Source of the DNA: Cylindrodendrum hubeiense
Taxonomy: Eukaryota > Ascomycota > Sordariomycetes > Hypocreales > Nectriaceae
Direction of reading: 5' to 3'
Assembly (NCBI GenBank): GCA_014621425.1
Contig: JAANBB010000011.1
Span: 62,001-126,000, forward strand
Length of the DNA stretch: 64,000 nt
Shown: positions 1 through 64,000 of the stretch, piece after piece
Layout: each line of letters opens with the position of its first letter
How positions within the stretch are numbered: position 1 is the stretch's first letter
The notes under the pieces: model-generated
Database searches by the model: none
What the model saw: only the letters and a program-made list of their open reading frames with translations
What the model was told of the DNA's origin: nothing
Position numbers and translations under genes: made by a program

Positions 1-89
1 ATACAGGCGCGTGGACTAAGTTGGAGACTCTTGAGTCAAAGAAGGATGTTATAAGCCATTGTTAACATCAGAGACAAGTGTTCGAAGCA

Positions 90-96
90 TATATAA
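90..96 (+). promoter_or_regulatory. TATA box of the small secreted protein gene
   Basis: A TATATAA stretch lies 113 bp before the ATG at 209, in a leader rich in CA and CT. It fits a core promoter for the downstream gene, with a transcription start expected some tens of bases further on. No transcript evidence is available. Confidence 0.45.
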
Positions 97-208
97 TGAG
101 CTGCGTTTTCTTTCAAACTTCTGTTCTTGACAACATCACACAAATTAGCAGAAACTTCAGTCACACATTCAACTCACACAAAGAAATCATCTATCCACTT
201 CAGACAAC

Positions 209-526
209 ATGAAGTTTTCGATTATCTTCGCCTCTAGCTTTGCCGTCATTGCCTCGGCCCTCCACGAGGCTCATGCCCCACTCCATGATAAGATTCGACG
301 ACAGGGGCTTGACGTGACCGGCACTGTCGATGAAGCATGTGCCTCTGCCGTCACAAACTGCTGCGTGTCCAACACCGATTGCGACCTAGCCAACCCAATC
401 CTCACCACCCGCTTCATTACCGGATTCGGTATTCTCACCTGTGCGGAAATACCAATGGTATTCTCAGACAGGGCCGAACCCTTCAGACAGTACTGTGCGA
501 CTTCCGGTGGACTTTCCCTTGATTAA
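209..526 (+). CDS. small secreted cysteine-rich protein, hydrophobin-like
   Basis: This 105-residue protein has no intron. Residues 1 to about 20 form a hydrophobic signal peptide, so it should be secreted. A dibasic Arg-Arg at residues 30-31 is a likely Kex2 cleavage site, leaving a mature chain of about 74 residues. Six cysteines are visible at 44, 51, 52, 58, 78 and 96. The C...CC...C spacing at the front resembles the first half of a hydrophobin, but the second CC pair of the eight-cysteine hydrophobin pattern is missing. It may be a hydrophobin-like surface protein or an unrelated small secreted protein. The ATG is preceded by a TATA box, and no alternative start exists. Function is not established. 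Confidence 0.7.
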   Translation: MKFSIIFASSFAVIASALHEAHAPLHDKIRRQGLDVTGTVDEACASAVTNCCVSNTDCDLANPILTTRFITGFGILTCAEIPMVFSDRAEPFRQYCATSGGLSLD

Positions 527-1267
527 AGTCGGTAAGATATCTATTATTTACCTTGAGCTCTGAACCAACAGCTGACCTTGGAATAACTAGACGCGGGTAA
601 TTAAATACGACTGGGGTTTTCGATGGCGTTGCGATGAGATGGTAAAGTTCACATTATCTTATCGCCAGAAGAATTCTTCCCAGTATCATATCAATGTGGC
701 GTTGAGAGGGCTGAGCACTTTACCGATAGTTATATGTCTCCAGTATGATAGATAAGTCAGATAGCTAGTCTAAGATATAAACACTCCTTGTCGCGGCAAA
801 TGCCCTGTGCATTAATTTCCATGGCATGTATTCCACTCCTTTAATATGTTGTTCAAGCTGTCTAGATGCCATCCTGATAGATCCTTCTCCTATACCTGCC
901 TAATAAATAAACAAGTAATTGGAATTGCTTTTATATCGTGTGATGGTGTAGTTCAGACCATCCAAGCATGAATCAGCGCAACCGAGCCTCCGGATTCCTC
1001 GGCTATAGCTCAGCGCCAGTTCAGTCAAGAGCGGCTTAAGCTCAGCTCTATGTCTAGAAATCGATTCAATAAGCTTGACTTATGTCTGTGACTCCCCTCA
1101 TATCTAATCATATCTAGGTTCATACATTGCTACAGAACGCCTACTATTAACACGCAGACCCAGCCACTATTATACAAATACTGCGTGGGCGAGAGTCTAG
1201 TGGTGAACTAGCCGGTAATTCTTTAACAGTCCTATCTCAGGACAATATTTTCCGCATCTTTATTATT
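527..1267. other. intergenic, no gene seen
   Basis: This is the shared 3' region of the secreted protein gene (+) and the membrane protein gene (-), which converge here. It holds only short frames full of stops. No RNA gene or repeat was recognised. Confidence 0.6.
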
Positions 1268-3252
1268 TTAATTAGCAATACCCCTAAACCAGAAACAAGC
1301 CAAAACATTACACACAACACCAATGACACTTGTACAAGAAACAATAAATGCACTGAGTACCATAAACCCAGTAAATTCCATTGTTTCATCGTAAAATATC
1401 ACACCAGCCAATGCCGCATCACTTGTGCTGACCCAATATCCCAGGCCAACCAGTACCGGATATAATGAGTAGCCAACCAAAACTAACATGAATATCCAAT
1501 ATGCCAATTTCGGAGCTCTCATGGGGGCATATCTCTCATACAGCATGCTAAAGGATATGAAAAGAAAACAAGCTGATGGGTATTCAACGCAGAGAACATA
1601 AACGTAACCCCTTAGAAGGACTGGCGCATTCGTCCCTTCCCTACTAAGAAAGAGAAACAGAAATGTCATCATGAAAATTTGGAGACACGGCAGAATAATG
1701 GCTGGCGTTATCCAGGCACATTCCGCAATGTCATAATAATCCCGATTGATAGAATGAAGAACCCGGCGACGGAAGTCATATACCCCGTCAGTTGTACCAT
1801 TTGGGACCATGGATTCGTCATTTTGACCAAAGGAAATTATCGGAATTTGGGCAGAGTAACGATCCTCGAGCTCATAGAATGTCTTTTTGGATGGTTCTTC
1901 ATCGGGTTCAAAGAATAGTTGAGCTGTTGTAAGGAGTGGTCCAAGAAGAAGGAAGACCGGAAGAATTTGCCCGAAAGTCCAGTCATTTTCATCAACATCG
2001 GCCGCTGCTCTTGCCAGGACCAGCTTGATTGTGCCCCAGATCCCAGAGACAAGCAGCCAGTAAACCTTTAAAAACGGTTAGCAACTCTGACTGTTCCGAG
2101 TAGATGTATCACGAAGATCAAGGGAACTAACATCCGATAAAGTAGAGGAGAAAATGTCGGAATAGATTCTAGCCAGACAGAGGTTCGCCACTTGAATATG
2201 CAAGATGAATTGTTTGAATGCAATATTTTGACCTGACGCCTCGTGATCGCCATCCGATAGACACCTAATAAGACCTTTCCATAAAGCGCTGCACTTTCTC
2301 CGGAAAGCTGTCGCAGCGCCAGAAAGGGGCTTTTGGAGCTTCATAATCTTGGTTGCTAGGCTAAAAGTAACCAAAATCATCGATATGATTCCAGAGGTAA
2401 AGGCGTCGGAATCTTGGAATGGGTAATCAAATCCTTGTTCCCGCCATTTGAGTACCAGGTGTGTGTCATAGAAACATATCGCATCTGCACCGTTACATGC
2501 AAAGTCCGATGACGTGAAGTCGAAAAAGAGGGTTGGGCCTATAGCCGCGAGCAACAGGATTGTTAAAATTATCATGAAAAAAACTCTAGCCCATTTTTCT
2601 ACTGGGCGAAGAGAGAGGTAGCGGCGAAGAACCGTGAGGCCAGCGACGTGCGTGAGATTGGAAAACCATGCGACGTATACTACCATCTGGAAGTGATAGG
2701 CCGAGATGCCTTTGCACAGATTTGCATAAGCGCTAATGAGAATGCCGAGTCCTGTCAAAACCTGGACATCACACATGGCCACGATTGACTGGAAGTTGTC
2801 AGCATTGGTGCAGCAGATCGATGGCTTCCACGAACCTTGATGAAAACAAGATGCCATTTTGGGTGCTGGAAAATCCTGTAGTGAGGAAGGAATGAAAACC
2901 AACCCGCTATCCGCTTGATAAAGTTGTTCAAAATCACATCAATCGGATTTGCGGTCCATGGGTGATCGCTGTTCGAAATCTGGAGAGGGTTCTCCTGCGG
3001 GTCGAATGCGACAAGATAGTGAAGGATCACGAGAACGATGACAAACCAAGCGGTGCCTAAAAAGCCCCCAATAACCTTGTCTTGGTGTTAGTGGGAGGAC
3101 ATTCGAGAGGGGGTTCCCAGTGTGTATTTGCGACGGTCGGACTATGACCCGCGCGAGGAATATGAGGGTGTTGTACTGACCCCAGGACCTGCAACATCCC
3201 CGTAAGGCTCTGGAGATGCATTTCTGGTTGACAGATTACAACAGGAAGACAT
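1268..3252 (-). CDS. polytopic fungal membrane protein of unknown function (4 exons)
   Basis: I assemble complement(join(1268..2065, 2132..2788, 2836..3075, 3181..3252)), 588 residues. Every exon is a multiple of three, and the introns have canonical ends (GTCAGT, GTTCGT, GTTAGT donors). The start is the ATG at 3252, giving an N-terminus with the family-typical segment PYGDVAGPGV that joins cleanly to the first membrane span. About seven or more hydrophobic segments follow. Near the middle are MCDVQVLTGLGIL and AWFSNLTHVAGLTVLR, and near the C-terminal third DWTFGQILPVFLLLGPLL, all recurrent in a fungal family of uncharacterised integral membrane proteins. No enzyme motif is visible. The introns are 66, 47 and 105 bp. 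It is probably a plasma- or endomembrane protein; the role is unknown. Confidence 0.75.
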
Positions 3253-4545
3253 GGGTAAATTCCGAAGCAGCTGCGTCGTCGTGGGATAAATCTAAGTGTC
3301 TAGTAGACGTGCATGGTGAATGGCATGGACGTAGCTGATCCTACTCTTTTGTTGAAGATAGATAACATAACACAAGCGGTGTCAACCGGCAAAACATAGG
3401 AGTGGAATAAAATTGGTCCGTATTTTGCAAACCCTTCTTGTTTCAGCGCCATGCATTCGAGAATCAGGTTGTCGAACTCGAGTATCACAGTTGTGTGGCT
3501 TATATTAAGCTGAGATCATCACCAAACCCGCGGTAGTGTGGTGACAAGGGGTGGATACGCGTAACTCGGCTTCATACGCTAATAAACCCTAATCGTCGAG
3601 CCAGCTGACCTTTTTACTGTCTATTGATCAACAGTCTTACCCTACACTCACGGCAATCACACTCACCAGTTAGTTGCTTATCGAGACGTTCGGTACTTGC
3701 TCTTCGGGGGTATCTTAGTTTAGAAGTTACCAACTGCCAAGACGTATGTCGATTCGATTTTTCTCTGCTGCCGTTGATTGAGGAGATAGACAAGTTTACG
3801 CTTTACGGAGCTGGACGCCCACCCTTTTCAAAATACTACATGAGTCATGCTAGTTTCAAACAATCGTCAACGAAGCCGTGGAGTTGAAACCCATAGGTGT
3901 AATTATAGAAACAGGCTACATCTCGGTTATTACTGTGCTTATTTGCATGGTTGCCTTTATCATTGTCACTACTGCCCCACGAAGCCTCAAACGTGGTTCC
4001 GTAGTAAAGGCAGTAAGTATCTTCCACGTCTACCTCGAGCGTTTCGGTTTCATCCTCTTAAGGAGTACAAAGATAAGATCCAAAAGGGAAAGCAAAAAAA
4101 AAACATACAATACCGGGCATTCTCAGGTCGCCACCGACCCGACTGGTACTCCAGCGGTCGCCAGGTTGACTCAGGGAGAGCGGAGGGGATCCCGTATTTT
4201 CTGGCGCCTGTGGTCGTATGTACCGGATTTAGACACAAATCGACTTTTGTCAGGTTGGGCTGTACAATCACAGAATCGAGATATCATCCTGAGGCACCTC
4301 ACGTAATCATAGCACGAAGTACAACATGGAGAAAAGAGGGGTTCGGTTAAAAGACAAGTCAATTTGCTATTTCAATGGCTATGCTTTCCGAACAAAATAA
4401 ACGACAGGGTGGAATACATTTTGGTCGTGTTTGAACAAGGCGTTAATCAATAAATCTAGACATGGTTCCACACAGCGCTTTGTGAAGCTTTAATACAGCC
4501 TAGACGCTTCTCTTCTTGGAGAAGTCGAACCTGCGAATCTCATAT
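3253..4545. other. intergenic with a possible membrane-protein relic
   Basis: No complete gene was found. At 3854-4012 on the plus strand a reading frame that follows a TAG-type splice acceptor encodes about 53 residues with one clear membrane span (VITVLICMVAFIIVTTAP) and is followed by a GTAAGT donor at 4013. It could be a leftover exon of a fungal membrane protein. I could not find neighbouring exons that restore a gene, so it is not called as a CDS. Confidence 0.25.
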
Positions 4546-6718
4546 TCACAGTCTGGCGGGAGGGGCAGGGATGGCGCAGCACGAAGGTGTGGCAGCCTCC
4601 TCCTTGGCGGGAAAGGCATCCTTGGAGACGCTGTCGACGCAGATGGCCGAGGGAGGCACCCACAGGCCGGGGTTCTTCTGGAAGAAGTTGGAGGCGCGCA
4701 GCATGACGCTGACGGGCTCGGCGGGCATGATGGGGAAGTCCTCGGTACGGGGGAAGTGGGTGAGGCCGAACTGGATGTAGCACACGATGTCGGTGTTCAC
4801 AATAGACTCGTCGCGCTCGACCCAGTCGGTGATGGTCGTGTTGTAAGGGTGGTTCTCCTGGCCGGTGGACTGGCACACGTAGTCGCCAGCGGGGAACAGC
4901 TCGTAGTCCTTGTAAGGGGTTACCCACAAGCTCTTGCGCGCAAAGGCAGCGCGGTTGTTGACGACACTGCCGGGCTTGGCCAGGACGGCGGGGCAGTTGT
5001 TGTTGAGAATCTTATAGGCGACGGGCTTCTTGCAAGCTTGGTTGATGCTGCTGGGGTTGATGATGTCCCAAGAGCGGCTGGTCTCGAAGCAGTAGCTAGC
5101 AGCAGCCTCCTTGGAGGTGAGCAGGGGCGTCTTCTTGCAGTAGAAGCCGTTACCGTAGGGGTTCTCGGCGGATCCGACCGGCTCCTCTGAGGGCAAGGCG
5201 TCGTTCTGGACGATGGAGTTGTCCGGGCCATCGACCTCGGGGTCAACTCGGAGGGAGAAGATGTGCTGGTGGTTGTGGGCGTTGATGCGGTGGGCGACCT
5301 CGGCACCGTAGGGAGCGGCCGTCTCGGTGGGGTGCATGCAGTAGGTGTTGAGCATGCCGGTCAGCTTGATCTCCAGCTTGTAGGTACCGTCGAGAGTAAA
5401 GGTGTGGTAGAAGCCGTACTCGTAGTTGGCGGCGGTGATGATTTGCGAGATGATAAGCTTGCGGTCGCGGGCGGAGATGACGGTTCCGTCGCGGTAATCG
5501 GTGTGCTTGTAGAGGAGACCGTTGTCCTCCTCGTGGATGCAGATGGCGTTCTTGATGACGGCGGGGTCACCGTTTCCGGTGGCCATGACGGCGTCGAGGT
5601 AGTGAATGGCACCCTTGCAGTCGCATCCCAGCTTGAGCGAGTTGGTCATGAGACCAGTGCCATACTCACCAACGTCGAAGGCGTGCTTCTTGTGGTGAGG
5701 CGGGTCGGGGTTGCCGTAGGGCACGACCATCTCGACAACGCTGATGCGGTTGAAGAGAGTGCGCTCGCGGTGCTCGTGGTGGTCCTCGATGCGGACGTCG
5801 GACAGCACGATGCCCTCACGGTAGTTGAAGCCGATGTGCATCTTGTAGCCGGCCCAGGCGATCTCGTTGCCGCGCATGCGGAACGACACGCCCTCGGGCT
5901 GGGTGATGTTGATGGGCTTGAGCACGCCGTCGACATAGTTTTCACCAATGAACTCGGGCATGTAGTTGTGCTCCTCCAGCGACACCTTGGTGCGCTCGCC
6001 GTTGACGAGGCGGATGTCGACGGCGAGGACCTCTTCGGTCTCAGTGTCGACGACGACGGAGAAGTCGAGCGGGTGCGCGTACTGGTTGTCGAACGCCGAG
6101 TTGCGGTAGTAGGCAATGCCCTGCTGCAGACGGCGCTCGAAGCCCCAGCGGTTATCAACACCAATGGCCCAGGCGTCGAGGAACACCTTGTCCATGTCGG
6201 TGATGCCGAGGCCGCGGCAGGCCTCGATGACCTGCGCGTCGGCGCGGGCAACACGCTCGCAGACGTCGAGATCCTCGAGGGTCAGCATGGCGCCGACGTC
6301 AGAGACGGGCTTCCACTCCTCGACCTTGGCCTGGGTGAGGTTGGCAATGACCTCGGCGATCTTGGAGGTGCCCTTCTCGATCACGACGGCAAAGGCACGG
6401 CGGTCAGGGCGCGCGGCGCGACGGGCGCGGAAGGCGGCATAGTCAACCTTCTTGGGCTCGCGCAGAGTGAGGCAGTTGAACTTGATGGTGGTGGGGTTGG
6501 CGTAATCACGGATAAGCTTGGAGGCGAAGCGGATCTCCTCAATCGATAGCTGATCTGCGGGGAGTTAGGACGGTGTTGCAGCGGGCAGTCAAGGGAACCG
6601 CCAGAGATAACATACCGAGAGGATGAACTGAGTGGCTCTTGGACAGGTCGGGAGCGGCGTCGTTGGGCTCTTCCCGATACACGGTGTAACCGGCAATTGA
6701 TGAGGTGTCTTGAATCAT
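4546..6718 (-). CDS. peroxisomal-type copper amine oxidase
   Basis: Two exons, complement(join(4546..6554, 6616..6718)), give 703 residues. The 61-bp intron has a GTATGT donor and CCGCAG acceptor. The enzyme deaminates primary amines oxidatively to an aldehyde, H2O2 and ammonia. Copper amine oxidase hallmarks are all present. The topaquinone-precursor tyrosine is about residue 412 in ITAANYEYGF. The catalytic base aspartate is about 328 in AFDVGEYGTG. Copper-ligand histidines are about 463 and 465 (HNHQH), with the third about 634 in LTHFPRTEDFPIMP. Their spacing matches yeast amine oxidases. The C-terminus is ARL, a PTS1-type tripeptide, so peroxisomal import is likely, as for yeast methylamine oxidase. 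It is divergent from the permease at 8512, with GATA-type sites between them. The substrate (methylamine, tyramine, phenylethylamine or other) cannot be read from sequence. Confidence 0.93.
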
Positions 6719-8511
6719 TTTTGTCGGAGCTGAGAGACTGTTCCATACGGTTGTGTGAAGAGACAACGACGATGCGTCGATGAAGGGCTCAAGCGGGTGA
6801 GCAGGCAGGGGGGAAGCTGTGGAATGAGGCAGACAGACGACTGAGTGTGAGCGGTGGTGATCTTGAACTCTGGGGACTTTACGCTTCGCACTTGGGAGCA
6901 CGACTTCTTATAGACGCGGGCGGCATCGTCGTCGGCGACTGCCGGCGTCAGCCCCGGAACACCGCAAGCTGCGAGCTCCACAATGGTCCGGATCGCAGCA
7001 CGAGCGGCTGGCCGTCGGCTCGTGGCCTGTGCAAGCGTGCAACTCTACTACGTACGGGCAGCAGCAGGCCAGCAAGAGGCGCCTGGAGAATCCTCAACAG
7101 GGCAAAAGCAAGCAAGTGGTCGCGGTGGAGCCTCTGCGTCGCCAGAAATGCGAGCCAACTGCCGTGTCAAGCCAGGCGCCGCAGCTGACACGGCGCCAAT
7201 GCAACTCAGGCCGGAGCGGACAGTGAGAGTGGACGCCCATGAGATCCGATTATGCGTGTGTCCTCTCCTCTGTGCTAATCCTGTGCTACTCCCGTGCTGC
7301 GCTGTGCTGCTCCCGGCCGTGTAAGCGTGCTACAGGCTACAGATACGCAGTGCAGCGCGAGGCCCGCCCCGGCGTCTCGTCTACGTCACGGGCGGTCACG
7401 CTCGCTCAGGCCATTAGTTTGCGTTTGCATTTGCTGAGCAGTACTGTCACCGCTTGCAGGGGAGCCACGGCGTCGCCCCAATCGCCCGCGGCGGCGGGTT
7501 TGTCGCCAGGACTTAACCACATGGGGCAGCTAATCCTCATGCGCGCCGTGGGTCCCGGCGGCGATGCGACTACGCCCGAACAGGGCAACCGATTGCATTT
7601 TCCCCATCGAAACGGGGGCCTGTCGATAAGGGGGACGCAGTCCGAGATAACCGACGGCCGTGAGCTGGGTGCGAGACGCCGCGGTTGGCTGGGGGCTCGT
7701 TCCGTTGGTCATCGATGGCCATTGACGATACGAGTCCGCCACAGCCTCATTACCGTCGTCGCCTGCTTCCGGCCCGGCCTGGCATGCTGGCGTGTACCCC
7801 GTGGGGAAGCCGTCACGCGGTCGTGCGTACCCAAGACTTTCAGCTTCTGTTGTGAGCTATCACGTAATGCCATCGGCTTGGGCTTGCTTTTGACACAATA
7901 CCCCATGGGGATGTGGTTGCGCCCCTGCAGCGGGTGGTCGCTGGATCGCGAATGCGTGTCGAACGGCATAATCGACGTCTGCTTTGCCGTTTGGCGACGA
8001 AATGCCATGTCGAAGCCGTCGTGACATGTCCGTCTCAGTACGTGGTGTGGCACAGTCCCGGCGCCCTGGAATGGTCAATGTACTCGGTACGGAGACGCGA
8101 CCAGGGTTGGCTAGGGGTGGCTAAGAGCAGCAGAGATAACGGCCCAAGATGTACGGATAAGCATTTGTCTAATGAATTGTGTGTCCACCCTCGTTTCGCT
8201 CTGGCTGCCAATCCGTCCGTCACACGATGCCACACAGAGCAAGCACCGCATGTGTAGTCTCCTGACGTAGCTTGGCCCGTACGCACCCTGAGCCTGAAGC
8301 TGAGCTTGGGGATTGTCTATAGCATACTTAAGCCCGCGACGCCTCGTCGCCGCCCGCCCAATTCTCCCTCAGCCCAGCTCCCTCACGCGTTGTTGCAAAT
8401 GCTCTTCCCGTTGCTACTCCCTCCACCCTGATATCGCACTGTTGCAAATGCGCTTCCCGTTACTATTACCTCCTCTTTGAACCCCCTTCGGAACATCCCT
8501 CCGTCGCCACC
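6719..8511. promoter_or_regulatory. bidirectional promoter region, amine oxidase / permease
   Basis: This is a 1.8-kb GC-rich spacer between two divergent genes, with no convincing coding frame. HGATAR sites, the binding motif of nitrogen regulators of the AreA type, occur at 7624 (CGATAA), 7645 (AGATAA), 8134 (AGATAA) and on the minus strand at 7857 (TGATAG). Such sites arise by chance at some rate, but they fit nitrogen control of an amine-catabolic pair. That role is inference. Confidence 0.4.
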
Positions 8512-10128
8512 ATGGACGTGGAGACGAACGCCTCGCTCAAGCACCCGGAGCCGACCGACCAGGCCCTCCAGGATGCGCGGGACCTCGCCGAGTATGGCCA
8601 CTCGCAGGCCCTCACACGCAAGTTCAGCATCTGGAGCATGCTGGCCCTCGCCTTTTCCGTGCTGGGCACCTGGTCGACCTTTGCCCAGGGCCTCTCCAGC
8701 GGCCTGACCAGCGGCGGCCCCATCGCCATCCTCTGGGGCCTCGTCCTGGTGACCGTGTGCAACGTCTGCGTCGCCGTGTCGCTGGGCGAGCTCGTCAGCA
8801 GCATGCCCACCGCGCTGGGCCAGGCCTTCTGGATCTCGCGCCTGTGGCCCACCCCCGCCGGACGCTTCTGTTCGTACCTCTGCGCCTGGATCAACACCTT
8901 CGGCTGGTGGACGCTGGCCGCCTCGCAGCTCGCCTTCATGACCGAGTTCATGCTCGGCATGAAGGTCCTCTTCGACGTTGAGTGGACAGGGGCCAGCAAG
9001 GGTTGGGTTCTGTTTCTCGTCTATATCGGTACCACCCTGGCCATGACGGGCTTCAACCTCGTCGCCTGCCGACGCGACTTGATCCTCCCCATGTTCAACA
9101 ACTTTGTCGGCATCTGCTTCGCCGGCCTCTTCTTCATCATCAGCCTGGCGCTGCTTATTTCTGTCGGAACCAAGTCGGGTCTCTCCTTCCAGCCCGCTTC
9201 TTTTGTCTTTGGAACCTGGATCAACCAGACCACCTGGCCCGATGGTGTCACTTGGTTCATGGGTCTTCTCCAGGCCGCCTATGGTCTTACCGCGTTCGAT
9301 TCCGCCATCCATCTCGTCGAGGAGATCCCCGCCCCGCGAAAGAATATCCCCCGAGTCATCTACTCTTCGGTCATCATGGGTGCCATTACCGGCTTCATCT
9401 TCATGGTCGTCTGTCTCTTTTGTATCCAGGACCTGGACGTCATTCTTGACCCCCCGACTGGACTCCCATTCATGGAACTCCTCCAGGAGAGTGTTGGTCT
9501 CAAGGGCGGAACTGTTCTCCTTTCTCTGTTCATCATGAACGGCATCGGCCAGGGCATCAGCATCGTCACCACAGCCTCCCGTTTGACCTGGGGTTTCGCT
9601 CGTGATGGTGGTATTCCCTGGAGCAACTACTTTGCCAAGGTCGACGAGACATGGAAGGTTCCCGTGCGCGCTTTGTGGCTTCAGGGCGGCATCATTGCGT
9701 TGGTTGGCGTTCTCTACACCTTCGCGTCAACCGTCCTCGAGGCCATTCTCAGTGTCAGCACCATTGCCCTCACCATGTCCTACGGCATGCCCATCATGGT
9801 TCTGCTCATTGCTGGCCGCGACAAGCTGCCGCCCGGAGAGTTCACCCTTGGACGCTTCGGCCCTGTTTGCAACTGGGTCTCGGTTGTCTACTGTGCCATC
9901 ACCACTGTCTTTTTCTTTTTCCCCGGCTCGCCCAACCCTACTGGCACTGACATGAACTACGCTATTGCCGTCTTTGGCGTCATGATGGTCGTGACCCTCA
10001 GCTTCTGGGTCATCAAGGGCCGCGTCACCTACCTGCAATCCGAGGAGTCTGAGGGCCGTGTCATCTATGCCGAGAACAGCGACGTGCCTGTTTCTGCAGA
10101 GAAGGAGGCGGAGAGCAAGGGTCTCTAG
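8512..10128 (+). CDS. APC-superfamily amine/GABA/choline-type permease
   Basis: A single 538-residue exon encodes about 12 membrane segments with short hydrophilic ends, the layout of the fungal amino acid-choline permease family. The amphipathic N-terminus leads into FSIWSMLALAFSVLGTWSTF and then GGPIAILWG, the family-typical first helices. FDSAIHLVEEIPAPRKNIPR in the middle is the conserved cytoplasmic loop, and MSYGMPIMVLLIAGRDKLPPG lies near the C-terminus. The ATG at 8512 is the only reasonable start. It is divergent from the copper amine oxidase and followed on the same strand by an aldehyde dehydrogenase, so it probably imports the amine or amino acid the two enzymes consume. Codon use is strongly C-ending, unlike the poorer genes downstream, which suggests good expression. 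The exact substrate is unknown. Confidence 0.9.
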   Translation: MDVETNASLKHPEPTDQALQDARDLAEYGHSQALTRKFSIWSMLALAFSVLGTWSTFAQGLSSGLTSGGPIAILWGLVLVTVCNVCVAVSLGELVSSMPTALGQAFWISRLWPTPAGRFCSYLCAWINTFGWWTLAASQLAFMTEFMLGMKVLFDVEWTGASKGWVLFLVYIGTTLAMTGFNLVACRRDLILPMFNNFVGICFAGLFFIISLALLISVGTKSGLSFQPASFVFGTWINQTTWPDGVTWFMGLLQAAYGLTAFDSAIHLVEEIPAPRKNIPRVIYSSVIMGAITGFIFMVVCLFCIQDLDVILDPPTGLPFMELLQESVGLKGGTVLLSLFIMNGIGQGISIVTTASRLTWGFARDGGIPWSNYFAKVDETWKVPVRALWLQGGIIALVGVLYTFASTVLEAILSVSTIALTMSYGMPIMVLLIAGRDKLPPGEFTLGRFGPVCNWVSVVYCAITTVFFFFPGSPNPTGTDMNYAIAVFGVMMVVTLSFWVIKGRVTYLQSEESEGRVIYAENSDVPVSAEKEAESKGL

Positions 10129-10992
10129 CGTCCTAAACGATGTCTAGGCACTTCTTGCGGCTTTACTTGTACACTAGTCAAAGTCCCTTTGGGATCACTT
10201 GAAAATAATCAAATTTATAAATTTCGTTCACCTTAGCTTCAAGATTCAGTAGCCGGTTTCGCCTTGTGAGATGTTTCATTGCTAAGAGGTTCTACCAATG
10301 TCATGTGTTGCCCTCCAAGTTCCTATTCCGGGTTAACCCCATGTCAATCGTACAGATCAAATCGGTGAAACGGTCTGGGGCATATATTTCAGATTGTATG
10401 GGTGCATCATTTTGTGCATCAGTAGCGTGGCGGGCCAGATCCAAGTGGAGATCATCGCGGAGGTGGATGATACCTTGCGCATCCAACGCCCCGAAGCGAC
10501 CTAGTTTAGTCAAACTCTGGACAAATGATAGAAATCCATTACGGATGGTAAATCCTGCATCAGACCAACTCCGAGACCGGTGCACGTTGAAGGGATTATA
10601 TCCAGGGGGTTCAACCGAGATGCATCATCCCAGCAATGCCGCGTGAATCTGAGATAAATGCACATGAACTGCCAGATCCAGACAAGCATGCACGATGCAC
10701 TAGATTCCCGCGTGGCTTATCTCGCCGGACCGGCCTTCATTAACCATTACTAACATTTGGCCCCGGTCCGGCTGGGTCATGCCGAGCTACTTGGCGACGC
10801 TGGCTTATCTTTGAGCCGAAATAGCCTCTGAGAGGCTGAAACCTTATGCATTCCCCGCAGTTGCTGCATAGTGCCCGTTTTCGGTTGGTGTCGTGTCAAT
10901 CTCACCCAACATATTAGACGCCGCTACCATACAAGTGGAGGAGGTGCCGTTCAGATCCATCAGATCCATCATATCCTTGAATTAATTCGAAA
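10129..10992. promoter_or_regulatory. spacer and promoter of the aldehyde dehydrogenase gene
   Basis: No gene is seen. GATA-type sites lie at 10652 (AGATAA) and, on the minus strand, at 10717 and 10805 (TTATCT). A short direct repeat of CAGATCCAT is found just before the ATG. The GATA sites match those in the amine oxidase/permease promoter and may link the three genes to nitrogen control; this is inference. Confidence 0.35.
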
Positions 10993-12615
10993 ATGAGCTT
11001 AGACATCCAACTGACGGCCCCCAACGGGCGCAAGTACGCTCAGCCCACCGGTCTGTTTATTAACAACAAGTGGGTGAAGTCGTCCGACGGCGGCAAGATT
11101 AGCAGCATCAACCCCACGTATGTTTAATCCGCATCCTCGTCCCTGCGACTGTCTGTTAACTCTGGCCAGAAACGAGCAAGAAATCGTCTCAGTCTATGCT
11201 GCCACTGCCCAGGATGTCGACCGGGCTGCCCGCGCAGCTCGCAATGCTCTGCGCAACCCCGAGTGGCGGGATCTGCCAGCGACAGACCGCGGCAAGCTGC
11301 TGAACAAGCTTGCTCAGCTTGTCGAGGACAACGCTGAGACTCTTGCTACTATTGAAACCTGGGACAACGGAAAGCCTTACCAAGTCTCTCTGAACGAGGA
11401 TCTCGTCGAGGTTGCCGAGACTCTTCGCTACTATGCCGGCTTTGCCGACAAGGTCTTTGGTCAAGTCATCGAGACCTCCTCAGATAAGTTTGCGTACACA
11501 GTCCGGGAGCCCGTGGGTGTCTGCGGTCAGATCATTCCGTAAGTTTATCCACTCTCTTACAGTCAATCCCCTCAAAGTCACTACGGAAACTGATAGTTCT
11601 TTGAAGTTGGAATTATCCTTTGGCTATGGCCGCTTGGAAACTTGGCCCCGCGCTGGCTTGTGGTAACGCCGTCATCCTGAAGCCCGCCGAGCAAACGCCC
11701 CTCTCTATCCTCTACTTCGCCAACCTCGTCGCCGAGGCCGGATTCCCCCCTGGTGTCGTCAATGTCCTCAACGGACTCGGCACTGTCGCCGGTGCCGCTA
11801 TTGCATCCCACACCGATGTCGACAAGATCGCCTTTACCGGATCTACCGCCACCGCGAAGCACATTATGAAGATGGCCAGCAGCAACTTGAAGAACATTAC
11901 GCTGGAGACGGGTGGTAAAAGCCCTCTCATTGTCTTTGATGATGCCGACCTCGACCTCGCTGTTTACTGGGCCCACGCCGGCATCATGTCAAATCAAGGT
12001 CAAATCTGCACAGCTACTTCGCGCATCTTGGTTCAAGACAGCATCTACGATAAGTTCCTCGCCGCGTTCCGTACGCAGGTCAAGGAAATCTCCAAGCTCG
12101 GAGACCCCTTCGACGAGAAGACTTTCCAGGGCCCCCAGATCACAAAGTCGCAGTATGACCGCATCTTGTCATTTGTCGAAGTCGGCAAGAATGAGGGTGC
12201 CAAGCTTGAGATCGGCGGCAAGCCATTCAAGAAGATCGATGGCAAGGGCTACTTCATTGAGCCCACTGTGTTTACTGGAGTCACTCCTCAAATGCGAGTG
12301 TACCAGGAGGAGGTCTTCGGACCCTTTGTTGTGATTACCAAGTTCAGCTCGCAAGAAGAGGCCATCACTTTGGCCAACGATACCCAATATGGACTGGGAA
12401 GCGCCATCTTCACCACGAACCTCACCCGGGCCCACCGAGTGGCCAAGCGAATCGAAGCTGGAATGGTTTGGATCAACTCCAGCAATGATAGCGATTGGCG
12501 TATTCCTTTTGGTGGTGTCAAGCAGAGTGGCATCGGACGGGAGCTTGGTGAGGCTGGTCTCGCTGCCTACTCAAATATCAAGGCAGTGCATGTCAACATC
12601 ACTTCCAAATTGTAG
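10993..12615 (+). CDS. NAD(P)-dependent aldehyde dehydrogenase
   Basis: Three exons, join(10993..11117, 11170..11538, 11607..12615), give 500 residues, the usual family size. Donors are GTATGT and GTAAGT. The nucleophile is about Cys299 in [12 protein letters not shown] and the general-base glutamate about Glu265 in TLETGGKSP. The cofactor and substrate loop [20 protein letters not shown] and the FTGSTATAK glycine motif are intact, as is the C-terminal [13 protein letters not shown]. It would oxidise an aldehyde to the acid. Sitting beside the amine oxidase and permease, it most likely removes the aldehyde made by amine oxidation. No targeting signal is obvious (the C-terminus is SKL followed by the stop: ITSKL), and SKL is a strong PTS1, so this enzyme too may be peroxisomal, in keeping with the ARL end of the amine oxidase. 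Confidence 0.93.
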
Positions 12616-13093
12616 AAAAACATGGAGACTAGCTAGAATAAAATTGATGTACGATACTGCGAGCCCGCATAGCAGCAGAACTCAGGCCCAAGTTAAATCC
12701 ATATACCATTTGTGATGTGCATTTGCAAATGTCGGATGATCGTATCGTCGTTTGTATATCTAGTTTAGTAATGCAAATCAGCCTTTCAGCCTTGAAAAGT
12801 GTAGGATGTTGACATTCTTATCCTCTGTTGAGCAGGAAAACTCCCTTCCACTTGATGGGCTACATTACACAGAAGGGCAACTTAAGTCAGAGTTTAAAAC
12901 GCCTTCCCAGAAATTCTAAAATCATTAGCCTAAAAATCGAGAAAAGATTATCTCTACCCACCCAGTCTATAGATTCAGGATTGAGCCACTGAACCGTATC
13001 AATCCAATTGTCAAAGCTGCTTCCAAATTCCCGACGCGCAGATGTAGCCGATTGACTGTGTTCTGAAGAAAGCATTGCCCTATTGTCCAAATA
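12616..13093. other. convergent 3' spacer
   Basis: This is the shared 3' region of the aldehyde dehydrogenase (+) and the Zn2Cys6 regulator (-). No gene, repeat or RNA was recognised. Confidence 0.55.
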
Positions 13094-14925
13094 TTAAATC
13101 AAGTCTCGTATGTAGGGTAGGGATGCTGACTGTAAATGCAAAAGAACTGGATACGACTTCTTATAAAGCGGGCTGCGGTTTTGTAAATAGCTGAGTCGCA
13201 ACACAGCATCATCAAATGCAGATCGATACGTTGACGAGTCTAATTCTTTGCCGTCCTGCTCCAGTAGACATGAGGCCAGCGTAATTGCTCCATGGACAGC
13301 GAAAAATCCAGACACGCCATGTGCAAACCATCGGTAGTGACACATTCGAGGAAGTTCCACTAATTGTCGGTGAATATCTAGCAACGATGCACTTGAAGTG
13401 ATGCATTTCGTCCTCGATGACGATCGATAGTGTTCTCCATTTGTTGAACGAGAGAAAGGCCGATGGAGAAGCAGATACAGCTGATGTGCGTAGAGTTGTA
13501 AAACACACCAGTGAGTGTAACTTGAAGTATCGAGGATGCTTGGCGATCCATTGATAAGAAAAGACGAGTCCCAATGTTCTTGTTCCTCGGCGATATCCGT
13601 ATCCAGACGCTGTAGATGTTTTTCGTCAAATTTTGATCCATTGGACAAGCCCTTACAGATACGGCTCGACAACTGAAACAATCGTATTTTGAACATCATG
13701 TCAGAGACTTGTGTTGGCTGGATTGATGACCGGATAATCCTATCCTCCAAAATATCACTGTCGTTGACATCTGCAGGCATAATTGTCGGGATGTTCAGGA
13801 GAAAAGACATGTCCACGTCCTTGTATAATATGGCTTGGTATGTATGAAGCACGAGTATACCTGCCCAACAACGCCGTCGACGTTCAATTTCGATGCAATT
13901 TAGCTCCGGTGACGGTTTTGGTGCGTTACACTGCAAGGACATTCCGATGTTAAGCGCCATACCTTGATTATGAATAAGTGCATGTCCCTGAAAACGAACT
14001 ATAGAAACGTACCTACCATTACCCAGCTACGCTCAGCACCTTCGTTGTGACTGATTGTCCAGATCAGAACAAGCAAGGCCTCTAGTGTACTCAGACGATG
14101 TTGTATCAGGAAGTTGTCCTGGCAGAGACAACTCATAGCCATGACGCGATACCGGTAAGAGATAGCTGCCGCATCACAAGCGACTGGTAGGTTTATTGAG
14201 ATAGCGGTTAAGACCGAATCGTTGTCATCCATTGTGTTGATAGTGGCCGAGCAAATCAGGAAAAGGAGTGCTAGCCATGAGAGGTCACAACTAGAAGGAT
14301 CTTTGGAAAATTCCAAGAACTGCTTCTGAAATGTTGGGCCATGCAAAATATGGAAGAAATGAGAAATGCGGACAAAGTATTGTGTTATTAGGTACTCGCA
14401 GGATTCAGTTGCTGGTAAAGCCGCCAACAGCTTGCTCTTGGAGACATTAGGGCCGACATGGAAAGGAAAGAAATTCCCAGGTGGGCAGAACCGGTCTTGT
14501 GATTCGGACATGGGATGGCCAGTCTGGTCAATTGGACGCCGAAGTACTGAATCCCAGTGAGACTGTGTCCAGCCCCGGATGCCCTGCTCAGCCTCGGTTG
14601 TCTCGGCGGACTCATTTATTAGACCCGAATGCGGCGATGGGGGTTGAGAGGATAGAGCCAGAGGGCTGTTTGGTACGTCCGTAGGCGAGCTATTTGATGA
14701 AAGCAAGGACTGCGATGCCGGAGTAGTGTGTACCTCTTCGTCGATATACTGGCAGTTGTCGGCGCATCCTTTTCGCATGCAAGTCCCGCATGGAGATTGA
14801 CGGTCGCAGCGCAACTTTGAACGCCTGCAGGGCACGCAGCTGATGGGTTTGCGGAGCCGTCGCAAATGTCGTCTCCTAGCCGCGAACGTATAAAGGCCCT
14901 GCGTCATTTTGCTTGGTGGTGCCAT
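13094..14925 (-). CDS. Zn2Cys6 fungal transcription factor
   Basis: Two exons, complement(join(13094..13962, 14013..14925)), give 593 residues. The 50-bp intron (GTACGT donor) is placed so that the protein runs SWVMVGMALNIGMSLQC, the conserved start of the fungal regulator middle-homology domain. The DNA-binding cluster has cysteines at 30, 33, 40, 46, 49 and 58 (an extra Cys is at 54) after a very basic stretch, RRRHLRRLRKP. The regulatory domain covers roughly 160-560, including ERRRRCWAG. The start at 14925 is the first ATG of the frame; a second ATG lies six codons on. It lies between the amine cluster and the Pad1-Fdc1 pair. In Aspergillus niger a Zn2Cys6 regulator (SdrA) controls and adjoins the Pad1/Fdc1 homologues, so that role is possible. 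Control of the amine genes is the alternative. Confidence 0.88.
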
Positions 14926-15520
14926 CAACTTGCTTGCCTTGTGCAACGAAGCACAAATCGGAGATATTGAGAGGGAACGAAGAGAATTTCGGGTATTGCA
15001 GTTGCGCTCGGAGTTGTTTTCAACGCTTTATGCGGGGCATCGGAGATGTTTCCTCCGATGGTTGCTTTTATATCCGATTCAAGTATCCGCCAGCCAAGGA
15101 AGTGGAGCACGCCGGGAGTCCGACAAAGCTCAGCCCGCTGCATCGTCTATTGCCGAGGTTATTTTTAGCATATCATCTAGTTCACTTGACTTTATCATAG
15201 TTTATTGAAACGCAATGCTAGAGAAGTCACTGTCTTTCCATCTGTGTAATAATACTCCAGAGCCTCATATAACGCATCTAACTTCGTCCCTCGGCGTTGA
15301 GAGGCTCTTTTCATGAAGGTATCTACACCATATAACTCCACTAAATATGCCTTGTGGACGGATCCATATTTGGTTGTTCTTGGGGCTGGCGAATGGGGCC
15401 CGCTGAATTCCTCATCTAGTAGGAAGGCCCCTGCTAACCGAATGTTAAACAACACGTTTCAGCCCTGTATTTTCTATGTTGGAATTGCTCTCTTGAGCGG
15501 ACCAGTCAATTAATCAACCT
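14926..15520. other. intergenic, no supported gene
   Basis: This is the upstream region of the Zn2Cys6 gene and downstream region of the flavin prenyltransferase gene. A minus-strand frame of 86 codons (15195-15455) has no recognisable domain and no transcript signal, so it is not called. Confidence 0.5.
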
Positions 15521-16159
15521 TCAGTCTTTTTGGAACCCCTCCCACCGACTGAAATCTTGGGTGTCTAGATCAAACAAATCCAGCACCCTTCCAACTGTGT
15601 GATCCACAAGGTCATCGACAGATGACGGCCGAATGTAAAAGGCCGGAACAGGAGGAAATATGACTGCACCATTTTGGGTTGCAGTTAGCATATTTTGGAG
15701 ATGAATTCCGCTTAGGGGACATTCTCGCGCAACCAGGACAAGCCGGTGCCGTTCCTTCAAGATCACATCCGCAGCCCGGGATATAAGATCGTCGCAGTGA
15801 CCCGAACTGATGGCTGACAGTGTTTTCATGCTGCAAGGCACAACGGCCATTCCATCAACTCGGAATGAGCCGCTTGCAATTGGCGCGGCCATATCGTGGT
15901 TACTGTAAACATGATCGGCTAGAGCGCGGACATTGGCGGTTGTGTAGTCCGTTTCGTATTTCAACGTATTCTCTGCCCATTTGCTCATTATAAGATGCGT
16001 CTCAACATTGAGACGGCGAAGGGCAATGAGAGTTTTGATGCCGAGGATGGCACCGGTGGCACCAGATAGGGCCACGATAATTCTTTTTCTTCTTCCAGGT
16101 TGTTTCACTGAAGAGGAAGGCTGCTCTAGAGTAGCGTTGGAGGAAAGAGTTAATGACAT
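15521..16159 (-). CDS. padA1: UbiX/Pad1-type flavin prenyltransferase
   Basis: An intronless 212-residue protein. The start is the ATG at 16159; the longer frame upstream has only a TTG. It joins a dimethylallyl group to FMN, making the prenylated flavin that UbiD-type decarboxylases need. The FMN-binding glycine motif VALSGATGAILG is at about residues 30-41. The segment VVPCSMKTLSAISSG and the C-terminal ARECPLSGIHLQNMLTATQ and PPVPAFYIRPSSVDDLVDHT are conserved in this family. A basic, Ser-rich N-terminal tail of about 25 residues precedes the fold; a mitochondrial targeting role cannot be excluded. It is divergent from the partner decarboxylase across a 748-bp spacer. The symbol follows the Aspergillus name for this role. 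Confidence 0.92.
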   Translation of the reverse strand: MSLTLSSNATLEQPSSSVKQPGRRKRIIVALSGATGAILGIKTLIALRRLNVETHLIMSKWAENTLKYETDYTTANVRALADHVYSNHDMAAPIASGSFRVDGMAVVPCSMKTLSAISSGHCDDLISRAADVILKERHRLVLVARECPLSGIHLQNMLTATQNGAVIFPPVPAFYIRPSSVDDLVDHTVGRVLDLFDLDTQDFSRWEGFQKD

Positions 16160-16907
16160 TTTAGTCGTAATGAGGTCGTTGGGACGATAAAACTCAAGGA
16201 TAACACTACCATGGGGGCACAAATCAAATATGTCTTGACGGTTGGAGACCTTTGTGACGCACTAAATACTGATACGACTATTGAATATGTCATTGTCTAA
16301 TCCGATGTGCCGCCGGACCTACGCACTGTGGCCTTGAAGACAGTGGGTCCGGAGATAATAATTGCTGATTTGGTTCTTTGAGGTGGGCCAGCTAACCTTC
16401 AAGCGTCCATTGTCGGCACAGTAGTGGATAATATGTTCTTCAAGGTGGGTCAGTTAAAACTCGAGGTGGTGACCGTTGCCGGAGATGATAGTAGAGAAGT
16501 CGGAGGCAGCTTTCTTCTCCGATGCCAACGTTTTCTCAAAATATCGCGGAATTAGACACTTACGAGGTTGCATATCTGACGAATCCTTGTCCTGACCGAC
16601 CTTTCGTATTGTGTAACAAGAAACGACGTGATTCGACACGTTAACAAGAGCTGTGGAGCCTACACGGTGTCACCAACGTAATGCTTTAGAGATCTGCTTT
16701 GATTTGTAAATCGAGAAACTCAGCGAATTTTCTCCGAGCTATTCTGGCCCCCTAAAGGCTGTTGATGTGGTTCAGTTAGCTCGTATATATATGTATATAA
16801 CGATGGGAGTATTAATTCGACACGCCTAGTGAATACTTTAGGAATATAACTTACCAGCAATTCCAACCGCACTTATTCCCAAACTCTCATTTTTGTCCAC
16901 ATTCACA
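16160..16907. promoter_or_regulatory. bidirectional promoter of the Pad1-Fdc1 pair
   Basis: A 748-bp spacer lies between the two divergent genes. A TATATAT element at 16784-16798 is about 110-120 bp before the decarboxylase ATG. The segment also has inexact direct copies of a GGTGGGCCAGCTAAC/GGTGGGTCAGTTAAA sequence at 16382 and 16444, which could be operator-like half sites. No gene is seen. Confidence 0.4.
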
Positions 16908-18428
16908 ATGGCGGTGACCTTGCTGCCCCACGAAATTACCAAATCTTCTGCCGAGAGCCTTCGCCGGTTCATTCAAGAGCTTCATGAGGAAAACGACCTT
17001 GTCGTCATTTCCGCTGAGGTAGATCCCGACCTCGAGGTAGCCGCCATCGCCCGCAGGGTATATGAGACGGAAGACAAAGCTCCGCTGTTCAACAATGTCA
17101 AGGGTCAGCATCCCAACGGTCTTTTCCGCATCTTTGGCGCACCCGTCGGAGCCAGTCGAATTCCCGGTAAAAGGTTCATTCGGATTGCAAAGTTGTTAGG
17201 TTTGCCATCTACCGCCACTGGTCAAGAAATTATTCACAAACTCAATGCGGCCAAACGACTGCCCGGGATCCCACCAAAGGAGGTCTCATCAGGTCCAGTG
17301 AAGGATTTCAAGCTTCTTGGGGACGAAATTGATTTAATGGCTCTCCCGATTCCATTTTTGCATCAGGATGATGGCGGAAAATTCCTGCAGACATTCGGCA
17401 TGTACGTTGTTCAAAGCCCTGATGGATCCTGGGTGAACTGGTCGATTACCCGGAGTATGCTTCATGGTAAACGATCCTTGGTTGGTCCAGTTATGCCTAG
17501 GCAAGACATCGGAGTCATTCGACAAATGTGGAAGGATAAAGGGCAGGATATGCCATTTGCTCTATGCTTTGGTGTCTCCCCTGCTGCTATCATGGTCAGT
17601 GGGATGCCAATCCCAAAAGGCACCAACGAGACAGACTACATTGGCGCCTTGACTGGAAACCCTGTCGAGGTTACTAAATGCGAAACAAACAACATCCGGG
17701 TACCAGCAGACGCGGAAATTATCTTTGAAGGCGTTGTCTCTAATTCTGAGACTGCGAGTGAGGGTCCCATGGCAGAATACCATGGTCTCATTTTCCCCGG
17801 AGAGTCTAAGCAATGCCCGTTGTTCAAAGTCAATGCTATCACATACCGGAAGGATCCGATCCTACTAATCTGTGTGACTGGAAGAGCTCCAGAGGAGAGC
17901 GAAACTGTATGGGGATTAACACAGGCGGCGGAGGTGTTGACCATCTGCCAAGATGCGGGGCTCCCCATCAAAATGGTCTGGAATCCATTCGAGTCGCACT
18001 GTCTCTGGTTTATTTTACAAGTTGACAGAGGAGAGCTGCGAGCACTCAACACCAACATGAAGGACTTCAGCTTGAAGGTTGGCCATACAGTTTTCGGCTC
18101 GAAGCCAGGATTCTATATCCCAAAGGTCTATTTAGTGGGAGATGATATCGACCCAACCAACCTCAAGGATATCATCTGGGCGAGCGCCACACGCTGTCAA
18201 CCGCGAGTAAATGAGTTCTTCTTTGATCAGTACCCAAATATTGGACTCATTCCATATGTCTCTCACGGAGACAGGATTGGCCAGTTTCACTACAAAGTGG
18301 TTCGCTGCTGCCTATTTCCAGAGGAATTTTCGCATGAGCTGGAGTGGAGAGAAGCCTCCTTCAAGAACAACTACCCCCAGGAGCTCCAGAATAAGATTGA
18401 GAGACAGTGGACTACATATGGGTTTTAG
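16908..18428 (+). CDS. fdc1: UbiD-family ferulic/cinnamic acid decarboxylase
   Basis: An intronless 506-residue protein starting at the ATG at 16908; the frame extends five codons further to a TTG that I do not use. It is a prenyl-FMN-dependent decarboxylase of alpha,beta-unsaturated acids such as cinnamic, ferulic or sorbic acid, releasing the vinyl compound or pentadiene. Family marks are the cofactor segment NWSITRSMLHGK (Arg about 182) and the acid cluster SETASEGPMAEYHG, whose glutamates at about 281 and 285 act with that arginine. The C-terminal INKIERQW-like helix EWREASFKNNYPQELQNKIE is also present. Length matches fungal Fdc1. Its gene is divergent from the flavin prenyltransferase that supplies the cofactor, so the two form a functional pair used to detoxify plant phenolic acids or weak-acid preservatives. 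Confidence 0.93.
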   Translation: MAVTLLPHEITKSSAESLRRFIQELHEENDLVVISAEVDPDLEVAAIARRVYETEDKAPLFNNVKGQHPNGLFRIFGAPVGASRIPGKRFIRIAKLLGLPSTATGQEIIHKLNAAKRLPGIPPKEVSSGPVKDFKLLGDEIDLMALPIPFLHQDDGGKFLQTFGMYVVQSPDGSWVNWSITRSMLHGKRSLVGPVMPRQDIGVIRQMWKDKGQDMPFALCFGVSPAAIMVSGMPIPKGTNETDYIGALTGNPVEVTKCETNNIRVPADAEIIFEGVVSNSETASEGPMAEYHGLIFPGESKQCPLFKVNAITYRKDPILLICVTGRAPEESETVWGLTQAAEVLTICQDAGLPIKMVWNPFESHCLWFILQVDRGELRALNTNMKDFSLKVGHTVFGSKPGFYIPKVYLVGDDIDPTNLKDIIWASATRCQPRVNEFFFDQYPNIGLIPYVSHGDRIGQFHYKVVRCCLFPEEFSHELEWREASFKNNYPQELQNKIERQWTTYGF

Positions 18429-18557
18429 ATATTCATATATCGGCATATAGCAGAGGAAATAACAACGTACTAGCAAGCAAGATTATCTAAGCCATCAAAC
18501 ATAGGATGAACGTGGCATACTTTAGACCTTGAAGCATCGTGAGATCCTAGTAATGAA

Positions 18558-19665
18558 TTAAGTAGAATTACCTTCGCTCAGACTTAGGAGATCCCAATCA
18601 CCTCTCGTGTTAAAACGCATCGGACGCTGACGTCTTTCCTGGCTATTAGGTAGATTGACACCCTTGTACTTGATGGCCCAAATAAGCTGGACCAAGAAGA
18701 CACCGATAGGAACCAGTGTCAGAATCACCCACGTTAACCCTGGGCCAGCAATATTGATCAAGGAGAAGCCCCAGAAGGCGCTATTCACTTGCTTCGAGTC
18801 CCAATCACCAAGGCCGGAGAACGACAGGTCGGTGACGGATATCTAGAGAATTACTTGCATCGATGACAGGATCAATGATAAACTCGCAAAGGCAAAGATG
18901 AGGATATTAAACAGCTCGCTGATCAGTTTGCCAATGGAGCAATGGCAACGTTCGTAGTACCAACCTGGCACAGAGTGAGGTTGCATGAGTCGCAGGGCCC
19001 AATTGAGCCGATCGAGACGAAGCTGTCCAAAGTGGAACCGTCTCGAACCCTCACTGTCCTCCAAGTGAAGTGCGCAATGAACTTGGCTCATCCAATCCAG
19101 TCCATCTCAAATTCATCATGAACTAGGTGAGATTCTTTCACGAACGAGAGGTCTAGCGGTGATCGGGCGAGGAACGTGTACGAGCGAAGAAATCCCAGAG
19201 CAATTCGCCGATCAAAGGTTGCCTCGGGGAGTGTGACGATGGCACTCTGTTCTTGGGGTTGTAGGAACGTGTCCCATATTGTGTGATTGAGGAGGCATAT
19301 CGGAATCGTCTTGATGTAAATCTTGCCGCTGGCCCACACAAGATGGAGTTTGGCTTCCTCAGTTGGCACTATCTCTCGACCCTTGATACGCTGTCGATAG
19401 ATAGGGTCGATATTGTGCCCCGTCCTGATACTCAAAATCCATAACATAATTTGGAGTTCATCCAGCACCAGCGTCTCCAGTTCATATGCGAGACATTTTT
19501 GGACTTGGGTTGTTTCGAGGCTGACCGTTGGATAGCCGGGCAGGTAGTCAATCCCTAGTCCCCAATCGAGTATTGGAGAAGACGAGACATCCTGCGTCTT
19601 AGGCTCAAATGCCAACTCCGAGACTGGAGCGATGCGCAATTGGGACTTCTCAATGCCAGTTCAGG
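18558..19665 (-). pseudogene. broken fungal membrane protein gene
   Basis: The minus strand encodes a recognisable protein in pieces. They are an N-terminal globular part (DWGLGIDYLPGYPTVSLET, IKGREIVPTEEAKLHLVWA, LGFLRSYTFLARSPLD), then HFGQLRLDRLNWALRLMQP, then two membrane spans (FAFASLSLILSSMQVIL and LTWVILTLVPIGVFLVQ). This is the order seen in a widespread fungal membrane family of unknown function, often near secondary-metabolism loci. Two lesions are visible. There is a one-base shift at about 19090, where one frame ends and the next begins, and an in-frame TAG at about 18843 between SMQVIL and the last span. No ATG opens the first frame, which is preceded by TGA at about 19665. Sequencing error could explain one defect, but three together argue for a dead gene. 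Confidence 0.7.
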
Positions 19666-20439
19666 TATCAGGGTGTTTCCCTTGTCGCAATTTAGGCCGT
19701 CATGGTCGAATTTTCACGATTCAAACTGTCGAATCGCGCGCAACGTTAAGAAAGGGCGCGAGGCAGAAGCAGCGACTGGATATTACAACATATTGAAGAA
19801 AGGGAAAGGAGTGTTCGCAAGCGGGGAGAGTGCTTGCGATAACGTCCGTAGTCGATCAACGACCAACCAGCGTGGTCGTTAGGGGCAATAAGCTTGCAGC
19901 AACTATCGATCTGGATATGAGTCTGGACTCTTCGAGTTCCAACCAAGATGAGACCTGGCCAATAGCGCCCCAGATTTCTTCGACCCCCATGCTCTGATTG
20001 GCCAATTGCATGGCCATGAACCAGAACTGTTAGTCGCGGGCTGATGGGCTGCCTGTTAGCAGCATTAGAGCGTGCCGACATTCGAAAGGACGGACTAAGG
20101 CGAAGAGAAGCTCCCAATGGTTGTCCGATAATCTTGTCCTCTTTGCTAACTGCATAAAATTACTACGGGTTCCGCCTAGCTATTTTCCGTATCCCCTTTG
20201 ACCCGCCAGTGCGCTTTGAAGCCATATCATTTGGTATAATCCTGTGACAACGGTGACATCAGATGTCGATCTCTTCTCCATACTTCGTCAGAATCCTCCC
20301 TGAAGAACGTCTCACCCGAGCATGCCGGAGTTTGGGGAACCCGCATCTCCTCCAGAATCCCCGCGTCTCGTTGTATTATTATACTAATGGTGTTGTATCT
20401 TTGCCACTCCTCGGGGCAAGTCTCCCGAACGTCGAAATC
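19666..20439. other. intergenic, no supported gene
   Basis: Only short overlapping frames without recognisable domains were found between two pseudogenes. Confidence 0.5.
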
Positions 20440-21165
20440 GACCCCGAGTCGGTCTTAAGGAGGAACAGAAGGTGGTTCATTCCGCTTCAAGAAGCTTTTT
20501 TAATGGAGAGAAACACACAACTTTCGACGACTGCTCATCGCCATCTCAATCCAGCTGGGGTAGCAGTCCCCTGGTTTAAACATGATCAACTACTACGCCC
20601 CTGTCACATTTGAGCAAAACATGAAAGTTAGCCGCATCCTTTTGTCAATCCTTGGTGTTTATGCTCAATGTACGTACCCAATCGACTCAGCTATTCCTGT
20701 TTTACCCATGGATCGCTTTGGCAGGCGATCCCTGGTCATGGTCAGTTCTGCGGGTCCATGCATTTGCTTCGTCATGATATCGATTCTTCTATCGATTGGG
20801 TCGCTGAGCGCTGCATACGAAGCGACTACCTCCATATTAGTTGTGCTACGGAGTTGGTTGGCTACCAGAGCCTTGGTTTTATCTTTCAGAAATTAACACT
20901 ACGCGCACCCGCACTCGCATGCAACCCGTTGCTTCCGGTTGCGGGTTGGATGGCTGTGTTTGCGGTAGTCAAGATCACTCCGATCTCTGTTGGTCGATTC
21001 CATTCTGTCAACCCGAGCTTAATGCTGCTGACAACGGCGATAGACAATATTGGCTGGCGAACATCATTGAAGTCGTGCCTACTCGTGATACGCTCCTGCT
21101 ATCTGAACTTAATGAACAACGCGGTTTAGCTAGCTTCCCTTCGCGGCATATCTCTATATCGTAGG
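20440..21165 (+). pseudogene. decayed MFS sugar-transporter gene
   Basis: Fragments in different plus-strand frames line up with the second half of a fungal hexose/quinate-type transporter. The order is RRLLIAISIQLG, a TAG stop, INYYAPVTFEQNM, DRFGRRSLVMVSSAG (the diagnostic D-R-x-G-R-R loop), VGWLPEPWFYLSEINTTR in another frame, and GWMAVFAVVKITPI in a third. At least one in-frame stop (about 20565) and two or more frameshifts are needed to join them, and the first half and C-terminal tail are missing or unrecognisable. This is a truncated, inactive copy. It sits next to another pseudogene at the edge of a gene-poor zone. Confidence 0.75.
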
Positions 21166-22339
21166 CTGATATTTTAAACCTTTTACGACTATATAATGGA
21201 AAGAACTCCATTCATTAATTTTTCATCCTCATCCAATACATCGATGCGTAATGGTATACCCCGTTCCGGACCAGGCGCTTGAGAACAGGAGGTCGTCCAG
21301 AAAAGCCGAGCCAGAACTTCAACAACCGCGACCTCAATATACACAAAAGGGAATGAAGACTCATCCACCTAAGTATTTGATCAAAGCAAATTAGGAAGGT
21401 TGGACGCTCTGTTAGCACTACCGAGGATTGCATCGAAGGAATCAACATTGTTCTGGTAGAGGCACTTTTGTCCAAAGCATGACTCTGGCCTTTCATTCAT
21501 TCTTGAAGGTTATTATATTATTATATCATTTTATTAATTATTCTCATGGATCTTAGCATGCCCCCTATCGATAACTTGACATGTGTCCTAAGATAAGAAG
21601 GATACAGAGCGATGACACCATCGCTTAGCATTGCTAGTTGTTTTAATGACAACTCCCTAAATCCGGACTGACAGATGCCTAAGCTATTCTAAACACCCGA
21701 TATACTACGAAAAATAGAAATATTATTACAGCTTTGAGGTGATAGTATGTTGATTGGGCTTTACCGTAATGAGCTGATATTGACGCTGACACCCCATTCA
21801 GGCCTCACGTGGTCCGCCGAACTAGGTTGCCGATTGCTGTAATGTTACAAGACGACGCTTGCTGTTTCTGCTAATTTCCATGGACGTAAGGGCATGAACT
21901 TGACCCCAGTAGGTGGTTAGGCCTCAATGGCACAATGTCTCCCGAGACATGATGGAGCAACCCCGTTTGAGAAGATGCAATGGGCCGATTTGTCATCGAG
22001 TGCTGCATTGGGCGCCGTGCTCTTCCTAAGCCTACGACAGCCGTCGCGGGGTCCAGCAGGAGAGGGTTGCGCCCGTTCCCATGCAGATAAGGCTCCAGGG
22101 GGCGGCCTCGTGTCCCCCTGGCAGTCTGGCTGTAGCGCCCACAGTGGGTGGCTGTAGTTATACCAATCGATGGCCAGGTCTCCGGACAGGGCTTCCAGAA
22201 GTACCTAGTTTGCTGACATTGACCGTGGGAATCTGGGAGCGAGAGCAGCCTCATCGGCGCCATCATGTCGGCGGTCTTCCTCCATCGAGGCCAAAACCAG
22301 TCAAGGTACTGCTGAGACCAGTGTCCAGGTTCTAGTCTC
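21166..22339. other. intergenic, AT-rich then GC-rich, no gene seen
   Basis: It begins with an AT-rich stretch (21505-21545) and continues into GC-rich sequence with no supported coding frame. A short palindrome around CGCCCACAGTGGGTGG lies near 22136. Confidence 0.5.
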
Positions 22340-23240
22340 TGGCCGTCAACTCCGGGCCGAGGCCAAAGGCTCGGGGAGCGAAGAATAAATTGGTGGGGAG
22401 ATGTGCTCGCGGGGATGGAACAAGAGCGACCCCGGCCGGACCGGTCGACATACTACTGTCGACATGCCCCGGTCGACGTACTTCGGGCGAAATACTCTGG
22501 ACTCGATCGGCGAGGCCCTAACGCCCCTCTCCCCTCCTCTCCCCTCCTCTCCCTCCCTGTCGCATAGCGGCGCTGGCGCCTGCTCCCGGGTCACACACAG
22601 CGGATTGTAGCGTGGAGGGGATTCCATGAATCACTAGCGTCGCCGTGGGCAATGTGTCCCAGATCGAGAAAACTACCTACCCAATTAGCGTGGGGCTTAT
22701 CCTGCTGCCAGGCTCCACCATCAGCCTTCGCCCCCTCAAGCTTCCAACGCGTCTTGCTACACCCTTCGATGTCTTCATGCACATCTCCAACCGGGCTGCT
22801 CCATCCATCCTATCTCGACTCTTCAGCGACCATGCTTCAACCGTTGCTCTCCACCGAGCTGCAGATTTTACCCGGAGCACACGTTTGCACACACATCTCA
22901 ATCTAACAAGTCGAGGTGAAGGAAACCGGCGCTGGCTATGGGCATTGCAGTTGTTTGTGGCTTCAAGTTACAAGCAGTCCTGGCGACCACTTTCGTCATC
23001 TTGACTGTCATATCCCGTTTCCATTGTTCTTGTTTTAAATGCTGCCTTTGCTCCCTACTCTTTCCTATTCGCATGGAAGTCCTCCACTTCCTATCACCTA
23101 ATACCGTGTACAGTATCGTCAAAGTCTATAAACACTTCGACCCCCAAACATACCTCCAATCTCCTCGAGACCAAACGATACGCGGTACTCTAGCCAATCT
23201 AAACACACACGATGGAGAGGCATGATCTTGCACATTTCGG
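22340..23240 (+). repeat. degenerate copy of the bZIP gene's upstream region
   Basis: By eye this block aligns in order with 31700-32640, the promoter and leader of the intact bZIP gene. Shared anchors include the motif ACCGTGTACAGTATCGTCA at 23103 and 32484, the stretch before it (TTGACTGTCATATCCCGTTT against TTGAGTTTCTTATCGCGTTT), and the CTCTCCACC run near 22848 and 32148. Similarity is patchy with many substitutions and gaps. The coding part of the bZIP gene is not recognisable after 23240, so only a decayed 5' portion remains. A C/T-rich run (22527-22558) lies inside. A computed alignment is lacking. Confidence 0.55.
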
Positions 23241-24989
23241 AGAACCGGCTTGAGCTTCGAATGGAGGGATGAGAGGAATACAGGAGGTAATAGCGCTGAC
23301 AAAACACACAGCACAACATCGACGCGATGGTGACACTGCATCGCATTGACACTCAATACTTTAGGATGGTAGCAAGATACCCCGACATCTTATTCTTGCA
23401 TTCGAGGGTTCTGCAGCACATGTGCTGCCTTCCATCCATGCAGTGAGGTCATACAATGTCATCGGGAAAGGATCGCCGATTCTCCAGGTGCTGGAAATCA
23501 TTGACCTTTCACTCCAGAACTTGGACTCAATATCAGAACCCGACGATCACTACAAGAGAAACCCATCCATACGCAAGGTTAATTGCAACTCTCGGCGCCC
23601 GCGACAACTGTTTCATTGGCATATTTCTTACGAAGATGGCTGCCGATCGAAACATCGTGGATCGCAACGTCGAGTGGCGGGCTTGAACCTGGTTCGAACA
23701 ACGACTGCGATTCGAGGACTATTTGTTTCCCAAACTGGTTCTTGCACGTGAAAAACGTACGCCCGCGTTCTGTCCATACCGGAATGAAACTGCTGCAAAA
23801 GGTGCTGCGTTATCAGGTTCTGCTTTTTTCAAGTAAAGCGCCAAGTTGTCTTCACCTATGCATACAATATCCATTCCCAGCCACGTATCAGCTTCCCGGC
23901 CTGCCAAACTGTATATACTTGTAGTTCTCAGCGATGCACAACTAGGTATTATCTTCAACAACTCCAGCTGGTTGATGCCATTCCACCGGATATCGTCTCG
24001 CTTTTAGGGCAGAAGATCTCACACTTGTTGCTCGAGGGCTCGCTGAGGTAATGACCAATGTCGATTCATGTAGACCTTCTTCTTTGCGTAACTGTGAAGT
24101 TAAGATGACCGTGTACAATTGCGCGTCAACATGTGGCTTGAGCTACGGTGGCAAGAGGCCTGCCCCTGGGAAGACAAAGGACAACACCACATGCGAGATT
24201 TAATAGTTCTCATGCCGAAACTCGCTGAACGTTGCGAACTCTGATGTGCTCGGATAGGATGAAGTCTACGTTGGTTTGTTTCGGGTATCTGCCAGACTCC
24301 TGTCTGGTCTTTGGAGCCTGCGTCCAAGAAGCGATCCATAGGACCTACGTTTATGATAAGGTCACAGTGGGGGTCGGTGGCAATTGTACAGGTATGGAAA
24401 ATCTTGAAGCATCATTGTAGTTCGATTTCGTTGACTTGTAGGCGTTCGTGATGGATCGAGGGTTTCGGAAAAAGGGTCGCTCTGTTTCAGGGTCGTGAAG
24501 AGTCGGCCGCGATGATGTTTGGTATGTGATGGTGCTGGTTATGGGCTGCAGCTGCTGGTAGTTATCAATTTGCCCAGGTTTTCTTGCTTCACGCGATTTA
24601 GCTTGGAAGACTGGAAGGGTATTCCGGTACGCGTCGTCGAACAGGCTACGCGTATTGGGATTTCTCAGGAGCCAGAAGATAACAGCTAATCTCAGGGCAC
24701 GCCTTGCATTGAGATCGTATTGGAAAGTCGGGGGGACAGTGGTAGCTTTGGCCTGCGAGAGTCGCATTGTGTGATGGAACTGCAAAGGTCAAGGATAAGA
24801 TTGTACAAGAAGACTGCGGTGGGTTATGGTTCACCTACCTTGCACATGACGAGCCAGATGTCACGCTGAAGCTGTGAATGGAAACTTCATAACAGTAGAG
24901 GTTGCACAAGGGCAGAGATCCCTCAATGAGCCCATATTCCCTGCACAACGCTTGCATGTGCCATGGTGGGAAAGAAAACTCTGCTTCTG
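23241..24989. other. gene-poor stretch, no supported gene
   Basis: A minus-strand frame of about 140 codons (24351-24785) is the longest, with no recognised domain. It may be an exon or chance. No RNA gene was found. Confidence 0.4.
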
Positions 24990-27430
24990 TTGGCTGAATC
25001 CACCAGGGGCACCCTCTCGGACACAGTTCCGTGACAATTTCGCCCCGCAGCTAAAAGCCTCAGCCCCTTATCAACGCTCCATCCCGTCCACAGGTTTGGG
25101 CACAAAGAGCAGCCCAGGTTTGGGCACAGGGAGCGACACAGGGGGCGTCCGGAGTTATCCATCCAGGGAGATGAAGCAAATTTCATTGTATCGGTGCAGC
25201 TCTACCTCTGCGTGTCGATGGCTGGTTGAAGCTTCCCACCTGTTCATCGGCCGCACCCACTGCCCAGTAGCGCCATAGGAATGGGAGTGCTGATCTAGGC
25301 GCAGCTCTCGGCTCCAAGCCCCTTTACAAAGATGTCCAACTTGGCCTTCAGGCTTGATTCTCATGTTTGGAAGGTCGGATTTGTTCCCGTGGAACCGAGT
25401 GGCAGGTTGAATGTTATCTGTCTCACGCCCAGGGGTCGATGCTGGCTGCCAGGTGATATCCTACGAATCGGCCGGTGAAATCCCTGATGCATTCATTGGG
25501 CTGTTTACCAAGTCTCCGCCGTGCTTGTTGACCAGTTGCAGAAGGTGGCGGAGATAGCACCTAGAAATGCTTTCTCGTTTTCTTCAAAAGCAATACAGAG
25601 ATGTTTGCATTGCAGCTGGAAAATGACAACGAGGTACGAGGAGGGGGATCAAATCAGCCCTGCTGGAAGAGAGAGACTCAGGCTCAGGAGCCCAGGGCAA
25701 CACCACACTGCAACGCGCCGAGACATGGCCGAGAGGTCGTGAACGAGAGGTGGAGGGAGGTTTTTGGACTCATTTAATATTGTATTTTGCGGTATATTTC
25801 GGTCAAATAGGAGTCGATGAGGGTCTTGGAGGATGATCCATGGGCTATGCAGCAATGCTTCCATGACGGAAACGAGGATGAAGGAATGGCTTGCCAGCTT
25901 GTGAAGGGGGCGCCTCTAGATTGTCAGAAAAGCCAACTGTCAGTCTACCAGCCTCGTGATGCTAAAGCCACTGAATGGATATTACCCGTCACGGACGGCG
26001 ACAGAAATAACACCATGTGCCGGCACCGGGAGGGTTGCTAGTGCAGGTTCTAATACCAGTCTCTTCCGTACGCCCGAGACCAGAGTAACGAGGCGGTGGG
26101 TGCGTGTGCTCCTGACCTAGCTGATGCAAAAGGAAGCACGATAATCGAATCAATAATTTGGATATCGCCCCTGCGTAACGCTGGAGTCTGGCAACATAGA
26201 AAAGTGACGACTCGATGACGCCACTTATAAGGTTCGGTCAAAGATTGGAAGAGTGAAAGACGGGCAGCTCGTCTCTCATACAGCGGGTTGGGTTCGGGGT
26301 GCGCGTGAGGGTGCGCTGGGCATGAACTCGATGCTTGACTGTTGAGCATGCGATAGCAGGTGGGACTGCGGATGGGACTGCGATTTGTACTCGATTTACG
26401 GTTAAAGTCACATTGCCACTCTTGGTTTCCAGGTCATCTGTCATCTTCCCTCTTCTCGACTCTCCTACGTAGCACACGTACGTATGACGACCATGGTACA
26501 GGGGCAAAGGGCCTCACCAATCACAAATCCCAGTGGCTGCATTCTTGGCTCGCTAGCCAGGGTTCATCCAAGCACCCTTCTCTGTTATCCTTCCGAGCGC
26601 CGCAAGCCTCCAATGCGAGCTCTCCGGATCTGTCCCACCAGTTACAAAAAAACAGCTGGGGGGGACATCAGCGCTCACCCAAGTCAGATTAGGTGAGAGA
26701 AGACGTCTTTTCAATTCTGCGCGCTACAAAAATCTACCTCGAATAGCTCACAACCACACCGTGGCTGCTATTGCCGCAGGTTTTTATGCGTCAATCGGCA
26801 TCTGCAAGGATTGTGTGGGGCGAAATACAGAGGTGAGCTTACGACACTCAAAGAGATGAACCATGTCTTCTACTCGTCGTGGCCGAGTGAGCGCCCCGGC
26901 ATTTCCTTTGCTACGAATGTCCTCATCCACAGGACCGCTATAGCATTCCACAAAACAGCAGCAGTGATAGCGTAGTCTTCCATCCCATGGATTTCGACGC
27001 GTTGGAGCTTGCCACAATGCCCATGGGTTCAACGGGCAATTATTTTGTAACAGTATTAAATTAAATTCCACCCGCCCGCTCTGCTTCCAAGTCTGGGACC
27101 CATAAGAAATCTGCTACGGGCCGGGCTGCTTCGTCTGTTGCATCGATGGCCTTTCGTTGTCGGGCATTTGGCTGTCTCGGTCAATACTCCTTACCATCTA
27201 TCCCCACGTGTTCGTCCAGATCCTCCTTGCTTCGACCAGAGTGATTCCAGAACGCACCTCTATTCGTATGCTCGAGTTATCTTTAATTCCATCACTACAA
27301 GTCGCCAAGTTCAGAATGACGAGACACGACGACCCCAGAAACCTCTCAAAGCTCCCGACCGATCGCGACTGCGACCTCCTAGCAATCCCAAGAATTACGC
27401 GTCATCAAGCCACATCATCTGAATAACGAC
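24990..27430. repeat. dispersed duplicated block, copy A
   Basis: This block resembles 28290-30420 in the same orientation and order. Matching anchors include GCAGCTAAAAGCC at 25048 with ACAACTAAAAGCC near 28332, and the AAGTCTCCGCCGTGCTTGTTG segment near 25510 with AAGCCTCTGCGTACATGTTG near 28722. Another pair is the GACATGG region near 25726 with that near 28922, and the CTCCCGACCGATCGCGAC segment near 27350 with TTCCCGACCAGTCGCGAC near 30197. Divergence is high and no intact gene is left in either copy. A two-unit 24-bp repeat starting AGGTTTGGGCACA is at 25091-25138. Confidence 0.5.
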
Positions 27431-27724
27431 TGAGAGAGGGCCTTAGCATTCTATAATCCCTTCTCTCTCTCCTAAGCCGATGGGGTCGAACCGCCTTGTC
27501 CTGCGTAGTGTCCTCCTGCCGACACGATTGACGAAGGAGCCTCCCACCAATTCACGGTTTTGGCAGGGTCACCAAGGCTGAATCATCTTCTCTCCATATA
27601 CTTAATGAAGTTCTTCGTAGAAGGCTCTGTCCGTCGGCCGATTAGGTACAACGGCATCAAGTATCTTCAGTCTGCACGCCTTAGCAACCGGGGCTTGAGA
27701 AGGGATGCTGAAGAGTCTCGCTAC

Positions 27725-27976
27725 CTAGACTCCGTCTTGGCTTTCTACGCCGTCGTCATTCTTCAACCGATGCCGATGCTGCGCGTTCTCGCAGTTCACA
27801 TGGGCCGCAATGATACTTTTGAGATATTCAATCTCGTCTTGAAGCTCGCGAATGCTGGTCATAAGTGCTGCATTCTCCCGTGTCATCCTTTCTGAGTAGG
27901 TTGGTTGACCATCATTTTTCATTCCCGCCGGTGGCAAAATCTTCGCACTGTCGTATTCGACTGGCTCCTCCGACAT
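27725..27976 (-). CDS. small leucine-zipper-like protein or bZIP remnant
   Basis: An ATG-started frame of 83 codons. Residues about 25-60 (RMTRENAALMTSIRELQDEI and EYLKSIIAAHVNC) have the heptad spacing and the cysteine-containing end of fungal bZIP zippers. The basic DNA-binding region that should precede the zipper is absent, and no upstream exon supplying it was found. It may be a truncated bZIP gene, a zipper-only inhibitor, or a chance frame. The setting, between duplicated blocks near an intact bZIP gene, favours a remnant. Confidence 0.35.
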   Translation of the reverse strand: MSEEPVEYDSAKILPPAGMKNDGQPTYSERMTRENAALMTSIRELQDEIEYLKSIIAAHVNCENAQHRHRLKNDDGVESQDGV

Positions 27977-28289
27977 CACGCTGGTTTTGCTATTCCTGAT
28001 ATGTGAAGCGAAGTGTGAATGAAGGTTGGGAGTAGTGTAACAGAGGGACTGTGATGAACTGAATTACCTGCCACATACAAGACAAGTTAGTCGAAGGATA
28101 GAAACTGAAGTATTGTGAAGCTGATACTATTGGGAGGGAAACTGGCTTTCCCTCCCTCCTGTACTCTTTTGGTATGCTGGGCATCGACCCATCGAGCAGA
28201 CACGATACTTCCCGAAGCCATAATTGGTTAAATTAAAACACCACACCTTGTCGCTTTACTGAACGCTGATCCCACTGGCTAGGATCCAA

Positions 28290-30420
28290 CGGGAGCTGAC
28301 CCCAACAGTACCCGGTAAATGATTCCGCGCCACAACTAAAAGCCGCATTCCATTTCAATACTCCCCGCAGTTCCATGGGAGTGGCACGACGACCGGACCC
28401 TTTCCTCCGGAGAGGCGATCTAATTTGTAGCGATCACATTAAATTGGCAATGTCTGTTCGCTGAGAATGGGGAATACCGGCGGCTATCAGCTCTCACCTG
28501 GAGCTGGAGTGTCATCGGGTTCGTGCCCAAGGGCTGAAGCTAGCCTCGGTTGGTTCGGCGGATGAGTGATCCACACCCGTCTGCGTTAAAGGAGATTTCA
28601 TAAGAAGAAACAACGGGTGGAAACAATGGTTGGAACCATTCATGTGATTCTCCATGATGTGACTAGGTTAGTCTCGGTGTCATTTTTGTCTCTGGTTGAT
28701 GCATCCATTAGACTGTCTGCCAAGCCTCTGCGTACATGTTGGCCGATTGCAGGAAAGGAGGCGGCAGTGGAGAACCAATAGCTGTGCTTCTTTGGTCCTA
28801 CCTACTCACAAACATTGCCATTGCAAACTAGCGATGACGGCGAGGTACAGCGAAGGGTGAAGTTGGGTGTGCATGAGAGAGACCTAAGGGGTCGGGGGCC
28901 TCACCACACCGTAGCGCACTGAGACATGGTGGAGGGGAAGTCTCAGACGTAGAGATTATTAAACCTTTCGGCTTTCATTTGCTACACTTCTTTGTGCGCG
29001 CAACTTCGTCCAAGGCTGTAGTGAGATGGCCGAGAGAGGATGATCCCTGTCTGTGCGATGTAGCCAGGCTTTGCAATGCCAATGGGCATTGAAGTAGAAC
29101 CTTGCTAGCTTGTGAGAGGGCGTGCCGCTAAACTGCAACAATGCCAGATTTCACTACGTAGTCTCTCATGGCTTCGACCTGCAGGGTCCCTCTCTATGAC
29201 TAGACAGTGCTGCCCATTATTGATGGCGACTTGACATCACTACGTGCCAGCAAGAGGGCATGTTTTGTATTTCCAGTCTTAATTCCGTTGTCTTCTTTGC
29301 AGCCTTGATCGAGATACGTGCTGCTGGGACTTCTTGACTCTGGAGACTGGCTTTGTATTTAAAGCTCGCTGGTGCGGTGGAAGTACGAGAAATTCGAAAC
29401 GAGAACCTGGGCAATGCCCGCAAAGTCTGGGGTTCGGGGGTAATGTAAACTCACCATATGGATGGTTGTCAGAGCGGAAGATAGGCATATAGTCTGTTAT
29501 CCAGGAGAATGGAGCGCGGTATGCACCAACATGAATGTTTGGATTGTTGAACGGGGGAGGGGTAATCAACCTCCTTGTCCCAGCATGTACAAGTACGTAC
29601 TGGGTTGACAACTTGACACTCCGACATCCCCAGCGCCAATGCCCCCCTGACCGCGACAGCATGCCCCGCGCAATCCGTCATTTCCTTACGGACTAGTGTC
29701 GCCCCCTTTGCTTCCAGCCCCGTCATTTGTCGTCTCGTACTCTTGTAACGGAGTACTCGCCCCTGCATATATCACACTAATGCATGGGAACCATTTTTCA
29801 GAAGGCTTCGTGCTCTAGTTTCCTTTTTTATTGCGAGCTAATAGGTATAGGGCTGCGATTGAGCTAGTCAATCGCGGTGATGTCAGGGTTCCAATGTTGG
29901 CAATCAGGCTAGCCTCGACGAGTACACCATTCATCCATGAGGCCTTCTTTCACTGTCTTCCATCTCTGGGTGCGTCCAGGAATCTGTTTCGAGCAGGTCT
30001 ATCGGCCTAGCTTAGCCTTTTACTCTAGTACATTCCGCTACCCGAGTCGCTACTTTTAGCCATCCATTGTCACATGTTTGTCCAACCCCGTTTCAGAAGT
30101 CATCCATATTCGCGTAACTGGGCTACTTCGGATCTTTCTCCCCGAATTGGCCTTAATCCCATCAACACACGCGGCAATCCTTGAAGATTCTCATAGTTCC
30201 CGACCAGTCGCGACCAGGGCCTCACAGCAAACTCACGTATGTCGTTCGTCGCTTCATCAAGCCGAAAGCCGACCCTATTAGTGAGAGGTTTAAGTTGCGA
30301 ATGGTTGTCACTGCCTCGCATATGGCACCCAAATTCATTGAGAATGCCGATCTGGATGAGGTGGCATTTACAATCCGAATGTTCCAGGAGCCGCATCCTA
30401 AGCTAAGTTCGTAGACCTCT
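28290..30420. repeat. dispersed duplicated block, copy B
   Basis: This is the partner of the block at 24990-27430, same orientation, with the anchors listed there. No intact coding frame is left. The copies differ by many substitutions and small gaps of both transition and transversion type. The duplication is therefore old and does not look like pure C-to-T repeat-induced mutation, although I could not count changes. Confidence 0.5.
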
Positions 30421-31699
30421 CGGTCCAGGTTGGCTGTGTAGCCAATCAGGTCAGAGTGGGCTTGCTTTTTATCCCGCGTCTCAAACTTAAGGTTCTCGGC
30501 CTTAGTCTTTGCATTGACTGGTTTCTTTTAGACGCATCCAGGTTCTGACATGTAGTCGTTGTGTAAGGGCATCGCATCGTTGCGTTAAGGGAGGTTCTCC
30601 TTGTGACTATTGCTTTGTAACTTTTGTTGAGTTTCTACCACTGTCTCTCGCTCGTATATGAGTTTAATCATCTTAAGGGGTATTATGGCGTTTGCAGGTT
30701 CAGGTTACAGCAGGGGTATGCTAAAAGTGATGGCCGTTAACTCGTCTTTGCTGATAAGTATTCCACTCAAGGTTCTTCGCCCGTCGCATCAGAATGCCGG
30801 ATTTTGAACAATGCCGTTATACTGGATTGATTCAGGAAAGACAGGATAAAGGATATGTCGACTCCTTTCAATCGAGTCAACCTTGGCAAGACTTGCATTC
30901 CCTTATCTCCGATCAAATCACGAGCCTGTCTTCCTCTATCACACAGGGAGAGCTCAATTGAGATAGTTGCTGATCATCATACAAGTCACGCCGCTAGGGT
31001 TGTGGTCAAAAGCTCAAGCAGAAATACGAATGCAGTGAGAAATAATAACAAACCATGTCCAAATTCTGCCTCGGGGCCGTCAGTTTCTGTCCGTTTATAT
31101 TGTGTGTTTGATTCGGATAAATTACAGTCCTCAGGCAAGTCCTTCCCATTCTACCAGGGACTATTCGTAAGCTGCGGACTACCCATGTTGACGTATGGTC
31201 TTTGACAATTGTCCTGACTTGACGGACTGTCCGGTGGTAGCTTATTAGTTAATCCGATCGACAAGGCTAGTCCGAATGACCGAGGATTCGGTATAAAGTG
31301 CTTCTCAATGACGGAGGAGCTAAGACCGCTACCAAGTAGAGATGAAGAAGTCATGTGTAGATTGCAGGTAGGAGGCGTTAATGCTCCTAAGGCCACCCCG
31401 ATATTGGAATAATACTGAGAATAATAAATTAGTAATGCCATACTCTTGAGGTCGAAGTCGTCCGAGGGAGTGCTGAAACCCAGGGGCTCAGGCGTTGATG
31501 TCGGGCCTTCGACTGCGGGGACTGGGCCAGAAATATAAGTGCAGGAAAACAACATGGGCAATCGCCACATCATGATTCTATCTGTGGGACACGTGACCTT
31601 TTCGTCGAGAGGTCGCGGGCCGACTTGGATGGGGGAATAGACTATTTTGGATTGATGATTCACGCAGCGTTACAACTGCTATTTGCGACTGCGTGATCG
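30421..31699. other. gene-poor stretch, no supported gene
   Basis: Frames of 116 codons (+, 30855) and 170 codons (-, 31151-31663) exist but show no domain, signal peptide or splice structure that supports a gene. Confidence 0.4.
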
Positions 31700-32175
31700 C
31701 CGTCTAGATGGATGATGATGATTGCGGCGTTGCGCCCTCGCGGCTGCGATGCCCGAATCCCTCTCCATTAGTCATCGCGGCCGGGCCGACCTGTTTGGTC
31801 TGGGAGCATCGGGGGGGCGGAGAGGTGAAGCCTGCGAGGAGGATGCATCTGTACTACGTACCCTCGCGGGTGAAGAAAGATGGGACCCTACAGACGCGCC
31901 CCCCCCTCATCCCTTGTCGCTTAGTGGCTCTGGCGCCGCCTCTCACGTCGCAGCGATTAGCGGCATGCGGGATGGTTCTATTCCATTCTATTCCAGATAC
32001 CATCCGGTAACGTGGATGTTTTATGTCCGGCTCCGAGATGAGCTGTTCCCGCCTCGATAGTCCCACACGTGTCTCTGCTAGCCATGTCCTCATGCATATC
32101 CCCCGCCATGTTGCTGCATCCCTTCTTTCGACTGTCTAGCTCCGTGGCTCTCCACCACCAAGCAGTGGGTTCCAT

Positions 32176-32229
32176 CCACCTACGGGACACGCTCCACCTG
32201 CGGGACACGTTCCACCTGCGGAACACATT
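32176..32229 (+). repeat. three 18-bp tandem repeats in the bZIP leader region
   Basis: Three units begin CCACCTACGGGACACGCT, CCACCTGCGGGACACGTT and CCACCTGCGGAACACATT, end to end. They lie about 400 bp before the bZIP start codon and have no equivalent in the decayed copy at 22.3-23.2 kb. Each contains an ACAC core that could bind a regulator; no function is known. Confidence 0.8.
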
Positions 32230-32620
32230 CCCACGTCTCCTTCTGACCAGTCGAGACGAAGGAAAGGCTGGCTCGAACCGCGGGAATTGCCTGTCATCTG
32301 TGCGAGCAGCCCCTGTTCTTAGGCACCTGATGATCCCTGGCCTCTATTGTCTCGGGTTCCACCGCCAAGGCGGTCGGCCACTTTCATCATTTTGAGTTTC
32401 TTATCGCGTTTCCATCAAGTCAAATACTGATCTCATCCTCCACATTTACTTATTCCAAGTTCTTTCCTTGGTCTTACTCAGCACCGTGTACAGTATCGTC
32501 AATCCACGAACACTCCGACCCCCGAAAAACCATCGGATCTCCTGGGAGCGATTCACTACGCGGCATACCAGCCAATCCGAAACACAAGATCGAGACCCAC
32601 AACTTTGCAGAACAGGGGAG

Positions 32621-33598
32621 ATGGCTTCGACATTTTCGTCACCCGTCTCTCGCTCCCACGGGGATAGAGCCGAAGAGTCGTATCCTGCACAGTATATCTC
32701 CGTTGATGAGGGAGCCTTCGACGAGAACAACAGCCTCCTAGGCGAGCCGACTGCTTGCACCCTTAATATTCCTTCGAATTTCCCTTTGGAGCAGTGGTGG
32801 TCAGCGGATCAGTCTATGCTGTTCTATCTCAGTCCGGGTGGGGAGGATTTCACGCCTGCCTTCGAACAGCCCGATTTCGTGCCCGATGGATACGCGTGTG
32901 ACTACCATGCCGACGTTCTCGGCTGTTTGAGTTGCCCGAGCACCGTTACTGAGTGCACTGCCGCGCCCTCTATCACCGATCAGATAATGAACGAAAAATC
33001 TCCAGCCTCTAGTACCTCGCGTCAGCCATCACGAACCGAAGACGAACCTCTACGCCACCCTGACGCACACCCCTCTCCACAATCTACCCAGCGAAGCGAA
33101 GCTCCTGATTTAGAGGGCGAGACAAGCTCGCGACAGGATTTGGAGTATTACACAAGCCATCACGATGGCAGTAGCAACGGGACTTGGAATGGCGAAAACC
33201 ATAAGACACACTATGCCGACATCCGTATCAGCAACAAGGACACCAAGAACGACAACCCCGGGAAGAATAGCGAGGACTACAATGTAATGAACAGCGAAGA
33301 AGTTCCTGCTAGCCTATCCTCAGGCAAAGATAGCAACCAAACTGAATATATTCGACAACGAAATCGAATCGCATCCAATAAGCTCCGAGCCAAAAAAAGA
33401 GAAGATACATCCAAACTGAAGTCCGACAAGGAGGACATGGAACAAGTCAACCGCGACTTGCGGAGCCAGGTCACTGACCTTGCCAACGAGGTGTACCAGC
33501 TCAAGATGCAGCTTCTACAAAACACCGACTGTGGCTGTGCTTTGATCCAAAACTACGTTGCCCACGAAGCCGAGCGATACATCCACCTTAAGGATTGA
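32621..33598 (+). CDS. bZIP transcription factor
   Basis: An intronless 325-residue protein starting at the first ATG of the frame (MASTFSS). Residues to about 235 are polar, acidic and low in order, rich in Ser, Asp and Asn, as in activation regions. The basic region is at about 241-262: RQRNRIASNKLRAKKRED has the N-x(3)-S-x(3)-R core of bZIP DNA-contact helices. The zipper follows with spaced hydrophobic residues (MEQVNRDLRSQV, ANEVYQLKMQLL) and ends in NTDCGCALIQNYV, a C-terminal mark of Atf/CRE-type fungal bZIPs. It is a nuclear DNA-binding protein. Decayed relatives lie at 22.3 kb (promoter only) and 36.7 kb (zipper only), so it is the surviving member of a locally duplicated family. Confidence 0.85.
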   Translation: MASTFSSPVSRSHGDRAEESYPAQYISVDEGAFDENNSLLGEPTACTLNIPSNFPLEQWWSADQSMLFYLSPGGEDFTPAFEQPDFVPDGYACDYHADVLGCLSCPSTVTECTAAPSITDQIMNEKSPASSTSRQPSRTEDEPLRHPDAHPSPQSTQRSEAPDLEGETSSRQDLEYYTSHHDGSSNGTWNGENHKTHYADIRISNKDTKNDNPGKNSEDYNVMNSEEVPASLSSGKDSNQTEYIRQRNRIASNKLRAKKREDTSKLKSDKEDMEQVNRDLRSQVTDLANEVYQLKMQLLQNTDCGCALIQNYVAHEAERYIHLKD

Positions 33599-36500
33599 TC
33601 TTATTACGAAGCCCACTACGATGAACCAGCTTGAACTTGACGGATGCATGGGAGGAAGAAAGAGGCGACAGCACTGCCGAAATACACGAGCGCGGGGCAG
33701 ACACGATGGTGGGATTGCGACGCAATCGCACCCGACACTCAGGCCGGTGGCAAGGCGTTATTGCGGGAGTTGGGTACTGCGGGCTCTGGGTTCACCAGAT
33801 CAAGGCATCGTCGGATAAATACGTAATACATGGCGAAGGCCTTTCTTGACACAAAGTTGAGTCGGGCTCACGACATTGAGTTCGGCACAACCAAGTCAGA
33901 AGGGGAATCATCTTGACCCTGTCGGCGAGGGTGTGGGAATCGTCTGCATCCTGCACCAGGTCTGGAGGAATCCGGACGAAACAGTCCATCGCTGCGGCCG
34001 TGGACGCAAGCGTCCGCACTGGGGCTGTCACTGGGGTGTGGACTGAGTTGACGTCTTAGAACGCCACCAAACCGCGCCGTGATTGCAGGCGCGTCTCTCC
34101 GGCCACAGGGGCATTGTATCGGGACACCGACAATGATGCCAAAGCTGTATGATCCATCCCAATGTCATTCCTGACTGCGCGTCCAATTCGTGGCCGCTGG
34201 TACCCGGCGGTAGCATTCGGGTTCTGGTCGGTCTAGAACCCTTTCCCCGCCTGCCATTGCTCACTATCCAGCAACAAGGCTGTTGATCCGACTTCGATGT
34301 ACGGCGAGGGAGGTGGTTGCTACATGGCTATCATACCCACGCCACCGGAGCTTCAGCCCTTGATCGATCCAAACGCTGCCGGGGGGATGGATTCGCCACG
34401 ACGCCAAGAGGGAACTAAGCCCCGTCTGAACTTGGGGTCACACTTTCAGCATACCCGCAAGCAGCTCAATGGCCGTGACCGCAGAACGACTCTGCTAGCC
34501 CTAGTCCTGGTCCCCATTCCCAGTGGCGTGCTAGGGTAACCGTTGCGTGGTGTCACTTGCGCGGGCGAGGGTCTTGCCCGTGATATATTCACCCCACCCT
34601 CCACCCGCTAATTCCGTATCGGTCGAGGATTCCTGGCGTAGTCTGGGCGAAAAATCCCCGCCCGTCGCTGTCTCCTCTCCTCCAGTTCAACTTAGCGCTG
34701 CCACCATACCCGTCGTCAGAACACACATCTCTCATGGCCTAGCTTACATTTATGCGATACGATACGTAGAAGACTTTTCTCAACCTCGTAGGGGTTTTTT
34801 TAAGAGGTAGGATACCCGCACTGTGCTGCCTATCCAACTGATTGTCAACATGCCTTTTACTGTTCGCCCCTCTAGCCTGCGGCCTGGCGGCTCCGCAGCA
34901 TTGGCTCACTGCGAATCAAGATGTATGCCTGGTCTTTGTTCCTGGGCGTACAGATGGGTATATGGACGTAGGCGTCTGTCGATTGCACGCGCCTTCAAAG
35001 TGCTCGTTGGTGACATGGGGGAGATCCAGTGCATCATCTACTGGCCATCCACTCCCAGGTGGAAATATTGAAAGAACTTCGGCCAACCGCTGTATTACAC
35101 CACCGCGTCATGATAGACTTTCATCGATTGTTTTTCCAAAGAGCAAATAGCGACTGATCGAAAAGATGGGCATGCTACTAGGACAGAGTATGCTGAGCAT
35201 CTCACTTTCCACCCCCAGCTCCTTCGGCGTCTTGTTTCGGCGCCACGACGAGGTGCGACCAGGTCTGACCGTGACTATCCTGCAACAAGAGGCCTCCTCG
35301 ATATACCAGTATATGAATGCTCGGAATAAGAGGGGGCGCATCTAAGGGCCATGTTAGCTACTGCCAGTGTTCAATTTTCTCGCAGAATCATTTGTGTCCT
35401 GACCTCAATCGTAAAACTTGCGGATCCACCAGAGTTCTGTCTTGGGAGAATCAGTTATGTTAGATGGAAGAGGTGAAACTGAGGTGTGCATTGGCAATTG
35501 TTGTTTCTAGCTATTAGAAGGATATCCGTTGACATCTTTTATAAATGTAAAGAGCCTTGGATCAGAACCTCAGTTACAATCAGATTCTGCCTCCTACTTT
35601 CTTTCAAGGCTCTGGACGTGATGTTCCTTAGGAGTTTTGGATCCTATTTTCCTTGCTTGTATGGATCCATCGATATTGCCTTCTTCGTTCAAACTAATTA
35701 GACAGTCTTAAATCCAATATAATGATATCAGAAACAGCATCGGTACTGAGCAAGCGGCTTGCATACATTCATGGATGACAGGCTGCCAAAGTACCTTAAA
35801 GTGTTTGCAAGCACCGCAGCCCCTCATTGCCGCTTCGGAGAGGGAGCAGAGACATCGCGGTAACGTTGCCCCGCCCGCTGCTGGAGCCGCAGAAAGGTTA
35901 ATACACGGGACGAACAGCAGTTAATATGACACGTCTATTAGTGCTGCCGCAGCCACCGGCATCCAGCTTTCCTACCAAGACCCTTAACTGGCCGCCTAAC
36001 TCTCATCAGATGGCACAATGGCCCACATGAACCATGTACATGGTGCTGCGTTCTTCTGGAAAGTAGAATGAACGCCGGGATTGACCTTGTTAGCACAATG
36101 GCGGCAAACAATAGGCATTGGGCGTTGCAGCATCCACGTGGGATTGTTTTGGCGCATTGCGAGAACACAGCCATTTCGAACGAAAATGAACAAAATAGAC
36201 AAGACTGGCGCGTACCACTCATGATATCATCGGATCAAACGATTCACTAATTAGTGCCATAGAAACGGGCCAAAATCCCTCCCAATTGATGACAACTGCT
36301 AATGAAGGTGCTGATAACATAAACCACAATAATGAGGGTGGACAGTCTACCTTGCTGTACCTAAAATCTTTCCTATTGATCTCAATAATTGATTAATTGA
36401 GTTGAACCAACAGCCCCAGAAACAGTGCGAAACTTCCTGTTCAAGGCGGCCCGCCTTGGATGACTCTATTCTGGCAAATGCGAGGAATGCATCAACACCT

Positions 36501-36719
36501 TGTACCCAAAGTTCTAAAGATCTCCGGCCCAATGTGCTGATTTCTGGAGGCCATGGTCGTAGCCGTGGTGTTGTCGCACCGTTTCTTTGTACTGCAGGCG
36601 ATTGCTTCCTCCAGTCTCATAGGCCTGTGCCTTGAGTCCATAGATGGTTGCCTTCATACTGAGACGATTATTTTATCCCTCTGGCGTAACTATGGGCTTC
36701 TTGTATAAAGATTTTCTAG
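33599..36719. other. gene-poor stretch, no supported gene
   Basis: Only short frames without recognisable domains were found on either strand. I see no tRNA and no terminal repeats. Confidence 0.45.
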
Positions 36720-36900
36720 ATCATTGAGCAGTTGCAGTCAGCGAATTGTATAAATTACATCTTGAGCAAGTATACCTCGTTGGTAAGGTCGGCTACGCCG
36801 CTGGACAATTCACAGTTGATACGCTCTAAATTTTCCTCGTTCACTGTAAGTTTCAATCTGTCTTCCTTCTTATTGGGCTCCGGGAACTGCTGGAAGCGAC
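36720..36900 (-). pseudogene. bZIP zipper relic
   Basis: The minus strand between 36844 and 36755 encodes VNEENLERINCELSSGVADL followed by TNEVYLLKM and a stop. This matches the zipper of the intact bZIP protein (DMEQVNRDL, VTDLANEVYQLKM) position by position. Just upstream, NKKEDRLKL corresponds to AKKREDTSKLK of the basic region, but the DNA-contact residues are lost and stops (TAG, TAA) occur in the other frames. It is a dead copy in the opposite orientation to the intact gene. Confidence 0.65.
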
Positions 36901-37212
36901 TAGGCTTCAGTGTCACATCTGTTTGTTCTGCTGCCCGTGTCGTCCAGGCTTCAAATTGGTACGCTTTCCATTGCTTCTGTCGCTATTCTAGGTTGCCTTG
37001 TTCTTACCGTTGTGTTTGCTACTACTGCTACTTTCATGGTGGCTTTCTAAATGCTCTGAACCTTACAGCGATAGTGCCTTGATATCATCGTTTTGCACAG
37101 TCTCACTTTGTGAATTCTTCAAGTCAATTGTCTGCCATTGTCGCGTTTTCGCTCTCGAAGCCTAGTCTTGTTCTCGGCTACTAGTGTGCTGGGTTAGTTG
37201 GTCTCTCGGTGT

Positions 37213-37293
37213 GGAATGCCCGTAAGGGCATTCCTAGCTGATGTGTCAGTTAGGATGTAAGTCTATTTGAGGCGTACTATCCCTTTTGGGATA
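37213..37293 (+). other. cluster of three stem-loops
   Basis: GGAATGCCC and GGGCATTCC (37213-37234) pair perfectly over 9 bp around a GTAA loop, a GNRA-type tetraloop if transcribed. CCTAGCTGA and TCAGTTAGG (37233-37254) pair with one G-U around TGTG. TATCCC and GGGATA (37278-37293) pair around TTTT. No coding frame overlaps. It could be a structured RNA, or part of a terminal repeat of an eroded element. Confidence 0.45.
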
Positions 37294-39801
37294 TTCCGGT
37301 AGGTATTGAGGCCTTTGGATAAGGTCAATTAGTCAGTCATTTAGAGCTGCAGGGTAGGATTGAGGGGTCACGGTCAGATTCATCCGGATTCTCAACCTTG
37401 GAAGCTTTCGTCATGCAGCGCGAAGCATCGTCATGAGTATCCAGCAGCAGATTTTCTAGCAAGCTCAATTTACGCTTTTTTTGACCCATCTTTGTGACAA
37501 TGTATAGTAACCCGTTTCATCAGGTGATGCTGATTAATTACGTCGGTCAGCTCGTTTATTTTGTTCACTTCGAGAGTCTTTTACCTGTGCCCCTACCGAT
37601 ATTATGGACGCATCTCCTTTGTGATGGCATCACCACAGTCACAACACCTGCTTTTTGTGGTGGGTTGTTGGGTCTCTGACCATCTCTTGTGCCTTTCCCC
37701 CACACACTAGAATGTCTGGCTGGTCAAATGAGGCTGTAAATCCCTTGGATGTTCCCTTTGAAGTAAAATTGAGCTAATTCGAATCGCCTGGAGAGTTGGT
37801 TTCGTAGCTACATGTATATTCAATATGAAGAGGACGAATATGCGCTAAGACAGATGATATGTTACCTTCAATCTGAAGCGAACCGATGAGGGCAGACTCG
37901 TTTACTGACCGGTATTGCTTCTATGGAAGCCTTGGAGGAATATTGAACAGGTTAGCAGTCAGCTCACATGTCAAGGCATTGAACTGGGGGAAGTCTCCCT
38001 TGTCAATAGCGTAAATGGGAGGATACAATGAGGGCTCATATAGTCCAGCTTCATTAGCGTAGGAGAGGGAAGAATGGCAAAGACTTTACACTCATCCCTT
38101 GTTAACGAGTAATCAAGAAAGTGATGCTTGGTTCGGATGATGATTCGGGCTGTTAGGAGGATGTACCCACGGCTGATCGGGAGCTTTGCGAGGTTGTAGG
38201 GGGACTGTATGTGCGAATATTCCGAATCTGGCGACATCTAATAATGCGGTCAAGGCAGACTAAAGTACAGAAATGACAAATAGTGCCAGAATGAGAACAA
38301 GAATGAGCTCTGCAGCTCTGCAGCTTTGATAAAGGCACGAGGGCTCAGGGAAGCATGCAGTGGTCGAGGGATAAAATCAGCGGTGGAGTAACAAGAGGCA
38401 CGGCAACAGGATGTCAGGTACCATACCAACAGGCCAGCGTCTCTGCTCTCAGAATATTCCCAGATAGGCCCCGAAGATAGAACGCAGGGCTCGCAAGAAA
38501 GTGCTAGTACTGACACAGTGTATGTTTTCCTTTTAATATTACCTTTGGGCCTGGACCGATCATCCAGGTTGATATGTAGTGAAGCGGCGGGGATTGCCGC
38601 ACCGGGCAGGAAGGGCCGGAGATGTGGGGCCGCTCGAAAGGGCGGATAAAAGGGAAGGTCTCCGACCAGAGACCTTGAGCAGCATCAAGCATCAACACAC
38701 AAGAGATATCTTCTAAAGGGTAGCTTGGTGGAGGAACGAGACCTTCCCTAGCCCTCCTAGCAGAGCCTGTTTTTAATTTCTGTATTATCTGTATTAATTC
38801 GCATTTTCCCCCGATTTTTCTCTGCTGTTAATCGCACCCGAGTCTTTGGGGTCGGGATTTACATCACTTCATTCACGGTTTTCAACGCCTTGCCAACGCG
38901 AAGACCACTTTTTTTCAGCCCAAGCACCTAATTAGATGCTTTCCTTCCTTTTGAACCAAGAGTCAAGAAGTCACAGCCGATAGCTCCAGCTGTGGCCTAC
39001 GCACATACCCGACCCAGGGAGACTTGCTGCTGACACTTGACCGAGGATTTCTGTGGGAGGGCACTTATTTGGTGTTGGGCTACGACTCTTTTCCCGCCGC
39101 TTCAGTAGCACGCAAGGTACACCCCCGATGGACTCTAGGCCAACCTAGACCTGTGGCCTTTGCAACCAGCTAGTACCCAGGTATTCATTCAAGGATAGAG
39201 GGGTGTGCTCCCAACTTGCAGACCCGTTGATGAGCCATCCCCTAACAGTGGAAATACCAGAGTCTCACTCCGTTGCGGCGACGTGTATGATAGAAGTGGA
39301 TATGGTTCATAGCGGAGAAGATTGACTAACGAGCAATGGATGAAACTACAGCGCTGAGCGTTGTGGTTTTGGAGCCCACCTGCTTCCTGTAAGCCATGGT
39401 TAAAGGCTCTTTGTCCAGACTCGGGCGGTCCCGTCCGATGGGATTGGCCGACGATACGCCGAAAACTACCGGAAAGTAATTCTGTATTATTTGTCACACT
39501 CTTTGTCGGGTCTTCCTAAACATTGGGCAGGCTAAGGGGTGAGATCTCCTCAGCCTCAGCCTGAGGTTGCCAGTACCCTTGCAAAATACAAATGCGTGTA
39601 ATATGCCTCATGACGCTAATGAACGATGACTCTTTAAGATTTGTGTCAGCTTATTGGTATCTGAAACCTGAGGTTGGCCGGATTATGTAATTGGCGGACA
39701 GGAATATTGAATCTCCTCTCTTGAAATTTTAACCTGTGCTTCGCTTTGCGTTATTTGATCTCCTCCCTTCTCCGTATTATCACCAATTTCCAAGCACCAT
39801 C
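37294..39801. other. gene-poor stretch and LOG promoter, no other gene seen
   Basis: Frames here are short and unrecognised. The last few hundred bases carry the promoter and leader of the LOG-family gene. Confidence 0.45.
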
Positions 39802-40592
39802 ATGACGGAATTCGTATCGAGCCAGAATGCGAAACCTACAGTAGTCTGCGTCTTGTGAGTATCTTCAACAATCAGCCATCATACAACGTGATTCTCTCTT
39901 GCTAAATGAACGATAGCTGTGGTGCATGTGCAGGTTATAACGTAGTTCACATGGAAGCTGCGCGCGCTTTGGCGTTGGAGTTTCACAAGAACAACATCCA
40001 TCTCGTGTATGGTGGAGGCACTGTTGGCTTGATGGGGGAGCTCGCAAAAACACTCGTTTCGCTTTCCGGACCCGAAACAGTTCACGGCGTAATCCCCAAA
40101 GCTCTTGTTAGAGTTGAAGAGGGGTACCAAGGAAAAGAGACGCAAACAGCAGCTAGTGCCCCCAAAGGCGAGAAAAAGGTAGAACGCATCGTGGAAAATG
40201 GATCACAGTCAGCTTCATTTGAGTTCGGCATGATCACCATCGTCCCGGATATGCACACTCGGAAGCGCCTTATGGCCACGAAGGTTCTTGAAGGTGGGCC
40301 AGGATCCGGATTCATTGCACTGCCTGGCGGATTCGGTACCCTGGAAGAAGTCATGGAGATGACGACGTGGAATCAACTTGGCATTCACCGTGTGGGAATC
40401 GTGCTGTTGAATATCAACGGCTACTGGGATGCTATCACTGCTTGGATCCAAAAAGCGGTGAAAGAAGGCTTCCTTTCCGATAGCAACGCTGGGATTATGG
40501 TCGACACCAGCAAAGTCGATGAGGCTCTGGGGAAACTGAGAGAATACCAAGTTAGCAGAGAGAGACTCGAGTTGTCTTGGAACGAAGAATGA
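39802..40592 (+). CDS. LOG-family cytokinin riboside monophosphate phosphoribohydrolase-like
   Basis: Two exons, join(39802..39854, 39917..40592), give 242 residues. The intron (62 bp, GTGAGT donor) interrupts VVCVFCGACAGYN, the family's N-terminal nucleotide-binding segment. The catalytic signature PGGFGTLEEV is intact, with the preceding arginine segment MHTRKRLMATKV. Enzymes of this family split cytokinin nucleotides to the free base plus ribose-5-phosphate, or act on AMP; older annotation as lysine decarboxylase is wrong. Compared with bacterial and plant LOG proteins there is an inserted polar loop at about residues 90-125, rich in Lys, Glu and Ser. It is likely cytosolic. No clustered cytokinin genes are seen, so a general nucleotide-monophosphate role is equally possible. 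Confidence 0.92.
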
Positions 40593-41189
40593 GACAATTG
40601 ATGTATAATTTAAGACCAGCTAGAGAATCATGATCCTATGTAAAGTAGAGATTGGAGCGCTGGGAGAGCGGGTCAGGGAAGGATTGGTTGCATCTTGGTT
40701 GGTTTTGTATTTTAAAAAAGCTTCCGCTCAATCTACAGAAGAAATCCCCAGCTTAATATAATTAAATGAGTATTTACTATCATTTCCTGCTTATGCCAGT
40801 ACGATCCCATCTAATGTAGATAGGCTTCCAACCTCTGGATGTCCCAGGCTTACCCGCAACGTGATTGAAGCGGCTCGAAACGATGAAGACGGGCAGGAGT
40901 TGGACTTCACAGAAAAGTGTTTATGCCACGAGATCAGCCTAAACAACTGTTGGAATATCCCTAGATGATACATCCAACCAACCCCGTGGCAATGCTTTTG
41001 TGCATGGAGTATTTGTCAACCGGGATATTGAAATCGTGACTCACCAGCAGTAAGCGTAAACGTTGTCGTTGATCGCGTGAGCTGCAGCCCATGCCCCCAC
41101 ATAGGAATGGGGTTGAGGCTCCGCCAAGGGCTAGGGCAGCCGGCGCAGAGTGATAATGGAGCTCTGGATTGAAATTTTCCATCCAAGAA
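40593..41189. other. spacer, no gene seen
   Basis: This is the 3' region of the LOG gene and the upstream flank of the tRNA gene. No coding frame is supported. Confidence 0.5.
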
Positions 41190-41317
41190 AGCAATTTGGC
41201 GCAGTGGAAGCGCGGTATGTTCCAATTCCAACTCTATATCATCACAAGTTCGAAAACTAACTTGTCCCAGCCGGGCTCATAACCCGGAGGTCGCACGATC
41301 GAAACGTGCAATTGCTA
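41190..41317 (+). tRNA. initiator tRNA-Met(CAT), interrupted by a spliceosomal-type intron
   Basis: Exons are 41190-41214 and 41271-41317. Joined, they make a 72-nt tRNA. The acceptor stem is AGCAATT/AATTGCT (41190-41196 with 41310-41316), the D arm GCGC/GCGC, the anticodon stem CCGGG/CCCGG with loop CTCATAA, and the T stem GCACG/CGTGC. Initiator marks are A1-U72, three G-C pairs at the foot of the anticodon stem, and ATCGAAA in the T loop, where elongators have TTC. The same body occurs in the fungal initiator tRNAs I know (Neurospora, yeast). Box A and box B are intact and a run of seven T follows at 41346. The 56-bp insert lies between positions 26 and 27, not at 37/38 where nuclear tRNA introns sit. 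Confidence 0.88.
41215..41270 (+). other. 56-bp GT-AG intron-like insert inside the tRNA gene
   Basis: The insert begins GTATGT, has CTAAC at 41257-41261 and ends CCCAG, with nine bases between the branch motif and the end. These are the three signals of an ordinary fungal mRNA intron, and the length is typical. A perfect 7-bp inverted repeat, ACAAGTT (41244-41250) with AACTTGT (41259-41265), folds the branch region into a hairpin. Nothing resembles the bulge-helix-bulge fold cut by the tRNA splicing endonuclease at the usual site. Confidence 0.8.
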
Positions 41318-41345
41318 AGCAGCACGCCTCATCCGAGGCAAACAA

Positions 41346-41352
41346 TTTTTTT
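41346..41352 (+). terminator. Pol III terminator of the tRNA gene
   Basis: Seven consecutive T residues begin 29 bp after the tRNA's last base, a sufficient termination signal for RNA polymerase III. A small inverted repeat (GCCTC...GAGGC) lies between them. Confidence 0.75.
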
Positions 41353-41675
41353 GCTTCATCTCAGAGCTCTTTGGTATTTTTATCAGCAGTCTGATCTACA
41401 ATTCGTTCCACACGTTGATTATTTGCATCGTCCCCGACCCAGTTTGACTTTTTTAAGCCCAGTCCATCCAACGTTGGCATAAACCAATCAGCTTGCGCTA
41501 AAGTCTCGCCGCACAACACAGTGATGGCGAAAGAACGTCTCATTCAAGGTTTCATTCATCGTGGTAATGGTGCATTGGATGACGTCAACTCTCAGTTCTG
41601 CCCGAGATACAAACTTGACGGGAGATCAGATGATGGCTGTTTTTCTAATTTCGGAAAACTGGGGCCGCCATGATC

Positions 41676-41760
41676 CGACCCGCGAGAGTTGCCGACCCGC
41701 AAGAGTTGCCGACCCGTAGAACATACCGACCCGGCTAAGGCCCCGACCTACAAAAGATGC
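41676..41760 (+). repeat. five 17-bp tandem repeats
   Basis: Five units of exactly 17 bp run without gaps, each opening with CCGACC. The first two are CCGACCCGCGAGAGTTG and CCGACCCGCAAGAGTTG; later units diverge after the first eight bases. The array sits between the tRNA gene and the rhamnosidase gene, outside any frame. Confidence 0.85.
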
Positions 41761-42313
41761 CAGTCCGAACGAAATGGGACAACTCCCTCACAGGTTCCGT
41801 CTCATTCGAACCTAGAGACTAATGGAGTTCTTCGACTACGTAGTCTTATATATGTGAATTTATGTGCACTGAGGTATGAATTTCAGGATTGCTGTTCCAC
41901 GGCATATAATTCTAAAAGAATATTCAAAGGGCCGTGTTTTCTTATTCAGCTTGAGATACATCGTATTTAAATGCTTGCTCAAGGTTCGGCAGTTCTGGCA
42001 TGGCCTCGCGTTGGTCCACCCTTCGGGCCATCATGTCCTTCACGCAATGACCAATTCCCGCCCGAACCGAGTGGGTGGGTCCGCTGCCGCCCACCCCGAG
42101 AGAATAATTGCTCAATAGTTAGCATATCTGTTGGAACCAACCGTCCACGACGTTGGATAATTCGGTCCGACTCAGATGATGCGGGGAAATAAGCTTGCTC
42201 CCAACTTTTGTGTGGTCTGGCGTGGTGAGTTGGCAGTATAAATATGGGCTCTTGTATGTATCAAGCTACCCACTAGCAAGAAGCCCATCTATTCACCCTC
42301 TGTTTACGAAAAG
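41761..42313. promoter_or_regulatory. promoter region of the GH78 gene
   Basis: No gene is seen. A TATAAATA element lies at about 42237-42244, some 70 bp before the ATG, fitting a core promoter. Confidence 0.45.
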
Positions 42314-45300
42314 ATGAGTTCCCTTCGCAGTCTCCTATTGCTTGCGACTTTGCTTGCCAAATTCAAATTTGTCACCAATGCATCAAGTGTACCATGGCCA
42401 GCCATCCCGTCACCGGCGGTCTACTCAACCCCGCCCGATGCCCCATTCATTGAGCCGATCTCGGTTGTGCAGGGTCTGACCAGCGATTCGTCGGAAAACC
42501 TCTCTTCTCCTATGGTTTTCAATACTATTAACGATACTTATACACGTGAGCGAGCTCTCTATGCAGTGTGAAAGGTGTTCCACGCGTATTCTGACCATTT
42601 GTTGTTGAGCCAGTCGACTACGGGAGAGCTGTTGCAGGAAAGCCCAGATTTGCAATCACTTCTGTCACTGATTTTGCGCAAATTGAAGTGAGATATACTG
42701 AATCATACGTGTAAGTGCACTGCATGCCTGGGGATCAACCCGCCCGTTGACAAATGGTCATTTTTGCAGTGGTTTGGAGAACCCTCAAGGAGACGGCCCT
42801 TTCGCCTTCGCCAACGCTCTAGCTGCCACTTTCCGAGTCGAAACCTTTAACGTAACTCAGATTGGTGAGCTCAATGGTTACTTTATTCAAGGCTCGCAAA
42901 GATGGCAATCGATCCGACTCATTCGAGGATCCGGCTTGACTATCGAGAGGGCCGGCTTCGTCTCCACCATTGATGAAACTCCGGTACGTCACTGTATCCC
43001 ACTTACTGCCCCTCAACTCCACATACCATATGAAGTAACATCTACAATTTAAGATCGACTCTACCGCTGGCTATTTTGCCTCTAGCAATTCTACATATAC
43101 CGACATCTGGAATTTAGGGCCGCGCACTGAACACCTCTGTTGCTTTCCCCCTGGATCTCAATCATCCACATGGGAAATCTCTGAAAAGGGCGCTTACATT
43201 AGAGGCCAAAAGCCCGCTTCCACTGCACACATTTCCAACATGCAAAATTACTCTCTCAGCTTTGAGACGATGATTGACTTTGGTGGGACTGGATGGCGCC
43301 TCGACACCGAGATTGATGCAATTCAAGCAACTGGACCCATATGTAAGGAATGTCGGAAGTCAGCAATTTCTGCGCGCCAGCTAACTGCCTTTACTACTAG
43401 TTGTTCTCACTAGCGAATACCCTGAAGGGTCCTTTGCCAACATTGATCGAAATCTAGTGCCACCGAACACTCTAGTTTTAGGTCGAGGCTGGTCTCTCCA
43501 AAACCAGACGAGTTTGCCAGGATTTCTGCTGGACAAGTTCCCACTAAATATTGTCCGTGCTTGGGTCAATTCATCATCTCCTCTTACTAACATATCTACC
43601 AACAGAATGTGACGGAGAAGGAATGGCACACTATCAAATCATTATCACATGGTGATGATACTTACACTATCCTGCTGGACGGCCAAGAAATCGCAAATTT
43701 CAACATCAGCTCATATGGCGTCGGCAATTATAACCCATACATTCCAGGTGGTGCCAGCAAGAGCTTTGCCTTTGGTCCGTGGCAGGATCAGGCGGCCTGG
43801 ATCCGCAACGTCGATGTCACTCTAAGCACTGGAGAGACGATATACAGCAATTCCATGACTTCACCAGATGTTTTGATCGAGTACGGCGTTCAGGCTAATG
43901 AAGAATATATATGTTCAGATGCTGGTAAGCGGGATCGCTACTCTTGGCTAGGAGATCGCCTGATTTCTTCCCGTGTGACAATGGTGTCCACGGCGGAGGA
44001 AGAGTTTGTGTGGGGCCCTGCAGAGCAAGCTTTATCCAGACAAACAACTGCTGGGCAGGTGCCTATCAATACACTATTCTCCCCCATCGACACGGAGAGT
44101 ATTCTAATTAGGACCGCGAACGTCGATCCACTTATTGTCGACTACAGCTTTGACTTTATTCAAGTCATTTATGATTATTGGCTGCGGTACGATCTCGCTA
44201 AATAAACATCCCGTCAGATAATCGCTCTAATCCATTTTCATGTAGATCAGGCAATGATACCTTCATTCAACAGTACTGGAGTCAGATAGTCAGCATCAAT
44301 AGCTATGCTATCAGTCGATCTCTCGATCCTGAGACTCAGCTTTATGGAGCACCGCAGGGGCCATTCGGTATTCCCCTTTCGGGCGAAAAGGGCCAGGCAC
44401 TCGGTCCTGCCAATACCGTGTCACTTATTCTCGGGCTTGAGCGACTTGCTGACATGGCCGATTATCTCGGCTACGTATCATCTGCCATGGCCTATCGAAA
44501 ACAAGCTATATTGACCCGTGAAGCTGTGGATCGGCACCTTTGGAACTCTACGGGCGGGTTCTATGCATCTACAATTGGTGCATCCGGGTACGACATGATG
44601 GATATCGCCCAAGTCCTTCTTGGCAAGATTGGGACCGACGAGCGGCGTGGGGCTTACACGGACAAGCTGGCGGCGCTTCGAGTCCCAGCCGGCTACATGA
44701 ACGGCACTCGCTTCGGGGATACCCCACAAGTAGCTAACCCATACTACTTGAGCTTCTTGCTCGAAGGATTAGCAAAGGAAAACCAAACGGAGCTCTCCCA
44801 AGAGTTGCTCGACAATACTTGGGGACCGATGGTACGTCGCGACGTCAATTACACGGGCGCATACTGGGAATACGTCGTAAGTTGTTATTCTCTTTGCTAA
44901 CGTCCTTTTGGTGAAAGTGCTTATTTAATCCTCCCCGCAGAGCCCAGACGGCAAGTATCCAGGCCTCGATCTTTTTACCGCCAACAGTCACTACTGGGGC
45001 AGTTATCCAACTGTATTTCTCACAGAATATGTTCTTGGAATTCGACCAACAGGAAAGGCATATTCCGATTTTTTGTTCTCGCCGCTGGCGGGCTTCAAGA
45101 CAGAGTGGGTACAGGGTAGGGTCCCCACACCTGCGGGACTTGTCTTCGCAGCATGGGGTTACAATGCACAAGGGAAAGTTGTCATGGAGATCACGATCCC
45201 GGCAGAGCTTAGATGCACAATTATCCCTCCGTTTGAAGGCCAATTTTCGTTTAATGAGCAGGTTACCCAGAACCAGTCCATCACGGTAGTGGGGGAGCAG

Positions 45301-45324
45301 AAAGTGACCATCACAGAGGAGTAA
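42314..45324 (+). CDS. secreted GH78 alpha-L-rhamnosidase-like protein, frameshifted in exon 2
   Basis: Eight exons: join(42314..42545, 42613..42710, 42770..42983, 43054..43342, 43401..43552, 43606..44186, 44246..44876, 44941..45324). The sum is 2581 bases, one more than a multiple of three. A signal peptide (about 1-24) precedes a beta-rich domain and a six-hairpin catalytic domain. SDAGKRDRYSWLGDR is the GH78 acid-residue segment, and GAYWEYVSPDG and FTANSHYWGSYPT are C-terminal family marks. The family removes terminal rhamnose from plant polysaccharides or glycosides. In exon 2 the frame RAVAGKPRFAIT breaks at a TTT run (42659-42661), and the continuing family sequence SVTDFAQIEVRYTESY is in the next frame. 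Apart from that, every exon joins in phase. Either a recent loss of function or a base-calling error would explain it. Confidence 0.82.
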
Positions 45325-46766
45325 CGATGGGTTTTACATTAAGTTAGTCCGACCTCAAATTCGTCTTTTCAAAGGTTCCATCAATGCATTTTGAAGCCCA
45401 ACCCAACGATCGGCGATCGTCTCTAGCTAGAAGATGACAAGGATTGGAGGGAGCGAAGCATGCAGCCTGTGAGATGTGTGATGAGGGCCACGGAGTCGAA
45501 GGCTCCTTAAACCGGCGCCACGCCAAACAGCAAAAACGAAAACTAGCATCATGGGGCCGCCTGTAGAGATGATTAAATAGAAGTCTCAAATCGCATAAGA
45601 TCCACCATTCCGTGACAGAAGGCTATTGGAGAATGAGGTGGCTGAAACTCTCCCACAAACCCGCTGCTCGGACCCCCTGAGGATTTTCGCTTCCACAATG
45701 ATCCTTGTCAATGGCATTTGTCCCCCACATGCCGAGGCCACGATGCAATAGGCTAAGACACGGCCCTGGAAGATTTCTTTTCACATCTGGAACAGGGGAG
45801 TCTGGGTACACGTATGCCATGCGAGTTAGTGTCGCCGGGGAAGCCTAGGGAGCCAGGGAGCCAGGGAGTGAATACCATCGAGATCGGAGCATGGGTTTCA
45901 CAAGGCGCCTGCTATTCTGCATTTGGGCCAAACCCTCCGAATAGAGCAATCGAGGCCTGCGAAGAAATTAAGGTTAATTTTGTTGACGAGATTGAGTGTT
46001 GAAGATGCTGGACTTGTTAATATCGACGTCTTGCCTTTGCTGGTTAACATGGTCCGGTCCCCCTTTTTACCACGTACTTGACGTGACATCGTTGGCTAAA
46101 ACTTTACCGATCATCTTATTGACATGAATCGTAAATCCAACCTGTCATCCCATTAGGCAATAATTTCTAGGGTATTCCCAGCCTCATGGTCAGGGCGGCC
46201 GGACATTCCTTAGTCAAGCCTCATAGTCATAGTGGTGGGGATCACAGGGTCCGGAGAACCAGACGGTTTGAGCAGCCAAAGATGCGATGAATGTCTCAAA
46301 AACCGTCTCAAGAAGCTTTCGCCGGGCTTGGCAAGCCTCACCAAGGCGTCAGCACCACGCTGCTGGGTAACGTCAAGCTGTCAAGCGAGTCTTGGCATGT
46401 TTCGGAAATCACGCGGGTACTTTACCACTTCCAATTGGCTGGATATTCCCGTACCAAAACCAACCCTCGCCTGCGGTTTCACAACTCCAAACTCTGTTAC
46501 AAGCGCCCCCGCCACGACAGCGGCAATTGCTTCAGGGGCCGTCCAATGAGACGCTGTTGCCAAGTGCCAGTCTGCGTATACCGAACTCTCTTAAATAATT
46601 CTGTTTCTTGCAAAAGTTCCTTGCATTCCCTAGGTCAGTCTTGCGAATATACTTCAACGAGCACTCACAGTTATCTTGCCCTGGCGGCGTCTTTCATTCT
46701 CTTGCCCTGGTGGCCCCATCATCAATTCATTTTTACTAGTACATAATTATTCTTTTGGTGTTCAAA
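45325..46766. other. spacer and promoter of the fusion-protein gene
   Basis: No supported gene. The region is downstream of the GH78 gene and upstream of the large fusion gene. A short triplicated GGGAGCCA motif lies at about 45846-45868. Confidence 0.5.
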
Positions 46767-49700
46767 ATGTCCGTTGCATCCTGCCCCGTTTCCGGTTCCA
46801 TGGGCGGAATGTGCCCCGTGGGTGCATCGAGTTCCAATCGCGTCCGGTCAGGGAGTACTCGAGGTCCCCGAGGATGCTCGTTTTCCGGTGTTGCTCAGCC
46901 TGGAGATATCCATGCCGCATTTGATGTGAGTTTAAAGATGTGAAGCCAATTTCGGGAACAGAGCTAACAAGTGCAGATTCCGCGTGGTGTTGATGCTGAA
47001 GAATGGCTTCGAATGAGGTAAGCAGAGAAGTTTGCATAGTTCGAGGAATCATGCTAAATCGATGCTATTATAGGGAGAGAAAATCGATCAACCAGCTGCT
47101 TTACTCGAATTATCCATCTAAACAAGATATCGACTCTCTTAAGGGTCAGAAAGAGCTAGATGCCATGAACGCCAATGAACACGACCTGCTTGCCGTCGCC
47201 CTCGGAGCCCCTGCACGACAGGTATTGCGGAGAGCCGAGGAGGTCGGCCCCCAAACCGGATGGCGCGATGGATACCTCAGCATGGAGCATGGCTTCTGCC
47301 CTCCCGACTACGAAGAAGCCGCAGGCGCTCTCTCCAGATCCCCAGGACGCATATGGTCCGATCTTTGCGAACGGATGCCGGGCTGCAACGCACGAGGCCG
47401 AGTCAGAGAGGCTATCGCGGCGTTGCCAACGGTTGAAGGCACAGAAGAAGTCATCCCGGACCAAGCACTATGGGCTGCACTTGTGGCACTTGGTATGCTT
47501 TGCTCTATTTACCGCTTCGAAGGCAAATATGACGGAACCGAGGGCGTGTCTTCAAAGAACAGGACCAAGTGGCGGCCAAACTGCCCCATGGGCGACGAGC
47601 TGGGCGAAGAGCTGCATGGAATTCCTCTCTCCATCGCCCTGCCATTCTACCAGATTTCCCGTCGAATGGGTCGGACGTTACCACATTTGACCTTTCCCGA
47701 TCAGTCATCATACAACATCAAGATCAAAGACGCCACGTCAACCTACCCGTACGTTGCACGCTTCGACAACATGGACCTTCGATGGCCCATGTTTGGAGAG
47801 AAAGCCGAGGTGTCATTCCTTAAGGGCTGCGCCGACACATCAGGTACGTACTAATGTAACTGAGAAAAAAATACATACTGATTCTTTGTTTAGCATCGTT
47901 CCAGCACGGCCCGGATGCCATTGCCGCTTGTCAAGAGCATGTCATGACTGGCAACGTTGAGGGGCTTCTTCGAGAAATGATCCGACTGAAGGAGATCCTC
48001 GAACGCATGCCTAATGCCTTTCACTCCATCTCTCCCAACCCAAATGCTGGCGAAAACTATGTTTCCGCCGACCGCTGGGTCCGATGGGCGCTCTTCTCGG
48101 CACCGCTCTCAAAGCGATGCCCAGCTTCCTCTGGACTCCAGTTCCCGCCATATCTCGTAATGGATGCCTTCCTGGGGCGAAAGAGGTATGACACTTTCCT
48201 TGGCATTGAAGGAGTGCACCTGCGAGCATGGCTCCCATCGAATCTCCGAGCATTCATCGCCGCCATCGAATATCACTACAGAATTCCAGAGTTCGTCGCT
48301 AAATCTGGCGATCCCCGCCTCATGGGCGTGCTCGATGGCGTTGTCGAAGCTTACACCGGAGAACGTGGTTTCATGGGCGTGCACCGATACAAGGTGTTCG
48401 GCATCCTGGAGATTGCGGCAAAGACCGGCAGAACGGAGACCAATGGCGCGTCTGGCGCTGGAGATGCTTCGAGGCCTTGGGAGGAAACCCATCGCCAATT
48501 CTCCGATGCCATGAAGGAACGCCTTGAACCATACCGTGGAGAGCTGTCTGTCGAACCCCACCAGATGCGTGGCACATTTGAAGAATGTCGCTACACCACA
48601 AGAGTTTCTAGCTGTAACTTTGTGGATTCTGATCCAAAGCGCTCCATTGCTCTCGTCACACTCGATATCGAAGACACTGGCATCACTTTTCAACCTGGTG
48701 ATCGAATGGCTGTGATGCCCATCAACGGCTGGGACGAGTGCGCTAAAATGGTCGCTGCTCTCGGCCTTGAGCATCATATTGACGATCCAATCGAGGCCAC
48801 TGGAACTTGGAATCGATTTGAGAAACATCTTGCTTCTGTTCGAAGGTCAACTCTTCAGAAACTGACTGTCACCGATATTCTTCGCCGTGGTCATCTTGCG
48901 CCCATTACCAAGGAACTTGCACTGAAAGTCCATGAGCTCTTGCATGCTTCATCGAACACTGTCTTGCAGATCCTAGCCACTGAGGAATGGCCGGTTTCCG
49001 GCTCATTGGGCGACTTGCTTCAGGATGCTCTCACAGACACGCCGCTGCATGTCTGGGACAAGGCATTTAGCTTGGATAATCTGTCTTGGCTGGTAGATCT
49101 GGTCACCCTCGAAGTCCCTCGCACATACTCCATCGCCAGCTATTCGGATGATCTACTCCCTAGCACGGTTGATCTGGCCATCTCTCGTGCCGAGTACAAG
49201 CTCTGTTCCACTTTTGCCAGAGATCATGACATCTTACGGGCTGGCGTTTCCAGTGGTTTTCTGAACCCATACCCGACAGCAGATGAAGTCCCACAAACCG
49301 AGGAAATCCTGATTGGAATATCTCGACCAGTGGCATTTCAACTACCTATCGATAATATGGCTCCATGTGCCTACTTTGCAGGAGGTAGTGGCATTGCACC
49401 ATTCCGAGGATTCTGGCAGCATCGCCTTGCAACCTCGGGCCTCTCAGGTGGCAAGAACTTCTTGTACTTGGGAGTTCAATCCCGGGAGAAGTTCTGTTTC
49501 GAGGAGGAGTTAAGAGAACTCGTCAAAATCGACTTCATGCAAGTTCATGTGGCTTTCTCTAGGGACAGTCGAGGCCTTGCCTATGACCCGTCGATGCGAG
49601 ACCTCGTGGAGAGACAAATTCCTCCCCGGTACATCGACACGCTGATCGTGGAGCAAGGAGTAAACATCTGCGATCTTGTCATGTCAAAGAAGCAGGGAGG

Positions 49701-51855
49701 TCTTGGCGGGTGCTTATACGTCTGTGGCTCCGTCTCAGTCTTCGACTCTGTCATGAGCGGTATTCGGAAGGCCCTTTATACGTATCGAACAGCAACCATG
49801 GATAATGTCGACCTGATCTTGAACAAAGCCTTCGCGGAGCGACGGTTCATGCTCGACGTTTTCATGACGCCCAAGCCACTGCCTTGTAATCTTCCAACCA
49901 TTCCCATGTCGCTTTTGGCTCTCCACACGGGTCACCGACCGGGAACGCGAATGTGGATTGGCGTTCATGGAAGTGTTTACGACGTCACCGACTTCTGTCC
50001 CATGCATCCTGGTGGCACCCTCATTATCAAGTCCAATGCCGGAGTTGATTGCTCTCGATCTTTTGACAACCTCGCTCACACAAACAATCCAGAAGTTTCG
50101 AGTCTTTTGACCCGCTACTTTGTCGGCCATCTGACCCCCAAGCCTGACTACCACGGGAATAGCGATATGTCATCCTTGCATGATCTCTGGGCAGGGTATC
50201 TAAGGACAATCGTCGAGACCCTCGTCGCCCATCAATTTGAGATGTACGAGATCATGGGCGCCTCGATGGAACATTCATCTGCTCAAAGCCCAGCTGGAAT
50301 CGCCAACATCTTCGTGCAAGAGGGACTCCCAAATATCATTGCTGTCCGCACCTTCTACGGCTATCAGAGCCGTCTCCTCCAGGGTGGTTTCGCGGCTCTC
50401 TTTGGACCGAAAATGCAAGAGCTGGTTCTTAAGCTTTCATTTTCTGTTGCGAGTGCCAACGGCCTCAGTACTGAGGCAAAGCTTCCTGATATTCTTGGAA
50501 CCATCACCCGTGCAAAGACTGGCCTGGACGCCGCTTCTTGCACAAAGGAGGTCAGTCTTCTTGGAGAGTTTGTATGCGATCCAGACTCTGCCTTTAGATT
50601 TCAGGAGCGCGGCATTTTTGAGTATGCATCCAAGAGTGTCGAATTGGACATTGAGTTGCTTGAAGACCTTCGCCAGGAGGCTTGCAATGGCATGGACGCA
50701 TTCGACAGCATTGCAGCTACTATGGGTTCTCTCGACGGCGAGCCAGATTCTACGCCAAGCACTGCCCACCTATCGGCGCTTTCGGTATTCTTGCTCCAGA
50801 TACTTGAACGCATGGCGCGTCGGTTGAGCATGTTTTACTCTCAGCTCGCTCGGCTTTCAGTCTACCGCCCGGACCTAGAGCGAAACCCAGCTCGAACCCG
50901 ATGGGCACTCGTACGAAGATGCATGCGCGATGGAACCCTGTTTGTTCTGTCCCACAAAGCTGAAGATGTGGCACTTGTGAGCGGACAGCAATCATCCTAC
51001 TACATGTCTCGTGCGAACCCGAATCAGAACATCGACTTCGACAAGCTTTTGCACCAGGTCAATGAAACCATTGGGCTCGCAAAGAAGGACATTGAGGCCA
51101 GGGTGTCGCAACCTACAACAGTCAATGCAGTTCAGCAAGCAAGAGGCAGGAGCATGGGCAGCAACTCATTGATGGCATCACGAGCAAATGTTGGATCCCT
51201 GAAGGCAATGTCCAACTTTATGGAGACCAACAGAAAGGCCATCCGGAGGTTGAGCAGAATTCCACCTGGCCCATTCAACCTCGAGGAGTTGCAAAATGCT
51301 GCAGCTCAATTGAGTCTTGAATCTCGCCAGGAGCCAGCTGGTATTGAGTCGTACAGGCCTGCTGCAATGGGGCATCAACACAACAACGGGGTACCTCACA
51401 GTGCTACTCCCTTCCCACAAACCCGTGAAAGGAGTCGATCCGCAGCCAGCCGCGGTGTATCTCCTCACATGTCCTTCTCCCCTCTCAACCAACGAACGAA
51501 GAGCCGATCCCGACAGAGCTCACTCAGCCGCAGCTCAAGCCCCGGCGTAATGGGAGGCTATCCAGTCATCGGGGCTCCTCCTACCCCACCGACAGAAGCG
51601 AAGATTGCGCTGCATAAGAAACTGTCAGGACTGAATACCCGTCCTGATTCTCATTCTATCGGACACATTCACAGTCCGGTTCCTTCGCTATCATCTGGGG
51701 GGACTCGTGCAAAGTCTGTAATGATGTTGGAAAGCGCGGCAGCAAGAGGACAGTCTCCACTGCACACGAGGGGACAATCGACCGGCTGGTTACGGTCGTT
51801 TAAGCTGAGGAGTTTGGCGGAACAAAGTGAGAGTAGGGTACCACCTACATTTTGA
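46767..51855 (+). CDS. heme dioxygenase-like / ferredoxin-reductase / cytochrome b5 fusion protein
   Basis: Four exons: join(46767..46925, 46977..47017, 47074..47843, 47894..51855), 1643 residues, all phases consistent. The N-terminal ~530 residues resemble the indoleamine 2,3-dioxygenase/PrnB heme fold: EGVHLRAWLPSNLRAFI, then RGFMGVHRYKVFG with a likely proximal His487, then KTGRTETNG. Residues about 540-960 form a ferredoxin-NADP reductase-like module: RTYSIAS at 733 (FAD), GGSGIAPFRG at 820 (NADPH) and YVCGSVSVFDSVM. Residues about 1000-1075 are cytochrome b5 with axial His1028 (HPGG) and His1052, 24 apart as usual. About 500 further residues hold a helical region and a Ser/Arg-rich disordered tail. 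The order suggests electrons flow from NADPH through FAD to b5 and the heme domain in one chain. The substrate is unknown, and no flavodoxin domain is present. Confidence 0.85.
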
Positions 51856-52781
51856 GGGAACAAAAGCCGACGGAGTGTCTTGACAGGCCTGTATCATACA
51901 TAGTCAAAAGGAAAAGGTTGAGCATGTACAAATACCAAGAATAATACGCAGTTACTCGCACAAGAGCCACCGTGTCTCTTTGATCTAACCCTAAAACATT
52001 CCCTAGTATCTAATTGGAATTCCCTTTCATACCGCCTACGCCTAGTATTAGACTGAATGGAAGGATGTGATGCAGTTGAGGACGATGGAAGCTCTTGTCT
52101 TTTCTATCTATCTAGTAGGGGGGAAAGCCAGCTATTTATCCCTGGGGATCTAGCTGATCTGGATACCCTCGGATCAATGATGCCGTTGGAAGCCGAAGAT
52201 CTAGGTCATTGAGGTTGGTCTAGATTCAAATTCTCTAGCTAGGTTTTATCCTATCCACGGTACGGACCCAGGTTATGCAGGGCTGACTTTTCCTATCAGA
52301 CCCTGTTGTCTGACACCTAGGTTCCATGTTGAGATGGCCGTCCGAAATCCTACCAAACAGTTGTAGCCGATCGTCCTATGACCCAGCTGACTACTTTGGC
52401 TACTTCATAATCTAATTCTATAGATAGGAGAGCGCATGACAATAGAAGTTCCTTGCGTTTGCGTCAAGGTGATGCAACAGCGAGTGGACTATCAATAATC
52501 CGCACTCATACATGGCTATTTTTATCTCTGTTATTCTAATAGACACACTCGTCAAGCTTCCCTTCATACTAGCCATGAAACCTCATCATTCCCTGGGCGA
52601 TGTCACTCCGTAATGGAATCTGGTGTTGAAAAGAATTATCTGGCTCGTCCTTTGCGCCCTCGATTATGAGCCCCCCTCCCCCTCACTGAAATGCCCAACT
52701 GGTAACCACGGTCTTGCTAGCCCCTTATCAAAGTATATTTTATAATCTCGGAACATCTTGAACTCAATCGACTCACGCTCT
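51856..52781. other. convergent 3' spacer
   Basis: This is the shared downstream region of the fusion gene (+) and the helicase gene (-). It is rich in CTAG-containing words (about 51989-52320) and has no coding frame or RNA gene that I can support. Confidence 0.5.
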
Positions 52782-54383
52782 TCAACCCTTTGACAAACTC
52801 GCGTAGAAAGTCTTGACTCGGGGATGTACTGTCACCTTGCTCGGATCAAAGCTCACAACCTGCAATCCCTCCATGCTCGTCGCTCGTGAGAGTGCCACGT
52901 AAGCTTGACCTCTCTCGAACACGCGGCCAAGATCTACCCTCACACGCTCTAGTGTCTGACCCTGTGCTTTATGTATGCTGAGTGCCCATGCGAGGAGGAG
53001 AGGGACTTGAGTGCGCGTTGCCAGCTTCTCGACGATCCAGCGATCTGGGTCCAATGGGTCGGGAACATATTGTTCAATAGCCCATTCCACAGGTGCGCAA
53101 ATATGAACCAGGCTGTCACCATCTTGAGTTAAAAAACGGACCACTGGATGGAGGGTCAAGGCGCTGCTTTGAGGTTCACAAGCCTCGTCTTCCCATTGAC
53201 TGGAAGAGAAGGTGTCTTTATTCGCGAAGCCAATTACGCGGCCCTGAGACCCGTTCACGAGGGTCTCATCGAAATTTTGAGTGAGCATGACTTGTGCCCC
53301 TTTCTTCAACGCCAAGGATTCTGGGGCACATCCACTCAGGAGCCCCTTGCGGGTATCCTCGTTTGTAATTATCCCACCGTCTTCTGCATGGTAGTGATGG
53401 GCTACCCCATTGATTTTTCGCAGTCGTCTTGAGTTCGCCTGGTCTGCTTGACGGCGCAGCGGGAAAAGCTCAGTGGCCTCCACACCATTGTCTGCCAAAG
53501 GCCGGTGGAGTTCTCGGAACTTCTCAATAGTTGTAGGCGACAGACGGCCTTCTCGAATCTGGTTGAGCATCACAGTAAATTCTGGATCCCTCTGTCTGTA
53601 AATCTGACTCAGGCCGATGGTATGATGTATCGCCTGATTCCACATCTCCGATTCGAAGCAGAATTTTGGACTGCCATCATCTGATCCCTTCCTCACTGGT
53701 GGAAGCTGAAAAAAGTCGCCAGTAATTATGAGTTGTATACCTCCAAATGGTAGGTCTATTTGGCGTAATTCACGAGCTATTGCATCAAGCTTATCGAAGA
53801 GGACGCAATCAATCATGGAGATTTCATCAATAATCAGGACATCAACGTTCAACCAGCGCCACAGGTTGATCTTTTTTTTCGAGATGTTCTGAATAAGCAT
53901 TACAGTAGGCGCTTCACCAAGGCCGATTCCCGCAAACTGGTGAAGTGTCGTGCCGCCAATGTTGAGAGCTGCAAGGCCCGTAGAGGCTGTCACGCCAATG
54001 CGTGAGTCGTCTCCTAGGTACTTTGTCGATAGACTTCGAATGATCTTCTTGAGAAGGACTGACTTGCCAGTGCCTGCAGGCCCTGTAAAGAACACACTTT
54101 TTCCCTGCTTAACCACGAGGTCGAAGATGGTCTGTTGCTCTCCGTTCAGTCCCTCCTCATCTAAACTTGAATATTTTCTCTGGCGCTGATCAATTTTTGC
54201 ATTTCTAGCCAGTTCAAGGCGAAGCTGCTGTGCTGCTTTACGTGCTCGCTTGGTGGGTTTCTTTGCCAGACTACTCGTAGTAGAGAAGCATGCAGACGGG
54301 GCACGGAATCGCCAATGTGCAGTTCCACAGCCTGGTGCCAGTGAACCTATCTGCGTAAGCCCCCGAGCACTGCAGCCTGTCAT
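52782..54383 (-). CDS. pif1: Pif1-type mitochondrial DNA helicase
   Basis: An intronless 533-residue protein from the ATG at 54383. It is a 5'-to-3' superfamily-1B DNA helicase. Walker A is GPAGTGKS at 101-108. Walker B is IIDEISM at about 184-190. GDFFQLPPV (motif III), QIYRQRDPEF (motif IV), NGSQGRVIGF and the C-terminal HKAQGQTLERVRVD and YVALSRATSMEGL (motifs V-VI) all follow in order, so the enzyme looks complete. The first 45 residues are basic with few acids and include STTSSLAKK, a likely mitochondrial presequence. The N-terminal domain is short for fungal Pif1 proteins, so an upstream exon could be missing, though none is evident. It likely works in mitochondrial DNA maintenance and perhaps nuclear replication or telomeres. 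Confidence 0.9.
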   Translation of the reverse strand: MTGCSARGLTQIGSLAPGCGTAHWRFRAPSACFSTTSSLAKKPTKRARKAAQQLRLELARNAKIDQRQRKYSSLDEEGLNGEQQTIFDLVVKQGKSVFFTGPAGTGKSVLLKKIIRSLSTKYLGDDSRIGVTASTGLAALNIGGTTLHQFAGIGLGEAPTVMLIQNISKKKINLWRWLNVDVLIIDEISMIDCVLFDKLDAIARELRQIDLPFGGIQLIITGDFFQLPPVRKGSDDGSPKFCFESEMWNQAIHHTIGLSQIYRQRDPEFTVMLNQIREGRLSPTTIEKFRELHRPLADNGVEATELFPLRRQADQANSRRLRKINGVAHHYHAEDGGIITNEDTRKGLLSGCAPESLALKKGAQVMLTQNFDETLVNGSQGRVIGFANKDTFSSSQWEDEACEPQSSALTLHPVVRFLTQDGDSLVHICAPVEWAIEQYVPDPLDPDRWIVEKLATRTQVPLLLAWALSIHKAQGQTLERVRVDLGRVFERGQAYVALSRATSMEGLQVVSFDPSKVTVHPRVKTFYASLSKG

Positions 54384-54696
54384 AATCTATTAGATAGCGC
54401 GCCTAATTCATGTGGGGGTTCACTTGCATGCACGACCTTGGCTTGTCCAAAATGATGCCATTATATGAGAAGACGCTGAGGAAACGAATTCAAGGTAAAC
54501 AATGGACCGCTGTGGGAATGCTTTCATGAACTTCATTTTATGGAAGTGAGGGGCAATATTTGAAACAATATTGCACGTGACTCGTTGAATGCAGTGTGTT
54601 ATAGGTTGTTATTCCGCCACTTACGTAGGCACGGAAAGACTTTAGATACTCTTGAGGAAGATATACTAACTCTCATGTTGTAATAATATGGTGTAT
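54384..54696. promoter_or_regulatory. helicase promoter / oxygenase 3' region
   Basis: A 313-bp gap between two minus-strand genes. It must hold the helicase promoter and the 3' end of the oxygenase gene. A near-palindrome around GGGCAATATTTGAAACAATATTGCACG lies near 54550, centred on two ATATTGTTTC/GCAATATT halves. Confidence 0.4.
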
Positions 54697-56066
54697 TTAG
54701 ACAAACCGCTTTTCAATGACACCAGGAAGAATTTGCTGCCCCTCAGCCTGCTCACCACTGACACCCTTTCGCTGGTTCCACTTCTGTTTCAATTTGGTGA
54801 ATTCTTCCATGGTTGGTACTTCGTGTCCACCAGCCTCAAAGTCATTCTGTGAATAGCCTTCTCGTTGAAGAAGGGGAGAGTCGACTGTTTTGAGCAGGAC
54901 TTCGTTTTGGGGACGAGTAAAGTACATCAGGCCTAGACGATCAACATCTTGCTGGTCCTTGGGGGGTACCGCCACCTAACCAAACAATTAGTCCTGATAT
55001 TGCCTATAATGGAAGAAGGGAGAAGGCCACTCACGCGGTGTACAGTAGATTTGATATAACCTCCCGTAAGGTAACTGAGGGCATCGCCGGCATTGATAGT
55101 CAGACTTCCATCAAGAGGCTTTGCCCATTTCCAACCCTTAGTCTCCGGATCTCGGATCTGAAGGCCCGCAACCGGTTGGCGGAAGAGCAAAGTCCAAGAG
55201 CCCAAGTCCGTATGTCCGCGGATCCAGAGGTTGTCTTTAAGGGCATCAACCTCCTCTGGGGAAAATTTGGAATACTTCATGTACCTTAGATGGGACTCGT
55301 CGTTTTTATCCCATCTGTGGAGATCTTTGAAATGGTCTTCGGGTAATTCAAGCGCGAGGGCAATTAGGTGGTTCAGTGGGTCTAATATTTTATCATGCAG
55401 GGCCTTTAATTCTCATAGAGTGTTAGAAAATTCAATTTTGTGACATGTCAGGGGCTCTGACCTTGGAGAAATTCTCAATATCGTCACGATAAAAGTCCAG
55501 TGGTTGGGGAAGAGGCTGTCTGATCTGCCCATCCTCAGCTGATACCAGCCCATGTTAGCATTTACCAACGAGAGGATTTCCAAAGTAATGAGGGTCAAAA
55601 TGGAAGGGTATTAAAACAAACATACTGGACATGTTCCACATTTCTATCTTCTCGGGAATCCCTCCTGTTAATGGCCGCCTACCGGCAGGTCTATACCCGG
55701 TGTAGTTTCCTGCATCCAAGTCTGCAACATACTCCAATCTCTCTTCGAGGGGAAGTTTGTAGAATGCCTGGCCGAGGGCGAATTGTTGGTCCACATCTTT
55801 CTGAGAAATGCCGAAGTTGGTAACATAGAAGAACCCCTTGGTCTTGATAGCCCGGATCAGGACCTGAGAGAGTTCATTGTTGCCTTCGGGGGTGCCATAC
55901 TTCGAAAGATCGATGTTGGTTACTAAAATTTGTCAGCATACTTGAAGTAATATCCCTCTAAAGATATTGATTTGTGCCGTCAATACTCACGGTGTGCCCA
56001 ATCGAGTTGTTCCTTTGTCTCGGGAACATGGGTGTATGGTTCTACTAGAGGAATTGCGGAAGGCAT
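54697..56066 (-). CDS. 2-oxoglutarate/Fe(II)-dependent oxygenase, isopenicillin N synthase-like
   Basis: Five exons, complement(join(54697..54975, 55035..55403, 55462..55538, 55626..55922, 55991..56066)), give 365 residues. All introns (59, 58, 87 and 68 bp) have GT-AG ends and correct phase. The N-terminal DIOX_N-type region carries TKGFFYVTNFGISQKDVDQQ. The iron ligands are His214 and Asp216 in IRGHTDLGSWTLLFRQ and His272 in STVHRV. The cosubstrate-binding arginine is about Arg286 in DRLGLMYF, where the common R-x-S has glycine instead of serine. GLQIRDPETKGWKWAKP and INAGDALSYLTGG are conserved family loops. Such fungal enzymes hydroxylate, desaturate or cyclise small molecules, often in secondary metabolism, but no biosynthetic core gene is nearby. 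The substrate is unknown. Confidence 0.9.
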
Positions 56067-59000
56067 CTTGGAATTGGTTCAGAGTCTGATTAAATTACAC
56101 CTTCATGAGTGAGAGCAAACCGTGGGTTGGCACCATTCATATAAATGTCAAGGCTCGGATCTCCAGGGTCCTGCCTGCGCCTGCAGTGAGCTTAGTATGC
56201 AGCTTTGATCCATGTGGAGTGACCAATAGCCGCAGGACTTCGCATTTCTAATCGATGTCGCGATCGAATCCCGCGCTCATCCCACTCATCCATACCTTAT
56301 CACGATCTTTGTTTGGCTTAAACCCGCATGCGGGGTTATCTCCAGCATTTCATAATTTACTGTCAAATTACGCCATAATGTCGCAATAGCGTGGTTCACT
56401 TAATGTAGTGCCTTTAATTTTCCGACCCTTTTAAATGCATGTCGCACTACTGCTTGATGTTTCTGGACGCTATGCATATAGACTTCACCCGGAAATCCTA
56501 TGAATTTGTTGGATCGTGTACGGTACATTCGATCAAGTGGTCTTAGTGTTCAATAGAGTGTGGATTCAAAGCTGATGATTGTATTGATGCTTGAGGGCCT
56601 CGAGCCCCTCTTTTCTATGAGGGGTTTTTATCTCAATCTCACGCCCCCTCTGACTAAGACTAGGATATCGATATATCAAGGAGTTGCAGAAATCCGATTC
56701 CAATCTAACAGAATTAGTAAGTACTTGGGCAATGAGGGGCATCTGATTAATTGTAGCCTAAGGTTGGACGCTTCGAGGCATATCACAATAGTTGTAGAGA
56801 TTGAACGCGGGTAGCACGGAAATATAGTTGCCGAACATAGTTCTTTCGCCTACGAAACGCCTTTGTCGCACTACCGCTAGTGCAATTGTAAACACCAGTT
56901 TGTCCGGAATTCATTCTTTCTCAATCGATATCTTGTATTGACTCTACACTTTCCAAACTCCTATCATGTTTGAATGTTACATATACTTACAAGGCTCAGA
57001 ACTGCTAAGACCTAGAATTAGTATTAGGAAGAGGTAGCATGTGTATAAGCCCAGTATTAGCAGCTGGGCTGGATGATATTTCCAAGCTTCTTGGGTGTGG
57101 TCAAGTACCAACAAAATGTGTATCATCGCAATACAATAATAATATAAAAACTCCGCGTTGTCTGCAGAAATATGCAATAACACAACAGGCCAGTTGTTTC
57201 AAGACTCTCACTTGGAACAACTACTGTATCACCATTTTAACACCAAACCGAACATAGCTCCGGTCCAGGGAAGCGTCCATAATGAACCATCCACAGTTTA
57301 GGCGAAGATCAATTCAGAGACGGGCAAACCTCAGTTATGCTAGATGTTGCAGTAGGTGATCGAAGGGTCAAGGAATCAGGCATATTAACACGAATTGGCT
57401 ACCTGGATTTCTAATCTACCATTACCAGAGGTGATAAGCACCTCTTTTTATGAGACCTGACCCGTTTTGGTCTGAAACCTTCATGTTGTGATAAGCCTAC
57501 CCTACACTTCAGCATTGATCCGACCGTCACAATGCCTGCTATTCCTTTGATGTTTTTTTTTTTAAGAACAAGCATATGTAGAATTATTACCCTGCAGTTC
57601 ATTTTATTTGTGCTGGAAATGTGGCTTGTTCTCTTGGTAACTTGAAAATGTGAGAGACTGCCTTAAAAGGATGTTCAATATTTAGCCCCGCAATCGACAC
57701 ATAAAGCTGCAATTGAGGAAAATCAAGTACACTTCCAAGAAAAGACATTGACACGTACACTCTGAACAAGGCAGCCTACATCTTGTCCAGGAATCAAGTT
57801 CGGCCCGATATTGTATGGGGCTATGAGCCTGAAGCATTATACTCCCCGACATACGATATCCGAGATGATGCCGGTATTGGAGGTCCCATCCCTGCCCTGT
57901 GACGCAGAAGCTCCTGAACAACCCACCCTAGGTTGAAAAGATTTTGGATCACTTCAGTGACTCCAAGGGCATTGGTATCCAATTACACGAACGTGACGGT
58001 AGCCCTGTGGCGGATACCTTCCAGATCCACGACATGGTACACTGGAACATTCCCAGGGCAGTTATAAAGATCAAAGATGACGATTTCAGTAATGGAAGCA
58101 TGTGCCTCTGGATTCGAATATCATAGATCAATAATTCTCGTGTCTTGAATGTGTGAAAGGAGTATGGTGACTCACGAGCGTCCACACCACTTGTCGAATC
58201 GCTTCAGGTGAAGGGAATCACACATAGTTATGACGAGTTAGGCTTCTACGAAGGGAGAATTGCTTTACAATAGACGATATGAGGTTTCAAGCATCGGTGC
58301 TTTCTCTGTGTTGCAGAGGCAGTATATGGTTCGGATATCTGTGAGCACGAATCAAATGCCTTTCATGGTGGAAGAAGACTTCAGGCGCGAGAACGATTGT
58401 ATCAAGCAAAGCCAGGCGCATTTGCCAATCTCTTTGTGATACATATGATAATGAGAGACACAAGGGTCTGCCTCATCGGGCGCTTGTTAGGAACAGATTG
58501 CGCTTCCGGCAGCTCCATTTAGTTAATTTTTAACTTTTGTAAATACGCCGGGGTGGATGGAGAATTCAGTCCCACAAGTACATAGCGTACGGAATAAGGG
58601 GACAAGAGATTGTCAAGGTAGATGCTATCGGCTATTGAGATGAAATGATATTGTAAAATATGTGATTCAATATTCACGCCACACGTCGGTGACCCAATCA
58701 CCTTATCGTCACAGAGGTCCAGAGCAAATTTATTAGCACTCCATCCACGCAATTTCAACGGATTTACTTGCTGTGAATCAATGGTTTGGATAATGAGATC
58801 TTTCAGACGGAGGGTGTTATCTCTTGTTAGGGATGTCCCTACAGCGGATTAACGGGGCTGGAGTTTTGACTGAGTGTCGAATGATATGGATGGTGAAATA
58901 TTGGTCCAATGTTATCGCATCTCCGCCAATGGAGCCAAGCTCCTTGCTTAAGCAGTGGTCAGGTGAGGCCATGCGTCCGTGTCAGATCTAGGGGTGAGGA

Positions 59001-60597
59001 TCTGGTAATGAAACTTCTTAATTTATGTCTAATTGAGGGTCTAAGGGCGGGTACTTTATAGCTGAAAACTACGGCCATTGCCGCTGGAGGCTCCCTTCGG
59101 AGGCTGCCGGGCTGTGGGGTCGATCTCCGTGATCCCCATCCGATCCTACCGATCCCAGGCCAGGAGGTAAGGGGATCTAAGATACCATTATAGATCCATT
59201 ATAGGTAATCAAAGCCTTTGGAATCCGATGTCTTGACATGATTGTCCTCAGATTGTGACAGCCCAAAACGGGTGGCGGCAGCCACCCCGTGGATTGCGGG
59301 TTGTATCTGTCGTGGCGATCGTGGTGTGTGAGATATGCTTTGGCAATCGCAGTGCTTGAAACGTGGTGGAGACTCGGATAAAATAGGGCCGGGGAAGGGC
59401 CTGTATGTTGGAAACTATTTACCCGTGTCATAGACAAACGTGTCAAACGGTGTCTTGTAAATATCTCAAGCCCATGCTGATTATTGTCAACGTGATTAGA
59501 TAAGTCAATATTCACTATCAACTCCATGTAATCAGTGGCTAGATGATATACTAGAACGAAATGTGATTCAATAGTTTAATTCTTCCTGATGTCGAATAAA
59601 TCCCCGCTTCACATAACGTACAATGCATCCTGTTGAACTTTCAAACTATACTCTGCCACATGACCTTCCAGAGGACGGGATCTTCTCACCGAGACACGGG
59701 ACTTACTGAGACATGGATCAACTGAGACACGGCACCTCCCATCACCAGACAATGGATGTGAGGGGACAGCCGGTATAATGGATAGAAAGAGTTGGTAGCA
59801 AATATACTCTACGTTTTACTATCTAGAACCAATGTAAATATCATTTTCTCCCGATTGGAATGAATGCTTTAAATATGAGCCAAATGTATTGAAATTTATC
59901 GCTTCTTCCTATAATACCGATTCCTATAGTCGGTACAGAAGAAATATGTTTCAAACTGAGAGCAGCATCAATAAACAAAGAGGCCCCTTATTGCATACCG
60001 CCGGCCAGCATGAACGAATAAGCGGCAGTAGCAGTAGCAATGTCTGAAGTTTATGCTGTTTCATGGAACATTCACTGGAGACTCACAGGAGACATAGAAC
60101 ACTGAGGACTTAAGGTTTATTCCTGCATCAAGGATGTATACGGTACGAAATATTGGTCCTGGTGGATACGCAGCTGAGGCAGCCATCTGAGTATTACATT
60201 GGTATCATCTGTTAATGTGGGACTGCTCATTTGGAATCCTGTCACAGGCCGCGCGTAATGCAACTTTCCAAAGATACGTTCCTCACGCGTATGTACGACA
60301 TTAAACCCTACCCTTAATATTGGATATGAAATACGGCAGCGTCATATCAACGGGATAATGTCTCGGCGCTATGCAACTCTCGGAATTATCCCATGGGGTT
60401 GGTAGCTGTTTTGAAATTGGAGACAAATTACGCATGTTATAATTTGATTACCTAGGCTACTAACACTGAAGAGTATAAAAATGGCGGATTGTCCTGAAGA
60501 TATGCAAATGGTGGTCAGACTTACAGCCTACTACACAGCAACTTCTCAGATTTAATCCTCTTAGATTTCCTCTTTTGATTATTCTCTATTCGACATA
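56067..60597. other. 4.5-kb stretch without a supported gene
   Basis: Both strands show only short frames without recognisable domains. Local structures include a perfect 7-bp stem AGAGGTG/CACCTCT followed by TTTT at 57427-57449. A second hairpin, CCCCTC/GAGGGG followed by TTTTT, is at about 56607-56633. Three inexact copies of an ACTGAGACACGG-like word occur at 59690-59737. No tRNA was seen. Confidence 0.5.
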
Positions 60598-61290
60598 ATG
60601 AAGGTCTCAATTGCCCTTTTGACAATTCTTTCCACACTGGGATTGGCGACCCCCATTGTGGAAAGGCAAGCAGGACTGAATTGCGTACCTCAAGCGGTTG
60701 CATGTTTGAGTGGCCAGTGCTGCGCAGGGTACTTTTGTTTGGTACGCGTCCACGTTACTGATTCCACTACTCGCAATGTACTAACATATTAACTTCAGCG
60801 AACCGGTTTCAATGTTTACGGTTCTTGTGTTACATTAGACCCTGGCGCTGGCATTAATACTGGCTCCGGCTTTGGCTCAGTCGGAGGTTCTGGCACTGGC
60901 TCAAGTGGAGGTTCTGGTTCGGGCTCAAGCGGAAGCTCTGGTTCGGGCTCAAGCGGAGGCTCTGGTTCGGGCTCCAGTGGAAGCACAGGTTCAGGATCAA
61001 GCGGAAGTTCTGGTTCAGGATCAAGCGGAAGCTCTGGTTCAGGCTCAAATGGAAGTTCTGGTTCGGGCTCGAGCGGAAGCACTGGCTCAGGATCGAGCGG
61101 AAGCTCTGGATCTGGGTCAAGTGGAGGTTCTGGTTCTGGGTCAAGTGGAAGCACTGGCTCTGGATCAAGCGGAGGCTCTGGCTCCGGCACAACCGGAGGT
61201 TCTGGCGCAGGTGGCGATCTTTTAGGCCTCCATCTTGGCTCAGGCGAAAATGGTGGTCTTCTAGACCTCGATGTTGGCTTATACGACTAA
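60598..61290 (+). CDS. secreted protein with cystine-knot-like head and Ser-Gly repeat tail
   Basis: Two exons, join(60598..60741, 60799..61290), give 211 residues; the 57-bp intron has GTACGC, TTAAC and CTTCAG signals. Residues 1-18 are a signal peptide, and a Glu-Arg-Gln site after it may be trimmed. Six cysteines then follow in the pattern C-x6-C-x4-CC-x4-C...C (NCVPQAVACLSGQCCAGYFC, then GSCV after the splice), as in small cystine-knot folds. From about residue 70 to 180 the chain is a GSGSSGSS/T repeat of 8- and 16-residue units. It ends in two LLGL/LLDLDVG-like halves. It is probably exported to the wall or medium, with the repeat as a flexible linker. Function is unknown. Confidence 0.8.
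60868..61205 (+). repeat. Ser-Gly-coding tandem repeat
   Basis: A 24-bp-type repeat (consensus begins GGTTCTGGTTCGGGCTCAAG) recurs about 14 times within exon 2 of the secreted protein gene. Units differ mostly at third codon positions, so the protein repeat is kept while the DNA has drifted. The opposite strand and the other plus frame are also open across it, giving long false frames (Glu-Pro-Leu and Ala-Gln-Val-rich). Confidence 0.85.
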
Positions 61291-62426
61291 GGGGATATTA
61301 GGGTGCTTTAGTCGTTGTATGGAGTTCTCCAATGGAGTTTAAGCTCGGCCGACTAAATCTTAATCGATCCAATCATAAACAAGCAAACTTAGAAGAGCAG
61401 GATGTAATAATCGAATTCTGCCTGCTACGAAGGCCAGATTTAATTGGATTCTGCTTGTAATACAATCACTTCTGTCGGAGATAATTGATATATGTCACGA
61501 TCCAGTCAATCTAGTGGGGTGAGTTTGACATGCATGCTGTTCTCTGGATTGAGAGCATTGGCTTCTCGCAGCACTACAAATGCACCATTCATTACCAGAG
61601 CCTATGAAAAGGAAGCACTATACCAGCTAATATACAGCGCACCTTTTAGCCTTGTCAAATCCTTAGCGATAACATTTCCTGATCTATACAAGAATTTTGG
61701 AAATCATACTTGCTCTTTGCCTTTTCGTTCTGATTCGGCTTTCCATCGGTTGGAGCCGACGTTCAAGACGATCTTCTCGGCGTCTAAGACCTATGCCCGG
61801 CGAACGGTTGATACGCGAGAGATGGAATCGGTGACATCAGTGCTTCTGGGAAGACTTGGTCACTCATACATAGGCGTGTCGCAGAGAGCTTGCTGCATGG
61901 TTAATTGTACTGCAGGCAGTGGATTGTGAGACAAGGTGCATATTGGCTGCATTCACCAGCCAGCCCAAAATTGAACACTCAAGCTCAGCTGCATCACTCT
62001 GGAGGCTGAGATTTTCCAATGCACTCTAGCACAACCAATCAGGCGAAGCAGGTATGAGAGATATAAATATTTTGAATTTCTCCGATATAGACCTTGATTG
62101 GCTTCCTGATATATTTACCAAATAATTAGCCATGGACGAAATCCGACGTGATGTGTTCCATAGGGATCCATGATTTTACACGACGCAGACAGGGACGCTT
62201 TTCTTTCTCGTCACCAAGAATTTTCAAGCTGTACGTCTCTCGTATGCTTCGGAGGGGGGAAGGAGAGGGAAGTGAACAAACATCTGGATCGAAAATAATA
62301 CTAAAATAATAGGCAAGCGTTGTTGAGAACAATCTTCCAAGGCCGATAATTTTGTTGGATCAATAGACACCATCTAGTCATGGACATGGCCGTCTAGCGT
62401 TCCCCCTTGAAGGCGTTATAACACGA
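61291..62426. other. spacer, one unassigned frame
   Basis: A plus-strand frame of 145 codons (61492-61929) starts with ATG but has no recognised domain, signal peptide or splice site, so I leave it uncalled. No repeat or RNA was found. Confidence 0.4.
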
Positions 62427-63324
62427 TCACGGTACCTCGTACAATCCATCAGGGCTTCGAGCAGATTGATGTCTTTGGGGTGAGTGAGGGGTTTGCCCAG
62501 ATTCTAACTCAGTCGACATATAACCAGGGGTGGAGAGCTCGGGAGAATAAAAACCGTGCTGACTTGTCATCTCAGACTTGGCATATGCAGGGTATGAATC
62601 TTGCGGCAATTGGATGGGTTCTATATCCTCTGACAAGGGCGATGTATTGATTTGCTGTGGTTGGGGTGGCGGGTTTTCCGTGTGGTTGGTAGTATCAGTC
62701 TTCTCATTGTTCTGGGTCTTCTTCCAAGCCAAGAAAGCTCTTATGTGTCGTGAGCCCCTCAGACCAATGAAAACCAAGCCGCAGAGGATTAAAAGAGCCC
62801 CTATAGTCGATCCAACCGAGATGCCAGCGACCTGGCCGGTGGAAAGTCCCTCCTTTTCAGGCTCGCTGACATTGAAAGTTTGGCTCAGCGCATCCCATTC
62901 GTCGGAGGTTTGTGCGCCTACTCCGAAGTAGAACACGTAGTCATCGTCGGTTTGTATGACATCGGTAAAATTTTCCAACTGAACTGTCCAGTTGTAGCTC
63001 GTAACCGTAGTATTCTCTATTTCCCTGATTAGCTACATAGGTTCCATGGCCAAGTGCACGCTACAGAAAAGATAATCATGTGGTCCGCCTACCTAATAGA
63101 GGAATGTATCCCCCTCCAGGGAAGGCCATGGCCACGCCGAGTTCAAAGCGAGTAACGTTGTCCGAGACCCATGCAATTTGTATTGGTTGTCCCACCTTGT
63201 ACGTCGGGTTTTGATCGTAACCATAGTACTCGGGCAATTGCGCAGGTAATATGAAGTTGGTCATCGCAAGTGTGCAAGTAAGGAAGGATAGTAGAAAACA
63301 AAGAAGGATTATTAGAGAAGCCAT
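62427..63324 (-). CDS. single-pass membrane protein with extracellular beta domain
   Basis: Two exons, complement(join(62427..63016, 63093..63324)), give 273 residues. The splice (GTAGGC donor, AAATAG acceptor, 76 bp) is the only one that keeps frame and gives GGYIPLLENTTVTSYNW. Residues 1-20 are a signal peptide. About 21-125 form a small secreted domain with PTYKVGQPIQIAWVSDN, the opening of Kre9/Knh1-like and related fungal beta-sandwich domains, plus several N-glycosylation sites (NVT, NTT, NWT, NFT, NVS). One membrane span (AGISVGSTIGALLILCGLVF, about 135-158) follows, then a cytoplasmic tail of about 110 residues rich in Pro, Ser and Gln. The layout is that of fungal surface sensors or adhesion proteins. 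The ligand is unknown. Confidence 0.82.
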
Positions 63325-64000
63325 GGGGAGAGGATGCGGTGGGAGTGAGATGTACCTAAGATTGGAAATAAAGCTGCTTCGAGCTGCTTTTGAAGGTTGA
63401 AGGTGAATTCAACACGTCCAGGAACGCTGCGGGGACGACCAGCTTATCTATTACCGAAGTTCCAAATCAGGCTGGCCATAGGAATATTACGAAACCAACA
63501 TCACCGCTCCCATATCGGGGCTCGCCATGAGCTGCATAGGCAAGATGGTGTAATTGGTTGACTCGGCGCTGTACTTGCAGAGTAAGAACGAATCAGACAT
63601 GGTCCTCGGTGCTTTATGTCGGCCCACCTGCAGCATTCAGAACTTGGTCATTCAGCTGCCGGGTTACGGCTGCTTGAGATAATAAGCGCCAAGCTCCAAT
63701 AAGGATCAAGAGCATGAGCCCGAGGGAATTTGCAAGCAAGCTGTTTTGAAAATGCAGGAAAGAATCGATACGAGCATATTAGTCCAATCATGAGTTCGAG
63801 TATCTGCTAGTACCGGGCCCTTTTTTATAGTTAGGATTCCATGTTTAACTATAGTCGGATTTCATGAATGGAGAACGCTTGATTAAGAAGTAGCTGGAGG
63901 GCTTTCTTTAAGCTCATTAGGAAAATCCCACGCACGTAAGGGGAACAGGGGAGTTACCACTCAAAGATGACCTAGCAGGCTGTGGGACATGGATGGAGGT
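63325..64000. other. window end, no gene seen
   Basis: This is the upstream region of the membrane protein gene. A gene may begin beyond the edge, but nothing inside supports one. Confidence 0.5.

Follow-up and report, generated by a model that had tools for sequence, protein, structure and literature searches.

Structure of the initiator tRNA-Met gene

The window analyzed here is a stretch of 64,000 nucleotides from Cylindrodendrum hubeiense (contig JAANBB010000011.1, positions 62,001 to 126,000 of the forward strand). A 5S rRNA gene, the lone one in the window, is located on the minus strand at 4102-4221 (Rfam, 65 bits); taken with long open frames and the short GT-AG introns of protein genes, it suggests a filamentous ascomycete. 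A gene pair at 15521-18428 resembles genes for a flavin prenyltransferase (UbiX/Pad1-like by its motif) on the minus strand and a ferulic acid decarboxylase (Fdc1-like) on the plus strand. The subject of this analysis is an initiator tRNA-Met gene on the plus strand, recognized from the sequence and with ARAGORN, which spans 41190-41317 with its exons and intron. Exon 1 (41190-41214, 25 nt) holds the 5' strand of the acceptor stem, the D arm, and G26, its end being tRNA position 26 in our own numbering. It is followed by an mRNA-type GT...AG intron of 56 nt (41215-41270), delimited by ARAGORN analysis of the joined exons and by splice-signal scoring, and by exon 2 (41271-41317), which supplies the anticodon arm with CAT, the T arm, the 3' strand of the acceptor stem, and the last A. 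A preliminary description of this DNA had reported mRNA-type motifs in the intervening piece; in it lie the 5' splice site GTATGTT (41215-41221), the branch-site motif ACTAAC (41256-41261) with a presumed branch A at 41260, 10 nt before the intron end, and the 3' splice site CAG (41268-41270). An A-box-like element in exon 1 (41197-41207) and a B-box-like element, GATCGAAAC, in exon 2 (41297-41305) are candidate elements of the internal Pol III promoter, and a run of seven T residues (41346-41352) is the presumed Pol III terminator.

Hallmarks of eukaryotic initiator tRNAs are, besides the CAT anticodon, an A1-U72 pair, a block of three G-C pairs next to the anticodon loop, and a T loop that reads ATCGAAA. 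When the 56 nt were left out, the joined exons formed a 72-nt tRNA-Met(CAT) in which ARAGORN found all four stems paired, in agreement with the perfect pairing described before, and which bears the A1-U72 pair, GGG-CCC beside the anticodon loop, and the ATCGAAA T loop. The accessible text of PMC8450103 likewise gives A1:U72 as an initiator feature. In its unspliced form, the gene yielded no tRNA with ARAGORN at default settings (no introns allowed), was miscalled as tRNA-Val(AAC) once introns were allowed, and was absent from the Rfam matches at gathering score.

Initiator tRNA-Met genes of the genome

The whole genome assembly (47.5 Mb in 798 contigs) was then searched for initiator genes. 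A D-arm pattern matched ten places, six exactly and four with two mismatches (backward control: 1); the latter four (L015-L018) contained no tRNA gene according to ARAGORN and were dropped. An anticodon-to-T-arm pattern, with two mismatches permitted, led to the same six loci (L009-L014) and to none further. The exons of all six genes are identical, a state unlike that of a decayed tRNA pseudogene. Each gene is interrupted at the same site by an insert (56, 59, 56, 57, 54, and 55 nt) that starts with GTATGTT, and the interiors of the inserts average 49% identity. The branch motif is ACTAAC in five and ACTAAT in one, with its A 10 nt from the end, and the 3' end is CAG in five and TAG in one. 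Since the same exons and similar inserts recur in five more initiator genes, a chance origin of the arrangement found in the window is excluded.

An intact, intronless initiator gene elsewhere in the genome had been named beforehand as the finding that would speak against this gene. None was found: a pattern for the joined junction, with up to three mismatches, matched no intronless initiator gene genome-wide, and BLAST of the joined 72-mer against the genome matched only in 12 pieces: every one of the six loci gave two, with the break at base 25, and no contiguous copy came up. Hence by two patterns and by BLAST all initiator genes detected are split. ARAGORN with introns allowed names the six genes Val, Asp, or Leu. 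Two patterns for elongator tRNA-Met found no such gene; their matches were to one sequence (2 of 2 and 12 of 13), read as tRNA-Lys(CTT), and the thirteenth was a tRNA-Phe.

The inserts have a further common element, TTCGAA, found in five of the six initiator introns and in none of 38 mRNA introns of this genome; its copy in the window lies at 41249-41254, and in four introns it stands just ahead of the branch motif. It may reflect shared ancestry or an extra B-box-like element. A true intron-borne B box was considered and rejected upon inspection, for the strict B-box form is not present in these introns, and exon 2 holds a good B box.

Split genes in other tRNA families and in U6

For other tRNA families, the genome was searched for CTAAC, AG, and one form of the T arm, after which the DNA of matches was read and the joined exons were used in BLAST searches. 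The search gave 23 matches versus 22 in a backward control, so that the count itself is meaningless. Eleven of the matches, in eight stretches, were read as DNA, whereas the other 12 are known only as matched letters. Seven of the eleven proved to be tRNA genes with mRNA-type introns (one each on C117, C363, and C508, and four on C129). Among the rejected ones, C413 and C12 hold tRNA genes with apparently ordinary anticodon-loop introns and a chance CTAAC, while C90:109403 and C159 do not have the appearance of tRNA genes. A separate pattern composed of an A box and GTATGT, which misses the initiator gene itself, gave ten matches (control: 9), in none of which ARAGORN recognized a tRNA gene.

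Together, these steps revealed five split genes and one intronless gene for tRNA-Asn(GTT), and four split genes in tandem and five intronless ones for tRNA-Arg(ACG). Aligned with the joined exons, the intronless Asn gene shows 100% identity over 74 bases; the intronless Arg(ACG) genes align over 72 bases, one with 100% and the other four with 97% identity. These unbroken matches make the intron boundaries in both families exact. For tRNA-Arg(CCT) and tRNA-Arg(TCT) a single split gene each was the only copy found, and a genome-wide BLAST of the joined exons detected no intronless gene for either. Thus, the first observation was not only confirmed but also widened from one gene to 17 mRNA-type introns in five tRNA families, situated at five sites (in our own numbering): 26/27 in the initiator, three different places of the D loop in Asn, Arg(ACG), and Arg(CCT), and 31/32 in Arg(TCT). 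None of the 17 lies at the Sen-type position 37/38. The number is a lower bound, because the search demanded CTAAC and one T-arm form and because 12 of its 23 matches were seen only as letters; four of the five split tRNA-Asn genes have ACTAAT and surfaced only through the BLAST of joined exons. All five joined tRNAs were recognized by ARAGORN with the expected anticodons. The shortest first exon among the split genes has 16 nt (Arg(CCT)). None of the 17 split genes was among the 59 tRNA matches listed by Rfam (63 of 1,339 candidates scored). No such introns turned up when bacterial and viral contigs were scanned, and control scans for intronless initiator genes in the same contigs were likewise empty, so that these negatives carry no information.

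The arrangement of two groups deserves a description of its own. The four tRNA-Arg(ACG) genes (L106; G000:C129:64640-65520) stand in tandem about 200 bp apart and have identical exons with widely differing intron interiors, which makes them a natural series for intron drift. On G000:C795, three split tRNA-Asn genes and an intronless one (L113, L114, and L042) lie within about 4.4 kb and encode the same mature sequence.

U6 snRNA is transcribed by Pol III, and the fission yeast U6 gene has its B box in the intron. Two U6 genes were found in the present genome, one intronless (L035) and one (L036) with a 58-nt mRNA-type intron of the form GTGAGT...ACTAAC...CAG within the conserved ACAGAGAAGAU-UAGCAUGG stretch. 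The latter gene lies on the minus strand (G000:C41:36727-36888), and its intron holds GTTCGAGCC, a good match to the B box. Because Pol III makes U6, introns of the mRNA type already have precedents among Pol III RNAs, one published and one local: fission yeast, which the preliminary description had named (confirmed in the accessible text of PMC10484740), and L036.

Comparison with the mRNA introns of the same genome

As a yardstick, we used 38 mRNA introns of the same genome with open reading frame support on both sides; the script that collected them returned 8 introns from reversed sequence, which means that some of the 38 are false. The tRNA introns are 51-59 nt long, compared with 45-109 nt for the mRNA introns (21 of 38 at 45-59 nt). 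All 17 start with GT, end with AG, and carry ACTAAC or ACTAAT 10-13 nt from the end, the distance in the mRNA introns being 7-17 nt. In a splice-signal score built from the 38 mRNA introns, 16 of the 17 tRNA introns exceeded the lowest mRNA intron, and the intron of Arg(CCT) fell below all 38. Among the initiator introns, four scored better than 30 of the 38 mRNA introns, one better than 26, and one better than 12. None of 200,000 base shuffles of the window insert attained the lowest initiator score. When each intron was shuffled separately, the score of Arg(CCT) was reached by 1 of 20,000 shuffles and that of the other 16 by none. In Arg(CCT), the 5' splice site is weak (GTACTT), and the 31 bases inspected downstream of the gene contain no T run. 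The five Asn introns end with AAAG, while only 5 of the 38 mRNA introns end with AAG. TTTT, a Pol III stop signal, does not occur in any of the 17 tRNA introns, which is weak support, since 31 of the 38 mRNA introns lack it as well.

The way in which the introns were found matters for this comparison. Seven of them (four Arg(ACG), Arg(CCT), Arg(TCT), and one Asn) came from the query with CTAAC and AG, and their motifs are therefore partly a product of the search. The argument from motifs hence rests on the ten introns (six initiator, four Asn) that were found by exon sequence, with no splice motif demanded; GT, ACTAAY, and AG were present in all ten. Among paralogs, the splice signals had an identity of 0.96-0.97, the aligned interiors one of 0.44-0.49, and the exons one of 1.00. 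Of the signals, the branch part was located by its motif, which raises its identity; the six bases at the start of the intron and the three at its end were compared by place. Conservation of the signals while the interiors drift is as use in splicing would predict. The identity of the exons, taken by itself, could be caused by gene conversion.

These data bear on the idea that the split genes are dead and that unseen intronless genes supply the tRNAs. Intronless copies do exist for Asn (one of six genes) and Arg(ACG) (five of nine), and an assembly of 798 contigs could miss a gene. However, dead copies would not long keep six identical sets of initiator exons or conserve splice signals as the interiors diverge, and the genome searches brought up no intronless gene for the initiator, Arg(CCT), or Arg(TCT). 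We therefore regard this explanation as very improbable.

Ordinary tRNA introns and alternative routes of intron removal

Nine distinct tRNAs with ordinary introns were present in the loci given to ARAGORN. These introns lie between bases 32 and 39, measure 12-38 nt, and in no case contain the mRNA signals (GT, branch motif, and AG). Judging from such genes, the endonuclease pathway seems to be present in this organism, and it is conceivable that the tRNA splicing endonuclease and ligase cut the inserts at non-canonical sites, in the manner credited to the ectopic tRNA introns of Cyanidioschyzon merolae, the likeness to mRNA introns being coincidental. We examined this with a test for the bulge-helix-bulge central helix, run with the cut sites fixed. 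The full 4-bp helix was possible in none of the initiator (0/6), Arg(ACG) (0/4), Arg(CCT) (0/1), and Arg(TCT) (0/1) introns, though three of its four pairs were often possible in these 12, and a bulge-helix-bulge at the initiator junctions was accordingly rejected. Four pairs were allowed in 3 of the 5 Asn introns, in comparison with 6 of the 38 mRNA introns placed at the Asn site. Thus, the mRNA-type introns look unlike endonuclease substrates, with some doubt for Asn. The anticodon-loop introns of other tRNA genes, from which the enzyme should be present, and the Asn helices favor a role of the endonuclease; the incomplete helices of the 12 other introns and the lack of mRNA signals in the nine ordinary ones weigh against it, and it would leave GT, the branch motif, and AG in the ten introns found blind to motifs without an explanation. 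We give it a slim chance of being right.

Another possibility is that the inserts leave by self-splicing or through an RNA-cutting enzyme of a different kind that uses the same ends by chance. At 51-59 nt, the inserts are far below the size of known self-splicing introns. Folded at minimum energy, the six initiator precursors take up different structures within the insert. Several of them show a short end-to-end helix, but a helix joining the 5' and 3' splice sites was rejected, for this pairing is weaker than the mRNA-intron median in all six. This route appears to be extremely improbable.

Discussion

The gene structures, the comparison of paralogs, and the likeness of the inserts to mRNA introns are observed, and the structures themselves are near certain; transcription, splicing, and the nature of the enzyme we infer from them. 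In our estimation, with a probability of roughly 0.88, the split genes are functional and give rise to Pol III transcripts that contain a spliceosomal (mRNA-type, U2-class) intron. The proposal of an mRNA-type intron made for the window gene is supported in that all six initiator genes are split, that the signals are kept across diverged interiors, and that four other tRNA families and U6 have similar introns, with removal by the spliceosome as the probable consequence. According to this model, Pol III would initiate transcription through the A and B boxes, one in each exon, and terminate at the T run, the spliceosome would recognize GTATGTT, ACTAAC, and CAG and release the intron as a lariat, and joining of the exons would give the 72-nt initiator tRNA, followed by the usual end trimming and CCA addition. 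Because no intronless initiator gene was found, decoding of start codons would depend on the spliceosome, and the same would apply to the decoding of AGA and AGG by tRNA-Arg(TCT) and tRNA-Arg(CCT). The supply of some tRNAs, and with it translation, therefore probably relies on the spliceosome in this fungus. It also appears likely that two tRNA-splicing systems operate in one nuclear genome, with the Sen endonuclease handling the anticodon-loop introns and the spliceosome those of mRNA type, which would have been gained at five or more tRNA sites; initiation and some arginine decoding would then be wholly spliceosome-dependent. The introns may have arisen by reverse splicing, or have been gained in some other way, before the genes duplicated.

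In the textbook view, protein enzymes splice nuclear tRNAs, and the spliceosome has no part in it. If the introns are spliced as their appearance suggests, the spliceosome helps to make tRNAs as well, among them the tRNA with which every protein begins. This would tie translation directly to splicing capacity and would mean that spliceosomal introns can arise and persist in very short, highly structured Pol III RNAs. The presence and absence of introns in identical paralogs of one genome offer a clean system for studying intron gain. Moreover, as the tRNA tools tried (ARAGORN and Rfam) miss or misname the split genes, other genomes may hide more of them.

We came upon no description of nuclear tRNA genes with mRNA-type introns in the open literature, which largely excludes subscription papers, and the accessible part of PMC11782384 names no spliceosomal intron in a tRNA. 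According to the portions of PMC8450103 that could be consulted, a eukaryotic tRNA gene has no more than one intron, and incomplete fungal genomes were excluded from its count of initiators. For Aspergillus niger, two intronless tRNA-Met(CAT) genes of 72 bp are listed (PMC6108506, accessible text); if either of them is the initiator gene, the intron is not general in filamentous fungi.

The closest known counterparts are the U6 introns of fission yeast and other fungi, which, like those described here, are short GT...CTAAC...AG introns in a gene for a small Pol III RNA. The fission yeast intron is spliced and is thought to stem from reverse splicing, as stated in the available text of PMC10484740. 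Such an event is easy to picture for U6, which is part of the spliceosome, but tRNAs are not, and the hosts here are tRNA genes of five families with introns at five sites. According to a 2017 paper (PMC5832005, seen in part), frequent interruption by an intron was known among small structured RNAs for U3 and U6 alone. Fungal U3 snoRNA genes likewise encode a small structured RNA that is processed by the machinery for mRNA splicing, with a host that is not a tRNA. To judge from its title, a study by Rogers et al. (1993; cited in PMC11782384) reportedly dealt with an mRNA-type intron in nuclear 18S rRNA genes of deuteromycete fungi; this, too, would be an mRNA-type intron in a fungal non-coding RNA gene, although the host is an rRNA made by Pol I and not a Pol III tRNA gene. 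Sen-type introns at 37/38 share with the present ones their location in nuclear tRNA genes and occur in this genome as well; the mRNA-type introns, by contrast, lie elsewhere, are larger than the 12-38 nt of the nine ordinary introns read, carry GT, a branch motif, and AG, and in four of the five split families lack the full bulge-helix-bulge central helix. The preliminary description had held that known nuclear tRNA introns sit at 37/38 and are cut by the Sen endonuclease. As to location, this is too narrow, for the red alga Cyanidioschyzon merolae has ectopic tRNA introns, which are credited to the splicing endonuclease (PMC4090602, a review, accessible text). The C. hubeiense introns resemble those of the alga in their unusual places within tRNA genes and differ from them in carrying mRNA-type signals.
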